Origin: Paracoccus sp. MC1862
GTDB taxonomy: Bacteria > Pseudomonadota > Alphaproteobacteria > Rhodobacterales > Rhodobacteraceae
Reading direction: 5' to 3'
Assembly: GCF_016617715.1 (NCBI RefSeq)
Contig: NZ_CP067225.1
Location: 868,001-932,000 of the forward strand
DNA: 64,000 nt
The position numbers and the translations under genes were made by a program. The first letter of the stretch is position 1. The number at the start of each line of letters is the position of its first letter. The notes beneath the pieces are model-generated. The model did no database searches and was not told the DNA's origin. It saw only the letters and a program-made list of their open reading frames with translations. Of this stretch, positions 1 through 64,000 are shown one piece after another.

Positions 1-678
1 CGACGCGACCGGGAAGGCCACCCAGACCTGGTGGCTGGTGTGATCGTGGTATTCGACCTCGGCCTCGGCCAGCGCGGTCTGTTCGACCGGCGACCACATC
101 ACGGGCTTCGAGCCCTGATACAGCGAGCCGTTCATCAAGAGCTTCATGAACTCGCCCGCGATCACCGCCTCGGCGTGATAGTCCATGGTCAGATAGGGGT
201 CGTCCCACTTGCCGGTGATGCCGAGGCGCTTGAACTCCTCGCGCTGGATGTCCACCCAACCTTCCGCGAAGTGCCGGCATTCCTGGCGGAACTCGACGAT
301 GTCCACGGCGTCCTTGTCGCGGCCCGCCTTGCGATATTCCTCCTCGATCTTCCATTCGATCGGCAACCCGTGGCAGTCCCAACCGGGGACATAGCGCGCA
401 TCGCGCCCCATCATCTGCTGGCTGCGGACGATGAAGTCCTTGAGAACCTTGTTCAGCGCGTGGCCGATATGCAGGTGCCCGTTGGCGTAAGGAGGGCCGT
501 CGTGCAGCACGAAGGGCTGGCGATCTTCGGCTTGCGCCCGAAGCCGGTCGTAGACGCCCAGCCGTTCCCAGCGTGCCAGCCACTCGGGCTCGCGCTGGGG
601 CAACCCCGCGCGCATGGGAAAATCGGTTTCGGGAAGGAAGACGGTGTTACGGTAGTCGGGTGTCTGGTCGGCGCTCAT
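1..678 (-). CDS. ileS: Isoleucyl-tRNA synthetase, N-terminal part (runs off the window)
   Basis: Class I aminoacyl-tRNA synthetase that charges tRNA-Ile in the cytoplasm. Translating the minus strand from the ATG at 678 gives about 226 residues with the IleS N-terminus: the HIGH nucleotide-binding signature ([15 protein letters not shown] at residues 70-73) after a DGPPYANG motif, then [14 protein letters not shown], typical of IleS rather than LeuRS or ValRS. The start of the CP1 editing region follows. The 3' end lies outside the window, so the frame is simply open at position 1. About 230 bases separate it from the divergent gene at 907. The family call is secure; completeness of the gene cannot be judged. 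Confidence 0.95.
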
Positions 679-906
679 GGGCGGAAATCCTTGGGGCAGG
701 GCGGTCGGGCAAGCGTCATCCCGGCGGCGCGAAACCTCACGCCGCCGGGTCGCTAATTCGGGATATCCACGCCGCTGAAAGCATGGGGCGCGTTATAGGA
801 ACGGTGCCGGGCGGGGACAAGCGGCGGCGCGCCGCCTTTGGTTCGGCCGTCCTTGTCTTGGCGGGCGGGCTTTGTCACAAAGGGCCAACCAGATTGAGGC
901 TCTTTG

Positions 907-1611
907 ATGAAAGTCCTTTCCGCCGCCGAACGTCGGCTGATCGCCGCCCTGGACCGCCTGGACAACGCTGTCGAGCAGGCGGGCCGCTGGATGGCCGAGG
1001 CGATCGCGGCACCCCCGCCCCGGCCCCCGGCAACGGCCGATGCCGAGATTTCCGCCGAAGTCGCCTCGCTGCGCGAGCGTCAGGCGGCGATGCTCGCAGC
1101 CGTGCAGGCGCGCCTGTCCGAGGCGCATGAGCGCATGGCCGTCATGGGCGGAGAGGCCGCGCGGCTTGCGGCGGCCAACGAGGATCTCGCGCAGGCCAAC
1201 CGGGCACTGATAGAGGCGACCGGCGGCGGACCGGAGTCCTGGGCCGAAAACGGCGAGGTCGCGACTTTTGCCGCTCTGCAGGCCGAGGTGGATGCGCTGC
1301 GTGCCGCTCGCGCGGCCGAGATCGCGCAGATGGGCGAAATCCTTGACGCGCTGGACCGAATGCTGGGCGTGACTACCGCGCCGCGCAGTCACGCGACGGA
1401 CGGCCGGAACCCTGCCGATGCCGTGCAGAAACCGGAAGCTGATGCCGCCAGCACTCAGCCGCAGGACCGTCCTATGGCGATCCCGGAACCCGGCGTCCTT
1501 CGCGACGAGGACCCACTGCCCGAGGACGAGCCTGCCGCCGATGCCGAGCTGCCCGAGGACATCCGGGCCGGCGAGGGCGGCAACGAGCCTGTTGAAAAGG
1601 AAAGCCGCTGA
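907..1611 (+). CDS. Coiled-coil hypothetical protein upstream of zapA
   Basis: A 234-residue protein of unknown function. The N-terminal two thirds are Ala/Glu/Arg-rich with heptad-like spacing (blocks such as EVASLRERQAAMLAAVQARL and LAAANEDLAQANRAL), so a long coiled coil is expected. The last 80 residues are Pro/Glu/Asp-rich and look disordered. There is no signal peptide or membrane segment. I start at the ATG at 907 because a GAGG motif sits 8 bases upstream; a TTG at 904 would add one residue. Its stop overlaps the zapA start (TGATG), so the pair is translationally coupled, which suggests a role in cell division. That role is inferred from position only. Confidence 0.75.
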   Translation: MKVLSAAERRLIAALDRLDNAVEQAGRWMAEAIAAPPPRPPATADAEISAEVASLRERQAAMLAAVQARLSEAHERMAVMGGEAARLAAANEDLAQANRALIEATGGGPESWAENGEVATFAALQAEVDALRAARAAEIAQMGEILDALDRMLGVTTAPRSHATDGRNPADAVQKPEADAASTQPQDRPMAIPEPGVLRDEDPLPEDEPAADAELPEDIRAGEGGNEPVEKESR

Positions 1612-1973
1612 TGCCCATCGTCGAGTTCACCATCGGCCACAGGAAATACGAACTTTCCGCTCAGGAAGGCGAGGAGCGGCTGCTGAAGCGCGCGGCCGCC
1701 ATGCTGGACACCGAGGCCCGCACCATCCTGGAACAGGCGGGGCGGATGCCGGAACCGCGCCTGTTGCTGTTGGCGGGGCTGATGCTGGCCGACCGGACCT
1801 CGGGGCTTGAGGATCGGCTGGTCAATGTCGAACGCGAGTTGGCGCGGCTGAAGTCGAACCCGCCGCGGGTCGAGGTGCCGGTGATCCCGCCGCAGATCGG
1901 CGAGGCGCTGGCCGAACTCGCCGCCCGCGCCGAGGCGCTGGCCGACAAGGCCGAGGAAAGTCTGACCCGCTGA
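1611..1973 (+). CDS. zapA: Cell division protein ZapA
   Basis: ZapA is a small FtsZ-ring stabiliser that bundles FtsZ protofilaments at midcell. The 120-residue product has the typical N-terminus (MPIVEFTIGHRKYELSAQEG, a beta-hairpin), then the RLLKRAAAMLD helix and a long C-terminal coiled coil. The LAGLMLADRTSGLEDRL segment corresponds to the family helix LMAALNLADEL. The ATG overlaps the upstream stop by one base. A 6S-like RNA lies immediately downstream, and zapA next to ssrS is conserved across proteobacteria, which supports both calls. Confidence 0.88.
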   Translation: MPIVEFTIGHRKYELSAQEGEERLLKRAAAMLDTEARTILEQAGRMPEPRLLLLAGLMLADRTSGLEDRLVNVERELARLKSNPPRVEVPVIPPQIGEALAELAARAEALADKAEESLTR

Positions 1974-1982
1974 CTGCCAGCG

Positions 1983-2133
1983 CCCTGAGGGACCGCGTGC
2001 CGCAGGAATCGGGTCGCCTCGTCTGACAGGTGGGGAAATGGGACATGGCGTTGCAAGCTGTCTGGAAAGGGCAGCCGAAGGCCGTCGCTGCCCGCCACTT
2101 GTGTTGAGATTTGTCCTGCACACAGGTCCAGCC
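1983..2133 (+). ncRNA. ssrS: 6S RNA (candidate)
   Basis: 6S RNA mimics an open promoter and sequesters housekeeping RNA polymerase. The region just 3' of zapA folds as expected. A closing stem pairs GGACC (1990-1994) with GGTCC (2125-2129), GTG (1997-1999) with CAC (2121-2123), and GCAGGA (2002-2007) with TCCTGC (2114-2119). Large unpaired stretches then form a central bubble. An upper stem pairs ACAGGTGG with CCACTTGT, and an apical hairpin pairs GGGCAGC (2069-2075) with GCTGCCC (2087-2093). Length near 150 nt, the bubble-in-a-long-stem shape and the zapA neighbour fit 6S. Primary sequence was not compared with a model, and the ends are approximate. Confidence 0.72.
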
Positions 2134-2193
2134 AGAGGATCAACTTTCGCCAGATCCACAGGCTGACAGACCGATCATCGGCGCATTCCGATG

Positions 2194-2219
2194 AAAAAGG
2201 AGGCCACGGCGGCCTCCTT
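2194..2219 (-). terminator. Rho-independent terminator of gltA
   Basis: On the minus strand, AAGGAGGCC pairs with GGCCTCCTT (2197-2205 with 2211-2219) around a 5-base loop, followed by a run of T residues (AAAAA on the plus strand at 2194-2198). It lies 15 bases beyond the gltA stop codon. Confidence 0.85.
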
Positions 2220-2233
2220 CGTCTTTCGCAGAT

Positions 2234-3526
2234 TCAGCGCGCGTCCACGGCGACGTAGTCTCGCCGGTCCTCGCCCACGTAAAGTTGGCGCGGGCGGCCG
2301 ATCTTGCTGTCCGGGTCGCCCAGCATTTCCTTCCACTGGCTGATCCAGCCGACCGTGCGGGACAAGGCGAAGATCGGCGTGAACATCGAGGTGGGGAAAC
2401 CCATCGCCGACAGGATGATGCCGGAATAGAAATCGACATTCGGATAAAGCTTCTTGGAAACGAAATAATCGTCTTCCAGTGCGATCCGTTCCAGTTCCTT
2501 GGCGACCTGCAGCGTCGGGTTGTTCTCGATCCCGAGGATGCCCAGAACCTCGTCCGCCGACTGCTTCATGATCTTCGCGCGCGGGTCGAAGTTCTTGTAA
2601 ACGCGGTGGCCGAAGCCCATCAGGCGGAAGGGATCGTCCTTGTCCTTGGACCGGCGGATGTATTCGGGGATGCGGTCCACGCTGCCGATTTCCTGCAGCA
2701 TTTCCAGCGCAGCCTGGTTGGCGCCGCCATGCGCGGGGCCCCACAGGCAGGCGATGCCCGCCGCGATGCAGGCAAAGGGGTTCGCGCCCGAGGAACCTGC
2801 CAGCCGCACGGTCGAGGTCGAGGCGTTCTGCTCATGATCCGCGTGCAGGGTGAAGATGCGGTCCATCGCCCGGGACAGTGCCGGATCGGGCCTGTATTCC
2901 TCGGCCGGGACCGAAAAGCACATGTGCAGGAAGTTCGAAGCGTAATCCAGTTCGTTCTTCGGATAAACAAAGGGCTGACCGATGGAATACTTGTAGGCCA
3001 TCGCCGCGATCGTCGGCAGCTTGGCAATCAGCCGGTGCGAGGCGATCTCGCGCTGCTTGCGATCGTTGATGTCGGTCGAATCATGGTAAAAGGCCGACAT
3101 CGCCCCGACGACGCCCACCATGGTCGCCATCGGGTGGCTGTCGCGGCGGAAGCCGCGGAAGAAATAGTGCATCTGCTCATGCACCATGGTGTGGCGCGTG
3201 ATGATGTTCTCGAACCACTCCATCTTTTCGCGGGTGGGCAGTTCGCCGTTCAGCAGCAGGTAGCAGACCTCAAGGTAGTGGCTGTGCTCGGCCAATTGCT
3301 CGATGGGATAGCCGCGGTACCACAGCTCTCCCTTGTCGCCGTCGATATAGGTGATCGCGCTTTCGCAGGCGGCGGTCGAGGTAAAGCCGGGGTCGAAGGT
3401 GAACACATCGCCCTGGGCATAGAGCTTGCGGATGTCCACGCATTCCGGCCCCACGGTCGGGGTCAGGATGGGCAGTTCCACATCCTTGTCGTTCAGCGTG
3501 ATCCGGGCAGTCTTCGCGTCGGCCAT
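2234..3526 (-). CDS. gltA: Citrate synthase
   Basis: Condenses oxaloacetate with acetyl-CoA to citrate, the entry step of the TCA cycle. The 430-residue protein matches the hexameric type II bacterial enzyme in length and motifs: the catalytic segment around [20 protein letters not shown] (His and neighbours), [15 protein letters not shown], and [15 protein letters not shown] with the substrate-binding His and Arg. The open frame extends 30 codons further upstream, but the ATG at 3526 has an AAGGA motif 9 bases upstream and gives the usual MADAKTARI start. It follows gltX on the same strand after a 52-base gap, a common alphaproteobacterial order. Confidence 0.95.
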
Positions 3527-3578
3527 CGCACAATCCTTTTGCCATTGACCCATTCCGGGCCGGTAAGGTCGGGTTCTT

Positions 3579-4970
3579 TCACGCCGTGGCGTCCGCCAGA
3601 CGGGAAATCGTTTCATCGCGGCCCAAGGCCAGCATCATGTCGAATACGCTGGGGGTGGCGGTCCGGCCGGCCAGGGCGGCCCGAACGGGCGCCGCGACCT
3701 TTCCCAGACCCACGCCCCGCGCCTCGGCAATCCGCTGCGCCGCCGCCTCCAGATCATCTCGCGCCCAGTTAGCATTCTGCAGCGCAGCGGTCAAATCTTC
3801 GAGTATACCTTTGGACACCGTATCAAGCGCATTTTTCGCCTTTTCGTCCGCCTCGACCGGCCGCTCGATCAGCGCGAACCTTGCCTGGTCCAGCAGTTGC
3901 GGCAGGGTGCGGGCCTTCTGCTTCAGCGCGGCCAGCGCAGGCGTCATGCGCTGCAATTGCACAGACGTCAGGGCAGGCTGGTCCGTGGCCTTCAGAAAGT
4001 CGGCCAGTTCCTGCAGCAGCGTCTCGTCCGTCATGGCGGCGATATGGTGGCCCGAGACATGCTCCAGCTTCTTGAAGTCCAGCCGCGCCGGCGCCTTGCC
4101 GATCCCGCCGAGGTCGAACCACTCCAGCGCCTGCGCGTCGTCGAACAGCTCGGCATCGCCATGGCTCCACCCCAGACGGGCGAGGTAGTTGCGCATCGCC
4201 GCCGCCGGATAGCCCAAGGCCGCATATTCGTGCAGGCCCACGGCGCCGTGACGCTTGGACAGCTTCTTGCCGTCGGTGCCGTGGATCAGCGGGATATGGG
4301 CGAAGACCGGCAGGTCCCAGCCGTTCGCCGCATAGACCTGCGCCTGCCGCGCGGCGTTGGTCAGGTGGTCGTCACCACGGATGATATGCGTCACCTCCAT
4401 GTCGTGGTCGTCCACCACCACCGCGTGCATGTAGGTCGGCGTCCCGTCCGACCGCAGCAGCACCATGTCGTCCAGCTGGTCGTTGCGGAAGGTCACGTCC
4501 CCCTGCACCGCGTCATGGATCACCGTTTCGCCCTCGCGCGGTGCCCGCAGGCGGATCGCAAAGGGCGCGTCGGGCCGGGTCGCAGGGTCCGCATCGCGCC
4601 AAGGGCTGACAAAGGGCTGGTTCGGGTTCCCGGCACGCCATGCCTCGATCTCGGCGGGCGTGGTGTAGCAGGGATAGGCGGTGCCCGCCGCCATCATCTG
4701 CCGCGCCACCTCGGCATGGCGGTCGGCGCGGGCGAACTGGCTGACGGGCTCGCCGTCCCAGTCGAGGCCCAGCCATGTCAGCCCCTCAAGGATTGCCTCG
4801 GTCGCCTCGGGGGTGGAACGGGCGCGGTCGGTATCCTCGATCCGCAAAAGGAACCTGCCGCCGCGGCCGCGGGCGTAAAGCCAGTTGAACAGCGCCGTGC
4901 GCGCGCCGCCGATGTGCAGATAGCCCGTGGGCGAGGGCGCAAAGCGCGTGACAACGGGGGATGAGGGCAT
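3579..4970 (-). CDS. gltX: Glutamyl-tRNA synthetase
   Basis: Class I synthetase that attaches glutamate to tRNA-Glu. The 463 residues contain [22 protein letters not shown] near the N-terminus (HIGH-type motif as HIGG), [18 protein letters not shown], and the KMSKS-type signature KKLSKRHG near residue 245. A helical anticodon-binding domain follows. Length is normal for the bacterial enzyme. Alphaproteobacteria often carry two gltX copies, one of which can also charge tRNA-Gln; this sequence alone does not show which type this is. It is divergent from comEC and about 100 bases from the likely comEC start. Confidence 0.94.
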
Positions 4971-5074
4971 GGCGGGTCCTGCTTTTCGGTCTTCGGGCGG
5001 GCCTTAACCTTTCGGAAAGGACCGGAGGGATAGGATCGCGGAAGGGATACGGACAGGAACGGGGAAGAACAAGA

Positions 5075-7309
5075 TTGACGGCGGTCGAGGCGGCGGAACC
5101 TTCCGGTGGGCGCTTCCGCGCAAGGTTGCGGGTGCTTCGGACGTTCCTGATGACTCGCGGAAGTTCGCGCGCATTGCCGACGGCCGAACGGGTGACGCGC
5201 GCCGGGCTGCTGATCTGGGCGCCAGTGCTGGTTGCCCTGGGGATCGGCGGCTGGTTCCTGCTGCGGTTCGAGCCGGGTTTGGCGCATTACGCCTTTGCCG
5301 CGGCGGGAATGGCAGGCGCTCTCTGGGCCGCGCGCATCGCGCGGGGTCGTGCGGTCGCGGGCCGGCTCGACTGGAACCGCGCCGACCTGCTACGGCTCGG
5401 CGCCATGGGCATGGCGCTGGTGCTCACAGGCTTTCTTGCGGCGGGGCTGCGCCTGCATCTCGTGGCAGCACCGGTGATGGATTACCGCTATTATGGTCCC
5501 ATCGAGGGCCGCGTGGTGGAAATCGACCGCTCGGCCCGCGACCGGATGCGGGTGACGCTGGACCGGGTGGTGCTGCGCGACACAGCCCCCGGACGAACGC
5601 CCCATCAGGTGCGGCTGTCCCTGATGGGCGAACTAGCGCTTCCTGCGCCGGGCAGCCGTGTCATGCTGACGGGCCACCTGGGTCCGCCGCCCGGTCCGGC
5701 CGAGCCTAACGGCTTCGATTTCCGCCGCGCCGCCTTTTTCGAGAGGCTGGGCGCGGTCGGCTACACCCGCACGCCGATCCTGACCGTCGAGCCGGCACCC
5801 GCCCGGCGGATCGACGCGACGGCCGTCCGGTCGCGGCTTTCGCAGGCCATGCAGCGGTCCATCGGCGGGCAGGAGGGCGCGGTCGCGGCGGCGCTGATGA
5901 CGGGCGACCGTTCCGGCATCGCCGAGGCCACGAACCAGATGATGCGTGATTCGAATCTTTATCACATCGTCTCGATCTCGGGCCTGCACATGTCGATGCT
6001 GGCGGGGTTCGTTTATGCGGCACTGCGGCTGGCGCTTGCCGCGCTGCAGTCCCGTGGCGGCGGGGTGCCTGCGGGGATCGCGGTCCACAAGATCGCGGCG
6101 CTTGTGGCCCTTGTGGTGGCCACGGTCTATCTGTGGATCTCCGGCGGCGGCGTGGCGACCGAGCGGGCCTGGCTGATGGTGGCGGTGATGCTGTCGGCGG
6201 TTCTGCTGGACCGCCGCGCGATCTCGCTGAGGACGGTGGCGCTTGCGGGGCTGGTGATCCTGCTGCTGGCGCCCGAGGCGCTGGTGACCTCGGGCTTCCA
6301 GATGAGCTTTGCCGCCACCGCCGCGCTGATCCTGCTGTTTCCCGCCTGGTCGCGGCGGGCGCAGGCGCTGCCTTGGATCGTCCGGGGCGTGGCTATGCTG
6401 GTGATCTCGTCGCTGATCGCGGGGCTGGCGACCTCGCCCATCGCGGCGGCGCATTTCAACCGCTCGGCGCAATACGGCCTGGTCGCGAATCTGCTGGTGG
6501 TCCCGGTCATGGGGGCGGTGGTCATGCCCGCGGGCGCGCTCGCGGCGCTGCTGGCCCCTGTCGGTCTGGCCGAGCCAGCCTTATGGCTGATGGGGCTTGG
6601 GACGCGCTGGATGCTGTTCGTGGCCGAGCAGGTGACCGGCTGGGGCGGCGCGGTGCTGACGGTCCGCGCGCCCCACTGGGCGGCGCTGCCCTTGGGCGGA
6701 ACGGGGGTGACGGTCGGCCTGCTTGCCCTGCATGGAACGCGCGGCCGGCTTTCCCGGATCACCCTTTTCCTCGCAGGGCTGATGGTGCTGGGCAGCGCGG
6801 CGCTCTGGCATGCGACCGGGCGCCCCCATCTTCTGATCGCGTCGGATGGGACGGCGGTCGGGTTGATGACCCCGGCAGGACGGTCGCTGTCCAAGCCGGC
6901 CGGGGCCTTCGTGGCGGACAGCTGGCTGCGCGCCGACGGCGATCTCGCCAGTGCCGAGGACGCCGCCGCCCGACCGGGATGGCATGGCGAGCAGGGCGCG
7001 CGCCGCGCGAGCCTCGCCGGTCGGGACGTCGTTCACCTCACCGGCAAGGGCGCGGCCGGGCGGGCAGCCGACGCTTGCACCAGCGGCACGATCGTCATCC
7101 TTGCCGCCCCTGCGCCGGATGGCCTGAGTGGCGGCTGCGAACTGTTCGATCAGTCCCGCCTGTCGCTCGGCGGTGCCACGGCGGGCTTTCTGCAAGACGG
7201 GCAGATGCAGTGGATCAGCGACGCATCCGCGAACGGACGGCGGCTCTGGACCTCGCGCGCCGTGCGAAGGCAGTGGATGCCCTCTGCGTCCCCAAGGCTG
7301 TCTGACTGA
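5075..7309 (+). CDS. comEC: ComEC/Rec2-type DNA-uptake channel protein
   Basis: ComEC forms the inner-membrane channel for single-stranded DNA during natural transformation. The protein (about 744 residues from this start) has N-terminal membrane helices, a soluble DUF4131-like region (about residues 105-200) and the multi-helix Competence core with the characteristic SISGLHMSMLAGF motif and GGVATERAW. A C-terminal stretch from about residue 590 is soluble, but I see no intact metallo-beta-lactamase HxHxDH motif. The start is uncertain: the frame is open from 4961. TTG at 5075 has a GGGGAAG motif upstream, whereas ATG at 5150 has none. Whether the organism is competent is unknown. Confidence 0.85.
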   Translation: MTAVEAAEPSGGRFRARLRVLRTFLMTRGSSRALPTAERVTRAGLLIWAPVLVALGIGGWFLLRFEPGLAHYAFAAAGMAGALWAARIARGRAVAGRLDWNRADLLRLGAMGMALVLTGFLAAGLRLHLVAAPVMDYRYYGPIEGRVVEIDRSARDRMRVTLDRVVLRDTAPGRTPHQVRLSLMGELALPAPGSRVMLTGHLGPPPGPAEPNGFDFRRAAFFERLGAVGYTRTPILTVEPAPARRIDATAVRSRLSQAMQRSIGGQEGAVAAALMTGDRSGIAEATNQMMRDSNLYHIVSISGLHMSMLAGFVYAALRLALAALQSRGGGVPAGIAVHKIAALVALVVATVYLWISGGGVATERAWLMVAVMLSAVLLDRRAISLRTVALAGLVILLLAPEALVTSGFQMSFAATAALILLFPAWSRRAQALPWIVRGVAMLVISSLIAGLATSPIAAAHFNRSAQYGLVANLLVVPVMGAVVMPAGALAALLAPVGLAEPALWLMGLGTRWMLFVAEQVTGWGGAVLTVRAPHWAALPLGGTGVTVGLLALHGTRGRLSRITLFLAGLMVLGSAALWHATGRPHLLIASDGTAVGLMTPAGRSLSKPAGAFVADSWLRADGDLASAEDAAARPGWHGEQGARRASLAGRDVVHLTGKGAAGRAADACTSGTIVILAAPAPDGLSGGCELFDQSRLSLGGATAGFLQDGQMQWISDASANGRRLWTSRAVRRQWMPSASPRLSD

Positions 7310-7330
7310 CGCCGCGCTGCTGCGGCGTTT
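7309..7330 (+). terminator. Terminator of comEC
   Basis: ACGCCGC (7309-7315) pairs perfectly with GCGGCGT (7322-7328) around a 6-base loop and is followed by a short T tract. The stem begins at the last base of the comEC stop codon. Confidence 0.6.
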
Positions 7331-7713
7331 CCATAGCGAGATATGGCTTTGCCTCCAGCAAGGTAGGCACGATTGCAGTCACCGAAAGGCTGTTATCGGC
7401 TTGAAGCGTGATGAGCCAACGGCGAGCCGAGGGATGGAATCAGGCTGCTCGGGGTTGGCCGCGAAAAGCAAAATCCAGAACGCCCTCGCCTCCTTCCGTC
7501 GAACCTCGGACCTGCGGTCGTGCTCGCATATTCCCGCGCTGCCCGGCCCGGCTCCATGATCCTGGCCGCGACCTGTTCCATATGCGTGGCTTCGATTGGA
7601 GGATGTGCCCTCGTCGGAACCGTCGCGGCCAAGCGCATCCATGTCGAAGATCCGCGCGGCGCAAGTGGATGAGGTTGCCTAGAACGCTGTTCCTCCGAAG
7701 CAATCCTCTGCCG
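7331..7713. other. 383-base gap without a supportable gene
   Basis: Between the comEC terminator and the epimerase stop codon I find only short overlapping frames on both strands. They show neither recognisable protein motifs nor a ribosome-binding site. No tRNA, terminator array or long repeat is evident. It may hold the decayed end of a lost gene or an acquisition boundary of the glycan cassette that starts at 7714, but nothing in the sequence proves that. Confidence 0.5.
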
Positions 7714-8814
7714 TCAACAAAGATCGCGGCGCAGGACCTCGACGATTCGGCTAGCGGCCTTGCCGTCGCCGTAGGGCGATCCGCGGGAAGCCATGGCCGC
7801 GCAGGCTGCGGGATCGTCCAGCAGGGTTTGGGCCGCCGCGCGGATCGGCTCGGTCTCGGTGCCGACAAGCCGCGTCGTCCCGGCGCTGACCGCCTCGGGG
7901 CGCTCGGTCGTTTCGCGCAGCACCAGGACCGGCTTGCCCAAGGCCGGCGCCTCTTCCTGCACGCCGCCCGAATCCGACAGGATCAGCGTCGCCCGGCTCA
8001 TCGCGGCGACAAACGAGGCATAGTCCAGCGGCTCGCACAGAAGGACGCGGTCCATCGCGCCGAAGCGTTCATGCACGACCCCGCGCACATTCGGGTTGTG
8101 GTGAACCGGCAGAACCATCTGGACGTCGGGATTGTCCTCGACCAGCCGCGCAAGCGCGTCGCAGATGCGGCCCAGCGGCTCGCCGAAGTTCTCGCGCCGG
8201 TGCAGCGTCACCAGCAGCAGGCGCTTGCCGGGGTCGAGGGCAAGGCCGATATGGGGTTTGGTCGCGGCCACATGGTGCAGCGCGTCGATGACCGTGTTGC
8301 CGGTCACATGGATGTCGGCCGCGGGATAGCCCTCGGCCAGCAGGCGGTCGGCGGAAAGCCGGGTCGGGGCAAAGTGCCAGCGGCTCAGGCGGCTTGCCAC
8401 GACGCGGTTCAGTTCCTCGGGAAAGGGGTTGGCGATGTCGCCGGTCCGCAGCCCCGCCTCGACATGGCCGAAAGGCACCTGCGCGTAAAAGGATGACAGC
8501 GCCGTCGCCAGAACGGTGGTCGTGTCCCCCTGCGCCAGCACCGCGTCCGGCTGTTCGGCCGCCAGCACCTCCTCCAGCCGGATCAGCAGCCGCCCGGTCA
8601 GGCCGCCGAGGGTCTGGCCGGGTTCCATGATGTCCAGGTCGATATCGGGCGTGATCTCGAACAGGTCGAGCACCTGGTCCAGCATCTGCCGGTGCTGCGC
8701 CGTCGCAAGCACCCGGCATTCAAAGGAGGGATCAGCCTGCAATGCCCGGATCACCGGCGCCATCTTGATCGCCTCGGGGCGGGTGCCGACGGTGCAGAGA
8801 ATCTTCTTCCTCAT
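7714..8814 (-). CDS. wecB: UDP-N-acetylglucosamine 2-epimerase (non-hydrolysing)
   Basis: Interconverts UDP-GlcNAc and UDP-ManNAc, supplying ManNAc-type sugars for capsule or O-antigen. The 366-residue protein has the GT-B-like epimerase fold signatures: VGTRPEAIKMAP at the N-terminus, QGDTTTVLATALSS, HVEAGLRTGD with the catalytic acidic residue, FAPTRLSADRLL, THRRENFG-like TLHRRENFGEP, and LSDSGGVQEEAPALGKPVL for UDP binding. Length is typical. Its ATG overlaps the stop of the upstream sulfotransferase-like gene (ATGA), so it is the last gene of a minus-strand operon with the two genes at 8811-13372. The operon context suggests an extracellular polysaccharide. Confidence 0.92.
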   Translation of the reverse strand: MRKKILCTVGTRPEAIKMAPVIRALQADPSFECRVLATAQHRQMLDQVLDLFEITPDIDLDIMEPGQTLGGLTGRLLIRLEEVLAAEQPDAVLAQGDTTTVLATALSSFYAQVPFGHVEAGLRTGDIANPFPEELNRVVASRLSRWHFAPTRLSADRLLAEGYPAADIHVTGNTVIDALHHVAATKPHIGLALDPGKRLLLVTLHRRENFGEPLGRICDALARLVEDNPDVQMVLPVHHNPNVRGVVHERFGAMDRVLLCEPLDYASFVAAMSRATLILSDSGGVQEEAPALGKPVLVLRETTERPEAVSAGTTRLVGTETEPIRAAAQTLLDDPAACAAMASRGSPYGDGKAASRIVEVLRRDLC

Positions 8815-9740
8815 ATCCGGTGGTCCGCTGCGATCAGCGCGCAGGCGCGGTCGTAAAGGGCGGCGTCCTGCCAGTTGGCGCGGATCAGCCGGTCGCGCAG
8901 GGCAGGGGGCAGCGCGGACAGCATCGCCTCGACCCGCTCGGCCGTGCTGTCGGGCGCGGCATCGGTGACGTTGTGGCGCGTGTCGTCGGGCAAGGACAGC
9001 GTCAGCCCGTGGCCGGCCAGGATGTCGCCGAACCGGGCGACGTCGGCCTCGAACTGCTCGGTCCGGCCCAGCAGCTCGATCCCGGCAAGGGTCCTCAGCG
9101 CGGTTCCCAGATCATAGGTGATCCCCTCTGCCGTGCGCTTGAGGACGGGCCGCGTCCGGTAGGGCGAGGCGAAGAAGCGGGTCTGCGCATTCGAGACATG
9201 GACGACCTCTGCCGGCGAGTTCAGGCAATGCTCGATCCAGCCCGCAAGGTCGTGCCGGCGCGCGGCCATCGCCGTCGTCGTCTTGTCGAAATCGGGCGCG
9301 GGCAGCGGCTCTGGCAGGGGCAGCGTTCCTTCGGGCAGGCCGGGGTTCACGGTGCGTTGGGCCTCGGCGGCCTGCCGGGTCAGTTCGGCCTCAAGCTCCT
9401 CGGGCACGAGCGAGCCCAGCGGCGTTCCGTCAGCGCGTTCCGGCCCGCGCTTGAAGCGGTAGATCGAGGCGATCCGCAGAAAGGGGTTGCGCAGGAAGAT
9501 CGCGGCCAGCGCGCGGTAGCCAATCGAACTGGGCGGCGGCAGCAGGATCTGGTGCGAGGAGAACGCCACCGCCTGCGGACGGCGCATGATGATCCGGTCC
9601 AACTGGTCCTGGTCGATGGTGAAGAAGGGATAGGGACCGTCAAACAACTCGTGCCGGTCGCCGAAGTTGTGGGTGAGAACGTGATCGAAGGACGTCCCCG
9701 CGTTCTTGTAGATATGGTAATGAAGGATGACGGTCCGCAT
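8811..9740 (-). CDS. Sulfotransferase-like protein
   Basis: A 309-residue protein whose N-terminus HYHIYKNAGTSFDHVL resembles the PAPS 5'-phosphosulfate loop of carbohydrate sulfotransferases (KxAGTS). A later FLRNPFLRIASIYRFK segment matches the 3'-phosphate-binding motif (RdPxxRxxSxY-like). It probably transfers sulfate to a sugar, acting in the cytoplasm before export or at the membrane; no signal peptide is visible. I start at the ATG at 9740, although the frame continues open upstream, because the upstream coding region belongs to the large glycosyltransferase in another frame and an ATCGC/GGAAG stretch precedes the ATG. Domain family is probable; the acceptor is unknown. Confidence 0.75.
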   Translation of the reverse strand: MRTVILHYHIYKNAGTSFDHVLTHNFGDRHELFDGPYPFFTIDQDQLDRIIMRRPQAVAFSSHQILLPPPSSIGYRALAAIFLRNPFLRIASIYRFKRGPERADGTPLGSLVPEELEAELTRQAAEAQRTVNPGLPEGTLPLPEPLPAPDFDKTTTAMAARRHDLAGWIEHCLNSPAEVVHVSNAQTRFFASPYRTRPVLKRTAEGITYDLGTALRTLAGIELLGRTEQFEADVARFGDILAGHGLTLSLPDDTRHNVTDAAPDSTAERVEAMLSALPPALRDRLIRANWQDAALYDRACALIAADHRI

Positions 9741-9757
9741 CGGGAACTTCCGGGCGA

Positions 9758-12700
9758 TCAGCGGCCGGGCAGGCTGCCCGAGGGGCGGCCCTGCCGATAA
9801 CGGTGCGGCATCCATGTGCCCCAGCGGCTTTCGAAGATGTCTCTGTTGCGCTGGAACAACTGCTGCTTTTCGCCCGATGGCAGCGCGTCGAAGCTGGCCG
9901 ACAGGTGGTGGTGGCAGAAGGCGTCCTCGGCCAGCGCCATCTGCAGCCCGGCCTTGCGGAAGGTGGCGCAGTGGTCGTCGTCCTCGAACATGCCGAGGCC
10001 GTAGACCTCGGGCAGATGCCCCAGCCGGTCGAGGTCGGCGCGGCGGAACATGGCGCAGAAATAGGCGCAGACGTGCAGGGGCGTCCATGCCCCCCGGTGC
10101 CCGGTCGCAAGAACGCGAGCGGCGCGGATCATCTGGTCCATGTCGGCATAGGCGACCTCGACCCGCGCCTCGTTGCCGATGTTGTTGGTCATCGGGCCGA
10201 CGATGCCGATGACGGGATTGCGCTGCAGGTGACGGACCATCGCCAGAAGCGCGCCCGGCGCAAGGAAGGTGTCGTTGTTCAGCAGCAGGACATATTCCCC
10301 GCTGGACGCGGCGATGCCCCGGTTGTTGCCCCGGGCGAAGCCGAGGTTTTCGCCGTTCTCGACCAGCAGGATACGGTCGTCCTGGCCCGCGCGGTCGCGC
10401 AGCACCTCTCGCACCTGGGGGGGCGAGCCGTTGTCCACCAGCACGACTTCGAGGTTTGGATAGACCTCGCCCCGCCCCAGCAGCGCGTGCAGCGTGGCCA
10501 GCGTCATGTCGGTGTCCGTGCCGTAATGCAGCACGATCACGGACAGCTTCGGCTCGCGCCGCATCTCGGCCAGCAGGTCGGCGGCGCGGAAGGACCAGGC
10601 GTTGTCCAGGGCATATTGCCGCAGCCGCTGGCCGAACACCGCGTCCCGTGCCAGCGGCGCCGCGCGGCGGATGGCCGCGGCGAAGCTCGCCGGATCGTCG
10701 GCGCGGAACACCAGATCGCCCGCGCGGTCGAGTTCGGGCAGCGAGGTCGAGACGGTCGGCCGCATGACCGCGGAATATTCGTAGAACTTGACCGGGTCGC
10801 AGGCCTTGATGATCGGCAGCAACTGGAAGGGAATGATCAGCACGTCCATCTGGCCGTGAAAGGCCGGCACGTCGGCATAGGGGATTTCCCCGTGCAGCGT
10901 GACATTCCGCAACCGGCCCAGCCGCAGCGGAGGCTCGGCCGTGACCGCGCCGCAAAGATGGATGTCGAAGCTCGGATTGTCGCGGGCGACGGCTTCCAGC
11001 AGGTCGGTGTCGAACCATTCGGCGATCGCCCCCACATAGCCCACGCGGATCGCGCCGGGCCTGAGCCTGCCGGCAAGCCAGGCGGGGGCGGGGTCGTCGC
11101 CCTCGCGGATGAAGTGGCTCACGTCGGCGCCGTTGCGGACCATCGCCACCTCGCGCATCGGGGCGAACTTGTCATGAAGATATTGCGAGCTGACGATCAT
11201 CTTGTCGGCCCGCGCGATCATCTCCAGCTCGGCCTCCAGCACATGGGGTTCGGTGTTAGAAAAGCCGCCGATGTCGTCCATGCAGTCGAAGGTGATCTGG
11301 TATTCCGGCGACAGGTGGCGGGCGAGGTTCCACCAGAAGGGATGCTCGATCACCACATGGCTAACGGGCGAGGCGCCCACCGCATCGGCCAGCGCGTGGA
11401 AATGTTCGACCCAGGCACGCGCCTGCGCCCCGGTCGGCACCCCGGTATAGGATTGCAGCCCGCGCATTCCCCGGCCGGGCAGCCGGACCACATGGACCAT
11501 CGGCGCGACCTCGCGCACGCTGCCTTCGCGCAGGTTCTGCTCCATCTCGATGAAGAAGACGCGGTGGCCTTCGGCCGCCATCCGGGTGGAAAGATGCTGC
11601 GGCCGCTGGGTGCGGAAATCCCAGTTGATGATCGACAGCACGAAGATGTCGGGCTTGTCGCCTGTCCGCGCGGGAACGGTCCCGTAGCCTGCGGCGCTGG
11701 ATGCCGACAGCGGCGGAAAGGCCAGCGCCCGCGGGATGCCGCCCGGCACCGGCAGGCCGCGCTTGACGCGCTCGACGGCGGCGCCGGGCAGCACCCGGCG
11801 CAGGGTCCGGCCACCGCTGCGATAAAGCCGGCGGTAGATCGGCTTCAGGATGGTCTGGCGTTCCCGTTCAAGCCATGCCGTGGCCGAGGCGAGCGCCTGC
11901 CCCGTCGCCTCAAGCCGGGCCTCAAGCTGGGCTGCATGATCCTGCAGATGCTCGATGGTGGCCCAGCGCGCCTCGGCGATCTCGGTCATCTCGTCGCGCT
12001 GCGCCTCGGTCGCGGCGACAAGCTGTTCAAGATCGCCCGCCGCAGCGGCGGCCGCTGTTGCGGCCACGCGATGCGCCTCGCTTGCGCGCCGCTCGGCGGC
12101 AAGGGCGGCCATGCCCTCGTCCCGCTGCGCCTCGGTGGCCCGAAGCCGGGCCGTGAAGGTGGCAACGGCCTCATCCCGCTGGGCCTCGGTGGCGCACAAT
12201 CGAGCGGCAAGATTGGCGGTCATCTCGTCGCGTTGCGCCTCGGTGCTGGCAAGCTGCGCGGTCAGGTCCGCCACGCTTTTTTCCCGCTGCGCCTCGGTGG
12301 CGCGCAAGCGGGCGGTGAGGCTGGCGGTCGCCTCGTCGCGTTGCGCCTCGGTCCGGGCAAGCTGGTCGGCCATGGCGGCGAGGCTTTCGTCGCGCTGGGC
12401 CTCGGTCGATTGCAACTGCTCGGTCAGGATGGCCACGCTTTCGTCGCGCTGCGCCTCGGTCTGGCGAAGGCGGTCCTGCTGGGCGGCCAGATCGCGGCGC
12501 AGCGCGGCGGCGGCCAGATGACCGTCCCGCAAAGCGGCGGCATTCGCCTGCTCGACCGCGCGGGCCGGGGCGGACAGCGCATGGAACCGCCGGGCGAAGA
12601 GGGCAAGCCCTGCCGCTGCCGGAACCTCGCCGCGCCTTGCGGCTGCGGCGAGGGCGTCGAAGAGTTCAAGCGCAAGGTTTTCGATCAGGCCGGCGTTGGC

Positions 12701-13372
12701 CGTGATGTCGTCCCGCCCGTGGACAGACTCGGGCAGAAAGGTTCCCGCAACACGCGACTGCGCCCCGCCTGGCGCGTCCTCGTCAAACAGACCCGCGATA
12801 CGGGCAAGGACGGGGGAGGGGTCCTGCGCCCAGTCGGGGAACAGCACGATCTGCCGCGGCAACCCCTCGGACCCGGCAACCGCAGAGAGCGTGTGATTGA
12901 TCCAGGACAGCATCGCTGCATCGGCGGCGAATCCGTTGCGGCGGTTGATCGACCGGGCGACATCGCGCGGATCGCGCAGCGCGATCAGTACCGCGCCGCG
13001 CCCGCCCCGCGCATCCAGCCACCCCCGCCAGAGAGGCAGGGTCAGCGACAGGCGTGGGTCCTTGACCATGATGCGGTCGGCCTTGCCGAAGCTGGCCGCC
13101 ACCGCCCTGTCCATCCGGCCCAGGATCGCGTCATCCGGCGCGGGAAGGTCCAACGGCCCGACACGGAACCACAGCGCGCCCTGATCCGACAGGATGGCCT
13201 CGTTCAGCGCGACAACGGCCTGCGGCTCGAAATGCCCGCGCGGGTTGTCGTCAGCCGGGCCACCCGCATCGCGCGGCAGCGCAAATCCCAGCGCGCCGCA
13301 GCTTTCCCCCAGGAACGAGGTCCCGCTGCGGTGCATTCCGGCAATCAGCAGCACGGTCGGGGAAGAAGGCAC
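9758..13372 (-). CDS. Multidomain sulfotransferase / coiled-coil repeat / double glycosyltransferase
   Basis: A 1204-residue fusion. Residues 1-235 are a sulfotransferase-like P-loop domain (IAGMHRSGTSFLGE near the start, then VKDPRLSLTLP and LIALRDPRDVARSI). Residues about 240-300 are helical. Residues 305-430 are seven in-phase 18-residue repeats beginning TEAQRDE, with two degenerate copies up to about 480. Residues about 572-930 form a GT-B glycosyltransferase of the GT4/GT1 kind (FRTQRPQHLSTRMAAEGH, VGYVGAIAEWFDT, CDPVKFYEYSA). Residues about 941-1180 form a GT-A family 2 glycosyltransferase (LSVIVLHYGTD, VLVDNGSPP, LLLNNDTFLAPG as the DxD-like motif). No membrane helix is evident. It probably modifies and extends a sulfated surface glycan. 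The exact reaction is not known. Confidence 0.85.
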   Translation of the reverse strand: MPSSPTVLLIAGMHRSGTSFLGESCGALGFALPRDAGGPADDNPRGHFEPQAVVALNEAILSDQGALWFRVGPLDLPAPDDAILGRMDRAVAASFGKADRIMVKDPRLSLTLPLWRGWLDARGGRGAVLIALRDPRDVARSINRRNGFAADAAMLSWINHTLSAVAGSEGLPRQIVLFPDWAQDPSPVLARIAGLFDEDAPGGAQSRVAGTFLPESVHGRDDITANAGLIENLALELFDALAAAARRGEVPAAAGLALFARRFHALSAPARAVEQANAAALRDGHLAAAALRRDLAAQQDRLRQTEAQRDESVAILTEQLQSTEAQRDESLAAMADQLARTEAQRDEATASLTARLRATEAQREKSVADLTAQLASTEAQRDEMTANLAARLCATEAQRDEAVATFTARLRATEAQRDEGMAALAAERRASEAHRVAATAAAAAAGDLEQLVAATEAQRDEMTEIAEARWATIEHLQDHAAQLEARLEATGQALASATAWLERERQTILKPIYRRLYRSGGRTLRRVLPGAAVERVKRGLPVPGGIPRALAFPPLSASSAAGYGTVPARTGDKPDIFVLSIINWDFRTQRPQHLSTRMAAEGHRVFFIEMEQNLREGSVREVAPMVHVVRLPGRGMRGLQSYTGVPTGAQARAWVEHFHALADAVGASPVSHVVIEHPFWWNLARHLSPEYQITFDCMDDIGGFSNTEPHVLEAELEMIARADKMIVSSQYLHDKFAPMREVAMVRNGADVSHFIREGDDPAPAWLAGRLRPGAIRVGYVGAIAEWFDTDLLEAVARDNPSFDIHLCGAVTAEPPLRLGRLRNVTLHGEIPYADVPAFHGQMDVLIIPFQLLPIIKACDPVKFYEYSAVMRPTVSTSLPELDRAGDLVFRADDPASFAAAIRRAAPLARDAVFGQRLRQYALDNAWSFRAADLLAEMRREPKLSVIVLHYGTDTDMTLATLHALLGRGEVYPNLEVVLVDNGSPPQVREVLRDRAGQDDRILLVENGENLGFARGNNRGIAASSGEYVLLLNNDTFLAPGALLAMVRHLQRNPVIGIVGPMTNNIGNEARVEVAYADMDQMIRAARVLATGHRGAWTPLHVCAYFCAMFRRADLDRLGHLPEVYGLGMFEDDDHCATFRKAGLQMALAEDAFCHHHLSASFDALPSGEKQQLFQRNRDIFESRWGTWMPHRYRQGRPSGSLPGR
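12008..12460. repeat. 54-bp tandem repeat coding for 18-residue TEAQRDE units
   Basis: On the plus strand the octamer GCCTCGGT recurs at about 12183, 12237, 12291, 12345, 12399 and 12453, exactly 54 bases apart; earlier, less regular copies lie at 12127 and 12003. Each unit encodes TEAQRDE plus 11 variable residues. Codons differ between copies, so the array is protein-constrained and not a fresh DNA duplication. Confidence 0.9.
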
Positions 13373-13462
13373 TGCGCATTCCTGTCTGGATCAACGGGGC
13401 GTGACCTATCGGGCGCATGGACCGGGGTCAACGCGCGGATGGGGTCACCCTGCGCGGATCGG

Positions 13463-14839
13463 TCAGGCGTGCCCCTCAGCCCGCAAGCCATCGAAGACGC
13501 GGCCGAGCGCGCCGTCCAGCTTGTCGAACATCTCGTCCATCTGCGCATCGGTCAGGATGAAGGGCGGGCAGAGGACGATGGACTGCCCCAGAGGGCGGCA
13601 GATCAGGCCCATATCGGTGCAGGTGTTGGCGATGCGCTCGCTGACCGACAGATGCGGGGGGAACGGCTCCTTCGTTTCGGCGTTCTTCACGGCCTCCAGC
13701 GCCCACATGAAGCCGACGCCGCGCAACTCGCCGATGTTCTGGTGGCGCTGCATGATGTCGCGCAGGCCCGCCTCCATCCGGGGGGCCTTGTCGATGACAT
13801 TCTGCGCCAGCCCCTCGTTCATCACCACGTCGATGGCCTTCAGCGCGATGGCGCAACCGACCGGGTGGCCGGATGCGGTGAAGCCATGGGGGAACTCCTC
13901 GATCGGGGCGATGGCGGCATCAAGCCGGTCGCTGAGTTCGGGGCCGAGGATCACGGCGCCCATCGGGAAGAACCCGGCAGTGAGGTTCTTGGAACTGATG
14001 ATCGCGTCGGGCATGAAGTCGTAGGTCTGGCAGCCCCAAGTGTTGCCAGTGCGGCCGAAGCCGGTGATGACCTCGTCGGCGATCAGCGGGATGCCGTGTT
14101 TTTTCAGGATCGGCTGGACCGCCTGGAAATACCCCCTGGCCGGCGGGATCACCCCGCCCGCGCCCTGCACGGGTTCCGCAAAGAAACCGGAGATGGTGTC
14201 CGCGCCCTCGCGCTGAATGGTGTCCTCAAGCTCGCGGGCAAGGCGGGCCACGAACTCGGCCTCGGATTCGCCGGCCTTCCCCTCGCGCCAGAAATGCGGG
14301 CAGGTCAGGTGGATGAATCCGTCCAGCGGCAGGCCGAAGACCTCGTTATAGGGCTTGCCGGTCATGCTGGCCGAGACGACCGTGACGCCGTGATAGGCAT
14401 TCCAGCGCGTCAAGATCTTGCGCCGCTGCGGGTTCCCTTCGGCCCTGTGCAGAAACCACAGCATCTTGACCATGGTGTCGTTCGCCTCGGACCCCGAGTT
14501 GGTGTAGAACACCTTGCCGCGCCGGAACGGAGAGACCTCGACCAGCTTTTCCGACAGCATCACCGTCTGGTCCGACATCCGCCCGAAGAAGGCATGATAG
14601 CCGGGAAAGCGGTCGTATTGCGCCTTGGCGGCCTCGATCATTCCCGGATGGTCAAAGCCCGCGACCATGTTCCACAGCCCCGAGTTCGAATCGAGCCACT
14701 TCCTCCCCTGGGTGTCGAAGACATAAGGCCCTTCGCCATGGGTCAGGACGATGGTGCCCCGGCTTTCGACGCTGGGCAGGTCGGTGAAGCCATACATCGA
14801 AACGGTTTCGGCCCGCGCGGCCCAGCTCTTGTCGTCCAT
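13463..14839 (-). CDS. Class III PLP-dependent aminotransferase
   Basis: Transfers an amino group from an omega-amino acid or amine to a keto acid, usually pyruvate. The 458 residues show class III hallmarks: FYTNSGSEANDTMVK (phosphate loop), WNAYHGVT, ADEVITGFGRTG with the cofactor-binding Asp, and SKNLTAGFFPMGAV with the Schiff-base Lys. It resembles taurine- or beta-alanine-pyruvate aminotransferases, but substrate cannot be assigned. The open frame starts far upstream; I chose the ATG at 14839 because GGAGG lies 6 bases before it and the N-terminus then matches the family. It stands alone, divergent from the small exported protein at 14999. Confidence 0.88.
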   Translation of the reverse strand: MDDKSWAARAETVSMYGFTDLPSVESRGTIVLTHGEGPYVFDTQGRKWLDSNSGLWNMVAGFDHPGMIEAAKAQYDRFPGYHAFFGRMSDQTVMLSEKLVEVSPFRRGKVFYTNSGSEANDTMVKMLWFLHRAEGNPQRRKILTRWNAYHGVTVVSASMTGKPYNEVFGLPLDGFIHLTCPHFWREGKAGESEAEFVARLARELEDTIQREGADTISGFFAEPVQGAGGVIPPARGYFQAVQPILKKHGIPLIADEVITGFGRTGNTWGCQTYDFMPDAIISSKNLTAGFFPMGAVILGPELSDRLDAAIAPIEEFPHGFTASGHPVGCAIALKAIDVVMNEGLAQNVIDKAPRMEAGLRDIMQRHQNIGELRGVGFMWALEAVKNAETKEPFPPHLSVSERIANTCTDMGLICRPLGQSIVLCPPFILTDAQMDEMFDKLDGALGRVFDGLRAEGHA

Positions 14840-14998
14840 GATCGCCTCCAATGCGGTTGGCGCAAGGCTACCCGGGCGGGCTGGCGGGTTCAACAAAGCC
14901 TTCGTCACGAGAGGACAGGGTGACAGTCTAGGACATTGGTCGGGCTGTTGCAGCCTTGTGCGCAGGATCATCCTGCAGGGGCAGGGATGGAGGATGCC

Positions 14999-15445
14999 AT
15001 GCGGAAGCTTCTGTTCGCTCTGGCCTTGCTGCCGATGCCGCTGATGGCGCAGGACCTGGCGATCCCGCCGGTCAAGATGCTGGACACCTCGCACGAGGTG
15101 CAGGACCAGCAGGCGGACCATGACCGCCGCATGGCGCTGATGGAGAGCATCCTTGCCGACGAGCTTTCGGCCGCGCTGGTCAGCCGCGAGGAGATCGCCG
15201 CCGCCTGCCCGCGCGAGACGACCGAATGCCTTGTCGCGGCCCTGCGCGAGCGGGGGGCCGAGCGGGGCCTGTTCATCGTCGTGCAGAAGACCAGCACCCT
15301 GATCCTGCAGGCTTTCGCCAGCCTCGTCGATCTGGAGGGCGAGAAGCTGGAGACGCATACCGAACTCAGCTTCCGCGGCGACAATGACGAATCGTGGCAG
15401 AAGGCGGCCCATTTTCTGGCCGGAAAGCTGCGGGACGGGGAGTAG
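14999..15445 (+). CDS. Small exported hypothetical protein
   Basis: A 148-residue protein with a clear signal peptide (MRKLLFALALLPMPLMA followed by QD), so it is periplasmic. The mature part is helical, with two cysteines (in AAACPRETTECLVAAL) that could form a disulfide, and a C-terminal beta-rich segment. I do not recognise the family with confidence. The ATG at 14999 has GGAGG 5 bases upstream, which decides the start over an earlier frame opening at 14936. The gene is divergent from the aminotransferase and convergent with the acyltransferase at 15551. Confidence 0.8.
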   Translation: MRKLLFALALLPMPLMAQDLAIPPVKMLDTSHEVQDQQADHDRRMALMESILADELSAALVSREEIAAACPRETTECLVAALRERGAERGLFIVVQKTSTLILQAFASLVDLEGEKLETHTELSFRGDNDESWQKAAHFLAGKLRDGE

Positions 15446-15550
15446 AAGGAGCCACTCCCTTTCAAGGGCGGTGTTCTTCAGGACAGGCTGCCCTGCTCGC
15501 TTCAGTTGTCGGCAAGGCTGCCAAGATCAGAGACGTGGCCCCGCACCCGA

Positions 15551-16771
15551 TCAACGATCCAGCGCCATGACATGGACTGGCGGTGCTGCCGGTGCCCTCG
15601 ATGTCGACATGCGCCGCGACAGATGGCGCAAGAGCGGCGCTTCGATCATCACATGCAGCCCGTGAGCAACGACAACCGCTGCCGCGACTACTAGGATGAT
15701 GGTGACATCCGGCGGAAGCTCAGCCCCTCCGGCCGCGGCCAGCAAACGCGCAACGACAGACATCGCGGGCACATGGATAAGATAAAGCAGATAAGAAGAG
15801 TCTCCGAGGCGCGCCATGACACGGGGAACCGATGGCTCGGCCGCCGCAATTCCGGCAATTGTGATCGCAGCGCACAAGCCCAGCAACCAAGTTCGCAGGC
15901 TGAAAGGCAACGGCATCCAGTCCTGAACATCAGCCTGTCCGATGGCGATGAACCCGAGCACGCCGATCGCGATCATGATCCGTCCCGCGGTCCGGTCGAA
16001 CTGCCTGAACAGGACAGCACCAGCGATGCCCATTGAGAACAGAACGTTGTAAGGCGAAAGCAGATAGCCCAGCGGATGGCTTCCAAGCGACGTGCTGCTC
16101 ATGCCGATGCAGGCTATCGTCCATGATGCCAAGACCACCAGCCCCCAGCGGGCGGATACCAGCGCAAGAGCAAAGACTGCGTAGAACAGCAACTCGTGCC
16201 GCAGCGTCCAGGCGACCTCCAGCGCGGGCGCAGGCGGCCAGGGAAGAAGCAGCGCTGATCCCAGCAGCTTCAGTGGGTCGCGCAGTTCCGCTGACCCGAT
16301 TCCGGGCACGATCAGCGTGACAACGAATAGCGAGATCAGGACCAGCCAGTAAATCGGGAAGATACGGACAAACCTTTTCCACGCATAAGACAGTAACGCG
16401 CCCCGATGTCCGATGTCACGCCTGTGTACGTGGAACATGATAAAGCCGGAAAGGACGAAAAAATACTCCACTCCGGTGTAGCCCGCATTGTAGAATGTGG
16501 CCGCCGCTGCGCCATCATGAAGCTTGTGGGGCAGGATATAGACATTGGCGTGGAAGAGGACGACAGCCAGCGCAGCTATCGCACGACCCGCCTGAATGCC
16601 ATCCAGCCTGCGCGGCGCCTCTCTTGGATCAAATGAGAGCGAGCCGGGAAGAACCGTTTTTGAAAAGTTCAACAAAGGATAAACCTGTCCTGAAATCCTG
16701 CGCCACACTAATCTCACTACGAAGCGTTGCAAGCTGTCCATTTGGTCAGAACTGTGATCCAGCGCAGGCAT
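15551..16771 (-). CDS. Acyltransferase 3 family membrane protein (ExoZ-like)
   Basis: An integral membrane acyltransferase that would O-acylate exopolysaccharide or other surface sugars. The protein has about ten hydrophobic helices. It begins its core with LDGIQAGRAIAALAVVLFH (the conserved Arg and His of the family lie here), followed by GYTGVEYFFVLSGFIMFHVH and RFVRIFPIYWLVL, both signature segments. The true start is uncertain: ATG codons at 16771 and 16741 lack good ribosome-binding sites, and a TTG further in, after CAGGACAGG, is possible, so the first 40-50 residues may not be translated. Base composition is visibly lower in GC than the neighbours, which suggests transfer. Confidence 0.85.
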   Translation of the reverse strand: MPALDHSSDQMDSLQRFVVRLVWRRISGQVYPLLNFSKTVLPGSLSFDPREAPRRLDGIQAGRAIAALAVVLFHANVYILPHKLHDGAAAATFYNAGYTGVEYFFVLSGFIMFHVHRRDIGHRGALLSYAWKRFVRIFPIYWLVLISLFVVTLIVPGIGSAELRDPLKLLGSALLLPWPPAPALEVAWTLRHELLFYAVFALALVSARWGLVVLASWTIACIGMSSTSLGSHPLGYLLSPYNVLFSMGIAGAVLFRQFDRTAGRIMIAIGVLGFIAIGQADVQDWMPLPFSLRTWLLGLCAAITIAGIAAAEPSVPRVMARLGDSSYLLYLIHVPAMSVVARLLAAAGGAELPPDVTIILVVAAAVVVAHGLHVMIEAPLLRHLSRRMSTSRAPAAPPVHVMALDR

Positions 16772-16869
16772 CAGAAAGATCCGGGTGGATCGATGGTCAA
16801 GATCCTTCGGCTTTCACAGCCGGCCCACGCCTGTTATGAGGGCGCCGGATTATGGCTACAGGACCCTGC

Positions 16870-18177
16870 ATGACCTCGCACCTCCCCAAGCGGCTGTTCA
16901 TCAAGACCTACGGCTGCCAGATGAACGTCTATGACAGCCAGCGCATGGTCGAGGCCATGGGTGCGGAAGGCTATGTCCAGACCGACCGCCCCGAGGATGC
17001 GGACATGGTGCTGCTGAACACCTGCCACATCCGCGAGAAAGCAGCCGAAAAGCTGTATTCCGACCTCGGGCGGCTGAAACCCCTGAAGGGCGCGCGGCCC
17101 GACCTGAAGATCGGCGTCGCGGGATGCGTGGCGCAGGCCGAGGGCGAGGAAATCATCCGCCGGATGCCGCTGGTCGATCTGGTCGTGGGTCCGCAGGCCT
17201 ATCACCGCCTGCCCGCGATGGCGCGGGGCGATGCGCCCGCCGTCGACACCGACTTCCCGGCCGAAGACAAGTTCGACCACCTGCCGCCGCGCGCCGCGAC
17301 CCGCCGGGCGCCGGCAGCCTTCCTGACCGTGCAGGAGGGCTGCGACAAGTTCTGCGCCTTCTGCGTCGTCCCTTATACGCGCGGGGTCGAGGTCAGCCGT
17401 CCGGCCGAGCGCATCCTGTCCGAAGCCCGCGACCTGGTGGCGCGTGGGGTGCGCGAGATCACCCTGCTGGGCCAGAACGTCAACGGCTGGCACGGTGATG
17501 CGGGCGAGGGCTTCGGCACCCTGATCCGCCGCATCGCCGGGATCGAGGGCCTTGACCGCATCCGCTATACGACCAGTCATCCGAACGACATGGGGGGCGA
17601 CCTGATCGAGGCGCACCGCGACATCCCGCAACTGATGCCTTACCTGCACTTGCCCGTGCAATCCGGGTCGGACCGCATTCTCAAGGCGATGAACCGCAAG
17701 CACACGGCGGATCAGTATCTGCGCCTGATCGACCGCATCCGCGCGGCGCGGCCCGACATCATGCTGACCTCGGACTTCATCGTGGGCTTCCCCGGCGAAA
17801 TGGAAGAGGACCACGCCGCGACCCTGTGGCTGGTGGAACAGGTGGGCTTCGGCACCGCCTTCAGCTTCAAGTATTCCCCGCGTCCCGGCACCCCCGCCTT
17901 CGACCGCCCGCTGGTCGAGGATGCCGTGGCAAATGCGCGACTGCAGGAACTGCAGGCGTTGCTGGACCGCCAGCAGAAGGCGGCGCAGGTCTCGATGGTC
18001 GGTCGGACGCTGAGCGTGCTGTTCGAGAAGCCGGGCCGGATGCCGGGGCAACTGGTCGGCAAGTCGGACTACCTGCATTCCGTCTTCGTCCATGCGCCTC
18101 AGGCGCAGGTGGGCGATCTGGTGCAGGTGCGGATCAAGGCCAGCGCCTCGAACTCGCTGGAGGGCGAGCTGGCCTAG
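16870..18177 (+). CDS. miaB: tRNA-2-methylthio-N6-isopentenyladenosine synthase MiaB
   Basis: Radical-SAM methylthiotransferase that adds 2-methylthio to i6A37 of tRNAs. The 435-residue product has the N-terminal methylthiotransferase domain with cysteines at about 16, 52 and 86 (TYGCQMN, NTCHIRE, VAGCVAQ). The radical-SAM CxxxCxxC ([11 protein letters not shown]) has cysteines at about 158, 162 and 165, and a C-terminal TRAM domain ends near [14 protein letters not shown] start at the ATG at 16870 because AGGA lies 6 bases upstream; an in-frame ATG at 16852 is the alternative. The stop codon TAG shares a CTAG palindrome with the stop of the converging ccdB remnant. Confidence 0.95.
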
Positions 18178-18453
18178 AACCCTTGGGTCAGGATGTCGAT
18201 GGCGGGGAAGATTTCGTCGCGCCACGGCGTGGCCGATCCAATCGCGGGGCCGCATCACCGACATCTGCGGGATGCGGACCATCCATGTCCGGCCGTCGAA
18301 CAGGATCACCGGCGTCAACTGCGCAAGCGTCGCGCGTTCATCCACCCGGAACATCGGCGCGACAAGGCGCGATTGCGGCAGGTCGATCAGATCCGTCTGC
18401 ACGTCCACGACATGCAGCCCGTCGGGCAGGCGGTGGATGTCGAACTGCGCCAA
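18174..18453 (-). pseudogene. ccdB: CcdB-type toxin, frameshifted
   Basis: CcdB poisons DNA gyrase. From a TTG start at 18453 (ACC TTG, just after the ccdA stop) the frame reads MAQFDIHRLPDGL, VVDVQTDLIDLPQSRLVAPM and VILFDGRTWMVRIPQMS, a clear match to CcdB (VDVQSDIID and similar). The family C-terminus, [16 protein letters not shown] then TAG, is present at 18174-18222 but in the next frame. The whole element is 280 bases, one more than a multiple of three. A single extra base, plausibly in the GGGG run at 18246-18249, would explain this. As given, the product loses its real C-terminus, so the toxin should be inactive unless this is a sequencing error. Confidence 0.85.
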
Positions 18454-18456
18454 GGT

Positions 18457-18675
18457 TCAGAACATCCGGTATTTTTCAAGCGGAAGCCCATGCTCCTCGA
18501 CGTCGCGGGCCTAGGCCGCAAGCGCCTCGCGGTTCTCCTCGACCCAGCGGCGGTTGCGTTCCAGCTTGACGGCGTGGCGCAGCGCGTCCTCGGCGATGCG
18601 GGACAGCTTCAGGCCGTAGTCGCGGGCCTCGTGGACGACAGAGTCCTCGACGGTCAGGTTCAGGCGGGCGCGCAT
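18457..18675 (-). pseudogene. ccdA: CcdA-type antitoxin with internal TAG
   Basis: CcdA binds CcdB and represses its own operon. From the ATG at 18675 (GAGGTGA 6 bases upstream) the first 54 codons encode MRARLNLTVEDSVVHEA, then a ribbon-helix-helix-type N-terminal domain ending in RNRRWVEENREALAA. Codon 55 is TAG (18511-18513). Reading on in the same frame gives ARDVEEHGLPLEKYRMF and TGA at 18457, the expected CcdA toxin-binding tail, for a normal total of 72 positions. A single change (for example TAC to TAG) would break it. The truncated 54-residue form could still bind DNA but not toxin. Both genes of the pair are therefore damaged. Confidence 0.85.
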
Positions 18676-18680
18676 TGGGT

Positions 18681-19241
18681 TCACCTCGGGGTCATGCGCA
18701 TGAAGGATGCGCGCCCCGCTGGCGCCTGTGAATCGGCGGCGAAGGGCTGCGGCGCCACTGTGTAGGCCAGATGCAGCGGATGGCGCGGCTGGCCTGCCTT
18801 GGTCAGGCCGAGGTGCAGCGGTTCGGCCCCCGCGCGACGGAACAGTGCCAGCGCCGCCTGCGCGGGATCCGGCGCGGCGTGCATCCCCCAGCCGCAGATG
18901 ACCCGACGCGCCCACGCCGCCGCATCCTGCAGGGCGGCGTCGTTCCCTTCGCCAACCGGATCGACTGCGGTGCGCAGATCCTTCGGATAGGTCGCGCGGA
19001 AGGCGTAGAGGTTCACGATCCGGTAGGCGCCGCAGCCCATCGCGCGGCTCCGCGCCTCGCAGCGGGCGATGGTGGGATCGTTGCGGCGCTCGTCGGCGGT
19101 CGAGGGGTTCAGCATCACCCAGACCAGCCGCGGCAGCGCCGCATCCCAGGCCCGCGTAAGGGCATAGCGGTAGCGTTCGCAATCCGAGAACACCGCTTCG
19201 GACTCGACCCCGCCAGCCTGATGGCGGCGGATCAGCGCCAT
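18681..19241 (-). CDS. DUF1643 domain protein
   Basis: A 186-residue cytoplasmic protein of the DUF1643 family, recognised by LVWVMLNPSTADERRNDPTIARC near residues 39-60 and the following AYRIVNLYAFRATYP. The function is not established; the family is frequent near mobile or stress genes. I start at the ATG at 19241, overlapping the end of the DUF2937 gene by about 10 bases, because the longer frame to 19370 runs into that gene. The stop lies 5 bases before the ccdA start, so DUF2937, DUF1643 and the ccdAB remnant probably share a transcript with proS. Confidence 0.85.
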   Translation of the reverse strand: MALIRRHQAGGVESEAVFSDCERYRYALTRAWDAALPRLVWVMLNPSTADERRNDPTIARCEARSRAMGCGAYRIVNLYAFRATYPKDLRTAVDPVGEGNDAALQDAAAWARRVICGWGMHAAPDPAQAALALFRRAGAEPLHLGLTKAGQPRHPLHLAYTVAPQPFAADSQAPAGRASFMRMTPR

Positions 19242-19720
19242 GCTTCCTGCTCGCTCCGGCGGAACGGCAGCAGCACCAGCCCGGCAAGTAACCAGCCCAG
19301 CAGGAAGCCGAAGCCGGTCGCCCAGAAACCGGCCGCCGTCAGCGGCACCGCCGGGCGAAAGTCGCCCCAAGTCGCGGCCAGCGTCTCGGTGTCGCGCATC
19401 CGGTGGGGCAGGGCGATGCGTTCCAACGGCGAGGCCGCGCGCAGAAGGTCAAGGTCGCTTTCGATCCGGGCCAGCCGCACGAACACCCGGCCCATGTCCT
19501 GCCCGTGCGAATCGAGGAATGCGGACCCTGCGATCTGCTCCAGCGCCGCTTGCCGGGTCAGACCGGCGCGGTCGGCGCTGGTGTCGAACTCGGCCGCGAC
19601 CTGGCGCAGGGCGTCCGCCTGGCCGCCCAGCCGCTGGACATACTGGTCCGAGAAGGCCGGGAACTGCGACAGCGCCAGCGCGAAGGCCAGCGCCATCAAC
19701 AGGCGGAACAGCCCGCTCAC
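19232..19720 (-). CDS. DUF2937 family membrane protein
   Basis: A 162-residue protein with an N-terminal hydrophobic helix (residues 5-20), the DUF2937 signature [16 protein letters not shown], a helical periplasmic middle and a C-terminal membrane helix around [19 protein letters not shown]. It is probably anchored at both ends in the inner membrane. Function is unknown. The ATG overlaps the proS stop by 4 bases, indicating coupling to proS, an arrangement seen in related genomes. Confidence 0.8.
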
Positions 19721-21075
19721 GGCTTGTAGGCCGCCGCGAGGATGGGGGCGTAGATGTCGGCCAAGCGGGACACGGCTTCCGAGGCCGATATTTCGGCCGA
19801 CTCGCCCGTGCGGCGGTTGGTCAGTTCGACCACGTTGTTCGCCAGACCGCGCGGGCCGACGGTGATCCGCCAGGGCAGGCCGATCAGGTCCATGGTGGCG
19901 AACTTGGCGCCCGCGCGCTCGTCGCGGTCGTCATACAGCACCTCAAGACCCCTTGCGGAAAGTTCCCGCTCCAGCGCCTCGCAGGCGCTGTCGGTGGATG
20001 CGTCGCCCTGCTTGAGATTGACCAGCCCGACGTGGAAGGGCGTCACGCCCTCGGGCCAGATGATGCCGCGGTCGTCGTGGCTGGCCTCGATGATCGCGCC
20101 CAGCAGGCGGGAAACGCCGATACCGTGCGAGCCCATGTGGACGGGCACGCGCTGCCCGTCGGGACCCACGACCGTGGCGCCCATCGGTTCGGAATACTTG
20201 GTGCCGAAGTAGAAGATCTGGCCGACCTCGATGCCGCGGGCGGACTTGCGGCGTTCCTCGGGGACTTCGGCGAACAGCGCCTCGTCATGGGTCTCGTCGG
20301 TGCGGGCGTAGCGGCTGGTGAACTCCTCCAGCACGGCGGCACAGGCGGCCTTGTCGTCATAGTCGATCTGCCGATTGCCAAAGGTAAGGTCGGTGATCTG
20401 GCTGTCGTAGAAGACCTCGGATTCGCCGGTTTCCGCCAGCACGAGGAACTCGTGCGTGTTCTCGCCGCCGATGGGGCCGCTGTCCGCCCGCATCGGGATG
20501 GCCTGCAGGCCCATGCGTTCATAGGTCCGCAGGTAGCTGACGAGGTGCCGGTTATAGGCGTGCAGCGCGTCCTCGCGCGTCAGGTCGAAGTTGTAGCCGT
20601 CCTTCATCAGGAACTCGCGGCCCCGCATGACGCCGAAGCGGGGGCGGATCTCGTCGCGGAACTTCCACTGGATCTGGTACAGCGTCAGCGGCAGGTCCTT
20701 GTAGCTGTTGACATGGCCGCGGAAGATGTCGGTGATCATCTCCTCGTTGGTGGGGCCATACAGCATTTCGCGCTTGTGGCGGTCGGTGACGCGCAGCATC
20801 TCCTCGCCGTAATCGTCATAGCGGCCGGATTCGCGCCACAGGTCGGCGGGTTGCAGCGTGGGCATCAGGACAGGGATATGGCCCGCGCGCTGCTGTTCCT
20901 CGTGCACGATCTGCTCGACCCGGCGCAGGACCTTCAGGCCCAGCGGCAGCCAGGAATAGATGCCCGCCGACTGCTGCTTGATCATGCCCGCGCGCAGCAT
21001 CAGCCGGTGGCTAACGATCTGCGCCTCGGAAGGGTTCTCTTTCAGGACGGGCAGGAAATAGCGCGACAGACGCAT
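19717..21075 (-). CDS. proS: Prolyl-tRNA synthetase
   Basis: Class II synthetase for tRNA-Pro. The 452-residue form lacks the large INS editing insertion and is the short alphaproteobacterial type. Motifs seen: [19 protein letters not shown], motif 2 around [33 protein letters not shown], and motif 3 [16 protein letters not shown], then the anticodon-binding domain ending in YKP. The ATG at 21075 gives the usual [15 protein letters not shown] start; an AAAGG precedes it. A longer open frame to 21255 is out of character for the family. First gene of a minus-strand operon with DUF2937 and DUF1643. Confidence 0.95.
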
Positions 21076-21254
21076 GGGATTGACCTTTGGCGAGTTCAGG
21101 CGCCGGGTTAGCGGATCACCCCGCGCGGGGCAACGGTCGCGGCCGGGCGCAAGCGTGCTTGCGCCGCTGGGCGGGACGCGACAAAGAAGATCACGGGCGG
21201 GGCTTTCCCGCAGGCACCATGGCCGCACCCCGGCCGGGAACGGAGCGTTTCGCA

Positions 21255-22670
21255 ATGCGGTTTGCCGGCAGCAAGCAGGCCATCTGGTGGAGCGCGGTGG
21301 CGCTGATCCTCGCGCTGGTCCTCTGGGTGCTGGGCGGCGCGATCATGCCCTTCCTGCTGGGCATGGCCATCGCCTATTTTCTTGATCCCGTGGCGGACCG
21401 GCTGGAACGGGCGGGGCTGTCGCGGGTGCTGGCGGTTGTGCTGATCACCGCCATCGTGGTGCTGGCGCTGGCTGCTGCGCTGGTCTGGCTGGTGCCGCTG
21501 CTGATCCGGCAGGGCACGCAACTGGTCGAGACCGCCCCCGCGATGATCGACCGCCTGCAGGAACTGGTGCAGCGCCGCTTTCCGCAGCTGCTGCCGGACG
21601 GCGGCTTCATCGACACCGCGATCGAGCGGGGGCGCGAGACGCTGGCGGCCAGCATGGGCATGATCGTCGGCACGGTGATGGGCTCGCTCAACGGGGTGAT
21701 CGGCTTCGTCATGGTCATGGTGATCTCGCCGGTCGTGGCCTTCTACATGCTGCTGGACTGGGACCGGATGGTGCGCCGCATCGACGCGCTGCTGCCGCGC
21801 CCGCATCTGGACACGCTGCGCGGCATCTTCGGGCAGATCAATGACAGCATCTCGGGCTTCGTGCGGGGGCAGGCGGTCGTCATCCTGATCCTCGCGGTGT
21901 TCTATTCGGTGGGGCTGGCGATCGTTCAACTGCCCTTCGGCATTGTGATCGGGGTCTCGGCGGCTTCGCTGTCCTTCATTCCCTATGTGGGCACGCTGCT
22001 GGGTGGCGTCATGTCCATCGGGGTCGCGCTGTTCACCTTCTGGGGGGAACCGGCGAGGATCATCGCGGTGGCGGGCATCTTCGTCGCGGGGCAGATGCTG
22101 GAAGGCAACTACCTGCAGCCCAAGATCGTGGGTGGCCATGTCGGGCTGCACCCGGTCTGGCTGATGCTGGCGCTCAGCGTCTTCGGCACGCTCTTCGGCT
22201 TCGTCGGGCTGCTGGTCGCGGTGCCGCTGGGCGCGGCGTTGGGGGTGATCGTGCGCTACTCGGTCGATCGCTACAAGGTCAGCCCGCTTTACACGGGGGC
22301 CGAGGCGCCGGCCCCCGTGCCCACGCCCACGCTGGTCGAGCTTGTGCCGCGCGGCACCGTCGCGCACCGGGTAGAGAGCCAGCAGCGCACCCACCGGGAG
22401 GCCATACGCGACGCCCGCATCGAATCGGCCCGCGACGAGGCCGCCATTATCGCCATCGAGGCCGCCGAGGAGGATCATGCCAAGGTCGCCGTCGCCGAGG
22501 TCGAGGTGAAATGGCCCGACGCGCCGCCTGTGATGGGCACCGGGCAACCGAACCCCCGCGTGCGGACCTGGGGCGGGCGCACCGAGGACGGCACCGACCC
22601 GCAGGAGCCGGAGGAGCGACGCGCGCCCCGCACCGCCGCCGAGATGATCGAGGAAGGACGGAAGGGCTGA
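21255..22670 (+). CDS. AI-2E family / PerM-type permease
   Basis: An inner-membrane protein of the AI-2E exporter (PerM/UPF0118) family. It has two N-terminal helices, a soluble segment rich in charged residues (about 65-130) and a block of five or six helices including [20 protein letters not shown] and [12 protein letters not shown], the family hallmark. The C-terminal 120 residues are Glu/Ala/Arg-rich and cytoplasmic. Substrate is not known. I chose the ATG at 21255 (CGGAG upstream); an ATG at 21219 would add 12 residues. The hdaA start lies 5 bases after its stop, so the two are co-transcribed, the usual order in alphaproteobacteria. Confidence 0.85.
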
Positions 22671-22675
22671 GCGGG

Positions 22676-23365
22676 GTGGCGCGGCAACTGACGCTTGATC
22701 TGCGGACGCCCCCCGCCCTGTCGCGGGCGGATTTCCTACCCGCACCCGCCAATGCCGAGGCCATGGCGCTGCTGGACCGCCCGCGCGACTGGCCGCAGGG
22801 CCGGTTGCTGCTGGTCGGGCCCGAGGCCTCGGGCAAGTCGCATCTCGCGGCCTTCTGGGCGGCCGAGAACGGGGCGCAGCGGGTCCGCGCCTCGGCCCTG
22901 CGGCCCGAGATCGCGGATACGCTGGTGGGACAGGACGGCGCGCTGGTGGTCGAGGACGCCCATCGCGCAGGGGGCGCGGCGGGGGCAGAGCTTGCGCTGT
23001 TCCACCTGTGGAACCTTTCCGCCGAGCGGGGGGCGCTGCTGCTGATCACGGCACGGACGCCACCCCGCGACTGGGGGCTGGCGCTGCCCGATCTTGCCTC
23101 GCGCATGGCCTCGACCGCGCTGGTGCGGCTGGAACGCCCGGACGAGCCGCTGCTGACTGCCGTGCTGGTCAAGCTGTTCGCCGACCGCCAGTTGTCGCCC
23201 GGACCGGGTGTCGTCGAGGCGCTGGTGCGCCACATGGACCGGGACCTGGGCCTTGCCCGCCGCCTCGTGGCCGAGATCGACCGCGCCGCCTTGTCCGAAG
23301 GGCGGGCAGTGACGCGGCCGCTGGCGATGGCGGCGCTGGAGCGGCTGAACGGCGGCCTTGCCTGA
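22676..23365 (+). CDS. hdaA: DnaA-related regulatory ATPase HdaA
   Basis: HdaA promotes hydrolysis of DnaA-bound ATP together with the sliding clamp and so prevents over-initiation of replication. The 229-residue protein begins with a clamp-binding-like QLTLDL motif. It has a degenerate Walker A (VGPEASGKSHLAAFW), a Walker B-like segment ALVVEDAHR, and sensor regions SRMASTALVRLERPDEPLL and [22 protein letters not shown]. The start is GTG at 22676, preceded by GGAAGG, although the frame is open far upstream inside the permease gene. Directly upstream of ppk. Confidence 0.88.
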   Translation: MARQLTLDLRTPPALSRADFLPAPANAEAMALLDRPRDWPQGRLLLVGPEASGKSHLAAFWAAENGAQRVRASALRPEIADTLVGQDGALVVEDAHRAGGAAGAELALFHLWNLSAERGALLLITARTPPRDWGLALPDLASRMASTALVRLERPDEPLLTAVLVKLFADRQLSPGPGVVEALVRHMDRDLGLARRLVAEIDRAALSEGRAVTRPLAMAALERLNGGLA

Positions 23366-23516
23366 GGCTGCGCGGTCGCAGCGGGGGTTTTCCCCGGGAT
23401 GTCCGACCCGGAAAGAAGCACAAGGCCTTGAGATGCCGGGCCGCATCCGTTTGACAGCGGGACGCATGGGGGCCACAAGTCGGGCGGTTGCTTGATCCTT
23501 GCCGCGTGATCGTTTC

Positions 23517-25682
23517 ATGACCCAGGCTGACTTCCTGAAATGCCCGTTCCCGCCGGCGCGCGCCCTGCCGGACGGGCCGCCGACCGGGCCTGCCCGCTTC
23601 TTCAACCGGGAAATGAGCTGGCTCAGCTTCAACTGGCGGGTGCTGGACGAGGCGAGGAACCCGCGCGTGCCGCTCTTGGAACGGCTGCGGTTCCTGTCGA
23701 TCTCGGCCACCAACCTTGACGAGTTCTATACCGTCCGCGTCGCTGGGCTGATGGAACTTGTGCGCGAGGGGAACGCCACGCCCTCGGACGACGGATTGAC
23801 GCCGGCCGAGCAGTTGAGCCTGATCAACGCCGACGCCCGCCGCCTGATGGGCGCGCAGCAGACCGTCTGGAACAAGCTGCGCCGCGAGATGGAGCGCGCG
23901 GGAATCGTCATCCTGTCGCGGTCCCGCGTCACCCGTGCCGAGGCCGCCTTCCTGCGCCAGCATTTCATCGAACAGGTGTTTCCGGTGCTGACGCCCATGG
24001 CGGTCGATCCGGCGCATCCCTTTCCCTTCATCCCGAATGCCGGCTTCAGCCTTGCGCTGGAACTTGCCCGCGAATCCGACGGGCAGCAGATGCAGGCGCT
24101 TCTGCCGATTCCGGGCCAGCTCAAGCGGTTCATCCCCCTGCCGGGCGGGCAGCGCTTCCTGCGGCTGGAAGACCTGCTGCTGATGCACCTGTCGCGCCTG
24201 TTCCCCGGCTATCGCGACATTGGCCATTGTGGCTTCCGGGTTCTGCGCGATAGTGACCTCGAGGTCGAGGAGGAGGCCGAGGACCTCGTGCGCGAGTTCG
24301 AGACGGCGCTGAAACGCCGCCGACGCGGCGAGGTGATCCGCCTGAAGATCACCGCCGGCTCGCCCGACCGCCTGCGCCGCACCATCATGCAGGAACTGGA
24401 CGTCGGGTCCGATGAGATGGTCGAGGTCGAGGGCCTGCTGGGCATGGCCGATGTGCGCGAACTGGTGCTGGACAGCCGCCGCGACCTGCAATGGCCCTCG
24501 TTCACGCCGCGGGTGCCGGAACGGGTGCAGGACCACGACGGCGACATGTTCGCCGCGATCCGGCAAAAGGACATGCTGCTGCACCACCCCTACGAGACCT
24601 TCGACATGGTCATCCGCTTCCTGAACCAGGCGGCGCGCGACCCGGATGTGGTGGCGATCAAGCAGACGCTTTACCGCACCAGCCGCGACAGCCCGATCGT
24701 GGACGCGCTGTGCGAGGCGGCCGAAAGCGGCAAATCCGTCACCGCGCTGGTCGAGCTCAAGGCCCGCTTCGACGAGGCCGCGAACATCCGCCAGTCGCGG
24801 CGGCTGGAACGGTCGGGCGCCCATGTCGTCTATGGCTTCATGCAGATGAAGACCCACGCCAAGATTTCCAGCGTGGTCCGACGCGAGGGCGAGCGGCTGG
24901 TGACCTATACCCATTACGGGACAGGCAATTATCACCCGATCACCGCGCGCATCTATACCGACCTGTCGCTGTTCACCTGCGACCCGGCGCTGGGTCGCGA
25001 TGCGGCCAAGGTCTTCAACTTCCTGTCGGGCTACGTCCAGCCCGAGGGGCTGGAAAACCTCGCCATCAGCCCCATCGACCTGAAATCGACGCTGATTGAC
25101 CTGATCGGGCGCGAGGCCGAATTCGCCCGCCGTGGCCGCCCGGCCGAGATCTGGGCCAAGATGAACAGCCTGATCGAGAAGGACGTGATCGACGCTCTTT
25201 ACGCCGCATCCAACGCGGGCGTGAAGATCAACCTCGTGATCCGCGGCATCTGCGGCGTCAGGCCCGGCATCGCGGGGCTGTCGGAAAACATCCGGGTCAA
25301 GTCCATCGTCGGGCGCTTCCTGGAACACAGCCGCATCGTCTGCTTCGGCAACGGCCACGGGCTGCCCTCGCGCAAGGCGCGGGTCTTCATCAGTTCGGCC
25401 GACTGGATGGCCCGAAACCTGTCCCGCCGGGTGGAAACCCTGGTCGAATGCATGAACGACACGGTCAAGGCCCAGATCACCAGCCAGATCATGGCCGCCA
25501 ACATGGCCGACGAGGCGCAGAGCTGGCTGTTGCAACCAGATGGCCGCTATCTGCGTCATCTTCCCGAGGATCGTGACGACCTGTTCAACTGTCACCGCTT
25601 CTTCATGGAAAACCCCTCCCTGTCGGGGCGGGGCACGGCTGGGGCAGGAGACGTGCCGGCCCTGACCCACGCCAGCGAGTGA
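23517..25682 (+). CDS. ppk: Polyphosphate kinase 1
   Basis: Reversibly polymerises ATP gamma-phosphate into inorganic polyphosphate; membrane-associated tetramer. The 721 residues cover all four PPK1 domains: the N domain ([19 protein letters not shown]), the head domain with FYTVRVAGL, and the two PLD-like catalytic domains. These carry the autophosphorylated His region [15 protein letters not shown], then [14 protein letters not shown] and the second conserved His/Arg block [15 protein letters not shown]. The ATG at 23517 is taken as the start; a TTG at 23499 is less likely. The ppx gene follows 52 bases later, so synthesis and breakdown of polyphosphate are encoded together. Confidence 0.95.
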
Positions 25683-25734
25683 ACCTCGACCGCGGCCGGG
25701 CCTGTCGTCCCGTCGCCAGCCAGTGAGAAGACCG

Positions 25735-27267
25735 ATGAACGTGACGACCGCCCCCGGCCAGAAACCTTCCCCCTTCGGCAAGCAGGGATTGCCCATCCGC
25801 TCGGCGCGCGAATTGAAGCGGGTCGGGGTCGTGGATGTGGGGTCGAACTCGATCCGCCTTGTCGTCTTCGACGGCGCCGCCCGCAGTCCCGCCTATTTCT
25901 ACAACGAGAAGGTCATGGCCGGGCTGGGGCAGGGGCTTGCCACGACCGGCCGGCTGAACCCCGAGGGCGTGGTCCGAGGGATGGCCGCGCTCAAGCGGTT
26001 CGCGGCGCTGGCCCGCGGGATGGGGATCGAGGATCTGACCTGCGTTGCCACTGCCGCCGTGCGCGAGGCCGAGGACGGCCCCGCCTTTCACCGCGCCGTC
26101 ACCCGCCAGACCGGCCTGAAGCTGGTGGTGATCGAGGGCACGGAGGAAGCGCGCCTGTCCGCCCAGGGCGTGCTGCTGGGTTGGCCCAACGCCCGCGGGC
26201 TTGTCTGCGACATCGGCGGCAACTCGATGGAGGTGGCAGAGGTCGGCAATGGCACCGTGGGACGCCGCGCGTCGTCCCCGCTGGGTCCCTTCCGGTTGCA
26301 GCAGGTCGAGGCCAAGGGCCTCAAGCGCCATATCGAGACGGTGATGGAGGGGCTGGTCGAGGCCGTGGGCGCCGACCACGAACTGATCTACCTGGTCGGC
26401 GGATCGTGGCGGGCGATCGCGCGGCTGGACATGGAACGGCGCGGCTATCCCATGACGGTGCTGCACGAATACCGCATGACGCCCGACGCCGTGGCGGCCA
26501 CGGCCAAGTTCATCGCCCGCATGAACCTGTCCGAGCTGAAGGCGCTGACCGGGATTTCGGCGTCCCGCCTGGAACTGGTGCCCCTGGCGGTGCAGGTGCT
26601 GCGCCAGCTTGTCCAGACGTTCCAGCCGCGCGAGATCGCTGTCAGTTCATATGGCATCCGCGAGGGGCTGCTTTACGAACAGATGTCCGACAGCATCCGC
26701 CGGCGCGACCCGCTGATCGAGGCCGCCCGCTTCACCGAGCGGCAGATGTCCCGCATCCCCGGCACGGGCAAGAAGCTTCACCAGTTCCTGTCGCCCTTGT
26801 TCGAGGGCGCCCCGCCCGAGCGTCACCGCCTCGTCCGCGCGGCCTGCCACCTGCACGACACGAGCTGGCGGGCGCATCCCGACTACCGGGCCGAGGCGTG
26901 CTTCGACAACGTGACGCGCTCGAACCTTGCTGCGCTGTCGCACCCCGAGCGTGTGTTCCTGGGGCTGGCGCTGCTGAACCGCTACAAGAACGGGCGCGCC
27001 GTCGGCACGTCGCCGATGGCGCCGCTGCTGAAGCTGCTCAGCGACGAGGAGATCCGCGACGCGGAAACCTTGGGTCGCGCCATGCGCTTCGGCGCGATGT
27101 TTGCCATCGGCGAACCCGCCGAGGCGGGGACGTTGACGCTGGACCGCGAGGCCGGGACCCTGACACTGACCCTGACCCGCACCGGCCGCAACCTGATGGC
27201 CGAGGTCGCCGAGGCCCGGCTGAAGGCGCTTGCGGCGGGAATGGGTGTCGAGGCGGTGGTCAACTGA
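25735..27267 (+). CDS. ppx: Exopolyphosphatase (Ppx/GppA family)
   Basis: Removes terminal phosphates from polyphosphate, or hydrolyses pppGpp. The 510-residue protein has the actin-like ASKHA fold: VGVVDVGSNSIRLVVFDG (phosphate 1 loop), TEEARLSAQGV, DIGGNSMEVAEV as phosphate 2 loop, and LVGGSWRAIA. A C-terminal helical HD-like domain (from about residue 320, RAACHLHDTSWRAHP) follows. The second loop has GGNS where the family usually has GGGS. The ATG at 25735 is chosen; a GTG at 25723 would add four residues. Polyphosphate chemistry is the likelier role because ppk is adjacent. Confidence 0.92.
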   Translation: MNVTTAPGQKPSPFGKQGLPIRSARELKRVGVVDVGSNSIRLVVFDGAARSPAYFYNEKVMAGLGQGLATTGRLNPEGVVRGMAALKRFAALARGMGIEDLTCVATAAVREAEDGPAFHRAVTRQTGLKLVVIEGTEEARLSAQGVLLGWPNARGLVCDIGGNSMEVAEVGNGTVGRRASSPLGPFRLQQVEAKGLKRHIETVMEGLVEAVGADHELIYLVGGSWRAIARLDMERRGYPMTVLHEYRMTPDAVAATAKFIARMNLSELKALTGISASRLELVPLAVQVLRQLVQTFQPREIAVSSYGIREGLLYEQMSDSIRRRDPLIEAARFTERQMSRIPGTGKKLHQFLSPLFEGAPPERHRLVRAACHLHDTSWRAHPDYRAEACFDNVTRSNLAALSHPERVFLGLALLNRYKNGRAVGTSPMAPLLKLLSDEEIRDAETLGRAMRFGAMFAIGEPAEAGTLTLDREAGTLTLTLTRTGRNLMAEVAEARLKALAAGMGVEAVVN

Positions 27268-27283
27268 AACCATGCTGCGGGCC

Positions 27284-27302
27284 GTTCTGCCGAAGGCAGG
27301 AC
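27284..27302. terminator. Hairpin between ppx and the converging glycosyltransferase
   Basis: GTTCTGCC (27284-27291) pairs with GGCAGGAC (27295-27302) with one G-U pair around a GAA loop. There is no T tract, so it is at most a weak terminator between two convergent genes. Confidence 0.35.
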
Positions 27303-27312
27303 GATTGCGGTT

Positions 27313-28254
27313 TCAGGCAGCGTGAATTTCCTCGATCCGGGGATGTCCTCTGGCATCGGTATAGCCACGGTGCCAGTGGTAGTTCCACAGCCCTTCATGG
27401 GCATCGAACGTATCTGCCAACGAGGATCTGAAAGCCAGGTATCCTTTTGCCTGTCTCAATCTGCCCAGGACCACGCTCGGCAGACGCCTCCTGAGAGGAA
27501 TGATGTGCTCGCTTCTTTCCATGCGTTCGCGCAGCCCGACGCCGAGTCCATGCCGATAGGCGCGAAAGTTCCAGAACGACGGAGAAACCTGATGCGGGCG
27601 GACAATGTGCTGGACACGCGGGCCTGACGCAAAGAAGGACCTGTATCCCAAGGACTCAAGGCGCAGGCAGAATTCGGTTTCGCTGCCCATGGGGTAGGTC
27701 CTGTTGTTCGCATTGGGGCCGATGGCCTCGTTGAAGGTGATCCCCTTGTCGAACACGGCCCGGCGAACGGCCATGTTGGGACCGAAGATGTCGCCCGCGT
27801 CGATCGGGCCTTCCATGTGGTTGCAGGCGGCAAACAACTCCGCGAAATGGAAGCGGGACTCGAGCATCCACGCCGGGGGCTCCTTCTGGAACAGCAGATC
27901 GACCTGGCCGCCGAACAGGTCGAAATCGGGCTGGGCCTTCGCAATACGCGCCCACTGATTTAGAAGATCAGGGGCCGGAATCGCGTCGTCATCCGTGACA
28001 ACGATCAGCGATCCTTCAAGCTTCGGCAAAGCCGCATTCAGCGCACCATTCTTCCCTGGCACCGGATGATTGATGACGGTCAGAGGCAAGCGTGAAGAAT
28101 AGCTGCGAAGGCATTCCGCTGTTTCATCGGTGCTGGCATTGTTCACGACAACCATGTTCCAGGTGCAGTCGCAGCTTTGACGGGCATACGCATCCAGAAC
28201 GAAAGGCAGCACATCCGCACCGTTGTGCGTCGAGAACAGAACAGTCAAATCCAT
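27313..28254 (-). CDS. Family 2 glycosyltransferase
   Basis: A 313-residue GT-A fold glycosyltransferase that adds a sugar from a nucleotide donor to a glycan. It begins LTVLFSTHNGADVLPFVLDAY (nucleotide-binding strand), has MVVVNNASTDETAECL, then IVVTDDDAIPAPDLL carrying the DxD-type metal motif, and NMAVRRAVFDKG. A Trp/His-rich tail follows. No membrane segment, so it is cytoplasmic or membrane-peripheral. I use the ATG at 28254; a TTG at 28263 is in frame. Composition is AT-richer than flanking ppx and groEL, and no other polysaccharide gene adjoins it, which suggests a separate acquisition. Confidence 0.85.
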   Translation of the reverse strand: MDLTVLFSTHNGADVLPFVLDAYARQSCDCTWNMVVVNNASTDETAECLRSYSSRLPLTVINHPVPGKNGALNAALPKLEGSLIVVTDDDAIPAPDLLNQWARIAKAQPDFDLFGGQVDLLFQKEPPAWMLESRFHFAELFAACNHMEGPIDAGDIFGPNMAVRRAVFDKGITFNEAIGPNANNRTYPMGSETEFCLRLESLGYRSFFASGPRVQHIVRPHQVSPSFWNFRAYRHGLGVGLRERMERSEHIIPLRRRLPSVVLGRLRQAKGYLAFRSSLADTFDAHEGLWNYHWHRGYTDARGHPRIEEIHAA

Positions 28255-28409
28255 GGCAGACAATCAACCAACATCCTGAACCCTGCTGTTTTGCAGCCAG
28301 GGTGTGAACTCTGTAAAGTAGCGGATAAATGCATGAACCCGGGGCTTGGTTTCCGGTTTCCTCGTACCCTGCAGGATAATGTGCCTTTTCATGGCTCGGG
28401 CAAACACAA

Positions 28410-28429
28410 AGGGCGCCCGCAGGCGCCCT
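28410..28429 (-). terminator. Terminator of groEL
   Basis: AGGGCGCC (28410-28417) pairs with GGCGCCCT (28422-28429) around a 4-base loop; on the minus strand it is followed by TTTGTGTTT. It lies about 28 bases beyond the groEL stop. Confidence 0.75.
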
Positions 28430-28456
28430 CTGGTCTTCTTCCGCTTTATCAGCGGA

Positions 28457-30100
<1,644 letters not shown>

Positions 30101-30143
30101 TTATTCGTTCCTTGTCTGAGGGTTGAAGCGATGCCGTCAGGGA

Positions 30144-30431
30144 TCAGCCGATGATCCCGAGGATGTCGCTTTCCTTCATGATGAGCAGCTCTTCGCCGTC
30201 CAGCGTCACTTCGGTGCCCGACCACTTGCCGAACAGGATACGGTCGCCGGCCTTGACCGCCGGTGCGATCAACTCGCCCGAATCCTTGCGGGCGCCTTCG
30301 CCCACGGCGACGATCTCGCCCTCGGCGGGCTTTTCCTTGGCGGTGTCGGGGATGATCAGGCCGCCCTTGGTCTTTTCTTCCGACTCGACGCGGCGGACCA
30401 GCACGCGGTCGTGCAGCGGTTTGAATGTCAT
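30144..30431 (-). CDS. groES: Co-chaperonin GroES (Hsp10)
   Basis: The heptameric lid of the GroEL chamber. The 95-residue product reads [16 protein letters not shown], includes the mobile loop [22 protein letters not shown], and ends with [14 protein letters not shown] start at the ATG at 30431 with GGAG 8 bases upstream; a GTG at 30440 would add three residues and leave no room for the ribosome-binding site. First gene of the groESL operon, preceded by a CIRCE element. Confidence 0.97.
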
Positions 30432-30467
30432 CGTGAACACTCCGATATTTCAGGTTGCAGTGTGTTG

Positions 30468-30494
30468 TTGGCACTCAGACCAGCCGAGTGCCAA
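30468..30494. promoter_or_regulatory. CIRCE operator (HrcA-binding)
   Basis: TTGGCACTC, nine bases, GAGTGCCAA: a perfect inverted repeat matching the CIRCE consensus TTAGCACTC-N9-GAGTGCTAA with one symmetrical change (A to G and T to C). It sits 37 bases upstream of the groES start codon, so HrcA repression of groESL with heat release is expected. Confidence 0.93.
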
Positions 30495-30501
30495 TGGCGT
30501 C

Positions 30502-30530
30502 GAGATAGGCCAGCCTCACGAGGGTGTCAA
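30502..30530 (-). promoter_or_regulatory. groESL promoter (-35/-10)
   Basis: On the minus strand, TTGACA (30530-30525) and TATCTC (30507-30502) are separated by exactly 17 bases. Transcription would start inside or at the edge of the CIRCE element, so HrcA binding would block it. The -35 box is a perfect housekeeping consensus; the -10 is partial. Confidence 0.75.
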
Positions 30531-30602
30531 CCCGTGGATGCACGGGTTGGGACGGCCGGGTCCCTGTGCCTAGATGGCATCGGGAATGAAAGGAAACCGC
30601 CC

Positions 30603-31670
30603 ATGAACCTTGTCACCCGCCTGCTTGCGCCAATGGTGGCCGCTGCCGCCCTGCTGCTGGCCACCGGCCCGGGCCATGCGCTGACCGATCCCGGCCGCGC
30701 CAGTGGGACGGATGCGCCCCTCTGCACCGGCGCCGACCTGATGGCGGATCTTCCCGCCGAACGGCAGGCGCAGATCGCCGAGGCCGTGGCGGCGACCCCC
30801 TATGCGCAGGGCATCCGCTACCGCGCGACCAGGGGTGACGCGGTGATCGAGATCGTCGGCACCTATCACTTCGGCGACCCGCGCCACGATCCGACGGTGA
30901 CCGCCATGCGCCCCTTGATCGAAGACGCAGGCGCGCTGCTGGTCGAGGCGGGGCCAGACGAGGAACGCCGCCTGACCGCCGCGCTGGCCGACGACCCGTC
31001 GCTGATGGTGGATGCCGATGGCCCGACGCTGCCCGAGCGGATGGACGATGCCGAATGGCGGGAACTCAGCGCCGCCATGGCCGCGCGTGGCCTGCCCGCG
31101 ATCATGGTCAGCCGCCTGCGGCCCTGGTATGTCGCGATGATGCTGGGGCTGTCCCCCTGCATGATCGAGGCCGCGCAATCTGGGGATGGTGGCGAGGGCC
31201 TCGACCATCGGCTGATCGAGGTCGCCGAGGACAGCGGCACGCCCATCCTTGCGCTGGAACCCTGGGACACCGTCTTCGGCATCTTCCGCGACCTGACGCC
31301 CGAAGAGGAGCTGGACATGATCCGCGCCGCGTTGCCCGCGGCGCAACTGGCCGATGACTATGCCGCGACGACGCTCGAAGCCTATTTCCGTGGCGACATC
31401 TGGGCGATCTGGGAATACGGGCGGCTGGATGCCTACGACTCGGGCCTGCCGCGCGAGGCCGTGGACCGCCAGTTGCAGCTTGCCGAAGCGCGGCTGATGA
31501 CCGAGCGGAACAGATCGTGGATCGAGCCGTTGACGCAGGCGGCGGACAAGGCCGCGGCAGAGGGCAGGCCGGTCGTCGCGGCCTTCGGAGCGCTGCACCT
31601 TCCGGGCGAGACCGGGGTGCTGCGGCTTCTGGAACGCGATGGCTGGACGATTACAGGGGACAGGGAATGA
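30603..31670 (+). CDS. TraB/GumN family protein
   Basis: A 355-residue exported protein of the TraB/GumN (PF01963) family. It has a signal peptide (MNLVTRLLAPMVAAAALLLATG, cleavage near GHA), the GTYHFGDPRHDPTV motif with the conserved GxxH, ALLVEAGPDEERRL, and a C-terminal AFGALHLPGETGVLRLLERDGW, the family hallmark (GxxHLPG). Members may be metal-dependent hydrolases, but the reaction is not established. The ATG at 30603 has AAAGGA upstream. Divergent from groES. The next gene starts at its stop codon (ATGA overlap), so they form an operon. Confidence 0.87.
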   Translation: MNLVTRLLAPMVAAAALLLATGPGHALTDPGRASGTDAPLCTGADLMADLPAERQAQIAEAVAATPYAQGIRYRATRGDAVIEIVGTYHFGDPRHDPTVTAMRPLIEDAGALLVEAGPDEERRLTAALADDPSLMVDADGPTLPERMDDAEWRELSAAMAARGLPAIMVSRLRPWYVAMMLGLSPCMIEAAQSGDGGEGLDHRLIEVAEDSGTPILALEPWDTVFGIFRDLTPEEELDMIRAALPAAQLADDYAATTLEAYFRGDIWAIWEYGRLDAYDSGLPREAVDRQLQLAEARLMTERNRSWIEPLTQAADKAAAEGRPVVAAFGALHLPGETGVLRLLERDGWTITGDRE

Positions 31671-32008
31671 GCAGGACCGACAACCGCTGGGCCGACGAGG
31701 AAGCCTTGTGGACCATGGGGGCCGCCGAGGCGTGGCGCCGGATGCATCCCTCCTGCGTGATGGTTTTCCCAAAGGGGCTGATGCAGGGCGGCGAGGTCCG
31801 GACCTGGCTTGACGCCGGCCGCCGCTGGACCGCCGCGCGGCTGACCGACCGCCGCATGGTCGAGACCGAGGATTGCGTCGTCCTGGCCTATCGCGTCACG
31901 GCGAATGGCAAGAACGGCGACACCGAGGCGCTGTGCAGCTCGACCTGGGTGCGGCAGAAGGACGACTGGCAGATGATCCAGCATCAGCAGACGACGATCA
32001 CCGGGTAG
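31667..32008 (+). CDS. Small NTF2-like / DUF4440-type protein
   Basis: A 113-residue cytoplasmic protein with the outline of the NTF2-like (SnoaL/DUF4440) cone fold: an N-terminal helix (ADEEALWTMGAAEAWRRMH), a strand VMVFPKGLMQ, WLDAGRRWTAARLTD, and C-terminal strands DCVVLAYRVTANGK and CSSTWVRQKDDWQMIQHQQT. This resembles proteins annotated as DUF4440, but no catalytic residue is evident. It overlaps the TraB-like stop by four bases, so co-translation is likely. Confidence 0.7.
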   Translation: MSRTDNRWADEEALWTMGAAEAWRRMHPSCVMVFPKGLMQGGEVRTWLDAGRRWTAARLTDRRMVETEDCVVLAYRVTANGKNGDTEALCSSTWVRQKDDWQMIQHQQTTITG

Positions 32009-32140
32009 GCCCCGCGCCGCTTCACGCCCTCGCAGGGGCGGCATGCCATCCCGAACCCGCCACGATGGGCCGCTAGCCGCACGGATTCTCCGGCGGCCAG
32101 CGCCAACGCATCGCCATCTGCGCCCATCTTCTTCGTGCAA

Positions 32141-32176
32141 GTATCCCGGGGGTCCGGGGGCTGGCCCCCGGTCCGG
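32141..32176. repeat. REP-like G/C palindrome
   Basis: GTATCCCGGGGGT is followed by CCGGGGG (32154-32160), a CTGG loop and CCCCCGG (32165-32171). A related element lies at 39381-39415. It sits in the 254-base gap before the pyrophosphatase gene and looks like a short interspersed palindrome rather than a terminator, as no T tract follows. Confidence 0.55.
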
Positions 32177-32262
32177 CGCTGCCGCCTGCGCGGCGGTTCT
32201 GCTTCACAACAGGCCTCCCCGCACCTATAAGCCGCCGCGACTCCGCCATGAAGGGATGCTCC

Positions 32263-33180
32263 ATGATCCAGGTTTTCGGCCACAAGGCCCCCGACACCGA
32301 CTCGACCGGCTCGCCCCTGATCTGGGCCTGGTATCTTTCCGAGGCCCGCAAGACCCCGGCCAAGGCGGTGCTGCAGGGGATGCCCAACACGGAAGCCGTG
32401 TGGATGCTGGGCAAGTGGGGCGTCGAGATGCCCGAGATCATCGACGACGTGGCCGCGGGCGACCGCTGCGTGATCGTGGACACCAACAACCCGGCCGAAC
32501 TGCCCGCCTCGCTGGCCGAGGCCGAGGTGATCGAGATCATCGACCACCACCTGCTGGCCGGCGGCATCACCACCCGCACGCCGATCAACATCACCATCCG
32601 CCCGCTGGCCTGCACTGCGACGATCATGCACGATCTGATCGGCGCCGACCTCGACCGCGCGCCGCGCTGGGTCAAGGGCCTGATGCTGACCTGCATCCTG
32701 TCCGACACGCTGGAATTCCGCTCGCCCACCACCACGCCGCATGACCGCAGGGTCGCCGAAAAGCTGGCCAAGGACCTCGACATTGCGATCCCGTCCTTTG
32801 CGACCGAGATGTTCACTGCGAAATCCGACGTCTCCTCCTTCTCGGACGCGGCGCTGCTGAAGATGGACAGCAAGGAATACATGGTGGACGGCAAGCAGAT
32901 GCGGATTTCCGTGCTGGAAACCACCGCGCCGCAGGTGCTGCTGGACCGCAAGGACCGGCTGATGGCCGCCATGCCCGGTGTCGCGGCCGAGGACGGCGCC
33001 GACCAGGTGATGCTGTTCGTCGTGGACATCCTGAACGAGGAAGCCACCCTGCTGGTCCCCAACGACTTTGTCCGCCGTGTGGCCGAGGCATCGTTCGGCG
33101 TCCCGGTCGAGGGCGACACCGTCGTCCTGCCCGGCATCATGAGCCGCAAGAAGCAGATCATCCCTGCGCTCAAGGTCTGA
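32263..33180 (+). CDS. ppaC: Manganese-dependent inorganic pyrophosphatase (family II)
   Basis: Hydrolyses pyrophosphate to phosphate and pulls biosynthetic reactions forward. The 305-residue protein is a DHH phosphoesterase: VFGHKAPDTDSTGSP (metal ligands), VIVDTNNPAELP, EIIDHHLLAGGI with the DHH motif, and a DHHA2 C-terminal domain ending in SRKKQIIPAL, whose RKKQ motif binds substrate. I use the ATG at 32263, with AAGGGA 7 bases upstream, over the ATG at 32248. Most alphaproteobacteria use family I enzyme; family II is less common but known in this group. Confidence 0.93.
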   Translation: MIQVFGHKAPDTDSTGSPLIWAWYLSEARKTPAKAVLQGMPNTEAVWMLGKWGVEMPEIIDDVAAGDRCVIVDTNNPAELPASLAEAEVIEIIDHHLLAGGITTRTPINITIRPLACTATIMHDLIGADLDRAPRWVKGLMLTCILSDTLEFRSPTTTPHDRRVAEKLAKDLDIAIPSFATEMFTAKSDVSSFSDAALLKMDSKEYMVDGKQMRISVLETTAPQVLLDRKDRLMAAMPGVAAEDGADQVMLFVVDILNEEATLLVPNDFVRRVAEASFGVPVEGDTVVLPGIMSRKKQIIPALKV

Positions 33181-33201
33181 GCCGGGCAATGAACGACCAT
33201 G

Positions 33202-33225
33202 GGGGCCGGGGCGATTCCCGGCCCC
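33202..33225 (+). terminator. Terminator of ppaC
   Basis: GGGGCCGGG (33202-33210) pairs perfectly with CCCGGCCCC (33217-33225) around GCGATT, followed by TCGCATTT. It lies 21 bases after the ppaC stop. Confidence 0.65.
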
Positions 33226-33259
33226 TCGCATTTCCGAAGGCCAGCGAAAGGGCAGGGAC

Positions 33260-34123
33260 GTGACCCGCATCATCAAGAACCTCGCCGAGATCGGCGGCGA
33301 CTATGGCGTGCTGTTCTGCGACCTGTGGGGCTGCGTCCATAACGGTCGCGAGGCCTATCCTGCTGCCATCGCTGCCCTTCAGGCCTATCGCCGCCAGGGC
33401 GGACGCGTCGCGCTTGTGACCAATGCCCCCCGCCCGCGCCCGCTGGTGGCCGAGCAGATCGCGCGCCTTGGCGTGCCGGATGATGCCTGGGACGACATCG
33501 TGACCTCGGGCGATGCGGCGCAGGATGCGATGTTCTCGGGCCGCGTCGGCGCCCGCGTCTGGCATGTCGGCCCCGATCGCGACATCGGCTTCTTCACCGA
33601 AACGGACGATCCGCGTGTCGCCGAAATCACCCGCGTGCCGCTGGACGAGGCAGAGGGCATCGTCGTCACCGGCCCCTACGATGACATGACCGAGACGCCC
33701 GAGGATTACCGCGAGCGTCTGGAACAGGCCCGCGCCCGCAACCTGCCGCTGCTTTGCGCCAATCCCGACCTCGTCGTGGATTACGGCGAGCAGCGGCTTT
33801 ACTGCGCCGGGGCGCTGGCTGCGCTTTATGAGGACATGGGCGGCGAGTCGCTGTATTTCGGCAAGCCCCACGCGCCGATCTACGACCTCGCCCGGCGTCA
33901 CCTCGGCATCGGCCCCGAGGTTCCGGCGCTCGCCATCGGCGACGGCATCGGCACCGACATCGCCGGCGCCGTGAACCAAGGCATCGATTCGCTGTTCGTC
34001 ACCGGGGGCCTCGCCGCCGAGCACATGGGTGCGGACGTGGAGCGCCCCGATTCCAAACGGATGCTGCAATGGCTGGAAGAACAGGCGATCTCGCCCACCT
34101 ATGCCATCGGCAGGCTGCGGTGA
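33260..34123 (+). CDS. HAD superfamily class IIA hydrolase
   Basis: A 287-residue phosphatase-like protein of the TIGR01459 type. Motif I appears as FCDLWGCVHNGREAYPAA (first Asp of the DxWG form), motif II as LVTNAPRP, and motif IV as AIGDGIGTDIAGAVNQGID, with the capping domain between. Substrate is unknown. The start is GTG at 33260 with AAAGGG upstream. It stands alone between ppaC and the MaoC gene. Family call firm, function inferred. Confidence 0.85.
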   Translation: MTRIIKNLAEIGGDYGVLFCDLWGCVHNGREAYPAAIAALQAYRRQGGRVALVTNAPRPRPLVAEQIARLGVPDDAWDDIVTSGDAAQDAMFSGRVGARVWHVGPDRDIGFFTETDDPRVAEITRVPLDEAEGIVVTGPYDDMTETPEDYRERLEQARARNLPLLCANPDLVVDYGEQRLYCAGALAALYEDMGGESLYFGKPHAPIYDLARRHLGIGPEVPALAIGDGIGTDIAGAVNQGIDSLFVTGGLAAEHMGADVERPDSKRMLQWLEEQAISPTYAIGRLR

Positions 34124-34217
34124 CGCTGCGGCAATAATCGTTCCCTGCCGCGCATTGAACTTTCGTATTATTGCTCGATGCCAAGGCTTCTGCTACGCTG
34201 CAATGCAGCAGGGGATC

Positions 34218-34667
34218 ATGGACATGCTCGACAACCAGCCACGCGGCACCATCGTCATCGAGGATCTCGAGATCGGGATGATGCGCCACCTGCTCAAGCA
34301 GGTGACGGACCAGGACATCGAGATGTTCGCGCAGGTCTCGACCGACCGGAACCCGGTGCATCTGGACGAGGCCTATGCCCGCGACACGATCTTCGAGGGA
34401 CGGATCGCCCACGGGATGCTGACGGCGGGGCTGATTTCCGCGGTGATCGGGGAACAGCTTCCCGGCCACGGCACCGTCTATCTGGGCCAGACGCTGAAGT
34501 TCATGGGGCCTGTCCGCCCCGGCGACATGGTGCGGGCCGAGGTGCAGGTGGAAGGCATCGACCATGCGAAGCGCCGCGTCACCCTTGCCACGCGCTGCCT
34601 CGTCGGCGATACGGTCGTGCTGAAAGGCGAGGCGGTGGTTCTGGCGCCGTCCCGCAAGTTCGACTGA
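34218..34667 (+). CDS. MaoC-like (R)-enoyl-CoA hydratase
   Basis: A 149-residue hot-dog fold hydratase. The hydratase-2 motif is clear: TDRNPVHLDEAYARDTIFEG with the catalytic Asp and His, followed by RIAHGMLTAGLISAVIG. It probably hydrates trans-2-enoyl-CoA to (R)-3-hydroxyacyl-CoA, like PhaJ, which feeds polyhydroxyalkanoate synthesis. I take the ATG at 34218 (AGGGGA upstream); an ATG at 34224 is possible. The upstream 90 bases are AT-rich and probably hold its promoter. Confidence 0.85.
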   Translation: MDMLDNQPRGTIVIEDLEIGMMRHLLKQVTDQDIEMFAQVSTDRNPVHLDEAYARDTIFEGRIAHGMLTAGLISAVIGEQLPGHGTVYLGQTLKFMGPVRPGDMVRAEVQVEGIDHAKRRVTLATRCLVGDTVVLKGEAVVLAPSRKFD

Positions 34668-34704
34668 CCGATCCGGCCAAGGCATGGCCCGGACATGGGG
34701 GCCC

Positions 34705-35664
34705 ATGCAGAACCCGCCGATGCACATCCACCGCGACTGGCGCGGCCTTCCCGCCGCCGCCCGGGGTGCGACCGTGGCCATGGGCAATTTCGACGGCGTC
34801 CATCGCGGCCACCGCGCCGTGATCGATGCCGCGCGCGGCGCGCGGCCCGATGCGCCGCTGGGCATCGTCACCTTTGAACCCCATCCGCGCGAATATTTCG
34901 CCCACCTCAAAGGCCGCGAGGAACTGCCCTTCCGCCTGATGAACGCCGAGGCCCGCGCCAACCGCCTTGCCCGTTACGGCGTCAGCCAGCTTTACGAACT
35001 ACCTTTCGGCCCGACGCTCGCCAGTCTGACCCCTGAGGACTTCGCCCGCGAGGTGCTGGCCGAGGGGCTTGGCGTCACCCATGTCGCCGTGGGCGAGGAT
35101 TTCCGCTATGGCCGCGGCCGCGCTGGTGATGTCCGCACGCTGGCCGAGGCCGGTCGGCGCCTCGGCTTCGGCGTCACCGCTGTGCCGCTGCTGGAAATCG
35201 ACGCCGCCGCCACCAGTTCGACCGCGATCCGCGCGGCGCTGGCCGAGGGCCGCCCCCGCGACGCCGAGCGGATGCTCGGCCACTGGCACCGGATCGAGGG
35301 CAAGGTTCTGCATGGCGCCAAGCGTGGCCGCGAACTCGGCTACCCCACCGCGAACCTTGCCGTCGATGGGTTGCACCTGCCCAAGCTGGGCGTCTATGCG
35401 GTGCTGGTGGACGTGCTGGACGGACCGGACAAGGGCAATTACCGCGGCGTGGCCTCGCTGGGGGTGCGCCCCATGTTCGGCGAGAACGCGCCCAACCTGG
35501 AAACCTATATCTTCGACTTTGACGGCGACCTTTACGGCCGCCATCTTTCGGTCGCGCTGGTCGATTACCTCCGCCCCGAGGCCAGGTTCGAGGGGCTGGA
35601 GGCGCTGATCTCCCAGATGCGCAAGGATGAGGACCAGGCCCGCCGCATCCTTTCGGCCGCCTGA
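34705..35664 (+). CDS. ribF: Bifunctional riboflavin kinase / FAD synthetase
   Basis: Converts riboflavin to FMN and FMN to FAD. The 319-residue product has the N-terminal nucleotidyltransferase domain (VAMGNFDGVHRGHRAVI, then FEPHPREYF, GEDFRYGRGRAGDV, STAIRAAL) and the C-terminal flavokinase domain (GKVLHGAKRGRELGYPTANL, ETYIFDFDGDLYG). Length is typical. The ATG at 34705 has a G-rich Shine-Dalgarno; one at 34720 is an alternative. Its stop overlaps the next ATG (TGATG), so it is coupled to the YcgN-family gene. Confidence 0.94.
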   Translation: MQNPPMHIHRDWRGLPAAARGATVAMGNFDGVHRGHRAVIDAARGARPDAPLGIVTFEPHPREYFAHLKGREELPFRLMNAEARANRLARYGVSQLYELPFGPTLASLTPEDFAREVLAEGLGVTHVAVGEDFRYGRGRAGDVRTLAEAGRRLGFGVTAVPLLEIDAAATSSTAIRAALAEGRPRDAERMLGHWHRIEGKVLHGAKRGRELGYPTANLAVDGLHLPKLGVYAVLVDVLDGPDKGNYRGVASLGVRPMFGENAPNLETYIFDFDGDLYGRHLSVALVDYLRPEARFEGLEALISQMRKDEDQARRILSAA

Positions 35665-36104
35665 TGCGCGCGCGCTTCTGGGAACTGCCGCTGGATCAAC
35701 TCAGCGCCGCCGAGTGGGAATCGCTCTGCGATGGCTGCGGCAAGTGCTGCCTGAACAAGATCGAATACGAGGATGACGGCAGCCTCGATTTCACCTGCGT
35801 CGCCTGCCGATTGCTGGACGGGGAAAGCTGCCGCTGCTCCTCCTACCCGAACCGCCACGATTATGTGCCCGACTGCGTGGTGCTGACGCCGGACAAGCTG
35901 GCCGAGATCTCATGGTGGCTGCCCGCCACCTGTGCCTATCGCCTGCGGGCCGAGGGCAGGCCGCTTTACCCTTGGCACCACCTGATCTCGGGCGACCCCG
36001 AGGCGGTCCATCGCGCCGGGGTCTCGGTGCGCGGCCGCACCGTCAGCGAACTGGACGTCCCGGAAGAGGAATGGGACCGCTACGTCATCGGGGATCTGTC
36101 ATGA
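35664..36104 (+). CDS. YcgN/UPF0260 cysteine-cluster protein
   Basis: A 146-residue protein with the cysteine pattern of the UPF0260 (YcgN) family: CDGCGKCCLNK near residue 22, CVACRLLDGESCRCSSYPNR around residue 45-63, and a later Cys before VVLTPDK. The cluster probably binds zinc or an iron-sulfur centre. Function is unknown. It is coupled by overlap to ribF before it and to the threonine aldolase after it (ATGA). Confidence 0.88.
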   Translation: MRARFWELPLDQLSAAEWESLCDGCGKCCLNKIEYEDDGSLDFTCVACRLLDGESCRCSSYPNRHDYVPDCVVLTPDKLAEISWWLPATCAYRLRAEGRPLYPWHHLISGDPEAVHRAGVSVRGRTVSELDVPEEEWDRYVIGDLS

Positions 36105-37132
36105 ATTTCGGCTCGGACAACGCCTCGGGCGTCCATCCCCGCATCATGCAGGCGCTGGCCGCCGCCAATGAGGGGACCGCCCCGTCCTATGGCCGCGACC
36201 CGCTGACCGAACGTGCTGCCGAGCGGCTGCGCGAGGTGCTTGAGGCCCCGGATGCCGCCGTCTTCCTTCTGGGCACCGGCACCGGCGCGAATGCCCTTGC
36301 GCTGGCGCAACTCTGCCCGCCCTGGGGCCGCATTTTCTGCCACAGGACCGCGCATATCGAGACCTCGGAATCCGGCGCCCCCGCATGGATGGCCGGCGGC
36401 GCGCAGCTTGCGCTGGTAGAGGGCGGGGCAGGCCGGATGACCCCCCAGACGGTGGCTGCGCGGCTTGCGGACTATCCGCAGGAGGACGAGCATGACGGCA
36501 GGAACGCCGTCCTGTCGATCACCAACGCGACCGAATGGGGCACCGTCCACGATGCCTCGGGCCTGTCCGCGCTGGCTGCGGTCGCGCGGGACGCCGGGCT
36601 GGCCGTCCACATGGACGGCGCGCGCTTTTCCAACGCCGTGGCGGCGACAGGTGCGACACCCGCCGACCTGACCTGGCGGGCGGGCGTCGATGCGCTGTCG
36701 TTGGGGGCGACCAAGAACGGCTGCCTCGCGCTGGAGGCCGTGGTGTTCTTCGATCCCGACCATGCCCGCGATTTTTCCTTCCGCCGGATGCGGGCGGGGC
36801 ACCTGTGGTCCAAGCACCGTTTCCTTGCCGCGCAGATGCTGGCATGGCTGGACGGCGGGTTGTGGCTGGACCTCGCCCGCCACGCCAATGCGGCGGCGGC
36901 GGAACTCGCCTCTGGCCTGCGGGCGGCGGGGTTCCAACCGCAGGTCGCCGTCGAGGCGAACGAGATCTTCATCCGTCTGCCGCGCAACCTGACCGCCCGC
37001 CTGCGCGCCGCAGGACTGCGTGCGGCGGACTGGCCCGTGGCCGAGGACGACGAGGCTGCGGGAACGATCCGGCTGGTGACAAGCTGGGCCACCATGGAGG
37101 AAGAAGTCAGCGCGCTGCTGGGGACGCTCTAG
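36101..37132 (+). CDS. ltaE: Low-specificity L-threonine aldolase
   Basis: PLP enzyme that cleaves threonine or allo-threonine to glycine and acetaldehyde. The 343-residue protein reads MNFGSDNASGVHPRIMQAL and continues with HRTAHIETSESGAP, VHMDGARFSNAVAA with the cofactor-binding Asp, and LSLGATKNGCLALEAVVFF with the Schiff-base Lys in a TKNG motif, as in the Pseudomonas-type enzyme. The ATG at 36101 overlaps the preceding stop. The open frame extends upstream inside the YcgN gene and is ignored. Convergent with cinA. Confidence 0.9.
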   Translation: MNFGSDNASGVHPRIMQALAAANEGTAPSYGRDPLTERAAERLREVLEAPDAAVFLLGTGTGANALALAQLCPPWGRIFCHRTAHIETSESGAPAWMAGGAQLALVEGGAGRMTPQTVAARLADYPQEDEHDGRNAVLSITNATEWGTVHDASGLSALAAVARDAGLAVHMDGARFSNAVAATGATPADLTWRAGVDALSLGATKNGCLALEAVVFFDPDHARDFSFRRMRAGHLWSKHRFLAAQMLAWLDGGLWLDLARHANAAAAELASGLRAAGFQPQVAVEANEIFIRLPRNLTARLRAAGLRAADWPVAEDDEAAGTIRLVTSWATMEEEVSALLGTL

Positions 37133-37135
37133 CCC

Positions 37136-37630
37136 TCAGCCCAGCGCCTTGATCAACAGCTTCAGCGCATGGGCGGTCGAGGCGTGGCGCACGCCGTCAC
37201 GACCCAGCGGGCCGAAGTCCACAATCTCGGTCCGCACACCGTTATCGTCGGCGATGCCGAAGCAGACACGGCCTTCGGGCTTCTTCTCGGTTCCGCCGGG
37301 TCCGGCGACGCCGGTGATCGATACGGCGATATCGGCTGCGGAACGTTCGCGCGCGCCTTTCGCCATCTCGGCCGCGACTTCGGGGCTGACCGCACCATGG
37401 GCGTCGATGGACTGCGCGCTCACACCCAGCATCTCGTGCTTGGCCTGATTGGAATAGGTGATGAAGCCGCGATCCAGCGCCCCGGACGATCCCGGAATAT
37501 CGGTCAGCGCCGCCGTCACCAGCCCGCCGGTGCAGCTTTCGGCCGTCGCCAGCATCACCCCTTTCGCCTCGGCCGCCTTCAGGACGCGGGCAGCAAGGTC
37601 CTTGAGGCTTTTGGTCGGCTCGTTGTCCAT
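37136..37630 (-). CDS. cinA: CinA-type nicotinamide-nucleotide amidohydrolase
   Basis: A 164-residue single-domain CinA C-terminal (PncC) protein that deamidates NMN in the pyridine nucleotide cycle. The signature ATAESCTGGLVTAALTDIPGSS is near residue 28, and SITGVAGPGGTEKKPEGRVCFG follows. It lacks the N-terminal CinA domain of longer homologues, as is common. The ATG overlaps the pgpA stop by one base, so ispDF, pgpA and cinA form one minus-strand operon. Confidence 0.9.
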   Translation of the reverse strand: MDNEPTKSLKDLAARVLKAAEAKGVMLATAESCTGGLVTAALTDIPGSSGALDRGFITYSNQAKHEMLGVSAQSIDAHGAVSPEVAAEMAKGARERSAADIAVSITGVAGPGGTEKKPEGRVCFGIADDNGVRTEIVDFGPLGRDGVRHASTAHALKLLIKALG

Positions 37631-38121
37631 CACATCACTCCATGCGAAAGGCCCGCCGCGAGGATCGAGGCCACGGCGGCGAAGATACCGGCCCAGATGT
37701 CGTCCAGCATCACCCCCGCCGCGTCGCTGCGGCGGTCGGCGCGGCCGATGATCCAGGGCTTCCAGATGTCGAACAGGCGGAAGAACAGGAAGGGCACGAC
37801 ATAAGCGGGCCAGGGAAAGACGCTGGCGGGCATCCCGGCAAACCAGAACCCAGCCGAGGTGGCGCAAAGCGCGATCATCTGGCCGGCGACCTCGTCGATG
37901 ACGATGGCGCTTTCGTCCTTGATCTCAAGCTCGGCGGTAGCCTTGTTGACGGCCCAGAAGCCTAGGCCGATCACCAGCACCGTGCCCAGCGCGACCAGCG
38001 GAAAATGCCCCAGCCGGTGCAGCGCGTAGCCAAGCACAAGCGTCGCGGCCGAGGCCCAGGTCCCGGGGGCGGGGCGCAGGTATCCGATACCGAAGCCGGT
38101 AGCGATCTGCCGTTCCATCAT
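37630..38121 (-). CDS. pgpA: Phosphatidylglycerophosphatase A
   Basis: Dephosphorylates phosphatidylglycerol phosphate in the inner membrane. The 163-residue product has [18 protein letters not shown] (family signature GxxPxAPGTxGS-like), [12 protein letters not shown] with the catalytic acidic residues, [14 protein letters not shown] and [14 protein letters not shown], plus four membrane helices. Two adjacent ATG codons (38121 and 38118) can start it; GAGAGG lies upstream. It overlaps the ispDF stop by four bases. Confidence 0.93.
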
Positions 38122-39299
38122 CCCTCTCGGATCAGCGTTGCTGTGGCGATCGAGGCGATGCCTTCCTCGCGCCCGGTGAAGCCCAGCCGTTCCGAGGTGG
38201 TGGCCTTGACGCTGACACGGTCGGCCTCGACCCCCATGATTTCGGCCAGCCGCGCCTGCATGGCGGTGGCGTGCGGGCCGATCTTCGGCCGCTCGCAGAC
38301 CAGCGTCACATCGGCATTGCCAAGGCGATAGCCCATCCCCCGCGCAAGCTCGGCCGCGTGGCGCAGGAAGATCTCGCTGGCCGCGCCCTTCCATTGCGGG
38401 TCCGAGGGCGGAAAGTGCCGCCCGATGTCGCCCTGCGCCAGCGCGCCATAGATGGCATCGGTCAGCGCGTGCATGCCCACATCGGCATCGGAATGGCCCA
38501 TGAGGCCCTTGTCATGCGGCACCTTCACCCCGCACAGCCAGACATGGTCGCCCGGCCCGAAGGCGTGGACGTCGTAACCATTGCCAAGCCGCACATCCAT
38601 GTCGTTCCCCCGCATCCGCAGTATCCGCCCGGCGCGCTCCATGTCGCCCGGCCATGTGATCTTGAGGTTGTCTTCGTCCCCCGGAACGATGCGGACGGCA
38701 ACCCCCTGCCTCTGCACCAGCTCCACATCGTCCGCCGCGCCCCCGGCTGCTGCACAATAAGCGGCAAGGATCACCGGCAGCGAAAACCCCTGTGGCGTCT
38801 GCGCCCGGAACAGGCCCGTGCGGTCGGCAAAGCCGGTGACGGTGGCAGCATCCCCGCGCCACAGCGCATCGGTGACTGCAAGGCCGGGAGCAGCGGCCTC
38901 GGCGCCCTCGGCCAGCGCGTCAACGACTGCGCGGATCGTGGCCGGCGTGACCAGAGGCCGCGCGCCGTCATGAATCAGGACATGAGAGATGCCCGACCCT
39001 TCCAGCGCCTCAAGCCCCGCGCGGACGCTGCCGGACCGCGACTCGGCACCCGCGACCAGCGTGACGCGCCCGCCATGCTCGGCGATGGCGCGGTCCATGT
39101 CCTCGGGATGGACGGTCACGACGATGCGCTCGAAGCCCGCGAATGCGTCGATGCTGCAGGCCAGCACGCTGCGACCCGAAAGGTCCAGCCACTGTTTCGG
39201 CATCGCGCCCCCCATGCGCGTTCCCCGCCCGGCGGCAGTGATCAGGACGGCAATGCGGTCGTGGGGCAGGGCGGGGCGGGAAGCAGTGTCGGAACTCAT
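38118..39299 (-). CDS. ispDF: Bifunctional IspD/IspF (MEP pathway)
   Basis: Fusion of 2-C-methyl-D-erythritol 4-phosphate cytidylyltransferase and 2,4-cyclodiphosphate synthase, two steps of non-mevalonate isoprenoid synthesis. The 393-residue protein has IspD motifs [37 protein letters not shown] and AQTPQGF. The IspF domain runs from about residue 236: [50 protein letters not shown]. The fused form is usual in alphaproteobacteria. First gene of the ispDF-pgpA-cinA operon. Confidence 0.96.
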
Positions 39300-39380
39300 G
39301 CCAGCCGATTAGCGCGACCGGTGTCCCAAGGCCAGTGCAACACCATTTCCAGCCCAGCAGGACTTCTTTCTGGATCAAAT

Positions 39381-39415
39381 ACCCCACGGGGGACCGGGGG
39401 TGTGAAACCCCCGGT
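39381..39415. repeat. REP-like G/C palindrome (second copy)
   Basis: ACCGGGGGT (39393-39401) pairs perfectly with ACCCCCGGT (39407-39415) around GTGAA, preceded by ACCCCACGGGGG. It shares the CCC-N-GGGGG(A/T)CCGGGGG core with the element at 32141. Located in the gap between ispDF and rpiA. Confidence 0.55.
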
Positions 39416-39507
39416 GCGGCGGCTCGACCCCGGAACGCCCTCTCGCGCAGGCCGCCCGTCGCCGCTATACCCTTGGGCAACACCGCGCCAAGCGACAGGA
39501 GCCGCCG

Positions 39508-40236
39508 ATGACCGATCTTTCCCCCAGCGACCTCGCCAAGGATGCCGCCGCGCGCGCCGGGGTCGCGCTGGTGCAGGACGGGATGCGGCTGGGACTTGGG
39601 ACAGGCTCGACCGCCGTCTTCATGGTCCACCGGCTGGCCGGGCGGATCAGGGCCGAGGGGCTGCGGTTGCGCTGCGCCGCGACCAGCAGGGCAACTTGCG
39701 ACCTTGCGACGCATCTCGGCATCCATATCGAGGAACTGGACGAGATCGGCTGGCTCGACCTGACGCTGGACGGCGCGGACGAGATCGACCCCGACCTCAA
39801 TCTCATCAAGGGCGGGGGCGGCGCGCATCTGCGCGAAAAGATCACGGCCGCCGCATCCGACCGGATGGTGGTGATCGCGGACCCGACCAAGGTGGTGGAA
39901 ACGCTGGGCGCCTTCCACCTGCCGGTCGAGGTCATCCCCTTCGGCGTGGAAACAACCGTCACCCATATCCGCCGCCTGCTTGAATCGCTGGACCTGACGC
40001 AGCGGCCGATCCTTCTGCGCCAGCGCGACGGCCACACCTTCCGCACCGACGAGGGCAACCTGATCATCGACTTGTCGCTGGAAGTGATCGAGGATTGCTC
40101 GGGGCTTTCCTCGGGCCTTGCCGCGATTCCGGGCGTGGTGGAACACGGGCTGTTTCTGGGCATGTGCGATCTTGCGCTGGTGGGCGCCCCCGACGGCTCG
40201 GTGATCGAGATGACCCGGCCCGAGGTGGGGCCATGA
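39508..40236 (+). CDS. rpiA: Ribose-5-phosphate isomerase A
   Basis: Interconverts ribose 5-phosphate and ribulose 5-phosphate in the pentose phosphate pathway. The 242-residue protein has MRLGLGTGSTAVFMV, TSRATCDLA, LDLTLDGADEIDPDLNLIKGGGGAHLREK with the catalytic Asp and Lys, and GVVEHGLFLGMCD near the C-terminus. The ATG at 39508 is preceded by GACAGGAG. Overlaps gor by four bases (ATGA), so both are co-translated. Confidence 0.95.
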   Translation: MTDLSPSDLAKDAAARAGVALVQDGMRLGLGTGSTAVFMVHRLAGRIRAEGLRLRCAATSRATCDLATHLGIHIEELDEIGWLDLTLDGADEIDPDLNLIKGGGGAHLREKITAAASDRMVVIADPTKVVETLGAFHLPVEVIPFGVETTVTHIRRLLESLDLTQRPILLRQRDGHTFRTDEGNLIIDLSLEVIEDCSGLSSGLAAIPGVVEHGLFLGMCDLALVGAPDGSVIEMTRPEVGP

Positions 40237-41612
40237 GCTTCGATTACGACCTGTTCGTCATCGGCGGCGGCTCGGGTGGGGTCCGGGCCGCCCGGATCGC
40301 CGCCGGGCAGCATGGCGCGAAAGTGGCGCTGGCCGAGGAAAGCCGCATGGGCGGCACCTGCGTCATCCGCGGCTGCGTGCCGAAGAAGCTGATGATCTTC
40401 GCCTCGCAGGCCCCTGCAGCCGCCGCCGAGGCGCGAGGCTACGGCTGGGCGGATGCCGATGCCGGCCGGTTCGACTGGCCCGCCTTCCGCGACAGCCTGC
40501 ATACCGAACTGTCGCGGCTGGAAGGCATCTACGAAGGCGGGTTGCTGACCGCGGGCGTAGAGGTCCACCACAGCCGCGCGACCCTGGTCGATCACCACAC
40601 CGTCGCGCTGGCCGACGGGCGGCAGTTCACCGCCAGGCACATCCTGATCGCCGTCGGTGGCCGTCCCGCCCTGCCGGGCATCCCCGGCGAGGAGCTGGGG
40701 ATGATCTCGGACGACCTGTTCACCATGGAGAAGATGCCCGGCCGCGTGCTGGTCGTCGGCGGCGGCTTCATCGCCTGCGAATTCGCGACGATCCTGCAGG
40801 GCATGGGGGCCGAGACGACGCTGGCCTATCGCGGCGACAGGCTGCTGCGCGGCTTTGACGAGGGCGGGCGCACGCTTGTCACCAACCAACTGGCCCATAT
40901 CGGCGTCACCCTGCGGCTGAACGCCAATCCCGCAAGGCTTGACCGTGACAGCGACGGCATCCGCGTCACCTATGAGGACGGGGCAACTGAACACCACGAC
41001 GCGGTGATGTTCGCGACCGGCCGCAAGCCCTACACCGGGGGGCTGGGGCTGGAGAACACCGGCGTCAAGCGGGGCAAGCGGGGCGAGATCGTCGTGGACG
41101 AATGGTCGCAGACCGCCGTGCCCTCGATCTTCGCTGTGGGCGACGTGACCGACCGCGTGAATCTGACCCCCGTCGCGATCCGCGAAGGACACGCCTTTGC
41201 CGATACGGTCTTCGGCGCCCAGCCCCGCCGCGTCTGCCATGACCTCGTGGCCAGCGCCGTCTATGTCCGTCCGCATGAGCTTGCCACCATCGGCCTGACC
41301 GAGGAGGACGCGGCCGAGCAAGGCCCCATCGAGGTCTATGAGGCGGTGTTCCGCCCCATGCGCTCGCTTTTCGCGGGGTCGGATCTTCGCGCGATGATGA
41401 AGCTGATCGTGGACGCGGACAACCGCCGGGTGCTGGGCTGCCATATCTTCGCCCCCGAGGCGGGCGAGATGATCCAGCTTGTCGCCGTGGCGGTGGGCAT
41501 GTGCGCGACCAAGGAACAGTTCGACGCCGCCATCGCCGTCCACCCGACGCTGGCCGAGGAACTGGTAACGATGCGCCTGCCGGTGCGCCGCGCAGGCGGC
41601 GCCAGGGCCTGA
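40233..41612 (+). CDS. gor: Glutathione-disulfide reductase
   Basis: NADPH-dependent flavoenzyme that regenerates reduced glutathione. The 459-residue product has the FAD motif FVIGGGSGGVRAAR and the redox-active disulfide in GGTCVIRGCVPKKL (Cys at about 43 and 48). The NADPH motif VLVVGGGFIACEF, the FAD motif IFAVGDVTDR and the dimer-domain HPTLAEELVTM with the catalytic His follow. The CVIRGC spacing matches alphaproteobacterial glutathione reductases rather than lipoamide dehydrogenase. Confidence 0.94.
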   Translation: MSFDYDLFVIGGGSGGVRAARIAAGQHGAKVALAEESRMGGTCVIRGCVPKKLMIFASQAPAAAAEARGYGWADADAGRFDWPAFRDSLHTELSRLEGIYEGGLLTAGVEVHHSRATLVDHHTVALADGRQFTARHILIAVGGRPALPGIPGEELGMISDDLFTMEKMPGRVLVVGGGFIACEFATILQGMGAETTLAYRGDRLLRGFDEGGRTLVTNQLAHIGVTLRLNANPARLDRDSDGIRVTYEDGATEHHDAVMFATGRKPYTGGLGLENTGVKRGKRGEIVVDEWSQTAVPSIFAVGDVTDRVNLTPVAIREGHAFADTVFGAQPRRVCHDLVASAVYVRPHELATIGLTEEDAAEQGPIEVYEAVFRPMRSLFAGSDLRAMMKLIVDADNRRVLGCHIFAPEAGEMIQLVAVAVGMCATKEQFDAAIAVHPTLAEELVTMRLPVRRAGGARA

Positions 41613-41657
41613 CGCGATCTTGTGGCGCGCAGGGCGGGGCGCCTGCCGGCAAGGTCT

Positions 41658-41685
41658 TGTCCCTGCGGGCAATGTCCCTAGTTAG
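41658..41685 (+). promoter_or_regulatory. Possible hflK promoter
   Basis: TTGTCC (41658-41663) and TAGTTA (41680-41685) are separated by 16 bases, 28 bases upstream of the hflK start codon. Both hexamers are partial matches to the housekeeping consensus. Confidence 0.35.
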
Positions 41686-41713
41686 GACATGACTTCACAC
41701 GAAAGGCAGACGG

Positions 41714-42985
41714 ATGGCACAACAGGGACCATGGGGCGGCGGCAATGGCGGTGGCGATGACGACCGGCCGGCCCGTCCGCAGGCCCCGAAACCCGATGGG
41801 GGTGGGCCTCAGCGTCCCTGGGGGCAACCGGGACCCGATCAGCAGCCTCCGAACGGCGGCAAGCGCCCCGAGCAGATTCCCGAGATCGAGGAACTGATGC
41901 GCAAGGGCCAGGACCGGCTGCGCGTGCTGATGGGCGGGCGCGACGGCACCCCCCGGACGGGTGGTCCGCGTGGCCCGCGCCGCCAGATGCCCAGCATGGA
42001 CCGCGGCAAATGGGGCATCGCCGCCCTTGTCGCGGTGGCCCTTTGGGGATTTGCCAGCATCTACCAGGTGGACACCTCTGAAAAATCGGTCGAGCTTCTG
42101 TTCGGGCGTCCCTATGCCGTGCGCGATGACGGTCTGAACTTTGCGCCTTGGCCCTTTGTCACCTACCAGATCGTCGGCGTGACCCGCGAACGGACCATCG
42201 ACATCGGCACCGGCCGCGACCCGATGGACAGCGGCCTGATGCTGACCCGCGACCAGAACATCGTGGACCTGACCTACCAGGTGGTCTGGAACGTGTCGAA
42301 CCCGGAACAATACCTGTTCAACCTCGCCGATCCCGAGGGCACGATCCGCGCCGTGGCCGAAAGCGCCATGCGCGACATCGTGGCCCGCAGCGAGCTTTCG
42401 CCGATCCTGAACCGCGACCGCGGCGTGATCGCCCGCGACCTGGAACTGGCGATTCAGGCGACGCTGGACAGCTATCAGGCCGGCATCAACGTGGTGCGGG
42501 TGAACCTCGGCCGTGCCGACCCGCCCGCCGAGGTCATCGACAGCTTCCGCGAGGTGCAGGCCGCCCAGCAGGAACGCGACCGGCTGGAAAAAGAGGCCGA
42601 CGCCTATGCGAACCGTGTGCTGGCCGGCGCGCGGGGCGAGGCCGCAGCGGTGGTCGAGCAGTCCGAGGCCTACCGCGCCCAGGCTGTCAACGCGGCACAG
42701 GGTGAGGCTGCGCGCTTTACCTCGGTCTATGACGAATATGTCAAGGCGCCCGAAGTGACCCGGCGCCGGATGTATCTGGAAACCATGGAGCGGGTTCTGG
42801 GCAACGTGAACAAGGTGCTGATCGACGGTGAAGCGGGGCAGGGCGTCGTGCCCTATCTGCCGCTGGATCAGCTTCGCAGCGGGCCGCCGCCCGCCGCCCG
42901 CAGCGGCACCAGCGACGTCAACGCCGCGAACAGCGGGGCCACCAGCAACACGACCATCGCAACCGCGCCGACGGGGGGCAACTGA
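41714..42985 (+). CDS. hflK: FtsH protease regulator HflK
   Basis: Band-7/SPFH membrane protein that with HflC forms a cage around FtsH. The 423-residue protein has a long Gly/Pro-rich cytoplasmic N-terminus, a membrane helix at about residues 100-117 (GIAALVAVALWGFASIY), then the SPFH domain (VDTSEKSVELLFGRPYA, TRDQNIVDLTYQVVWNV, ARSELSPILNRDR). A coiled coil follows, rich in Ala/Glu/Arg (EVQAAQQERDRLEKEAD). The Ser/Thr/Asn-rich tail is short. Its stop overlaps the hflC ATG. Confidence 0.93.
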   Translation: MAQQGPWGGGNGGGDDDRPARPQAPKPDGGGPQRPWGQPGPDQQPPNGGKRPEQIPEIEELMRKGQDRLRVLMGGRDGTPRTGGPRGPRRQMPSMDRGKWGIAALVAVALWGFASIYQVDTSEKSVELLFGRPYAVRDDGLNFAPWPFVTYQIVGVTRERTIDIGTGRDPMDSGLMLTRDQNIVDLTYQVVWNVSNPEQYLFNLADPEGTIRAVAESAMRDIVARSELSPILNRDRGVIARDLELAIQATLDSYQAGINVVRVNLGRADPPAEVIDSFREVQAAQQERDRLEKEADAYANRVLAGARGEAAAVVEQSEAYRAQAVNAAQGEAARFTSVYDEYVKAPEVTRRRMYLETMERVLGNVNKVLIDGEAGQGVVPYLPLDQLRSGPPPAARSGTSDVNAANSGATSNTTIATAPTGGN

Positions 42986-44253
42986 TGCGCCGTACCTTAT
43001 CCATCCTTGCCCTGCCGCTGGTTGTCGTCGTGGCGGTCGTCGTCATGGCCTCGATCTACATCGTCGACGTGCGTGAAAAGGTGCTGGTCCTGCGCTTCGG
43101 CGAGGTCGTCACCGTTCGTGAGGAGCCGGGCCTTGGCTTCAAGCTGCCGATCATCGACCGCATTGTACGCTATGACGCGCGGATCCTCGGCCTGCAGACC
43201 GACCCGATGGAAGTCACGCCGCTGGACGATCGCCGCCTTGTGGTGGACGCATTCGCGCGCTGGCAGATCGCCGACGCCGTCACCTTTCGCCGCGCCGTTG
43301 GCGAAGGCGGGATCGAGTTCGCCCAGCAGCGGCTTGCCGGCATCATGACCAACGCCATCCGCGGCGTGCTGGGGTCGGTTCCCTCGACCACGGTGCTGTC
43401 GGATGACCGGACCGCGCTGATGGCGCAGATCCGCGACGTGGCCCGGCGCGAGGCGGATTCCCTCGGCATCCAGGTCATCGACGTGCGCCTGACCCGCACC
43501 GACCTGCCGGAACAGAACCTGGCCGCCACCTATGCCCGAATGCGGGCGGAACGGGAACGCGAAGCCGCCGACGAGATCGCGCGCGGTGGCGAGGCCGCGC
43601 AGCGCGTCCGCGCCACCGCCGACCGGACGGTGGTGGAACTGACCTCGGACGCGCGCCGCAAGGCCGAGATCGTCCGCGGTGAGGCCGACGCCCAGCGCAA
43701 CGCCATCTACGCCGAAGCCTTCGGCCGCGACCCCGAGTTCTTCGCCTTCACCCGCTCGATGACCGCCTATGAGCGGGCGCTGCAGCAGGGCAACAGCTCG
43801 ATCGTGATGAACCCGACCGGCGAGTTCTTCAGCTATCTCGGCACCGGCGCGGACAGCGGCATCAACCCGGTGGCGGTCCCGCCTGAGGTCTCGGCGGCAG
43901 TTCCGCCGGATGCCCCGTCGTCCCGCGAGGTGGCCGAGGAAGCCGCGGCGCAGGCCGCTGCCGCTGCCGCCGAGGCCGAGGCCGCCGCCGAGGCTGCGTT
44001 GAGCCTCAGCGAAACCGAGGTTGTTGAGGGTGCCGAACAGCCCGTGGGCGGCGATCCCGTCCAGCCGGAGACCGCTCCGAGCGGCGATGCCCTGACGGGC
44101 GCGGCGGCTGTCGACCCCACGGCAGCCCCTCCGGCACTCGGCGACGAGGCGCCCGATGCGGCGGCCGTCCCGTCCGGGGAAGCGGTCCTGCCCCAGGCCG
44201 GGGTGACGACGCAGACCGTGCCGGTCGAACCCGCCGCCCCTGCCGGGAACTGA
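42985..44253 (+). CDS. hflC: FtsH protease regulator HflC with long acidic tail
   Basis: Partner of HflK in the periplasmic HflKC complex. It has an N-terminal signal anchor (residues 5-26), then the SPFH domain (VDVREKVLVLRFGEV, LDDRRLVVDAFARWQI) and a coiled coil (ARMRAEREREAADEIAR). The usual ending AFTRSMTAYERAL and the SIVMNPTGEFFSYL segment are present. Beyond about residue 290 there is an extra 130-residue Ala/Pro/Glu/Val-rich, probably disordered tail, which makes it 422 residues, clearly longer than typical HflC (about 300-340). It would lie on the periplasmic side. Confidence 0.92.
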   Translation: MRRTLSILALPLVVVVAVVVMASIYIVDVREKVLVLRFGEVVTVREEPGLGFKLPIIDRIVRYDARILGLQTDPMEVTPLDDRRLVVDAFARWQIADAVTFRRAVGEGGIEFAQQRLAGIMTNAIRGVLGSVPSTTVLSDDRTALMAQIRDVARREADSLGIQVIDVRLTRTDLPEQNLAATYARMRAEREREAADEIARGGEAAQRVRATADRTVVELTSDARRKAEIVRGEADAQRNAIYAEAFGRDPEFFAFTRSMTAYERALQQGNSSIVMNPTGEFFSYLGTGADSGINPVAVPPEVSAAVPPDAPSSREVAEEAAAQAAAAAAEAEAAAEAALSLSETEVVEGAEQPVGGDPVQPETAPSGDALTGAAAVDPTAAPPALGDEAPDAAAVPSGEAVLPQAGVTTQTVPVEPAAPAGN

Positions 44254-44274
44254 TCCGGCGCAGGCTTGTTGACG

Positions 44275-44305
44275 AAAGGCGCGGCCCGTCCCGGTCGCGC
44301 CTTTT
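44275..44305 (+). terminator. Terminator between hflC and the DegP-type gene
   Basis: AAAGGCGCG (44275-44283) pairs perfectly with CGCGCCTTT (44296-44304) around a 12-base loop and is followed by a T. It ends the hflKC transcript, so the protease gene at 44473 needs its own promoter in the 170-base gap. Confidence 0.75.
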
Positions 44306-44472
44306 CGCATTTCCCCGGAGGAAGCCTGAAAATCCCCGTCAAGCAACTTTTGCTTTCACAGGAAAATGACGGAAAGATGTGTTGCGCGCCGGCAACGCCT
44401 TACCCCATATCCCGGCCAATCCCCGTGGCCGGTCGGGGACTGCATGAACCGGTCAAGTCATGGAGATCATGG

Positions 44473-46113
44473 ATGAGTTTCAATCCTCTGAAGGTCCGGC
44501 TCGGCCTGACGGCCTCGGCCGTGGCGCTGTCGCTGGCCCTTGCCCCCGCCATTGCCCAGCAGGCCGAACCCGCCCCCGAGAACCTTCAGGAACAGCAGGT
44601 GACGCCGACGCAGGCGCAACCGTCCGAAACCCCCGAGACCACGACCGTCCCCGGCGAGGCGATGACGGGCGAGGTGCCGCAGGCTCCTGACGCGACCACC
44701 TCACAGGGGGAACAGGTCGCCGCGACCGCCGGCGTCATGCCCCAGACATTCGCCGACATCGTCGAGCAGGTCAGCCCGGCCGTCGTCAACATCACCACCA
44801 CCGCCATCGTGTCGCGGCCGGTCAATCAGTTCCCCGGCTTCCCGCAGGGCAGCCCCTTCTCGGACCTGTTCCGCGACTTCGGGATTCCCGGTCCCGGCGG
44901 CCCCGGATCGCCCTTCGAGGGAGGGCCGCAGATGCAGCAGCGGTCGAACGCGCTGGGATCGGGCTTCGTCGTGTCCTCGGAAGGGCTGATCGTCACCAAC
45001 AACCATGTGATCGAGGGCGCCGACGAGATCGAGATCGAGTTCTATTCCGGCGCCCGCCTTCCGGCGACGCTGGTCGGGACCGACCCCACCACGGACATCG
45101 CCGTGCTGAAGGTCGAGGCGGAAAATCCGCTGCCCTTCGTCAGCTTCGGCGACAGCGACGAAGCCCGCGTGGGCGACTGGGTTCTGGCGCTGGGGAACCC
45201 GCTGGGGCAGGGCTTTTCCGCCACCACCGGCATCGTTTCGGCGAAAAGCCGGGCGCTGACGGGCACCTATGACGACTTCATCCAGACGGATGCGGCGATC
45301 AACCGGGGCAACTCGGGCGGGCCGCTGTTCAACCTGCAGGGCGAGGTGATCGGCGTGAACACCGCGATCCTGTCGCCCAGCGGCGGCTCGATCGGGATCG
45401 GCTTCTCGATGGCGTCGAACGTCGTGTCGGGCGTCGTGGACCAGTTGCAGGAATATGGCGAGACCCGGCGCGGCTGGTTGGGCGTCAAGATTCAGGACGT
45501 CAGCCCCGACATCGCGGAATCGCTGGGTCTTGCATCCGAGGCGGGCGCGATGGTCACGGATGTTCCGCCCGGCCCGGCCGCCGATGCGGGCATCCAGGCC
45601 GGCGATGTCATCGCCGCCTTTGCGGGCGGCGAGGTCGAGGACACCCGCGACCTCGTCCGCCGCGTGGCCGCGGCCCCGGTCGGCGAGGCGGTGGACGTGA
45701 CCGTGATGCGCGACGGCGAGCCGGTGACGCTGCAGATCACGCTGGGCCGGCGCGAGCTTGCCGATGCGGATGGCACGGGCCAGCGGCCGGAGGGCAGCGG
45801 GACGCAGGAATCGTCCAGCCAGGTGCTGGGGATGACGCTTGCGCCGATGACGCCGGAACTCGCCGCCCGGATGCAGATGCCGGAAGGCACGTCCGGGCTG
45901 GTCGTGCAGGACATCGACGCCACCAGCGACGCCTCGGCCAAGGGGCTGCGCACGGGCGACCTGATCGTCGAGGCGGGCCAGCAGCCGGTCGCGAGCGTGG
46001 CCGACCTGAACGCCCGCATCACCGAGGCGCGCGAGGCCGGGCGCCAGTCCGTGCTGGTGCTGATCCGCCGCGAAGGCGAGCCACGCTTCGTCGCCTTGTC
46101 GATCGAAGAGTGA
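44473..46113 (+). CDS. DegP/MucD-type periplasmic serine protease (Do family)
   Basis: Periplasmic protease-chaperone for misfolded envelope proteins. The 546-residue product has a signal peptide (about residues 1-28, ending AIAQ), then a Gln/Glu/Thr-rich linker. The trypsin-like domain carries His in VTNNHVIEGADE, Asp in TTDIAVLKV and Ser in NRGNSGGPLFN. Two PDZ domains follow (RRGWLGVKIQDV onward, and VLGMTLAPMTPEL onward). I use the ATG at 44473, with GGAGAT 7 bases upstream. It follows hflK-hflC, as in related genomes, but has a terminator between. Confidence 0.93.
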   Translation: MSFNPLKVRLGLTASAVALSLALAPAIAQQAEPAPENLQEQQVTPTQAQPSETPETTTVPGEAMTGEVPQAPDATTSQGEQVAATAGVMPQTFADIVEQVSPAVVNITTTAIVSRPVNQFPGFPQGSPFSDLFRDFGIPGPGGPGSPFEGGPQMQQRSNALGSGFVVSSEGLIVTNNHVIEGADEIEIEFYSGARLPATLVGTDPTTDIAVLKVEAENPLPFVSFGDSDEARVGDWVLALGNPLGQGFSATTGIVSAKSRALTGTYDDFIQTDAAINRGNSGGPLFNLQGEVIGVNTAILSPSGGSIGIGFSMASNVVSGVVDQLQEYGETRRGWLGVKIQDVSPDIAESLGLASEAGAMVTDVPPGPAADAGIQAGDVIAAFAGGEVEDTRDLVRRVAAAPVGEAVDVTVMRDGEPVTLQITLGRRELADADGTGQRPEGSGTQESSSQVLGMTLAPMTPELAARMQMPEGTSGLVVQDIDATSDASAKGLRTGDLIVEAGQQPVASVADLNARITEAREAGRQSVLVLIRREGEPRFVALSIEE

Positions 46114-46131
46114 CCCACCCGTCATGAAACG

Positions 46132-46159
46132 AAAAGAGGCGCCCGGGGGCGCCTCTTTT
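46132..46159. terminator. Bidirectional terminator between convergent genes
   Basis: AAAAGAGGCGCC (46132-46143) pairs perfectly with GGCGCCTCTTTT (46148-46159) around a CGGG loop. A T tract lies on both strands, so it can end both the DegP-type gene and the IalB-like gene. Confidence 0.9.
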
Positions 46160-46189
46160 GCATTGCGGAAAGCAGGCTTACTGGCTTGC

Positions 46190-46897
46190 TTACTGGTTTG
46201 CGCCGACAAGGCCCTGCAGCTCGGTGAAACCTGCGGTGAAGCCGGCCAGCGACACCGTCAGGTCGACCATGTTTTCCTCTGGCTCTCCGCCGAAGGGCAG
46301 CAGCGTCACGGTCGCGGTGCTGCCGCGCTTGAGCAGGTTCAGTTCGTCCTCGGTCATCCCCAGCCGCGAGACGCAGCCGATCGCGGCGCAGACGATGAAG
46401 GGATAGCGGTTGGCCTCGCCCGAGCCGATCTGCAGGCCCATGCCCGCCTGAAGGTCGGTTTCCAGGGGCGCCACGAAGTTCAGCACCGCCGCAGCCTCGC
46501 CGCTGAAGGGGATCACGGAAAGCTCGGCCACGGGAGTTTCCTTTTCGTCCCGCAGCAACTGGTAAAGCTCGCAAGGGTCCTTGCCGTCAGGGGTTCTCAG
46601 GCAGCGCAACTGCCAGTCGCCGTGGGTCGCTTTCGCGTAATAGCTGCCGACCTGGTCCTGCGCTGCGGCGGCCTGCCCCTCGGCTGGTGCTTCTGCGTCC
46701 GCGGGCGTCCCGGCCGGCGCGGCCTCGGCCCCAGATTCGGCCTGTGGCGGCGCTGCATCCGCAGCCGGGGCATCGGTGGTCTCGGCGGGCGCAGTGACGG
46801 GGGGCGGGGTCTGTTCGGTGGGTTCCTGTGCATGGGCGGCGGCGAAGGGAGCCACCGCGATCAGGGCCGCCAGCACGGCAGAGGAGGTGCGAGCCAT
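46190..46897 (-). CDS. Invasion-associated locus B (IalB) family protein
   Basis: A 235-residue exported protein of the IalB family (PF06776). It has a signal peptide (about residues 1-23, ending AHA), a Pro/Ala/Glu-rich linker to about residue 80, then the IalB domain. The domain carries GDWQLRCLRTPDGKDPCELYQLL with two cysteines, VAELSVIPFSG, and VCAAIGCVSRLGM with two more; these could form disulfides. In Bartonella IalB aids entry into cells; in free-living relatives the role is unknown. A second in-frame TAA follows 12 bases after the stop through a short duplication. Confidence 0.88.
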   Translation of the reverse strand: MARTSSAVLAALIAVAPFAAAHAQEPTEQTPPPVTAPAETTDAPAADAAPPQAESGAEAAPAGTPADAEAPAEGQAAAAQDQVGSYYAKATHGDWQLRCLRTPDGKDPCELYQLLRDEKETPVAELSVIPFSGEAAAVLNFVAPLETDLQAGMGLQIGSGEANRYPFIVCAAIGCVSRLGMTEDELNLLKRGSTATVTLLPFGGEPEENMVDLTVSLAGFTAGFTELQGLVGANQ

Positions 46898-46975
46898 ATG
46901 GTATCCTTTCGGCTGAACGCGGCGGCCCTGTTAGCACGGGCGCGGGCCCTTGTCAGCGGCAGCCGACCCCTCTGA

Positions 46976-47057
46976 CCGGCAAGGCGACAGGGAAAGGGGA
47001 ACGACTCCGAAGCTTCGTTCCCCCTCCGTCCCTGTCGGACTGGCGGTTTATTGCCGG
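46976..47057. other. Three-tier inverted repeat in the ialB/HerA-like gap
   Basis: Three nested perfect arms share one axis: CCGGCAA (46976-46982) with TTGCCGG (47051-47057), CGACAGGGA (46985-46993) with TCCCTGTCG (47029-47037), and GGGGAACGA (46996-47004) with TCGTTCCCC (47015-47023). The rest of the 311-base gap (46898-47208) shows no gene. A structured leader, a small RNA or a DNA-level element are all possible; no T tract follows on either strand. Confidence 0.7.
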
Positions 47058-47208
47058 GGACCTTAGGGGCAGCCGCAACCAGCGTCAATTAACCGGAAAA
47101 GACAGGTGGCAACTGCCGGAAAACCATTGCGTTGGCAGCACCGGCACCGCTGGCGAGGGTGGACAAATCAGGTATGCTCGACGCGACGCAGCCGCCAGAG
47201 GCCCCCCC

Positions 47209-48816
47209 GTGACCGACCTGCCAACCCCTTCGGCCGAAACCTCGCTGCACCGCATCGTCGATCACGATTCCGGGACCGTTTTCGTCGGCGGCGGAGGCCC
47301 GGGACACGTGCAGCCACAGGCGATGCTGTTGCGCCAGGCCAACCGGCACGGGCTGATCGCCGGGGCGACCGGCACCGGTAAGACGGTCACGCTGCAGACA
47401 CTGGCCGAGGCGATGTCGTTGGCAGGCGTCCCGGTGCTGCTGGCGGACGTCAAGGGCGACCTTGCCGGCATGGCGATGCCCGGCGGCGCCGACCCGAAGC
47501 TTGCCGATGGCTTTCTCAAGCGCGCGGCACAGTTGGGGGCGCCGCTAAACTACCAGTCCTTTCCTGTCACCTTCTGGGACATCTGGGGCGAGCAGGGCCA
47601 TCCGGTCCGCACCACCCCCGCCGAGATGGGACCGCTGCTGCTGTCGCGCCTGCTGGACCTGACCCCGGCGCAGGAGGGCGTGCTGAACATCGCCTTCCGG
47701 GTCGCCGACGAGGAGGCCCTGGCGCTGGCCGACCTCAGGGACCTGCGGGCGATGCTGGTCTGGGTGGGGCAGAACGCCCGCGACCTGAGCCTGCGCTATG
47801 GCAATGTCCCGGCAGCCTCGGTCGGCGCGATCCAGCGCGCCCTGCTGGTGCTCGAGGAGCAGGGCGGCGACCGCCTGTTCGGGGAACCGGCGCTGGAGCT
47901 TTCCGACCTGATGCGGCTGGACGCATCCGGCAAGGGGGTCGTCAACATCCTTGCCGCCGACCGGCTGATGCGCTCGCCCCGGCTGTATGCGACCTTCCTG
48001 CTGTGGCTGCTGTCGGAACTGTTCGAGCAACTGCCCGAGGTCGGCGACCCGGAAAAGCCCCGGCTCGCGTTTTTCTTCGACGAGGCGCATCTGCTGTTCG
48101 ACGACGCGCCCGCGGCGCTGGTGGACAAGATCGAGCAGGTAGCGCGGCTGATCCGGTCCAAGGGGGTCAGCGTCTGGTTCATCACCCAGAATCCTGCCGA
48201 CCTGCCCGATGCCGTCTTGGGCCAGCTTGGCAACCGCGTCCAGCACGCGTTGCGCGCCTTTACCGCCCGCGACCAGAAGGCGCTGCGGATGGCGGCAGAA
48301 ACCTATCGCCCGAACCCCGCCTTCGACACCACCGATGCGATCCGCCATGTCGGCACGGGCGAGGCGGTCACGTCCTTTCTTGACGCAAAGGGCGCGCCGG
48401 GCATCGTCGAGCGGACTCTGATCCGGCCGCCGCTGTCAAGGCTCGGGCCGATCCCCGAAGCCGAACGGGCGCAAATCGTCCGGCTCGGCCCGCTGGGCCT
48501 GAAATACGGGCAGATCATCGACCGCGACTCGGCCCATGAAATTCTGGCGCGGCGCGCGGCCGAGGCGGCCGGGCAGGCCGCCGCTGCCGAGCGGGCGCAG
48601 GCCGATGCCGACCTGTTCACCATTCCCGCCGGCAAGACGGGACGTGGCCGGCGCTATCAGCCGGGCCTGCAGGCCGGAACGCGCAACACGGCGCCGGCCC
48701 GTCGGGGCGACACGATGATCGAGGCGTTCGGCAAAAGCATGGCCCGGCAGATTGGCACCAAGACCGGACAGGCGATTGCCCGCGGCATCTTGGGAACCAT
48801 GTTCCGGGGGCGCTGA
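47209..48816 (+). CDS. HerA-like ATPase (DUF853/YjgR family)
   Basis: A 535-residue P-loop ATPase of the HerA/FtsK group. Walker A is HGLIAGATGTGKTVTLQ near residue 50, and Walker B is LAFFFDEAHLLFDD near residue 290. Further conserved segments are VPVLLADVKGDLAG, VWFITQNPADLPDAVLGQLGNRVQHALRAFT (sensor/Arg finger) and PAGKTGRGRR near the end. Related HerA proteins pump DNA, but the role of this subfamily is unknown. The start is GTG at 47209 with AGAGG upstream; the frame stays open back to 46828 without support for that extension. Confidence 0.88.
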   Translation: MTDLPTPSAETSLHRIVDHDSGTVFVGGGGPGHVQPQAMLLRQANRHGLIAGATGTGKTVTLQTLAEAMSLAGVPVLLADVKGDLAGMAMPGGADPKLADGFLKRAAQLGAPLNYQSFPVTFWDIWGEQGHPVRTTPAEMGPLLLSRLLDLTPAQEGVLNIAFRVADEEALALADLRDLRAMLVWVGQNARDLSLRYGNVPAASVGAIQRALLVLEEQGGDRLFGEPALELSDLMRLDASGKGVVNILAADRLMRSPRLYATFLLWLLSELFEQLPEVGDPEKPRLAFFFDEAHLLFDDAPAALVDKIEQVARLIRSKGVSVWFITQNPADLPDAVLGQLGNRVQHALRAFTARDQKALRMAAETYRPNPAFDTTDAIRHVGTGEAVTSFLDAKGAPGIVERTLIRPPLSRLGPIPEAERAQIVRLGPLGLKYGQIIDRDSAHEILARRAAEAAGQAAAAERAQADADLFTIPAGKTGRGRRYQPGLQAGTRNTAPARRGDTMIEAFGKSMARQIGTKTGQAIARGILGTMFRGR

Positions 48817-48821
48817 ACCCT

Positions 48822-49151
48822 TCAGCAGATTGCGCTCAGCCGCGGGCTTTCGCCCGAGGAAAGCCGTGACTCGGCCAGAATCGCGATCATCAGCATGACA
48901 TGGTAGTGCATGTCGTAATCCGCCGCGCCCTCTTGCCGGGCCATGTTCATCCTGTCCTCGTCCGCCCGCAGCCGCGCCAGCGCCTTGCCCGGCGGGGGCA
49001 GGATCTCGCAGCGCAGGGTGCGGCGCAGGTCGCGGTCGCGCCGCCACTGCGACTGGCCGGCGACGGCGGCGCGGATCAGCGCGGCCGGGCGGCGCAACCG
49101 GGGCAGGACCGGCTGCGCGGGAAAGGCGAGGACGTTCGACATCAGGCTCAT
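48822..49151 (-). CDS. Small DUF6477-type protein
   Basis: A 109-residue, Arg/Ala-rich protein with LRRPAALIRAA near the N-terminus, RRDRDLRRTLRCEILPPPGKALARL, and a C-terminal helix HVMLMIAILAESRL. The arrangement resembles short Rhodobacterales proteins listed as DUF6477, but I recall that family only from memory. No membrane helix or signal peptide. GGAG lies 6 bases before the ATG at 49151; an ATG at 49142 is also possible. Divergent from the DUF6456 gene at 49357, a pairing that may be conserved. Confidence 0.6.
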   Translation of the reverse strand: MSLMSNVLAFPAQPVLPRLRRPAALIRAAVAGQSQWRRDRDLRRTLRCEILPPPGKALARLRADEDRMNMARQEGAADYDMHYHVMLMIAILAESRLSSGESPRLSAIC

Positions 49152-49356
49152 CGGATACTCCGGGCGACAGGTGATGGCGCAAGTCTTGCCTCAACCCTGC
49201 CCCTGTTGCGTCAACGCATGCTGCGCCGTCCGCCTTGGTTAACGTTCTTTAGGAAATCTTAGCCATTCGTCACCGATGTGAGGACCACCTGTCTTTTTGG
49301 ACAGGTTCCAGACCCAGGGCCATGATCGGCCCGAGGATGACAAGGGACAGATTGGA

Positions 49357-50556
49357 ATGACGATACTGACCGGTGATTTCGCCGATGCCGCCGCCATCTC
49401 GTCGCGACCCTGTGGCGGGCTGCCGTCCGAAGCGACACCGGCGATCCCCGCAACGGCTGCCGTGGATACCGCAGAACCGATCGGGGCGCTGCCTTCGGTC
49501 CTTCCCGACGATGCGCGACTGTACCTGCGCCATGTCGAGGGGGGCGAAACGATCCGTGCGCTGGCGCGGGAAACCGGTTGCCACGCCTCGACGATCCTGC
49601 GCCGCATCCGCAAGTTCGAGAACCGGCGCGACGACCCGCTGGTCGACCGCGCGGTCGAGCGGGGGGGACGCGACACCCAGGCCGACCGCACCGAACTGCG
49701 CCGCGTGCTGCGGCGGCTGGCCGAACCGGGGGCGGTGCTGGCCGTGGCCGCGGGGATGGAAAAGGCCATTGTCACCCGCGCCGACATCCGCACGGCCGTG
49801 CTGGATCGGACGGTGGCAGAGATGCTTGCCTTGCGCGGCTGGGTGGCGATCGTCGCGCAGGGGCGCATTTCCCGCCACGCCATCACGGCGGCGGGACGGG
49901 CGGCGCTGAAGGCGATGGCGACTGGCGGCAGCGCCGGCCTGCCGGCTCCGGCGGATTTCAGCGATGCCGCGCGGGTTGATCCGGCACCCGCCGGCATGGC
50001 CGAGGCCGCGGCCCCCTTCGAGGGCGCCGATCCCGGTCCCCGGGCCGCGCAGGCCCACCGCATCATGGAAGATCGCGTCCTCGACGACCCCGATGGCAGC
50101 GGGCCACGCCGGATGCGGGTGAACATCGCGGAAAGCCCGCTGCACGTCATGGCGCGTCGGCGGGATGCCAATGGCCAGCCGTTCCTTGACAACGGCATGG
50201 TGGTGGCGGGCGAACGCCTGCGCGAGGATTTCGAGTTGGCGCAGATGGGCGTGCGCGTGACCCAGAACTGGGACGGCTTCATGACCGCCGGGATCGACGC
50301 CAGCTATGTTCCCGGCGCGGGCGGCGGCGGGTCCGAGGCAGCGCGTCGCCGCGTGGCCGAGGCGCTGCGCGAGCTTGGCCCCGGGATGGGCGACCTCGTG
50401 CTGCGGGTCTGCTGCTTTCTAGAGGGGATCGAGATGACCGAGCGCCGCCTCGGCTGGCCCGCCCGGTCGGGCAAGGTCGTCCTGCGGCTGGCCTTGATGC
50501 GGCTGGAACGGCATTACCGGGAACGCTACGGCAAGTTCGGGCCGCTGATCGGATGA
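49357..50556 (+). CDS. DUF6456 helix-turn-helix protein
   Basis: A 399-residue putative DNA-binding regulator. An N-terminal helix-turn-helix lies at about residues 52-85 (RHVEGGETIRALARETGCHASTILRRIRKFE). A middle winged-helix-like part follows (TVAEMLALRGWVAIVAQGRISRHAITAAGRAAL). The C-terminal DUF6456 domain spans about residues 275-399 (AESPLHVMARRRDANGQPFL, LEGIEMTERRLGWPARSGK). I choose the ATG at 49357 over 49297 because an AAGGGA precedes it. Target genes are unknown. Confidence 0.8.
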   Translation: MTILTGDFADAAAISSRPCGGLPSEATPAIPATAAVDTAEPIGALPSVLPDDARLYLRHVEGGETIRALARETGCHASTILRRIRKFENRRDDPLVDRAVERGGRDTQADRTELRRVLRRLAEPGAVLAVAAGMEKAIVTRADIRTAVLDRTVAEMLALRGWVAIVAQGRISRHAITAAGRAALKAMATGGSAGLPAPADFSDAARVDPAPAGMAEAAAPFEGADPGPRAAQAHRIMEDRVLDDPDGSGPRRMRVNIAESPLHVMARRRDANGQPFLDNGMVVAGERLREDFELAQMGVRVTQNWDGFMTAGIDASYVPGAGGGGSEAARRRVAEALRELGPGMGDLVLRVCCFLEGIEMTERRLGWPARSGKVVLRLALMRLERHYRERYGKFGPLIG

Positions 50557-50607
50557 CCTGTTTCCGCCAGCCGGGAAGGGCGGTTGATCCGGTGCGCGGA
50601 AGGGATT

Positions 50608-50654
50608 ACCTCGGGAAGCGACGGCCCTTCGGCCCTTGACCCCCGAGGTTTTTT
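50608..50654 (+). promoter_or_regulatory. Terminator-like hairpin overlapping the lipA ribosome-binding site
   Basis: ACCTCGGG (50608-50615) pairs with CCCGAGGT (50642-50649), followed by a T run (50649-50654) and then GCG and the lipA ATG. The GAGG that serves as Shine-Dalgarno for lipA is inside the 3' arm. It may end the upstream DUF6456 transcript or act as an attenuator of lipA. Confidence 0.6.
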
Positions 50655-50657
50655 GCG

Positions 50658-51605
50658 ATGTCCGACGCCCCCCCGGTCCTGCGCCATCCCGAAAAGGCAC
50701 ATCGCCCTGATCAGGACCAGCCCAAGAAGCCCTCGTGGATTCGGGTCAAGGCTCCGGTCAGCCAAGGCTACAAGGACACCCGCGACATCCTGCGGACGAA
50801 TCGCCTCTCCACTGTCTGCGAGGAAGCCGGCTGCCCCAATGTCGGCGAATGCTGGAGCCAGGGCCACGCCACCATGATGATCATGGGCGAGATCTGCACC
50901 CGCGGCTGTTCCTTCTGCAACGTGACCACCGGCAAGCCCGACGCGCTTGACGTATTCGAGCCGGGCCGGGTGGCCCATGCGGTCGCGACCCTTGGGCTGA
51001 GCCATGTGGTCATCACCAGCGTGGACCGCGACGACCTGGACGACGGCGGCGCGGATCACTTCGCCCAGACGATCCGGGCGATCCGCCACCGCTCGCCGGG
51101 GTCCACCATCGAGGTGCTGACGCCTGACTTCCTGAAGGCCAGGCCGGGGGCGCTGGAAACCGTGGTCGCGGCACGGCCCGATGTCTTCAACCACAACCTC
51201 GAAACCGTGCCTGGGCTGTATCCAACCGTGCGGCCGGGCGCGCGCTATTTCGCCTCGCTGCGGCTCTTGCAGCGGGTCAAGGAACTTGATCCCGCGATGT
51301 TCACCAAGTCGGGGATCATGGTGGGCTTGGGCGAGGACCGGCAGGGCGTGCTGCAGGTCATGGACGATATGCGGGCGGCCGACATCGACTTCATCACCAT
51401 CGGCCAATACCTGCAGCCGACACCCAAGCATCACCGCGTCGACCGCTTCGTCACGCCCGAGGAATTTGCGGGCTACGAAAAGGCCGCCTGGGGCAAGGGC
51501 TTCCTGATGGTCGCGGCCAAGCCCCTGACGCGGTCCTCCTATCACGCGGGGGACGACTTCGCTCGCCTGCGGGCAGCGCGGCAGGCGAAGCTGGCGGGTG
51601 CCTGA
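50658..51605 (+). CDS. lipA: Lipoyl synthase
   Basis: Radical-SAM enzyme that inserts two sulfurs into octanoyl groups on lipoyl carrier proteins. The 315-residue protein has the auxiliary cluster cysteines in [12 protein letters not shown] (54, 59, 65) and the radical-SAM CxxxCxxC in CTRGCSFC (80, 84, 87). [33 protein letters not shown] and the C-terminal RSSYHAGD, with the conserved RSSY motif, follow. Length is typical. The start has GAGG upstream within a hairpin arm. Confidence 0.96.
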
Positions 51606-51649
51606 GCCGCTTGCGCCGGCGCCTTTGCCGGTTTATCGCTGGCCTGCGT

Positions 51650-51735
51650 GCCCGAGTGGCGGAATGGTAGACGCAGCGGATTCAAAATCCGCCATCCGCA
51701 AGGATATGTCGGTTCGAGTCCGACCTCGGGCACCA
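51650..51735 (+). tRNA. tRNA-Leu (anticodon CAA)
   Basis: An 86-base cloverleaf including encoded CCA. The acceptor stem GCCCGAG (51650-51656) pairs with CTCGGGC (51725-51731), followed by A and CCA. The anticodon arm is GCGGA-TTCAAAA-TCCGC with anticodon CAA at 51683-51685. A long variable arm (CATCCGCAAGGATAT region) is typical of class II tRNA-Leu, and the T loop reads GTTCGAGTC. It decodes UUG. Confidence 0.97.
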
Positions 51736-51878
51736 TCCATCCTGATCAGATGACCATGCCGTCGCAGGAGGACAGTTAACATTTTTTAAATCGTCTGACT
51801 TCTTCCGTCGTGCGTTGAGGCGCGAGGCCGCCGGTTCATCAGCCGCGCCTCTGTCCTGCCACAAAGAGGAATCGACAG

Positions 51879-52823
51879 ATGTTTCTTCGCGTCGACAAGT
51901 TGCAAGTCGAGTTGCCTGCGCCTGCCCGCCAGGATCCCAACGCCGCTGCTGCCCTGCAGGAACTGCTGGGCGGCAAATACGGCGAGATGTCCACCCTGGG
52001 CAACTATCTGTTCCAGAGCTTCAACTTCCGGTCCAAGAACAAGCTGCGGCCGTTCTACGAACTGGTCGCCGCGATCACGGCCGAGGAACTGGGCCATGTC
52101 GAACTGGTCTCGAACGGAGTGGCGATGCTGGCCAACGGCCCCGACAAGCCGGGCGGGGACGAAGGCGACGGCGGCGACATCTCGAACGCGCCGTTCGAAG
52201 CGATGAAGGACATCCGCTCGGCTGCGTCCTTCTTCAGCCATGCGGGCGGGGCGGTTCCGGTCAACTCGAACTCGATGTCCTGGAACGCGGACATGGTGAC
52301 AACGACCGGCAACGTCATCGTGGATCTGCTGCACAACTTCCACCTGGAATGCGGCGCGCGGCTGCACAAGCTGCGGGTCTATGAGTCGCTGACCGATGCG
52401 AACATCACCGGGCGCGAGGTTTGCGGCTATCTGCTGGTGCGCGGCGGGGTCCATGCCCATGCCTATGGCCTGGCGCTGAAGCGGCTGACGGGCGTGGACA
52501 TCCACAAGATGTTGCCGACGCCGAACATCCCGACCGACAAGGTGCCGGAGGCCCGCAAATACCTGCAGGCCGGTGCGCATCGGCGGCTTTATACCTTCTC
52601 GCCAGGCGACTACGCCGCAATTGCCGGCGTCTGGAACGGCGAGGCGCTGCCCGACGATCCGCCCGGCCCGCTGGAGGTGATCGAGGGGATGCCCGAGGGC
52701 GGCAAGATCCACCAGTTGACGGGCGTGCCCTCGGCCTTCACCCCGGACTATGCGCCCGAGGAGATGTTCGAGATCGCCGAGAAGCTGACCAAGGCGGCCA
52801 TGCAGGGCGGCGGATCGCTGTAA
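51879..52823 (+). CDS. Manganese catalase family protein
   Basis: A ferritin-like dimanganese catalase that dismutates hydrogen peroxide. The 314-residue protein carries plausible metal ligands in family positions: Glu36 (GKYGEMSTL), Glu70 and His73 (TAEELGHVE), Glu157 (FHLECGARL) and a His near 192 (RGGVHAHAYG). Length fits the family. The ATG at 51879 has AGAGGA 9 bases upstream. An AT-rich stretch at 51776-51795 (TTAACATTTTTTAAA) probably belongs to its promoter. It stands alone and is convergent with the dpp operon. Confidence 0.9.
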   Translation: MFLRVDKLQVELPAPARQDPNAAAALQELLGGKYGEMSTLGNYLFQSFNFRSKNKLRPFYELVAAITAEELGHVELVSNGVAMLANGPDKPGGDEGDGGDISNAPFEAMKDIRSAASFFSHAGGAVPVNSNSMSWNADMVTTTGNVIVDLLHNFHLECGARLHKLRVYESLTDANITGREVCGYLLVRGGVHAHAYGLALKRLTGVDIHKMLPTPNIPTDKVPEARKYLQAGAHRRLYTFSPGDYAAIAGVWNGEALPDDPPGPLEVIEGMPEGGKIHQLTGVPSAFTPDYAPEEMFEIAEKLTKAAMQGGGSL

Positions 52824-52832
52824 GGCAGAAGA

Positions 52833-52855
52833 TGGCCGGCTCACGTCGCCGGCCA
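52833..52855. terminator. Bidirectional terminator between catalase and dppF
   Basis: TGGCCGGC (52833-52840) pairs perfectly with GCCGGCCA (52848-52855) around TCACGTC and is followed by CCTTT. It separates two convergent genes. Confidence 0.65.
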
Positions 52856-52867
52856 CCTTTCCCCGGA

Positions 52868-53716
52868 TCAGCCCGCCCTAGCGGCTTTCGCGGCCTTGCG
52901 GCGGGTGACGCGGGCGCGGATCGATTCTACATCCGTGATCGGGGTCGCTGCGAAAAGCTGGCGCGTATAAGGGTGCTTGGGGTCGGAAAAGACTTCTTCC
53001 CGTGTGCCCTGTTCGACCGCCACACCCTCGCTGATGACCATCACGTCGTCGGCGATATAGCGCACCACCGACAGGTCGTGGCTGACGAAGACATAGGTCA
53101 GCTGGAACTCGTCCTGCAGGTCGGCCAGCAGGTTCAGCACCTGCGCCTGCACCGACAGGTCAAGCGCCGACACCGGCTCGTCCAGCACCAGCAGCGAGGG
53201 ATTCAGCATCAACGCCCGCGCGATGGCGATCCGCTGGCGCTGGCCGCCCGAGAACATGTGCGGATAGCGGTTGAAGTGTTCCGGCCCGAGGCCGACCTTG
53301 ACCAGCATCGCCTCGGCCCGATCGCGGCGCTCGGCGGCGGGGGTGTCGGTGTTGATGACCAGCGGCTCCATCAGCACGTTGCCGATCTTCTGGCGCGGGT
53401 TGAGGCTGCCATAGGGGTTCTGGAACACCATCTGCACCTTGGACCGCATCGCCGGGCCGGGCCGGGACTTCGAGATGTCCACGCGGTTGCCCTCGATCAG
53501 CAACTCGCCGCCCGAGGGCGGGTCGATCAGGGCGATGATGCGCGCGAGGGTGGACTTGCCGGACCCGGATTCACCCACGATGGCCAGCGTCTTGCCCTTT
53601 TCCACGGTGAAATCGACGCCCTTGAGCGCCCGCACCGTCTTGGCCCCGCCGAAGAACCCGCCGGAAACGTGATAGTCCTGAACGAGCTTGCGGCCTTCCA
53701 GCACCACCGCGCTCAT
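52868..53716 (-). CDS. Dipeptide/oligopeptide ABC transporter ATPase DppF-like
   Basis: Second ATPase of a peptide importer. The 282 residues include Walker [16 protein letters not shown], signature FSGGQRQRIAIARAL, Walker B LLVLDEPVSALDL, H-loop VSHDLSVVRY, and the C-terminal oligopeptide/dipeptide domain QGTREEVFSDPKHPYTRQLF. Cys residues that might bind an iron-sulfur cluster in some homologues are not seen. Overlaps dppD by four bases, the last gene of the dppABCDF operon. Confidence 0.92.
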   Translation of the reverse strand: MSAVVLEGRKLVQDYHVSGGFFGGAKTVRALKGVDFTVEKGKTLAIVGESGSGKSTLARIIALIDPPSGGELLIEGNRVDISKSRPGPAMRSKVQMVFQNPYGSLNPRQKIGNVLMEPLVINTDTPAAERRDRAEAMLVKVGLGPEHFNRYPHMFSGGQRQRIAIARALMLNPSLLVLDEPVSALDLSVQAQVLNLLADLQDEFQLTYVFVSHDLSVVRYIADDVMVISEGVAVEQGTREEVFSDPKHPYTRQLFAATPITDVESIRARVTRRKAAKAARAG

Positions 53717-54552
53717 CGGGCGGCCTCGGCGGTAAAGTAGTCCGACACGGTCGGCAGGCGGTCGCCGGTCGCGTTCTCGGGCAGGGCGGACAGCAGCGCG
53801 CGGGTATAGGGGTTCTGCGGGGATTCGAAGATCGACAGCACGTCGGCGTCCTCCATCTTCCGGCCCTTGTATTGCACGACAACGCGGTCGGCGGTTTCCG
53901 CCACCACGCCCATGTCATGGGTGATGAGGATCAGCGCCATGCCGTAATCTTCCTGCAGATCCATCAGCAGGTCGAGGATCTGCTTCTGGATCGTCACGTC
54001 CAGCGCGGTCGTCGGCTCGTCCGCAATCAGCAGGCGGGGCTTCGACGCAATGGCGATGGCGATCATCACCCGCTGGCACTGGCCGCCGGAAAGCTGGTGC
54101 GGATAGGACTTCAGCTTCTCCTCGGGCGAGGGGATGCCGACCGAACGGAACAGTTCCAGCGCGCGGGTGCGGGACTGCCGGCGGCTCATGCCGAGATTCA
54201 GGCGCAGCACCTCCTCGATCTGGAAGCCGACGGTGAAGGCGGGGTTCAGCGAGGCAACGGGTTCCTGGAAGATCATGGTGATCTCGCGCCCGATCAGGCG
54301 GCGACGCTCGGCGGCGGGCATCGCCAGCAGGTCGCGGCCGTCATAGGTCATCTCGTCGGCGGTCACGGTGGCGGTATCGGGCAGAAGCCCCATCACCGCC
54401 AGCATCGACACCGACTTGCCGGACCCGGATTCGCCCACGATGGCCAGAACCTCGCCCCGGTCCACGCTGATGTCCACGCCATCGACGGCGGTGAAGCTGC
54501 CGGTGGCGGTGGCGAAGCGGACGGTCAGGTTGCGGATGTTCAGAACGGGCAT
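53713..54552 (-). CDS. Dipeptide/oligopeptide ABC transporter ATPase DppD-like
   Basis: First ATPase of the same importer, 279 residues. It has Walker [16 protein letters not shown]-loop [12 protein letters not shown], Walker [14 protein letters not shown] and H-loop [10 protein letters not shown]. The signature motif reads LSGGQCQRV, with Cys where Gln or Arg is usual. The C-terminal peptide-transporter tail [17 protein letters not shown] is present. Four bases separate it from the upstream dppC gene. Confidence 0.92.
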
Positions 54553-54556
54553 CGCG

Positions 54557-55459
54557 TCAGCTCCGCTTCATCTTGGGGTCGAGCGCGTCGCGCAGCCCGT
54601 CGCCCATCAGGTTGATCGCCAGCACCGAGACGAGGATCACGAGGCCGGGGAAGGTGGCGACCCACCAGGCGCGGGAAATGAACTCGCGCGCCTCGGCCAG
54701 CATGGTGCCCCATTCCGGCGCGGGCGGCTGCGCGCCCATGCCGAGGAAACCAAGCGCGGCCGCATCCAGCACGGCGGAGGAGAAGGAGAGCGTCGCCTGC
54801 ACGATCAGGGGGGCCACGCAGTTCGGCAGGATCGTCAGGAACATCAGCCGCAGGTTGCCCGCGCCCGCGACACGCGCGGCGCTGACATATTCGCGCCGCT
54901 GTTCGGCCATGACCGCCGCGCGTGTCAGCCGGGCAAAATGCGGCTGATAGACGATGGCGATGGCGATCATCGCATTGGTCAGTCCGGGGCCCAGGATCGC
55001 CACCAGCACCAGCGCCAGCAGCAGCGAAGGGAAGGCCAGGATCACGTCCATGATCCGCATGACCAGCGCGTCGATCCAGCCGCCGAAGAAGCCTGCGACC
55101 AGACCGATGATGACACCGCCCACCAGCGCGATCGAGACGACCACGATGCCGATGAACAGCGAATATTGCGAACCCTTGATCAGCCGCGAGAAGATATCCC
55201 GGCCCACCGGGTCGGTGCCCAGCAGGAACTCGGAGCGCCCGCCTTCCAGCCAGGAGGGGGGCAGCAGCAGGGCGTCGCGATACTGCAGCGTCGGGTTATG
55301 GGGGGCGAGCCAGTCGGCGAAGATCGCCGTCAGAACCATCAGCACGAAGATCGCGAGGCCGACGACCGCGCCCTTGTTGCGGCTGAAGTAGAACCAGAAC
55401 TCGCCCAGTTGACGCCGGCGGATGGCGGCGTCCGAAAGCTTGACGGATGCATCGCTCAT
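54557..55459 (-). CDS. Dipeptide ABC transporter permease DppC-like
   Basis: Inner-membrane permease, 300 residues. It has an N-terminal cytoplasmic segment, a first helix AVVGLAIFVLMVLTAIFADWL, then LLGTDPVGRDIFSRLIKGSQYSL, typical of DppC/OppC. Five helices and the EAA loop REYVSAARVAGAGNLRL follow. The longer frame to 56023 is a shadow of dppB. The ATG at 55459 overlaps the dppB stop by four bases. Confidence 0.9.
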   Translation of the reverse strand: MSDASVKLSDAAIRRRQLGEFWFYFSRNKGAVVGLAIFVLMVLTAIFADWLAPHNPTLQYRDALLLPPSWLEGGRSEFLLGTDPVGRDIFSRLIKGSQYSLFIGIVVVSIALVGGVIIGLVAGFFGGWIDALVMRIMDVILAFPSLLLALVLVAILGPGLTNAMIAIAIVYQPHFARLTRAAVMAEQRREYVSAARVAGAGNLRLMFLTILPNCVAPLIVQATLSFSSAVLDAAALGFLGMGAQPPAPEWGTMLAEAREFISRAWWVATFPGLVILVSVLAINLMGDGLRDALDPKMKRS

Positions 55460-56463
55460 CTGTGGCGGATCCTCGGGTTGATGAGGCCGTAGGTGAGATC
55501 GACCAGCAGGTTCACGACCATCACCACGCCCGCGATCAGCAGCAGGCCGGACTGCACGGCAGGGTAATCGCGGCGCGAGATGGAATCGATCATCCACTTG
55601 CCGATGCCCGGCCAGGAAAAGATCGTCTCGGTCAGGATCGCGCCCGCCAGCAGCACGCCGATCTGCAGCCCGATGGTAGTCACGACCGGGATCAGGGCGT
55701 TCCGCAGCGCATGGACGCCGATCACCCGGCGGCGGGGCATCCCCTTGGCGCGGGCGGTGCGGACGTAATCCTCGGACATGACCTCGAGCATGGCCGACCG
55801 GGTCTGGCGCGCGATCACCGCCAGCGGGATCGTGGCCAGCACGACCGAGGGCAGGATCAGGTGCTGCGCCGCCGAGGCGAAGGCCCCGTCCTGGCCCGAG
55901 AGCAGGCTGTCGATCAGCATGAAGCCGGTGATGTTCGGAAAGAAATACATCAGCGAGATGCGCCCGGATACCGGCGTCCAGCCGAGATAGCCCGAGAAGA
56001 AGATGATGAGCAGCAGGCCCCACCAGAAGATCGGCATCGAAAAGCCGACCAGCGCCGCAGTCATGGAAAACTGGTCGAACCAGCTTCCGCGCTTGATCGC
56101 GGCGATCACGCCGATGGGCACGCCCAGCACGACGGCAATGAAGATGGCGACCATGCCAAGCTCGACCGTCGCGGGGAACAGCGACAGGAACTCGGTGAAC
56201 ACCGGCTTCTTCGTGACCAGCGAGGTACCGAAGTCACCCTGCAGCAACCGGCCGAGAAAGTCGAAATACTGCATGACCAGCGGCTTGTCGTAACCCAGCT
56301 GCGCGGTGAGTTCGGCGTGCCGCTCGGGACTGACGCCCCGCTCTCCCGCCATCAGCAGCACCGGGTCGCCCGCAAGGAAGCGCGGGAAACTGAAGGCGAT
56401 GATGGTGATGCCGATGAAGGTCGGGACGAGATAGAGCAGCCGTGAGAGGATGAAACGGATCAT
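55456..56463 (-). CDS. Dipeptide ABC transporter permease DppB-like
   Basis: Inner-membrane permease, 335 residues, beginning MIRFILSRLLYLVPTFIGIT, the family start. A large periplasmic loop and six helices follow, with the EAA motif SEDYVRTARAKGMPRRRVIG. It lies after a strong hairpin downstream of dppA, which probably gives lower expression of dppBCDF than of the binding protein. Confidence 0.92.
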   Translation of the reverse strand: MIRFILSRLLYLVPTFIGITIIAFSFPRFLAGDPVLLMAGERGVSPERHAELTAQLGYDKPLVMQYFDFLGRLLQGDFGTSLVTKKPVFTEFLSLFPATVELGMVAIFIAVVLGVPIGVIAAIKRGSWFDQFSMTAALVGFSMPIFWWGLLLIIFFSGYLGWTPVSGRISLMYFFPNITGFMLIDSLLSGQDGAFASAAQHLILPSVVLATIPLAVIARQTRSAMLEVMSEDYVRTARAKGMPRRRVIGVHALRNALIPVVTTIGLQIGVLLAGAILTETIFSWPGIGKWMIDSISRRDYPAVQSGLLLIAGVVMVVNLLVDLTYGLINPRIRHR

Positions 56464-56479
56464 TCGCCTCTTTCCTGTG

Positions 56480-56509
56480 GGATGCGCGGGAATCAGGTCC
56501 CGCGCATCC
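56480..56509. promoter_or_regulatory. Intercistronic hairpin between dppA and dppB
   Basis: GGATGCGCGGG (56480-56490) pairs perfectly over 11 bases with CCCGCGCATCC (56499-56509) around an 8-base loop. It lies between the dppA stop (56533) and the dppB start (56463) on the minus strand, without a T tract. Such hairpins often protect the upstream message or act as a partial terminator. Confidence 0.7.
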
Positions 56510-56532
56510 GGTTGGCATCCGGGAAGCCCGGA

Positions 56533-58140
56533 TTATTCCGTGATGTCCACGGTCTCGAAGGTGAAGTCGCCCAGCGGGCTCATGACGAAGCCGGTCACGT
56601 TCTGGCGCATCGGCACATATTGCGTCGAATGGGCGATGGTGAACCAGGGCGCCTGATCCTTGAAGATCACCTGCGCCTCTTCGTAAAGCCGCGTGCGCTC
56701 CGCCTGATCCGAGGTGACTTTCGCCTGCTGCAGCAGGTTCGAGAATTCCTCGTTGCACCAGAAGGCGCGGTTCGCCCCGCCTTCGCTGGCCGACGAGCAG
56801 CCGAGCAGGACCGACAGGAAGTTGTCCGGGTCGCCGTTGTCGCCGGTCCAGCCGAGGATGACCGCGCCCGAGCGGCCGGGGTCCATCGACTTGGACAGGT
56901 ATTCGCCCCATTCATAGGACACGATGCTGGCCTGCACGCCCGCTTTCGACAGGTCTTCCTGCATCAGTTCGGCGGTGCGGCGCGCGTTCGGCATGTAGGG
57001 CCGCTGCACGGGCATCGCCCAGATTTCCATCTGCAGGTTGCTGACGCCTTCCTCGGCCAGCATGGCCTTGGCAGCTTCCGGGTCGTAGGGGTCGTCCTGG
57101 ATCGCATCGTTATAGGACCACATGGTCGGCGGAATCGGGTTCTTCGCCGGCTCGGCCGCGCCCTGGAACACCGCGTCCACGATGGCCTGCTTGTTGATCG
57201 ACATGTTCAGCGCCTTGCGGACCTTCGGATTGTCGAAGGGCGCAACAGTCGTGTTATAGGCGAGATAGCCCACGTTCAGGCCGGCCTGCTCGTCCAGCTT
57301 GAGGTTCGAATCGGCCCGGATCTGCTCGATGTCGGCGGGGGCGGGGAAGGGCATCAGGTGGCATTCGCCGGCCTTCAGCTTCTGCAGGCGCACGGCGGCG
57401 TCCGGGGTGATAGCAAAGACGAGATCGTCGATCAGCGGTGCCGCGCCCCAGTAGTCGGCGTTCTTCTGGAAGCGGATCACAGCGTCCTTCTGGTAGGCCA
57501 CGAAGCGGAACGGCCCGGTGCCGATGGGCGCGTTGTTCATGTCCTCCTTGGTGCCCGCGGCTTCCAGCGCGTCGGCGTATTCCTTGGACAGAATCGACAT
57601 GAAGGGCATGGCGAGGTTCGCGAGGAACGGCGCCTCGGGCTGGGAGAGCGTGACCTTGACGGTGTGGTCGTCCACCTTCTCGACAGACTGCACCAGATTC
57701 GGCATGTCCATCGAGTTGTAATACTCGTAGCTCAGCCCCGGAATATACTGGTTCCACGGGTGGGCGGGGTCGGCCTGACGCTCGAACGAGAAGACCACGT
57801 CATCGGCGTTCATGTCGCGGGTGGGGGTGAAGCGGTCACTGGAATGCCACTTGACGCCTTGGCGCAGCTTGAAGGTGTATTCGGTGCCGTCCTCGGACAC
57901 CTCCCAGCTTTCGGCAAGGCCCGGCTCGACCTCGGTGGTGCCCTTCGTGAACTCGGTCAGACGGTTGTAGACCGGGTGGGCCGAGGCGTCGAAGGTGCTG
58001 CCGGCGGTGTAGGGGGCCGGGTCGAACCCCTCGGGCGAGGCTTCCGAGCAGTAGATGAAGGTCTTGGCCATGACCGGGGTCGCGGCGGCCGAAAGGGCCA
58101 GCGCCGACGCGGCGATCAGCCCGCGGGAGAGAAGCTTCAT
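56533..58140 (-). CDS. Dipeptide ABC transporter substrate-binding protein DppA-like
   Basis: Periplasmic family 5 solute-binding protein, 535 residues. It has a signal peptide of about 25 residues (ending AAATPVMA), then TFIYCSEASPEGFDPAPYTAGSTFDASAHPVYN as in DppA. Further family segments are EPGLAESWEVSEDG, VSFSFERQ-like VVFSFERQ, and a C-terminal PWFTIAHSTQYVPMR. The operon order A-B-C-D-F matches dipeptide importers. Exact peptide or haem substrate is unknown. Confidence 0.92.
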   Translation of the reverse strand: MKLLSRGLIAASALALSAAATPVMAKTFIYCSEASPEGFDPAPYTAGSTFDASAHPVYNRLTEFTKGTTEVEPGLAESWEVSEDGTEYTFKLRQGVKWHSSDRFTPTRDMNADDVVFSFERQADPAHPWNQYIPGLSYEYYNSMDMPNLVQSVEKVDDHTVKVTLSQPEAPFLANLAMPFMSILSKEYADALEAAGTKEDMNNAPIGTGPFRFVAYQKDAVIRFQKNADYWGAAPLIDDLVFAITPDAAVRLQKLKAGECHLMPFPAPADIEQIRADSNLKLDEQAGLNVGYLAYNTTVAPFDNPKVRKALNMSINKQAIVDAVFQGAAEPAKNPIPPTMWSYNDAIQDDPYDPEAAKAMLAEEGVSNLQMEIWAMPVQRPYMPNARRTAELMQEDLSKAGVQASIVSYEWGEYLSKSMDPGRSGAVILGWTGDNGDPDNFLSVLLGCSSASEGGANRAFWCNEEFSNLLQQAKVTSDQAERTRLYEEAQVIFKDQAPWFTIAHSTQYVPMRQNVTGFVMSPLGDFTFETVDITE

Positions 58141-58267
58141 TCCAGGGTCCTTTCACTCACTGTTGAGGTCGTTTTTGTCCGTCTGCAAGGCATGTGACGG
58201 ATTCTGTTCCCGTTCTATAGATGAAGGGGCGGCAGATGTTCCACTGCCGTGTTGCAGAACCGTTGCG

Positions 58268-59464
58268 TCAAGCGTCCGGCACCTTGAAGGGCGCGTCGAT
58301 GGCGATAGCAGGCGGGCAGAACCAGCGCGCACCCGAATCAGTCATGTAGACGATGTCCTCAAGCCGGATGCCGCATTCGCCGTAAAGGCAGAGCATCGGC
58401 TCGATGGAAAAGCACATCCCGGCGGCCAGCGGCGTGCGGTTGCCCTTCACGATGAAGGGTTCCTCGTGGATATCCAGCCCCAGACCGTGCCCGGTCCGGT
58501 GCGGCAGGCCGGGCACCGCATAGCCGGGGCCGAAGCCTGCCGCCGTCAGCAGGTCACGGGCTGCATGATCCACCGCCTCGACCGGGGCACCGATCCGTGC
58601 GGCCGCAAAACCCGCCGCATGGGCCGCGCGTTCGTGTTCCCACAGCGCACGCTGCCGGGGCGTGGGCGTGCCGAAGACATAGCTGCGGGTGATGTCGGAA
58701 TGATAGCCGTGCAGGGTCGCGCCCAGATCGACCAGCACCATGTCGCCCCCGGCAAGCTGCTGGGGATAGGGCACGCCATGGGGATAGGCCGTCGCCTCGC
58801 CGAACTGCACGGCCGAGAACAGCGGCGCCATGCCCAGCGCATGATGGGCCGCGTCGATGAAGGCGCAGACCTCGGTGGTGGAAACGCCCGGCCGCAGCCC
58901 CTGCCAGACCGCCCGCTGCACCTGCCAGCTTGCGGTCATGGCCGTCTGGATGATGGCGATTTCCGCCGCCGACTTGATCTGCCGCAGGCCCGAGATCATG
59001 GGCTTTGCCGGCACCGTGCGCCCCTCCATCGCGGCGGTGATGGGGGCGGCGAACAGCCAAGGGGTCGTCTCGTCCAGGGCCAACGTCGCGCCCGGTCCGC
59101 AGCGGCGCGCGACCTCGGCGGCGATCAGGGCATAGGGGTCCTCGTCCTCCTCCCAGGTCGAGATGTCACCGGGCCTGCGCAGGATGCTGCGCAGCTTCGG
59201 CTCCTCGAAGGTGGGGCTGACGTGCAGCGGCTCGCCTTGGGCGAAGATCAGCGCGCCGTGGATGCGCTCGGACCGGCCCAATGCGTGGCCCAGAAAATAG
59301 ACCAGCGAGGTCGAAGCGTCGAGCCAGACCGCCCCGATGCCGTTCCCGCGCATCGCCGCCTGCAGCCCCGCCAGCCGGGCGTCATGTTCCGCGCCGGTGA
59401 TGGCGGGGGCGGCGACAGGCTGAAAGCGCCCGAGCGCCTGGTCGAAGTCGGTAGGGTCGGACAT
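58268..59464 (-). CDS. M24 family metallopeptidase (Xaa-Pro peptidase-like)
   Basis: Cytoplasmic dinuclear-metal peptidase of the pita-bread fold, 398 residues. A creatinase N-terminal domain (about 25-165) is followed by the catalytic domain with metal ligands: two Asp in VDLGATLHGYHSDITRSYVFG, His in GHGLGLDIHEEP, Glu in SIEPMLCL and Glu in GIRLEDIVYMT. It probably removes N-terminal residues next to proline and may act on peptides imported by the Dpp system encoded beside it. ATG at 59464 has AAAGG upstream. Confidence 0.88.
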   Translation of the reverse strand: MSDPTDFDQALGRFQPVAAPAITGAEHDARLAGLQAAMRGNGIGAVWLDASTSLVYFLGHALGRSERIHGALIFAQGEPLHVSPTFEEPKLRSILRRPGDISTWEEDEDPYALIAAEVARRCGPGATLALDETTPWLFAAPITAAMEGRTVPAKPMISGLRQIKSAAEIAIIQTAMTASWQVQRAVWQGLRPGVSTTEVCAFIDAAHHALGMAPLFSAVQFGEATAYPHGVPYPQQLAGGDMVLVDLGATLHGYHSDITRSYVFGTPTPRQRALWEHERAAHAAGFAAARIGAPVEAVDHAARDLLTAAGFGPGYAVPGLPHRTGHGLGLDIHEEPFIVKGNRTPLAAGMCFSIEPMLCLYGECGIRLEDIVYMTDSGARWFCPPAIAIDAPFKVPDA

Positions 59465-59586
59465 GTCGCACCTTTCAGCATGGGAACGGCCCCAATGCCC
59501 GCGACCTGCATCGAGTCGCAAGGCTACCGCCCCGGAATCCGCCGGAACAGCCTGTTTTCGGGTTCACGATGAGGTCCACCTGCCGG

Positions 59587-60906
59587 CTATCCCGGCAGGA
59601 CCAGCCCGGCCCTCAGCCCCCCATGCATCCCCTGTCCCAGCGTCAGCCGTCCCCCGTAAAGGGCGGCGAGATCGGCGACGATGGCAAGCCCCAGGCCAGC
59701 GCCGGGCGGCCCCATTTCGTCCAGCCGGCCCCCGCGGCTGAGCGCAATCGCATGGTCGACGTCCCTTATGCCGGGACCATCGTCCTCGATCCCGATCTTC
59801 AGCATCCCTTCGATCCGGTCAACCGAGACGGTGACGCGGGTGGCGGCGTATTTGACCGCATTCTCAAGAAGGTTGCCCAGCATTTCCTCGAGGTCATGCC
59901 GCTCGCCCGCGAAATGCGCCGAAGGTTCGCCCGTCACCTCGATCGACAGCCCGCCTGTCGCCGCCGTCCGGCGCAGGACCAGCAGCAGGTCGTCCATGAC
60001 CGGCGCGACGGGCGTGCGGTGCCCCAGCAGGCGGGGGGTGCCGGCAGTGCGGGCGCGGCGCAACTGCCAGGTGATCTGGCGATCCATGCGGTCCACCAGC
60101 GCCCGCCCCGGATGATCGTCCGGCAGGATGTTGGCCAGCGCGGATAGGGGGGTCCGCAGCGAATGGGCAAGGTTTCCCAGATGCTCGCGCGCCCGCCCGA
60201 TCACCGAGCGGTTGGCGTCCAGAAGCGCATTGATCTCGACCGCGACGGGCCGCAGTTCGGCGACCGGGGGCAGGGGGACCCTTTCGGCGCGGCCGGCCCG
60301 GATGGCGCGGATGTCGCGGCCAAGCGCGTCGAGCGTGCGAAGCCCCCAGCCGACCTGCAGGACGCTGGCCATCGCCAGCCCGGCGCCCAGCACGATCAGC
60401 GACAGGGCAAGCGGCTGGCGGACGCGCGAAAGCGCGGCATCGATTTCGGCCTGCGGCACGGTCACGACCACGGCAAGCGGCTGGTCGCCGCCGGGCAGGG
60501 TGAAGGGGCGCCGCATCACCCGCAGCGCTTCGCCGTCCGGACCGACGCCGGGGGAACCGGCGTAGCTGCCCGCCGGCGCCGCAAGCCGCAGGTCCAGCAA
60601 TGACGGTGAGCGCGCGATGCCGGCGCCGTCATCGGCTTCAAGCTGCCAGGCATGGCCGGACAGCGGCATGGACAGGCGCGGGTCGGTGGGCGGGCGCGCA
60701 AGGGCAGGGGTGCCGTCCGCGGCGATCTCGACCCCGGCGATGACGGTCTCGACGATGGCGGCGGCCTCGGCATCGAAGCGTTCGGTCACGAAGCGGTCGA
60801 GCACTCCGCCGATGACCCACCAGGCCGCCAGCAATGTCAGGGTCAGCCACAAGGCCGCCGCCGCAAGCAGCCTCGCGCGGATCGAATCGAGCCGCGAGCG
60901 GATCAT
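59587..60906 (-). CDS. Sensor histidine kinase (PhoQ-like class)
   Basis: Inner-membrane sensor, 439 residues. It has two membrane helices (about 13-35 and 165-190) flanking a periplasmic sensor domain, then HAMP-like and dimerisation regions. The H-box is NLAHSLRTPLSAL near residue 245, the N-box is NLLENAVKYAATR, and the G boxes are IGIEDDGPGI and PGAGLGLAIVADLA. Ser in place of Glu after the phosphoryl His (HSLRTP) is typical of the PhoQ-like group. Overlaps the response regulator stop by four bases. Confidence 0.92.
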   Translation of the reverse strand: MIRSRLDSIRARLLAAAALWLTLTLLAAWWVIGGVLDRFVTERFDAEAAAIVETVIAGVEIAADGTPALARPPTDPRLSMPLSGHAWQLEADDGAGIARSPSLLDLRLAAPAGSYAGSPGVGPDGEALRVMRRPFTLPGGDQPLAVVVTVPQAEIDAALSRVRQPLALSLIVLGAGLAMASVLQVGWGLRTLDALGRDIRAIRAGRAERVPLPPVAELRPVAVEINALLDANRSVIGRAREHLGNLAHSLRTPLSALANILPDDHPGRALVDRMDRQITWQLRRARTAGTPRLLGHRTPVAPVMDDLLLVLRRTAATGGLSIEVTGEPSAHFAGERHDLEEMLGNLLENAVKYAATRVTVSVDRIEGMLKIGIEDDGPGIRDVDHAIALSRGGRLDEMGPPGAGLGLAIVADLAALYGGRLTLGQGMHGGLRAGLVLPG

Positions 60907-61565
60907 GGCCTTCGCCGCAGGACATAGCCTTCGCCGCGCCGCGTCTCGATCAGCCCGTCGCCGATCTTGCGGCGCAGACGGCCGATCACCACCTCGATCG
61001 ACTTGAAGTCGCGGTCGCTGTCCGCGTCGTAAAGATGCTCGCTCAGTTCAGTGCGGCTGATCACCCGGTCGGGATGGTGCATGAGATAGCCGAGGATGCG
61101 CGTCTCGAAGGGGGTCAGCCTCAGAGTCACGCCCTCGCGGGTGATGAGGCCAAGCTGGGTGTCATAGGCGAGGGGACCGGCCTGCAGGACCACCTGCGCG
61201 TGACCGGCGGCGCGGCGCACCAGCGTCTGCGCACGCAGCACGACCTCGTCCAGGCGGAAGGGCTTGACGGCGTAATCGTCGGCGCCGGCGCGAAAGCCCG
61301 CCACCTTGTCGGACCAGTCGCCGCGTGCGGTCAGGATCAGCACCGGCATGGTCACGCCCTGTGCGCGCCAGCGGGTCAGCACCTCGATCCCCGACATGCC
61401 CGGCAGGCCGAGATCCAGCACGGCCACGTCATAGGCATCGGTCGCGCCCGCTAACTCGGCCTTTCCGCCGTCGTGGAAAACCTCGGCGACAAAGCCGCCG
61501 TCGCTCATGGCGGCCGCGAGCTGGGCGGCAAGCGTGGGGTCGTCTTCGGCAATCAGGCAGCGCAT
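60903..61565 (-). CDS. OmpR/PhoP family response regulator
   Basis: A 220-residue two-domain regulator. The receiver domain has the acidic pocket IAEDDPTLA, phosphorylated Asp in VAVLDLGLPGMSGIEVL (about 51), LILTARGD and DDYAVKPF. The winged-helix DNA-binding domain has LTPFETRILGYLMHHPDRVISRTELSEHLYD and IEVVIGRLRRKIG. It forms a pair with the adjoining kinase and follows the PepSY-like gene by two bases, so all three are in one operon. Confidence 0.94.
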   Translation of the reverse strand: MRCLIAEDDPTLAAQLAAAMSDGGFVAEVFHDGGKAELAGATDAYDVAVLDLGLPGMSGIEVLTRWRAQGVTMPVLILTARGDWSDKVAGFRAGADDYAVKPFRLDEVVLRAQTLVRRAAGHAQVVLQAGPLAYDTQLGLITREGVTLRLTPFETRILGYLMHHPDRVISRTELSEHLYDADSDRDFKSIEVVIGRLRRKIGDGLIETRRGEGYVLRRRP

Positions 61566-61567
61566 GG

Positions 61568-61987
61568 TCAGTCGTTCCTCGGGGTTCGCCGCGCATCGGT
61601 GATGCCTTCGCCGCGCAGTTCCAGAAACTGCCCGGTCAGGGCGTCCATGCGAATGTCCAGCACGTCGCGGTCATCGGTCAGGATGCGGATGTGGTAAATC
61701 AGCGGGTGCCTGCCCACATCGGCGCGCGGGGCGGGCATCAGGGCGATGTCCAGCACCTTGCCGTCAAAGCGGCGCATGACAAGTCGGACGGCCTTGTGCA
61801 TGGGCATGACCTCATCGACCCGGCCGCGGAAAAGCTGGTCGTCCCACGGACCGGGTTCCTGCGGCCGGGGAATCGCCACCATGCCGGCCGGTGGCCGGGG
61901 CAGGTCGTGGCGGTCCTGCCGGTCGCGGGTGACAACCAGCAGGGCCAGCCCGACCAGAACAGCGGCGATGAGCAAGCTGAGGCGCAT
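61568..61987 (-). CDS. PepSY-like membrane-anchored protein
   Basis: A 139-residue protein with an N-terminal signal anchor (RLSLLIAAVLVGLALLVV). A periplasmic part contains VDEVMPMHKAVRLVMRRFDGKVLDIAL and YHIRILTDDRDVLDIRMDALTGQFLELRG, which resembles a PepSY domain (beta-sheet with a helix). PepSY proteins often accompany PhoPQ-type systems, and a sensor or inhibitor role is likely. I start at the ATG at 61987; the frame extends to 62110 without a better site. Confidence 0.75.
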   Translation of the reverse strand: MRLSLLIAAVLVGLALLVVTRDRQDRHDLPRPPAGMVAIPRPQEPGPWDDQLFRGRVDEVMPMHKAVRLVMRRFDGKVLDIALMPAPRADVGRHPLIYHIRILTDDRDVLDIRMDALTGQFLELRGEGITDARRTPRND

Positions 61988-62005
61988 TCCCCGGCCTACA
62001 GGAAG

Positions 62006-62026
62006 AAAGTCAAACAAAGTCCAAAC
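62006..62026. promoter_or_regulatory. Direct repeat in the divergent promoter region
   Basis: AAAGTCAAAC (62006-62015) is followed directly by AAAGTCCAAAC (62016-62026), a tandem half-site spaced 10 bases apart, as for OmpR/PhoP-class regulators. It lies 19 bases upstream of the PepSY-like start and about 97 upstream of the divergent secreted protein, so autoregulation by the neighbouring response regulator is plausible. Confidence 0.5.
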
Positions 62027-62122
62027 GGGCCATTGGCCTTCGGTTCGGGTGGTGCCGACTAGAGATGATTCGGTCGCCGGCGATTTGAGCCCGTCGATGA
62101 ACACGAACAAAAGGATTTTCTC

Positions 62123-62905
62123 ATGCTTCGCATCCTTCGCAACTCTGCGGCCGCACTAGCAGCCGTCTCGGCCCTTGCCGCGCCTCTGGCGGCGCAGACA
62201 ACTGCCACGCCGCCTGCAGCACCGGCAGAAACTGCGCCCGCGACAACGCTGCCGCCATCCCTGACCGAGTTGGGCATCACCGATGCCCGCATCATCGAAG
62301 GCCGCCGCGGGGGGCAGCGTGTCGAAGGGACACTGCCGGGGGGCGCTGCGTTCCGGGCCATGCTGGACGACCAGGGCCAGCTTCGTATGATGGGGACCCA
62401 AGACGACGCGGCGCTGCCCACCGACATCGTTTCCCGGCTTGTGCCCGAAGCCGTGCGGTCGAATGCCGTTTTCTCGGAATTCGCGCGGGTCGAAGGCATT
62501 GGACGGGGCGATGACGCCGTGATGGTTTCCGGCGCCGACGCGCAGGGAGAGAGCATCCGCGCAGGCTTCTCGACCGACGGCACGCTGCAGCGTTTCGGCC
62601 GCGGCGACATGGACCGGCCGCGGATGGATCGCGGCAGTGACCGGGACAAGCACCATGGCAAGCGCGAGGGCCGGGGCGAGCGCTCACGGGATGATGACGG
62701 TCGCGACCGCGGTGGCGACAGGGCTGGGCAGCCTCTTGATGACACCGCGGTTCAAGGCGTGCTGCGGGATGGCGGCTACACCCAGCCGGGGGCCATCAGC
62801 CGCGACGATGGCCGTGTCGAGGTCGAGGCCGTCAACCCTGAGGGAGAGCCGGTCACTGTCACGATCAATTCCCGGGGCGTGGTCGTGCGCGAGCTTGCGC
62901 GCTGA
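62123..62905 (+). CDS. Secreted protein with PepSY-like flanks and a charged linker
   Basis: A 260-residue exported protein of unknown function. It has a signal peptide (ending LAAPLAAQ near residue 25), then a Pro/Ala/Thr-rich stretch and a beta-rich domain (TELGITDARIIEGRRGGQRVEGTLPGG). A strongly charged middle (MDRGSDRDKHHGKREG and following, about 170-205) may be flexible or bind metal. A C-terminal repeat of the domain follows (YTQPGAISRDDGRVEVEAVNPEGEPV), with two PepSY-like units. It is divergent from the two-component operon and probably controlled by it. Confidence 0.75.
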   Translation: MLRILRNSAAALAAVSALAAPLAAQTTATPPAAPAETAPATTLPPSLTELGITDARIIEGRRGGQRVEGTLPGGAAFRAMLDDQGQLRMMGTQDDAALPTDIVSRLVPEAVRSNAVFSEFARVEGIGRGDDAVMVSGADAQGESIRAGFSTDGTLQRFGRGDMDRPRMDRGSDRDKHHGKREGRGERSRDDDGRDRGGDRAGQPLDDTAVQGVLRDGGYTQPGAISRDDGRVEVEAVNPEGEPVTVTINSRGVVVRELAR

Positions 62906-62943
62906 TCCTGTGGAACCGAGCGGCCGCGCGACAAGCGCGGCCC

Positions 62944-63357
62944 TCAGCCGCGCAGCAGAGGCGCCAGATGGGAAAGATCATAGCCCGCCTGCTGTGCGGC
63001 CTCGATGATCTCGCCGACCGGCTTCTTTCCCGCTTGCCCCAGCGCCCAAGCCGTGATCGAGCGTGTCCCCGAACGACAATAGGCCAGCACCGGCCCCGGC
63101 GCATTGTCGAGGATCTCGCTGAACTTCTCGATCTGCTCGGGACCAAGCTGGCCCGGCACGATTGGCAGGTAGTGATAATCGAGACCTGCTTGCGCTGCAT
63201 GGCCGGCCATGGCGGCACTGCGATGAGGGGGATCGACCTCTGCATCGGGGCGGTTGGCAATCACTGTCGTGAATCCAGCCTGTGCAAGCGCCGAAAGATC
63301 CTCGGGGTCGATCTGCGGAGTGACCGCAAAGCATTCATTGATTTGGCGGGGAGGCAT
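62944..63357 (-). CDS. TIGR01244-type (Blh) phosphatase/sulfur transferase
   Basis: A 137-residue cytoplasmic protein of the TIGR01244 group, related to cysteine phosphatases and rhodaneses. The CX5R active loop is LAYCRSGTRSITAWAL, preceded by HYLPIVPGQLGPEQIEKF. The N-terminal part carries INECFAVTPQIDPEDL, typical of the beta-lactamase-hydrolase-associated (Blh) domain. It may act on persulfide or a phosphate. The start is the ATG at 63357 with AAGGA upstream; the frame to 63414 lacks one. An insertion sequence begins about 110 bases upstream. Confidence 0.85.
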   Translation of the reverse strand: MPPRQINECFAVTPQIDPEDLSALAQAGFTTVIANRPDAEVDPPHRSAAMAGHAAQAGLDYHYLPIVPGQLGPEQIEKFSEILDNAPGPVLAYCRSGTRSITAWALGQAGKKPVGEIIEAAQQAGYDLSHLAPLLRG

Positions 63358-63454
63358 GAGGATTCCTTGCGTGACAGCAGGCTGGCATGGTGTCGCGGTG
63401 CGCGAAAGTGTCAAGGGAAGGTGTCGACACAGAGAAATATTTTACATAATACAG

Positions 63455-63482
63455 ATTATAAAACTTGACTGTATACGCGCAA
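63455..63482 (-). promoter_or_regulatory. Possible hybrid promoter at the IS left end
   Basis: On the minus strand, TTGCGC (63482-63477, inside the IS end) and a perfect TATAAT (63460-63455, in host DNA) are separated by 16 bases, about 100 bases upstream of the CX5R phosphatase gene. It would drive that gene. Confidence 0.45.
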
Positions 63483-64000
63483 AGCTAAAATGTCACCGCT
63501 GAGCAAAGCAGGAATGTCACTCTCCCCCGGTTGAAGCATGATCCTCGGGGGACGAACATGGGATGGCTGGTGATGAGCGAACGCGAGCTGAACCGGATCG
63601 AGGTGCTGTCGGAGGTTGGGACTGGCCGGTTGCGGGTTGAAGACGCCGCCGGCCTGCTCGGCCTGACCCGGCGGCAGGTATTTCGGCTGCTGGCGCGGTT
63701 TCGGGCGGATGGCCCGGCCGGGCTGGCCCACCGTGCGCGCGGACGTGCGCCGAACAACGCCCTGTCTGCCCTTCATCGGGAGCAGGTGCTGGCACTCGTT
63801 CGGACGCAGTATGCCGATTTCGGTCCGACGCTTGCGGCCGAGAAGCTGGCCGAGCTGCATGACATCCATATCTCGCACGAGACCTTGCGCAAATGGATGA
63901 TCGAAGACGGTTTATGGGTCTCGCGCAAGCAGCAGCGGGTGCTGCACCAGCCGCGGCTGCGGCGCGAGGCCCTGGGTGAGCTGGTCCAGATCGACGGCTC
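63470..64000 (+). mobile_element. ISNCY-type insertion sequence, left end (runs off the window)
   Basis: The element begins at about 63470 with TGTATACGCGC and two 24-base-spaced direct motifs (GCAAAGC...AATGTCAC at 63479 and 63503), followed by its transposase gene. The right end and target duplication lie beyond the window, so the boundary at 63470 is inferred from composition change and the position of the repeats. Confidence 0.7.
63558..64000 (+). CDS. ISNCY-type DDE transposase, N-terminal part
   Basis: Transposase of the ISNCY (IS1202-like) group. The visible 147 residues start MGWLVMSERELNRIEVLSEV and include a helix-turn-helix (LLGLTRRQVFRLLARFR), then RARGRAPNNALSALHREQVLALVR, YADFGPTLAAEKLAE and ETLRKWMIEDGLWVSRK. 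The catalytic core begins at QIDGS, where the first Asp of DDE lies. The frame is open to the window edge; ATG at 63558 lies after GGGGGACGA. An intact copy is possible but not shown. Confidence 0.88.
   Translation, partial: MGWLVMSERELNRIEVLSEVGTGRLRVEDAAGLLGLTRRQVFRLLARFRADGPAGLAHRARGRAPNNALSALHREQVLALVRTQYADFGPTLAAEKLAELHDIHISHETLRKWMIEDGLWVSRKQQRVLHQPRLRREALGELVQIDG

Follow-up and report, generated by a model that had tools for sequence, protein, structure and literature searches.

A candidate sulfate-capping polymerase-terminator from Paracoccus: one protein with a sulfotransferase-like head, a repeat rod and two glycosyltransferases

Described polymerase-terminators and the Paracoccus protein

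The head of WbbB from Klebsiella pneumoniae O12 adds a Kdo cap to the chain. According to the accessible part of the literature, this protein unites polymerisation and termination, with two C-terminal glycosyltransferases (GTs) and a coiled-coil ruler (PMC11231755), and ORF6 of K. pneumoniae O7 carries a methyltransferase-kinase head, a coiled coil and two C-terminal GT modules (PMC11231755). The available portion of the description of WsaE from Geobacillus stearothermophilus gives an N-terminal methyltransferase joined to two GTs, encoded alongside rml and Wzm/Wzt genes in one cluster (PMC2943079), while in the WbdD/WbdA system of E. coli O9a a coiled-coil ruler carries the terminator at its far end (PMC11231755). 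In these partial sources the head forms the chain cap in WbbB, O7 ORF6 and WsaE (PMC11231755, PMC2943079), and the coiled coil sets the chain length in the Klebsiella and E. coli proteins (PMC11231755). For Aeromonas salmonicida, the accessible text reports a WbbB of 1122 aa that combines a head with GT1 and GT2 and whose gene is clustered with those for Wzt, WecB and rml and with a sulfotransferase gene. This WbbB, accompanied by WecB, rml and Wzm/Wzt genes, is required for a Rha/ManN/Glc O-antigen; the sulfotransferase gene adjoins wbbB, yet no such residue was found in the O-antigen (PMC4483657).

In the window, i.e., the whole stretch of 64,000 nucleotides of Paracoccus sp. MC1862 analysed here, one gene encodes a protein with the layout of the WbbB and O7 ORF6 type, namely a possible cap enzyme, a coiled coil and GTs at the opposite end:

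9758..13372, minus strand: whole gene (sulfotransferase head, rod, GT-B, GT-A), 1204 codons, GTG start at 13372
12557..13372, minus strand: head domain, residues 1-272 (23-sequence alignment, AlphaFold2 model, profile matches to PDB sulfotransferases)
13316..13339, minus strand: loop GMHRSGTS, residues 12-19, which we take to be the 5'-PSB motif (alignment of 23 heads; after strand E6-11 in the model)
13052..13063, minus strand: KDPR, residues 104-107, invariant in 23 aligned heads
12950..12976, minus strand: RDPRDVARS, residues 133-141, presumably the 3'-PB motif (alignment of 23 heads, model, HMMER)
11858..12556, minus strand: helical rod with 18-residue repeats, residues 273-505, with repeat arrays within 12117-12465
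11750..11860, minus strand: basic stretch that follows the rod, residues 505-541, some G, L, R and P positions invariant in alignment A2
10568..11692, minus strand: GT-B glycosyltransferase, residues 561-935, TuaH-like, with a conserved CDPVKFYEY
9758..10567, minus strand: GT-A (GT2) glycosyltransferase, residues 936-1204 (Pfam PF00535), containing NND (1032-1034) and EDDDH (1130-1134)

A sequence-only reading had proposed a continuous 1204-residue frame carrying these domains; the frame is exact at 9758-13372, the strand, which that reading lacked, is supplied here, and AGGA lies 7 nt 5' of the GTG start. The domain names and their order also proved right, and of 25 related loci, reaching as far as Hoeflea and Lacimicrobium, 20 keep the order within a single unbroken frame, which shows that it is not due to chance; two of the other five loci are broken between rod and GT-B and three are interrupted by a contig end. 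An antisense frame overlapping the gene (9803-14923, plus strand) is, at 1706 codons, longer than the gene itself. Its length and overlap are what could be said for taking it as the true gene and the 1204-codon frame as a high-GC artefact, a reading that we consider wholly improbable: the antisense frame has no Pfam match, its third-position GC is 0.70 versus 0.86 in the minus-strand frame, so that we take it to be a GC-rich artefact itself, and the minus-strand protein is whole in 20 of the 25 relatives.

As far as the partly accessible descriptions go, and drawing on them and not on sequences, the protein resembles WbbB of O12 in having a cap-type head, a coiled coil and two C-terminal GTs in one chain, and differs in that the WbbB head is of the capsule-synthesis type and not a sulfotransferase. 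On the same partial basis it shares with O7 ORF6 the succession of head, coiled coil and two GTs, although ORF6 has a methyl-phosphate cap, two GT2 modules and an extra CBM; with WsaE an N-terminal cap-forming enzyme and two GTs, although that enzyme is an O-methyltransferase acting on a polyrhamnose S-layer glycan and the accessible description mentions no coiled coil; and with WbdD/WbdA a terminator at the distal end of a coiled-coil ruler, although the polymerase there is a separate protein and the cap is made by a kinase-methyltransferase. A. salmonicida WbbB, from what its source makes available, is alike in placing a head and two GTs amid a sulfotransferase gene and WecB. The earlier statement that no described enzyme has the full order was partly borne out: a sulfotransferase head with this domain order was not found described in the literature so far as searched, most subscription papers being beyond reach, whereas the same layout is known with other heads.

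Head, rod and glycosyltransferase modules

The head seems, judging by motifs and profiles, to belong among the relatives of PAPS-dependent sulfotransferases, with sulfate transfer as its predicted activity. The RSGTSFLGE of the P-loop, which had prompted the name sulfotransferase-like, is present at residues 15-23, and the PAPS-sulfotransferase motifs are conserved: G12, H14, R15, S16, G17, T18 and S19 are invariant in 23 aligned heads and M13 nearly so, and R133, P135 and S141 of the putative 3'-PB motif are invariant across the same heads. The AlphaFold2 model is confident (mean pLDDT 90.4, pTM 0.90) and places both PAPS motifs between a strand and a helix, the 3'-PB stretch following strand E125-132 and lying in helix H135-146; HMMER aligned this stretch to the corresponding one of sulfotransferase 5x2b. 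The widened head profile (A3) gave 37 matches at E <= 1 among PDB sequences (best E 1.1e-6), most of the coverage falling in the half of the head that holds the 3'-PB motif, and 32 of them are named sulfotransferase. The remaining five comprise two retinol dehydratases, one chain of a polyketide synthase and a pair of uncharacterised proteins. Window-type heads share PAPS motifs and profile matches with Sulfotransfer_3 and the cytosolic sulfotransferases, and Sulfotransfer_3 matches at E <= 0.1 were obtained for 9 of the 23 aligned heads (best 3.6e-5), whereas the window head itself falls in no Pfam family at E <= 0.1. PHROGs gave no match for the four heads searched, and in NCBIfam the 23 heads yielded three families with one single-member unrelated match each.

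The Pfam search of the window protein recovered GT2 (PF00535, 2.3e-23, residues 944-1117) and left both the head and the GT-B unmatched. The GT-B was recognised solely by NCBIfam TuaH (1.7e-15, residues 711-926), far under the equivalog cut-off, and Pfam GT1/GT4 models match its homologues. At the metal-binding acidic motif of the GT-A, NND replaces DxD, with D1034 invariant in 21 sequences.

The 18-residue repeat of the rod is visible both in the DNA, as a 54-bp repeat, and in the protein, where comparison of the sequence with itself gives maxima at lags of 18, 36 and 54. Coiled coil was judged from repeats, composition and hydrophobic period; of 21 rods, 16 have a period of 3.4-3.65 residues. 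By analogy with the known systems, the rod between head and GTs is probably a ruler; the distance from F212 to the GT-B, 308 aa in the window protein and 155-544 aa over 21 proteins, is consistent with variation of a chain-length ruler. The basic segment at 505-541 is possibly membrane-associating, by analogy with WbdD.

Head distances correlate with GT distances (r 0.93 over 21 sequences, reached by 0 of 2000 permutations). In six pairs the head shows dN/dS of 0.25-0.44, i.e., purifying selection, while evolving faster than the GTs and under weaker selection. At E <= 1e-60 the GT pair was found across the whole class in at least 1 of 385 genomes, our own being the one found; such counts are lower bounds, since scoring in each genome covered the two or three top-ranked candidates from the first look.

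Gene neighbourhood, PAPS supply and export

The gene heads a cassette with two further genes:

8811..9740, minus strand: second, separate sulfotransferase-like gene, 309 aa, with a weak Sulfotransfer_2 match
7714..8814, minus strand: UDP-GlcNAc 2-epimerase (WecB), PF02350 9e-118

The Sulfotransfer_2 match (3.8e-4) reaches 21.1 bits, under the cut-off of 22, and the WecB gene and the second sulfotransferase gene share 4 nt at the junction ATGA. A homologue of this second gene stands behind the main gene in 21 of 25 relatives, with three more recognised by eye, suggesting that more than one sulfate may be added; WecB is nearby in 16 of the 25 loci, some of them interrupted by contig ends. Our genome encodes an ATP sulfurylase-APS kinase for PAPS supply, and at locus L048 the main gene has CysN-CysC no more than 1.5 kb away; the presence of APS kinase says little, as it also occurs in 11 of 14 control genomes.

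Flanks were read at 13 loci, and at 9 of them exporter genes lie within the fetched stretch (partly Pfam-checked). Our genome holds KpsS, OPX and KpsC, a KpsM match at 6.9e-51, and KpsT and KpsE by eye, all far from the cassette and unlinked to it; with KpsM found, the idea of a genome without exporter was dropped. KpsM was present at E <= 6.4e-36 in 9 of 10 Paracoccus/Defluviimonas genomes searched. A Wzm query from L043 had no match in six of eight Paracoccus/Defluviimonas genomes and weak ones in two, this query being insensitive (0.04 in the Lacimicrobium genome). The Wzm-like match in our genome (G000:C1:960074) is spurious and lies in an unrelated sensor-kinase region, and a similar match occurs in G201. 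Four of the five ABC2_membrane matches in our genome fall in regions that by eye are unlike polysaccharide exporters, the fifth being KpsM.

In four clusters with a sulfotransferase-type head (L037, L043, L046, L048), the ABC ATPase has no Wzt_C domain, and cap-dependent export is therefore not supported; among the other clusters, Wzt_C is present in L114, L115 and L117 and under the cut-off in L118 and L119. Some ABC exporters of the polymerase-terminator pathway lack this cap-binding C-terminal domain of Wzt, so that in our view Wzt_C does not define the whole polymerase-terminator kind.

Proposed mechanism and competing explanations

It is rather likely, in our judgement, that the window protein is a polysaccharide polymerase and terminator in one, with sulfate as its cap and the rod as its ruler. 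We infer the activity of each domain, the sugars, the terminal position of the sulfate and length measurement by the rod along the following lines. At the membrane, the C-terminal GT-B and GT-A would add two sugars alternately to a lipid-linked chain, while the rod would keep the N-terminal head at a fixed distance. We propose rhamnose and ManNAc as the two sugars, with ManNAc coming from the WecB encoded next door. Once the non-reducing end has grown far enough to meet the head, sulfate from PAPS would be put on it and growth would stop; the finished chain would then exit via an ABC exporter (Wzm/Wzt or KpsM/T).

Homologues of the polymerase module occur with different heads. In five such proteins the GT-A is 40-47% and the GT-B 33-36% identical. 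In one (L115) the polymerase is fused to a methyltransferase and a coiled coil, and in another (L117) it stands beside a separate methyltransferase/Capsule_synth protein, both near WecB and Wzm/Wzt; around the Paenibacillus homologue (L116), the annotation shows no WecB and no exporter. WP_253045733.1 of Paraburkholderia fungorum (1157 aa) resembles the window protein in that a repeated, coiled-coil-like stretch is followed by a homologous GT-B and GT-A, and in the WecB, permease and Wzt nearby; it differs in its methyltransferase head and in a Wzt that carries Wzt_C.

The sequence-only reading had suggested control of the sulfation pattern, the head sulfating internal sugars during synthesis and the rod acting as a spacer. 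Such a role is possible and we regard it as unlikely: motifs and profile matches mark the head as a sulfotransferase, the second sulfotransferase-like gene makes several sulfates plausible, and the accessible part of a study of Cobetia marina reports a sulfated capsule with PAPS genes in the capsule cluster (PMC11766843). However, the homologous polymerases just described have a methyltransferase as head or an adjoining methyltransferase/Capsule_synth protein, internal sulfation could be the job of the separate second sulfotransferase, and, in the partial sources cited above, the head is a terminator in the studied proteins (PMC11231755, PMC2943079). Since known heads cap the chain and the rods of Klebsiella and E. 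coli measure it, a single terminal sulfate with length control is favoured. Quite improbable is the further idea that the head sulfates a lipid-linked primer or another acceptor, or is by now merely structural. KpsC and KpsS start chains on a Kdo linker, and their presence in our genome means that chains may start so here; moreover, selection on the head is weaker than on the GTs, and a Paracoccus copy (L101) has lost the P-loop and NND residues. Nevertheless, 23 sequences agree throughout at the residues of the P-loop, KDPR and 3'-PB motif, and in L101 the GT-A decays along with the head, as read by eye, so that this copy looks like a dying gene rather than a loss of the head only.

For the sulfate-capped polymerase-terminator, the layout is already known in other bacteria with methyl or sugar caps, and the sulfate cap seems to be the new part. 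There is about an even chance that ABC-exported surface polysaccharides are ended by sulfate from a ruler-mounted sulfotransferase, which would be a new termination chemistry placing one negative charge at the outermost tip. The terminators found described in this pathway, in the partly accessible sources, add methyl, methyl-phosphate or Kdo, and sulfate would widen that chemistry; a single enzyme might then make length-defined, end-sulfated polymers, and the "sulfotransferase plus coiled coil" proteins in related bacteria would gain a testable role.

Heads of the same family were also read by eye on a coiled-coil-like stretch without a polymerase, at L005, L006, L012, L021 and L022. If sulfate termination is true, these would constitute a class of stand-alone sulfate terminators, comparable to WbdD, which is a stand-alone terminator but for methyl-phosphate.

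Reading frame, head and rod of the fusion protein

The fusion gene occupies exactly the interval 9758..13372 that the sequence-only reading had assigned to it, and its frame places it on the minus strand. The features concerned are as follows.

9758-13372, minus strand: fusion gene, GTG start at 13372, stop at 9758, 1204 codons
Residues 1-272, minus strand: head, N-terminal part of the fusion protein
About residues 273-505, minus strand: rod of 18-residue repeats, protein self-match at lags 18/36/54
Directly C-terminal of the rod, ahead of GT-B, minus strand: basic segment
Residues 561-935, minus strand: GT-B glycosyltransferase, TuaH-like
Residues 936-1204, minus strand: GT2 glycosyltransferase (GT-A), C-terminal part
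8811-9740, downstream of the fusion gene: second sulfotransferase-like gene, Pfam match just below the cut-off
7714-8814, downstream: WecB, overlapping the second sulfotransferase-like gene by 4 nt

Third-position GC of the fusion gene is 0.86. A plus-strand frame of 1706 codons (9803-14923), antisense to the fusion gene and its upstream neighbour, has a third-position GC of 0.70 and no Pfam match, and was taken as spurious. Judged by the relatives of the gene, the window belongs to Paracoccus.

Pfam did not recognize the head in the window protein, and the single Sulfotransfer_3 match of the genome lies elsewhere than the fusion gene. The window head was aligned with those of 22 of the 25 loci holding relatives of the fusion gene, the remaining three being truncated at contig ends. 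Among the positions invariant in these 23 heads are G12, H14-S19, N43, G46, E49, K104-R107, R133, P135, S141, R145 and W157, which include the P-loop and the Arg...Ser motif of PAPS sulfotransferases. Sulfotransfer_3 was matched by 9/23 heads at E <= 0.1 (best 3.6e-5, Pfam). Against sequences of solved structures, the profile of this alignment gave 15 matches at E <= 1, and a widened profile (20 heads) gave 37, the best at 1.1e-6. Among the latter, 32 carry the name sulfotransferase, and the majority of the 37 matches span only the half of the head with the second motif (3'-PB). In the AlphaFold2 model of the head (mean pLDDT 90.4, pTM 0.90), the P-loop comes after the first strand, and strand 125-132 precedes the second motif. 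Furthermore, dN/dS in six pairs is 0.25-0.44 for the head versus 0.10-0.29 for the glycosyltransferases (GTs); the head is under purifying selection. Head and GT distances correlate (r 0.93), a value reached by 0/2000 permutations.

Besides the window protein, lag 18 ranks first in L026, L028, L030, L031 and, weakly, in L036; the remaining 15 of the 21 proteins do not share this. The strongest hydrophobic period is 3.4-3.65 residues in 16/21 rods, which is coiled-coil-like as far as periodicity tells. The distance between F212 and the first invariant glycine ahead of GT-B is 308 residues in the window protein and 155-544 over the 21 unbroken proteins. GT-B and GT2 each hold many invariant residues (21 sequences aligned).

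Distribution and gene neighbourhood

The complete domain order stands in one frame in 20/25 related loci. In P. salipaludis (L027) and P. chinensis (L033) the gene is broken just after the rod, before GT-B, by a stop codon in one and a frame change in the other, which may be draft-assembly error or real loss. In counts that overlap because the collections share some genomes (L003/L028 and L004/L042 appear identical), head relatives are present in 19/198 genomes of the family, own genome counted, and the GT pair in 22/125 genomes of the genus, 19 of those 22 in an unbroken frame of >1000 codons. One of these 19 (L101, 4130-7771, in genome G708) has, by eye, an altered P-loop and has lost the NND motif; its head and GT-A seem, from sequence, to be decaying jointly. 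The GT pair or part of it occurs in at least 1/385 genomes of the class (E <= 1e-60) and at least 7/398 of the phylum (E <= 1e-40), lower bounds because few candidates per genome were scored.

Behind the fusion gene, a homologue of the second gene is found in 21/25 loci, and in three more (L043, L045, L048) its position is held by a GTEKTGTT protein that by eye is sulfotransferase-like; for that of L043 and L048, no sulfotransferase family was matched in Pfam. L036 has neither, but a further sulfotransferase-like stretch lies upstream. Such a stretch, with ARSGSTFL, immediately precedes the fusion gene in two Paracoccus, L037 (5097-5963) and L036 (frame from 5089). WecB is nearby in 16/25 loci. 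Flanks were read for 13 chosen loci, with annotations confirmed by Pfam in part and otherwise made by eye, and the other 12 were compared with the window's neighbour genes only. ABC exporter genes lie within the fetched flank in 9/13 loci, of Wzm/Wzt type in L043, L046 and L048 and of Kps type in L032, L035, L036, L037, L040 and L044. Additionally, rml genes flank L041, L043 and L046, and CysD with CysN-CysC flanks L048.

Away from the window, the own genome encodes ATP sulfurylase-APS kinase (an APS kinase match is also present in 11/14 control genomes), KpsS-OPX-KpsC, and KpsM with KpsT and KpsE (the latter two by eye). KpsM of such type occurs in 9/10 Paracoccus/Defluviimonas genomes (E <= 6.4e-36); the match in the L026 genome was no more than weak (2.2e-12), while the KpsM search of the L041 and L046 genomes gave none. 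Two rml sets are likewise away from the window; they are similar (G000:C4:24650-28000, L055; G000:C1:76270-79250, L056), and one sits on a small contig among insertion-sequence-like genes. Upstream of the fusion gene, an acyltransferase family 3 gene (15551-16771, minus strand) could serve as a surface-glycan modifier.

Exchange of heads and the proposed sulfate cap

We consider it fairly probable that the fusion protein is a terminator adding a sulfate cap, in which the head would cap the chain and the rod would serve as ruler. The layout and the exporters point there and, above all, so does the finding that next to a homologous polymerase module a methyltransferase takes the place of the head. 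In L115, on a Paraburkholderia fungorum plasmid, the GT pair is fused to a methyltransferase and a repeated coiled-coil-like stretch, with WecB, a permease and Wzt as neighbours. In L117 (G857), a 692-residue GT pair adjoins a separate methyltransferase/hexapeptide/Capsule_synth protein, in a cluster also holding rml, Wzm, Wzt and WecB. A headless GT pair accompanies WecB and Wzt in G918, G1036 and Azospirillum, with Wzm seen in the latter two. The five proteins of P. fungorum, G857, G918, G1036 and Azospirillum share 40-47% identity with the window protein in GT-A and 33-36% in GT-B. Around the polymerase homologue of Paenibacillus (L116), the annotation shows no WecB and no exporter.

According to the K. 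pneumoniae work, a distal-end terminator on a coiled-coil ruler is the hallmark of the strategy, which O12 WbbB embodies in one protein and O7 nearly so (PMC11231755). WsaE joins a methyltransferase to two rhamnosyltransferases (PMC2943079), and for E. coli group 3 capsules putative methyltransferases are noted whose coiled coils differ in length (PMC13171606). In the literature searched, which covered few subscription papers and some texts in part, no sulfotransferase is described in a terminator role. From WecB and the rml genes, we infer ManNAc and Rha as the sugars.

Several observations count against a sulfate terminator. Three non-sulfo clusters (L114, L115, L117) encode ABC ATPases with Wzt_C, which is below cut-off in two more, and Pfam did not find it in the ABC ATPases of four sulfo-headed clusters (L037, L043, L046, L048). 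The second sulfotransferase-like gene and the exporter unlinked to the cassette in the own genome also tell against it. So does A. salmonicida, whose gene row reads Wzt, sulfotransferase gene, WbbB, WecB and whose O-antigen (Rha/ManN/Glc, lost without wbbB) contains no sulfate according to its authors (PMC4483657). Sulfation within the chain instead of at a cap is the rival explanation, and beside the exchange for a methyltransferase we think it less likely.

Two partial matches, in G932 and G1048, have as far as seen an order other than that of the fusion gene. By eye, heads of this family also occur without GTs on a coiled-coil-like stretch; others are joined to TPR-like parts or to other GT parts. 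In L005, L006, L012, L021 and L022, the head and a coiled-coil-like stretch run to an S.SW..T.P.R-type segment with no glycosyltransferases (by eye), and these proteins are possible stand-alone terminators.
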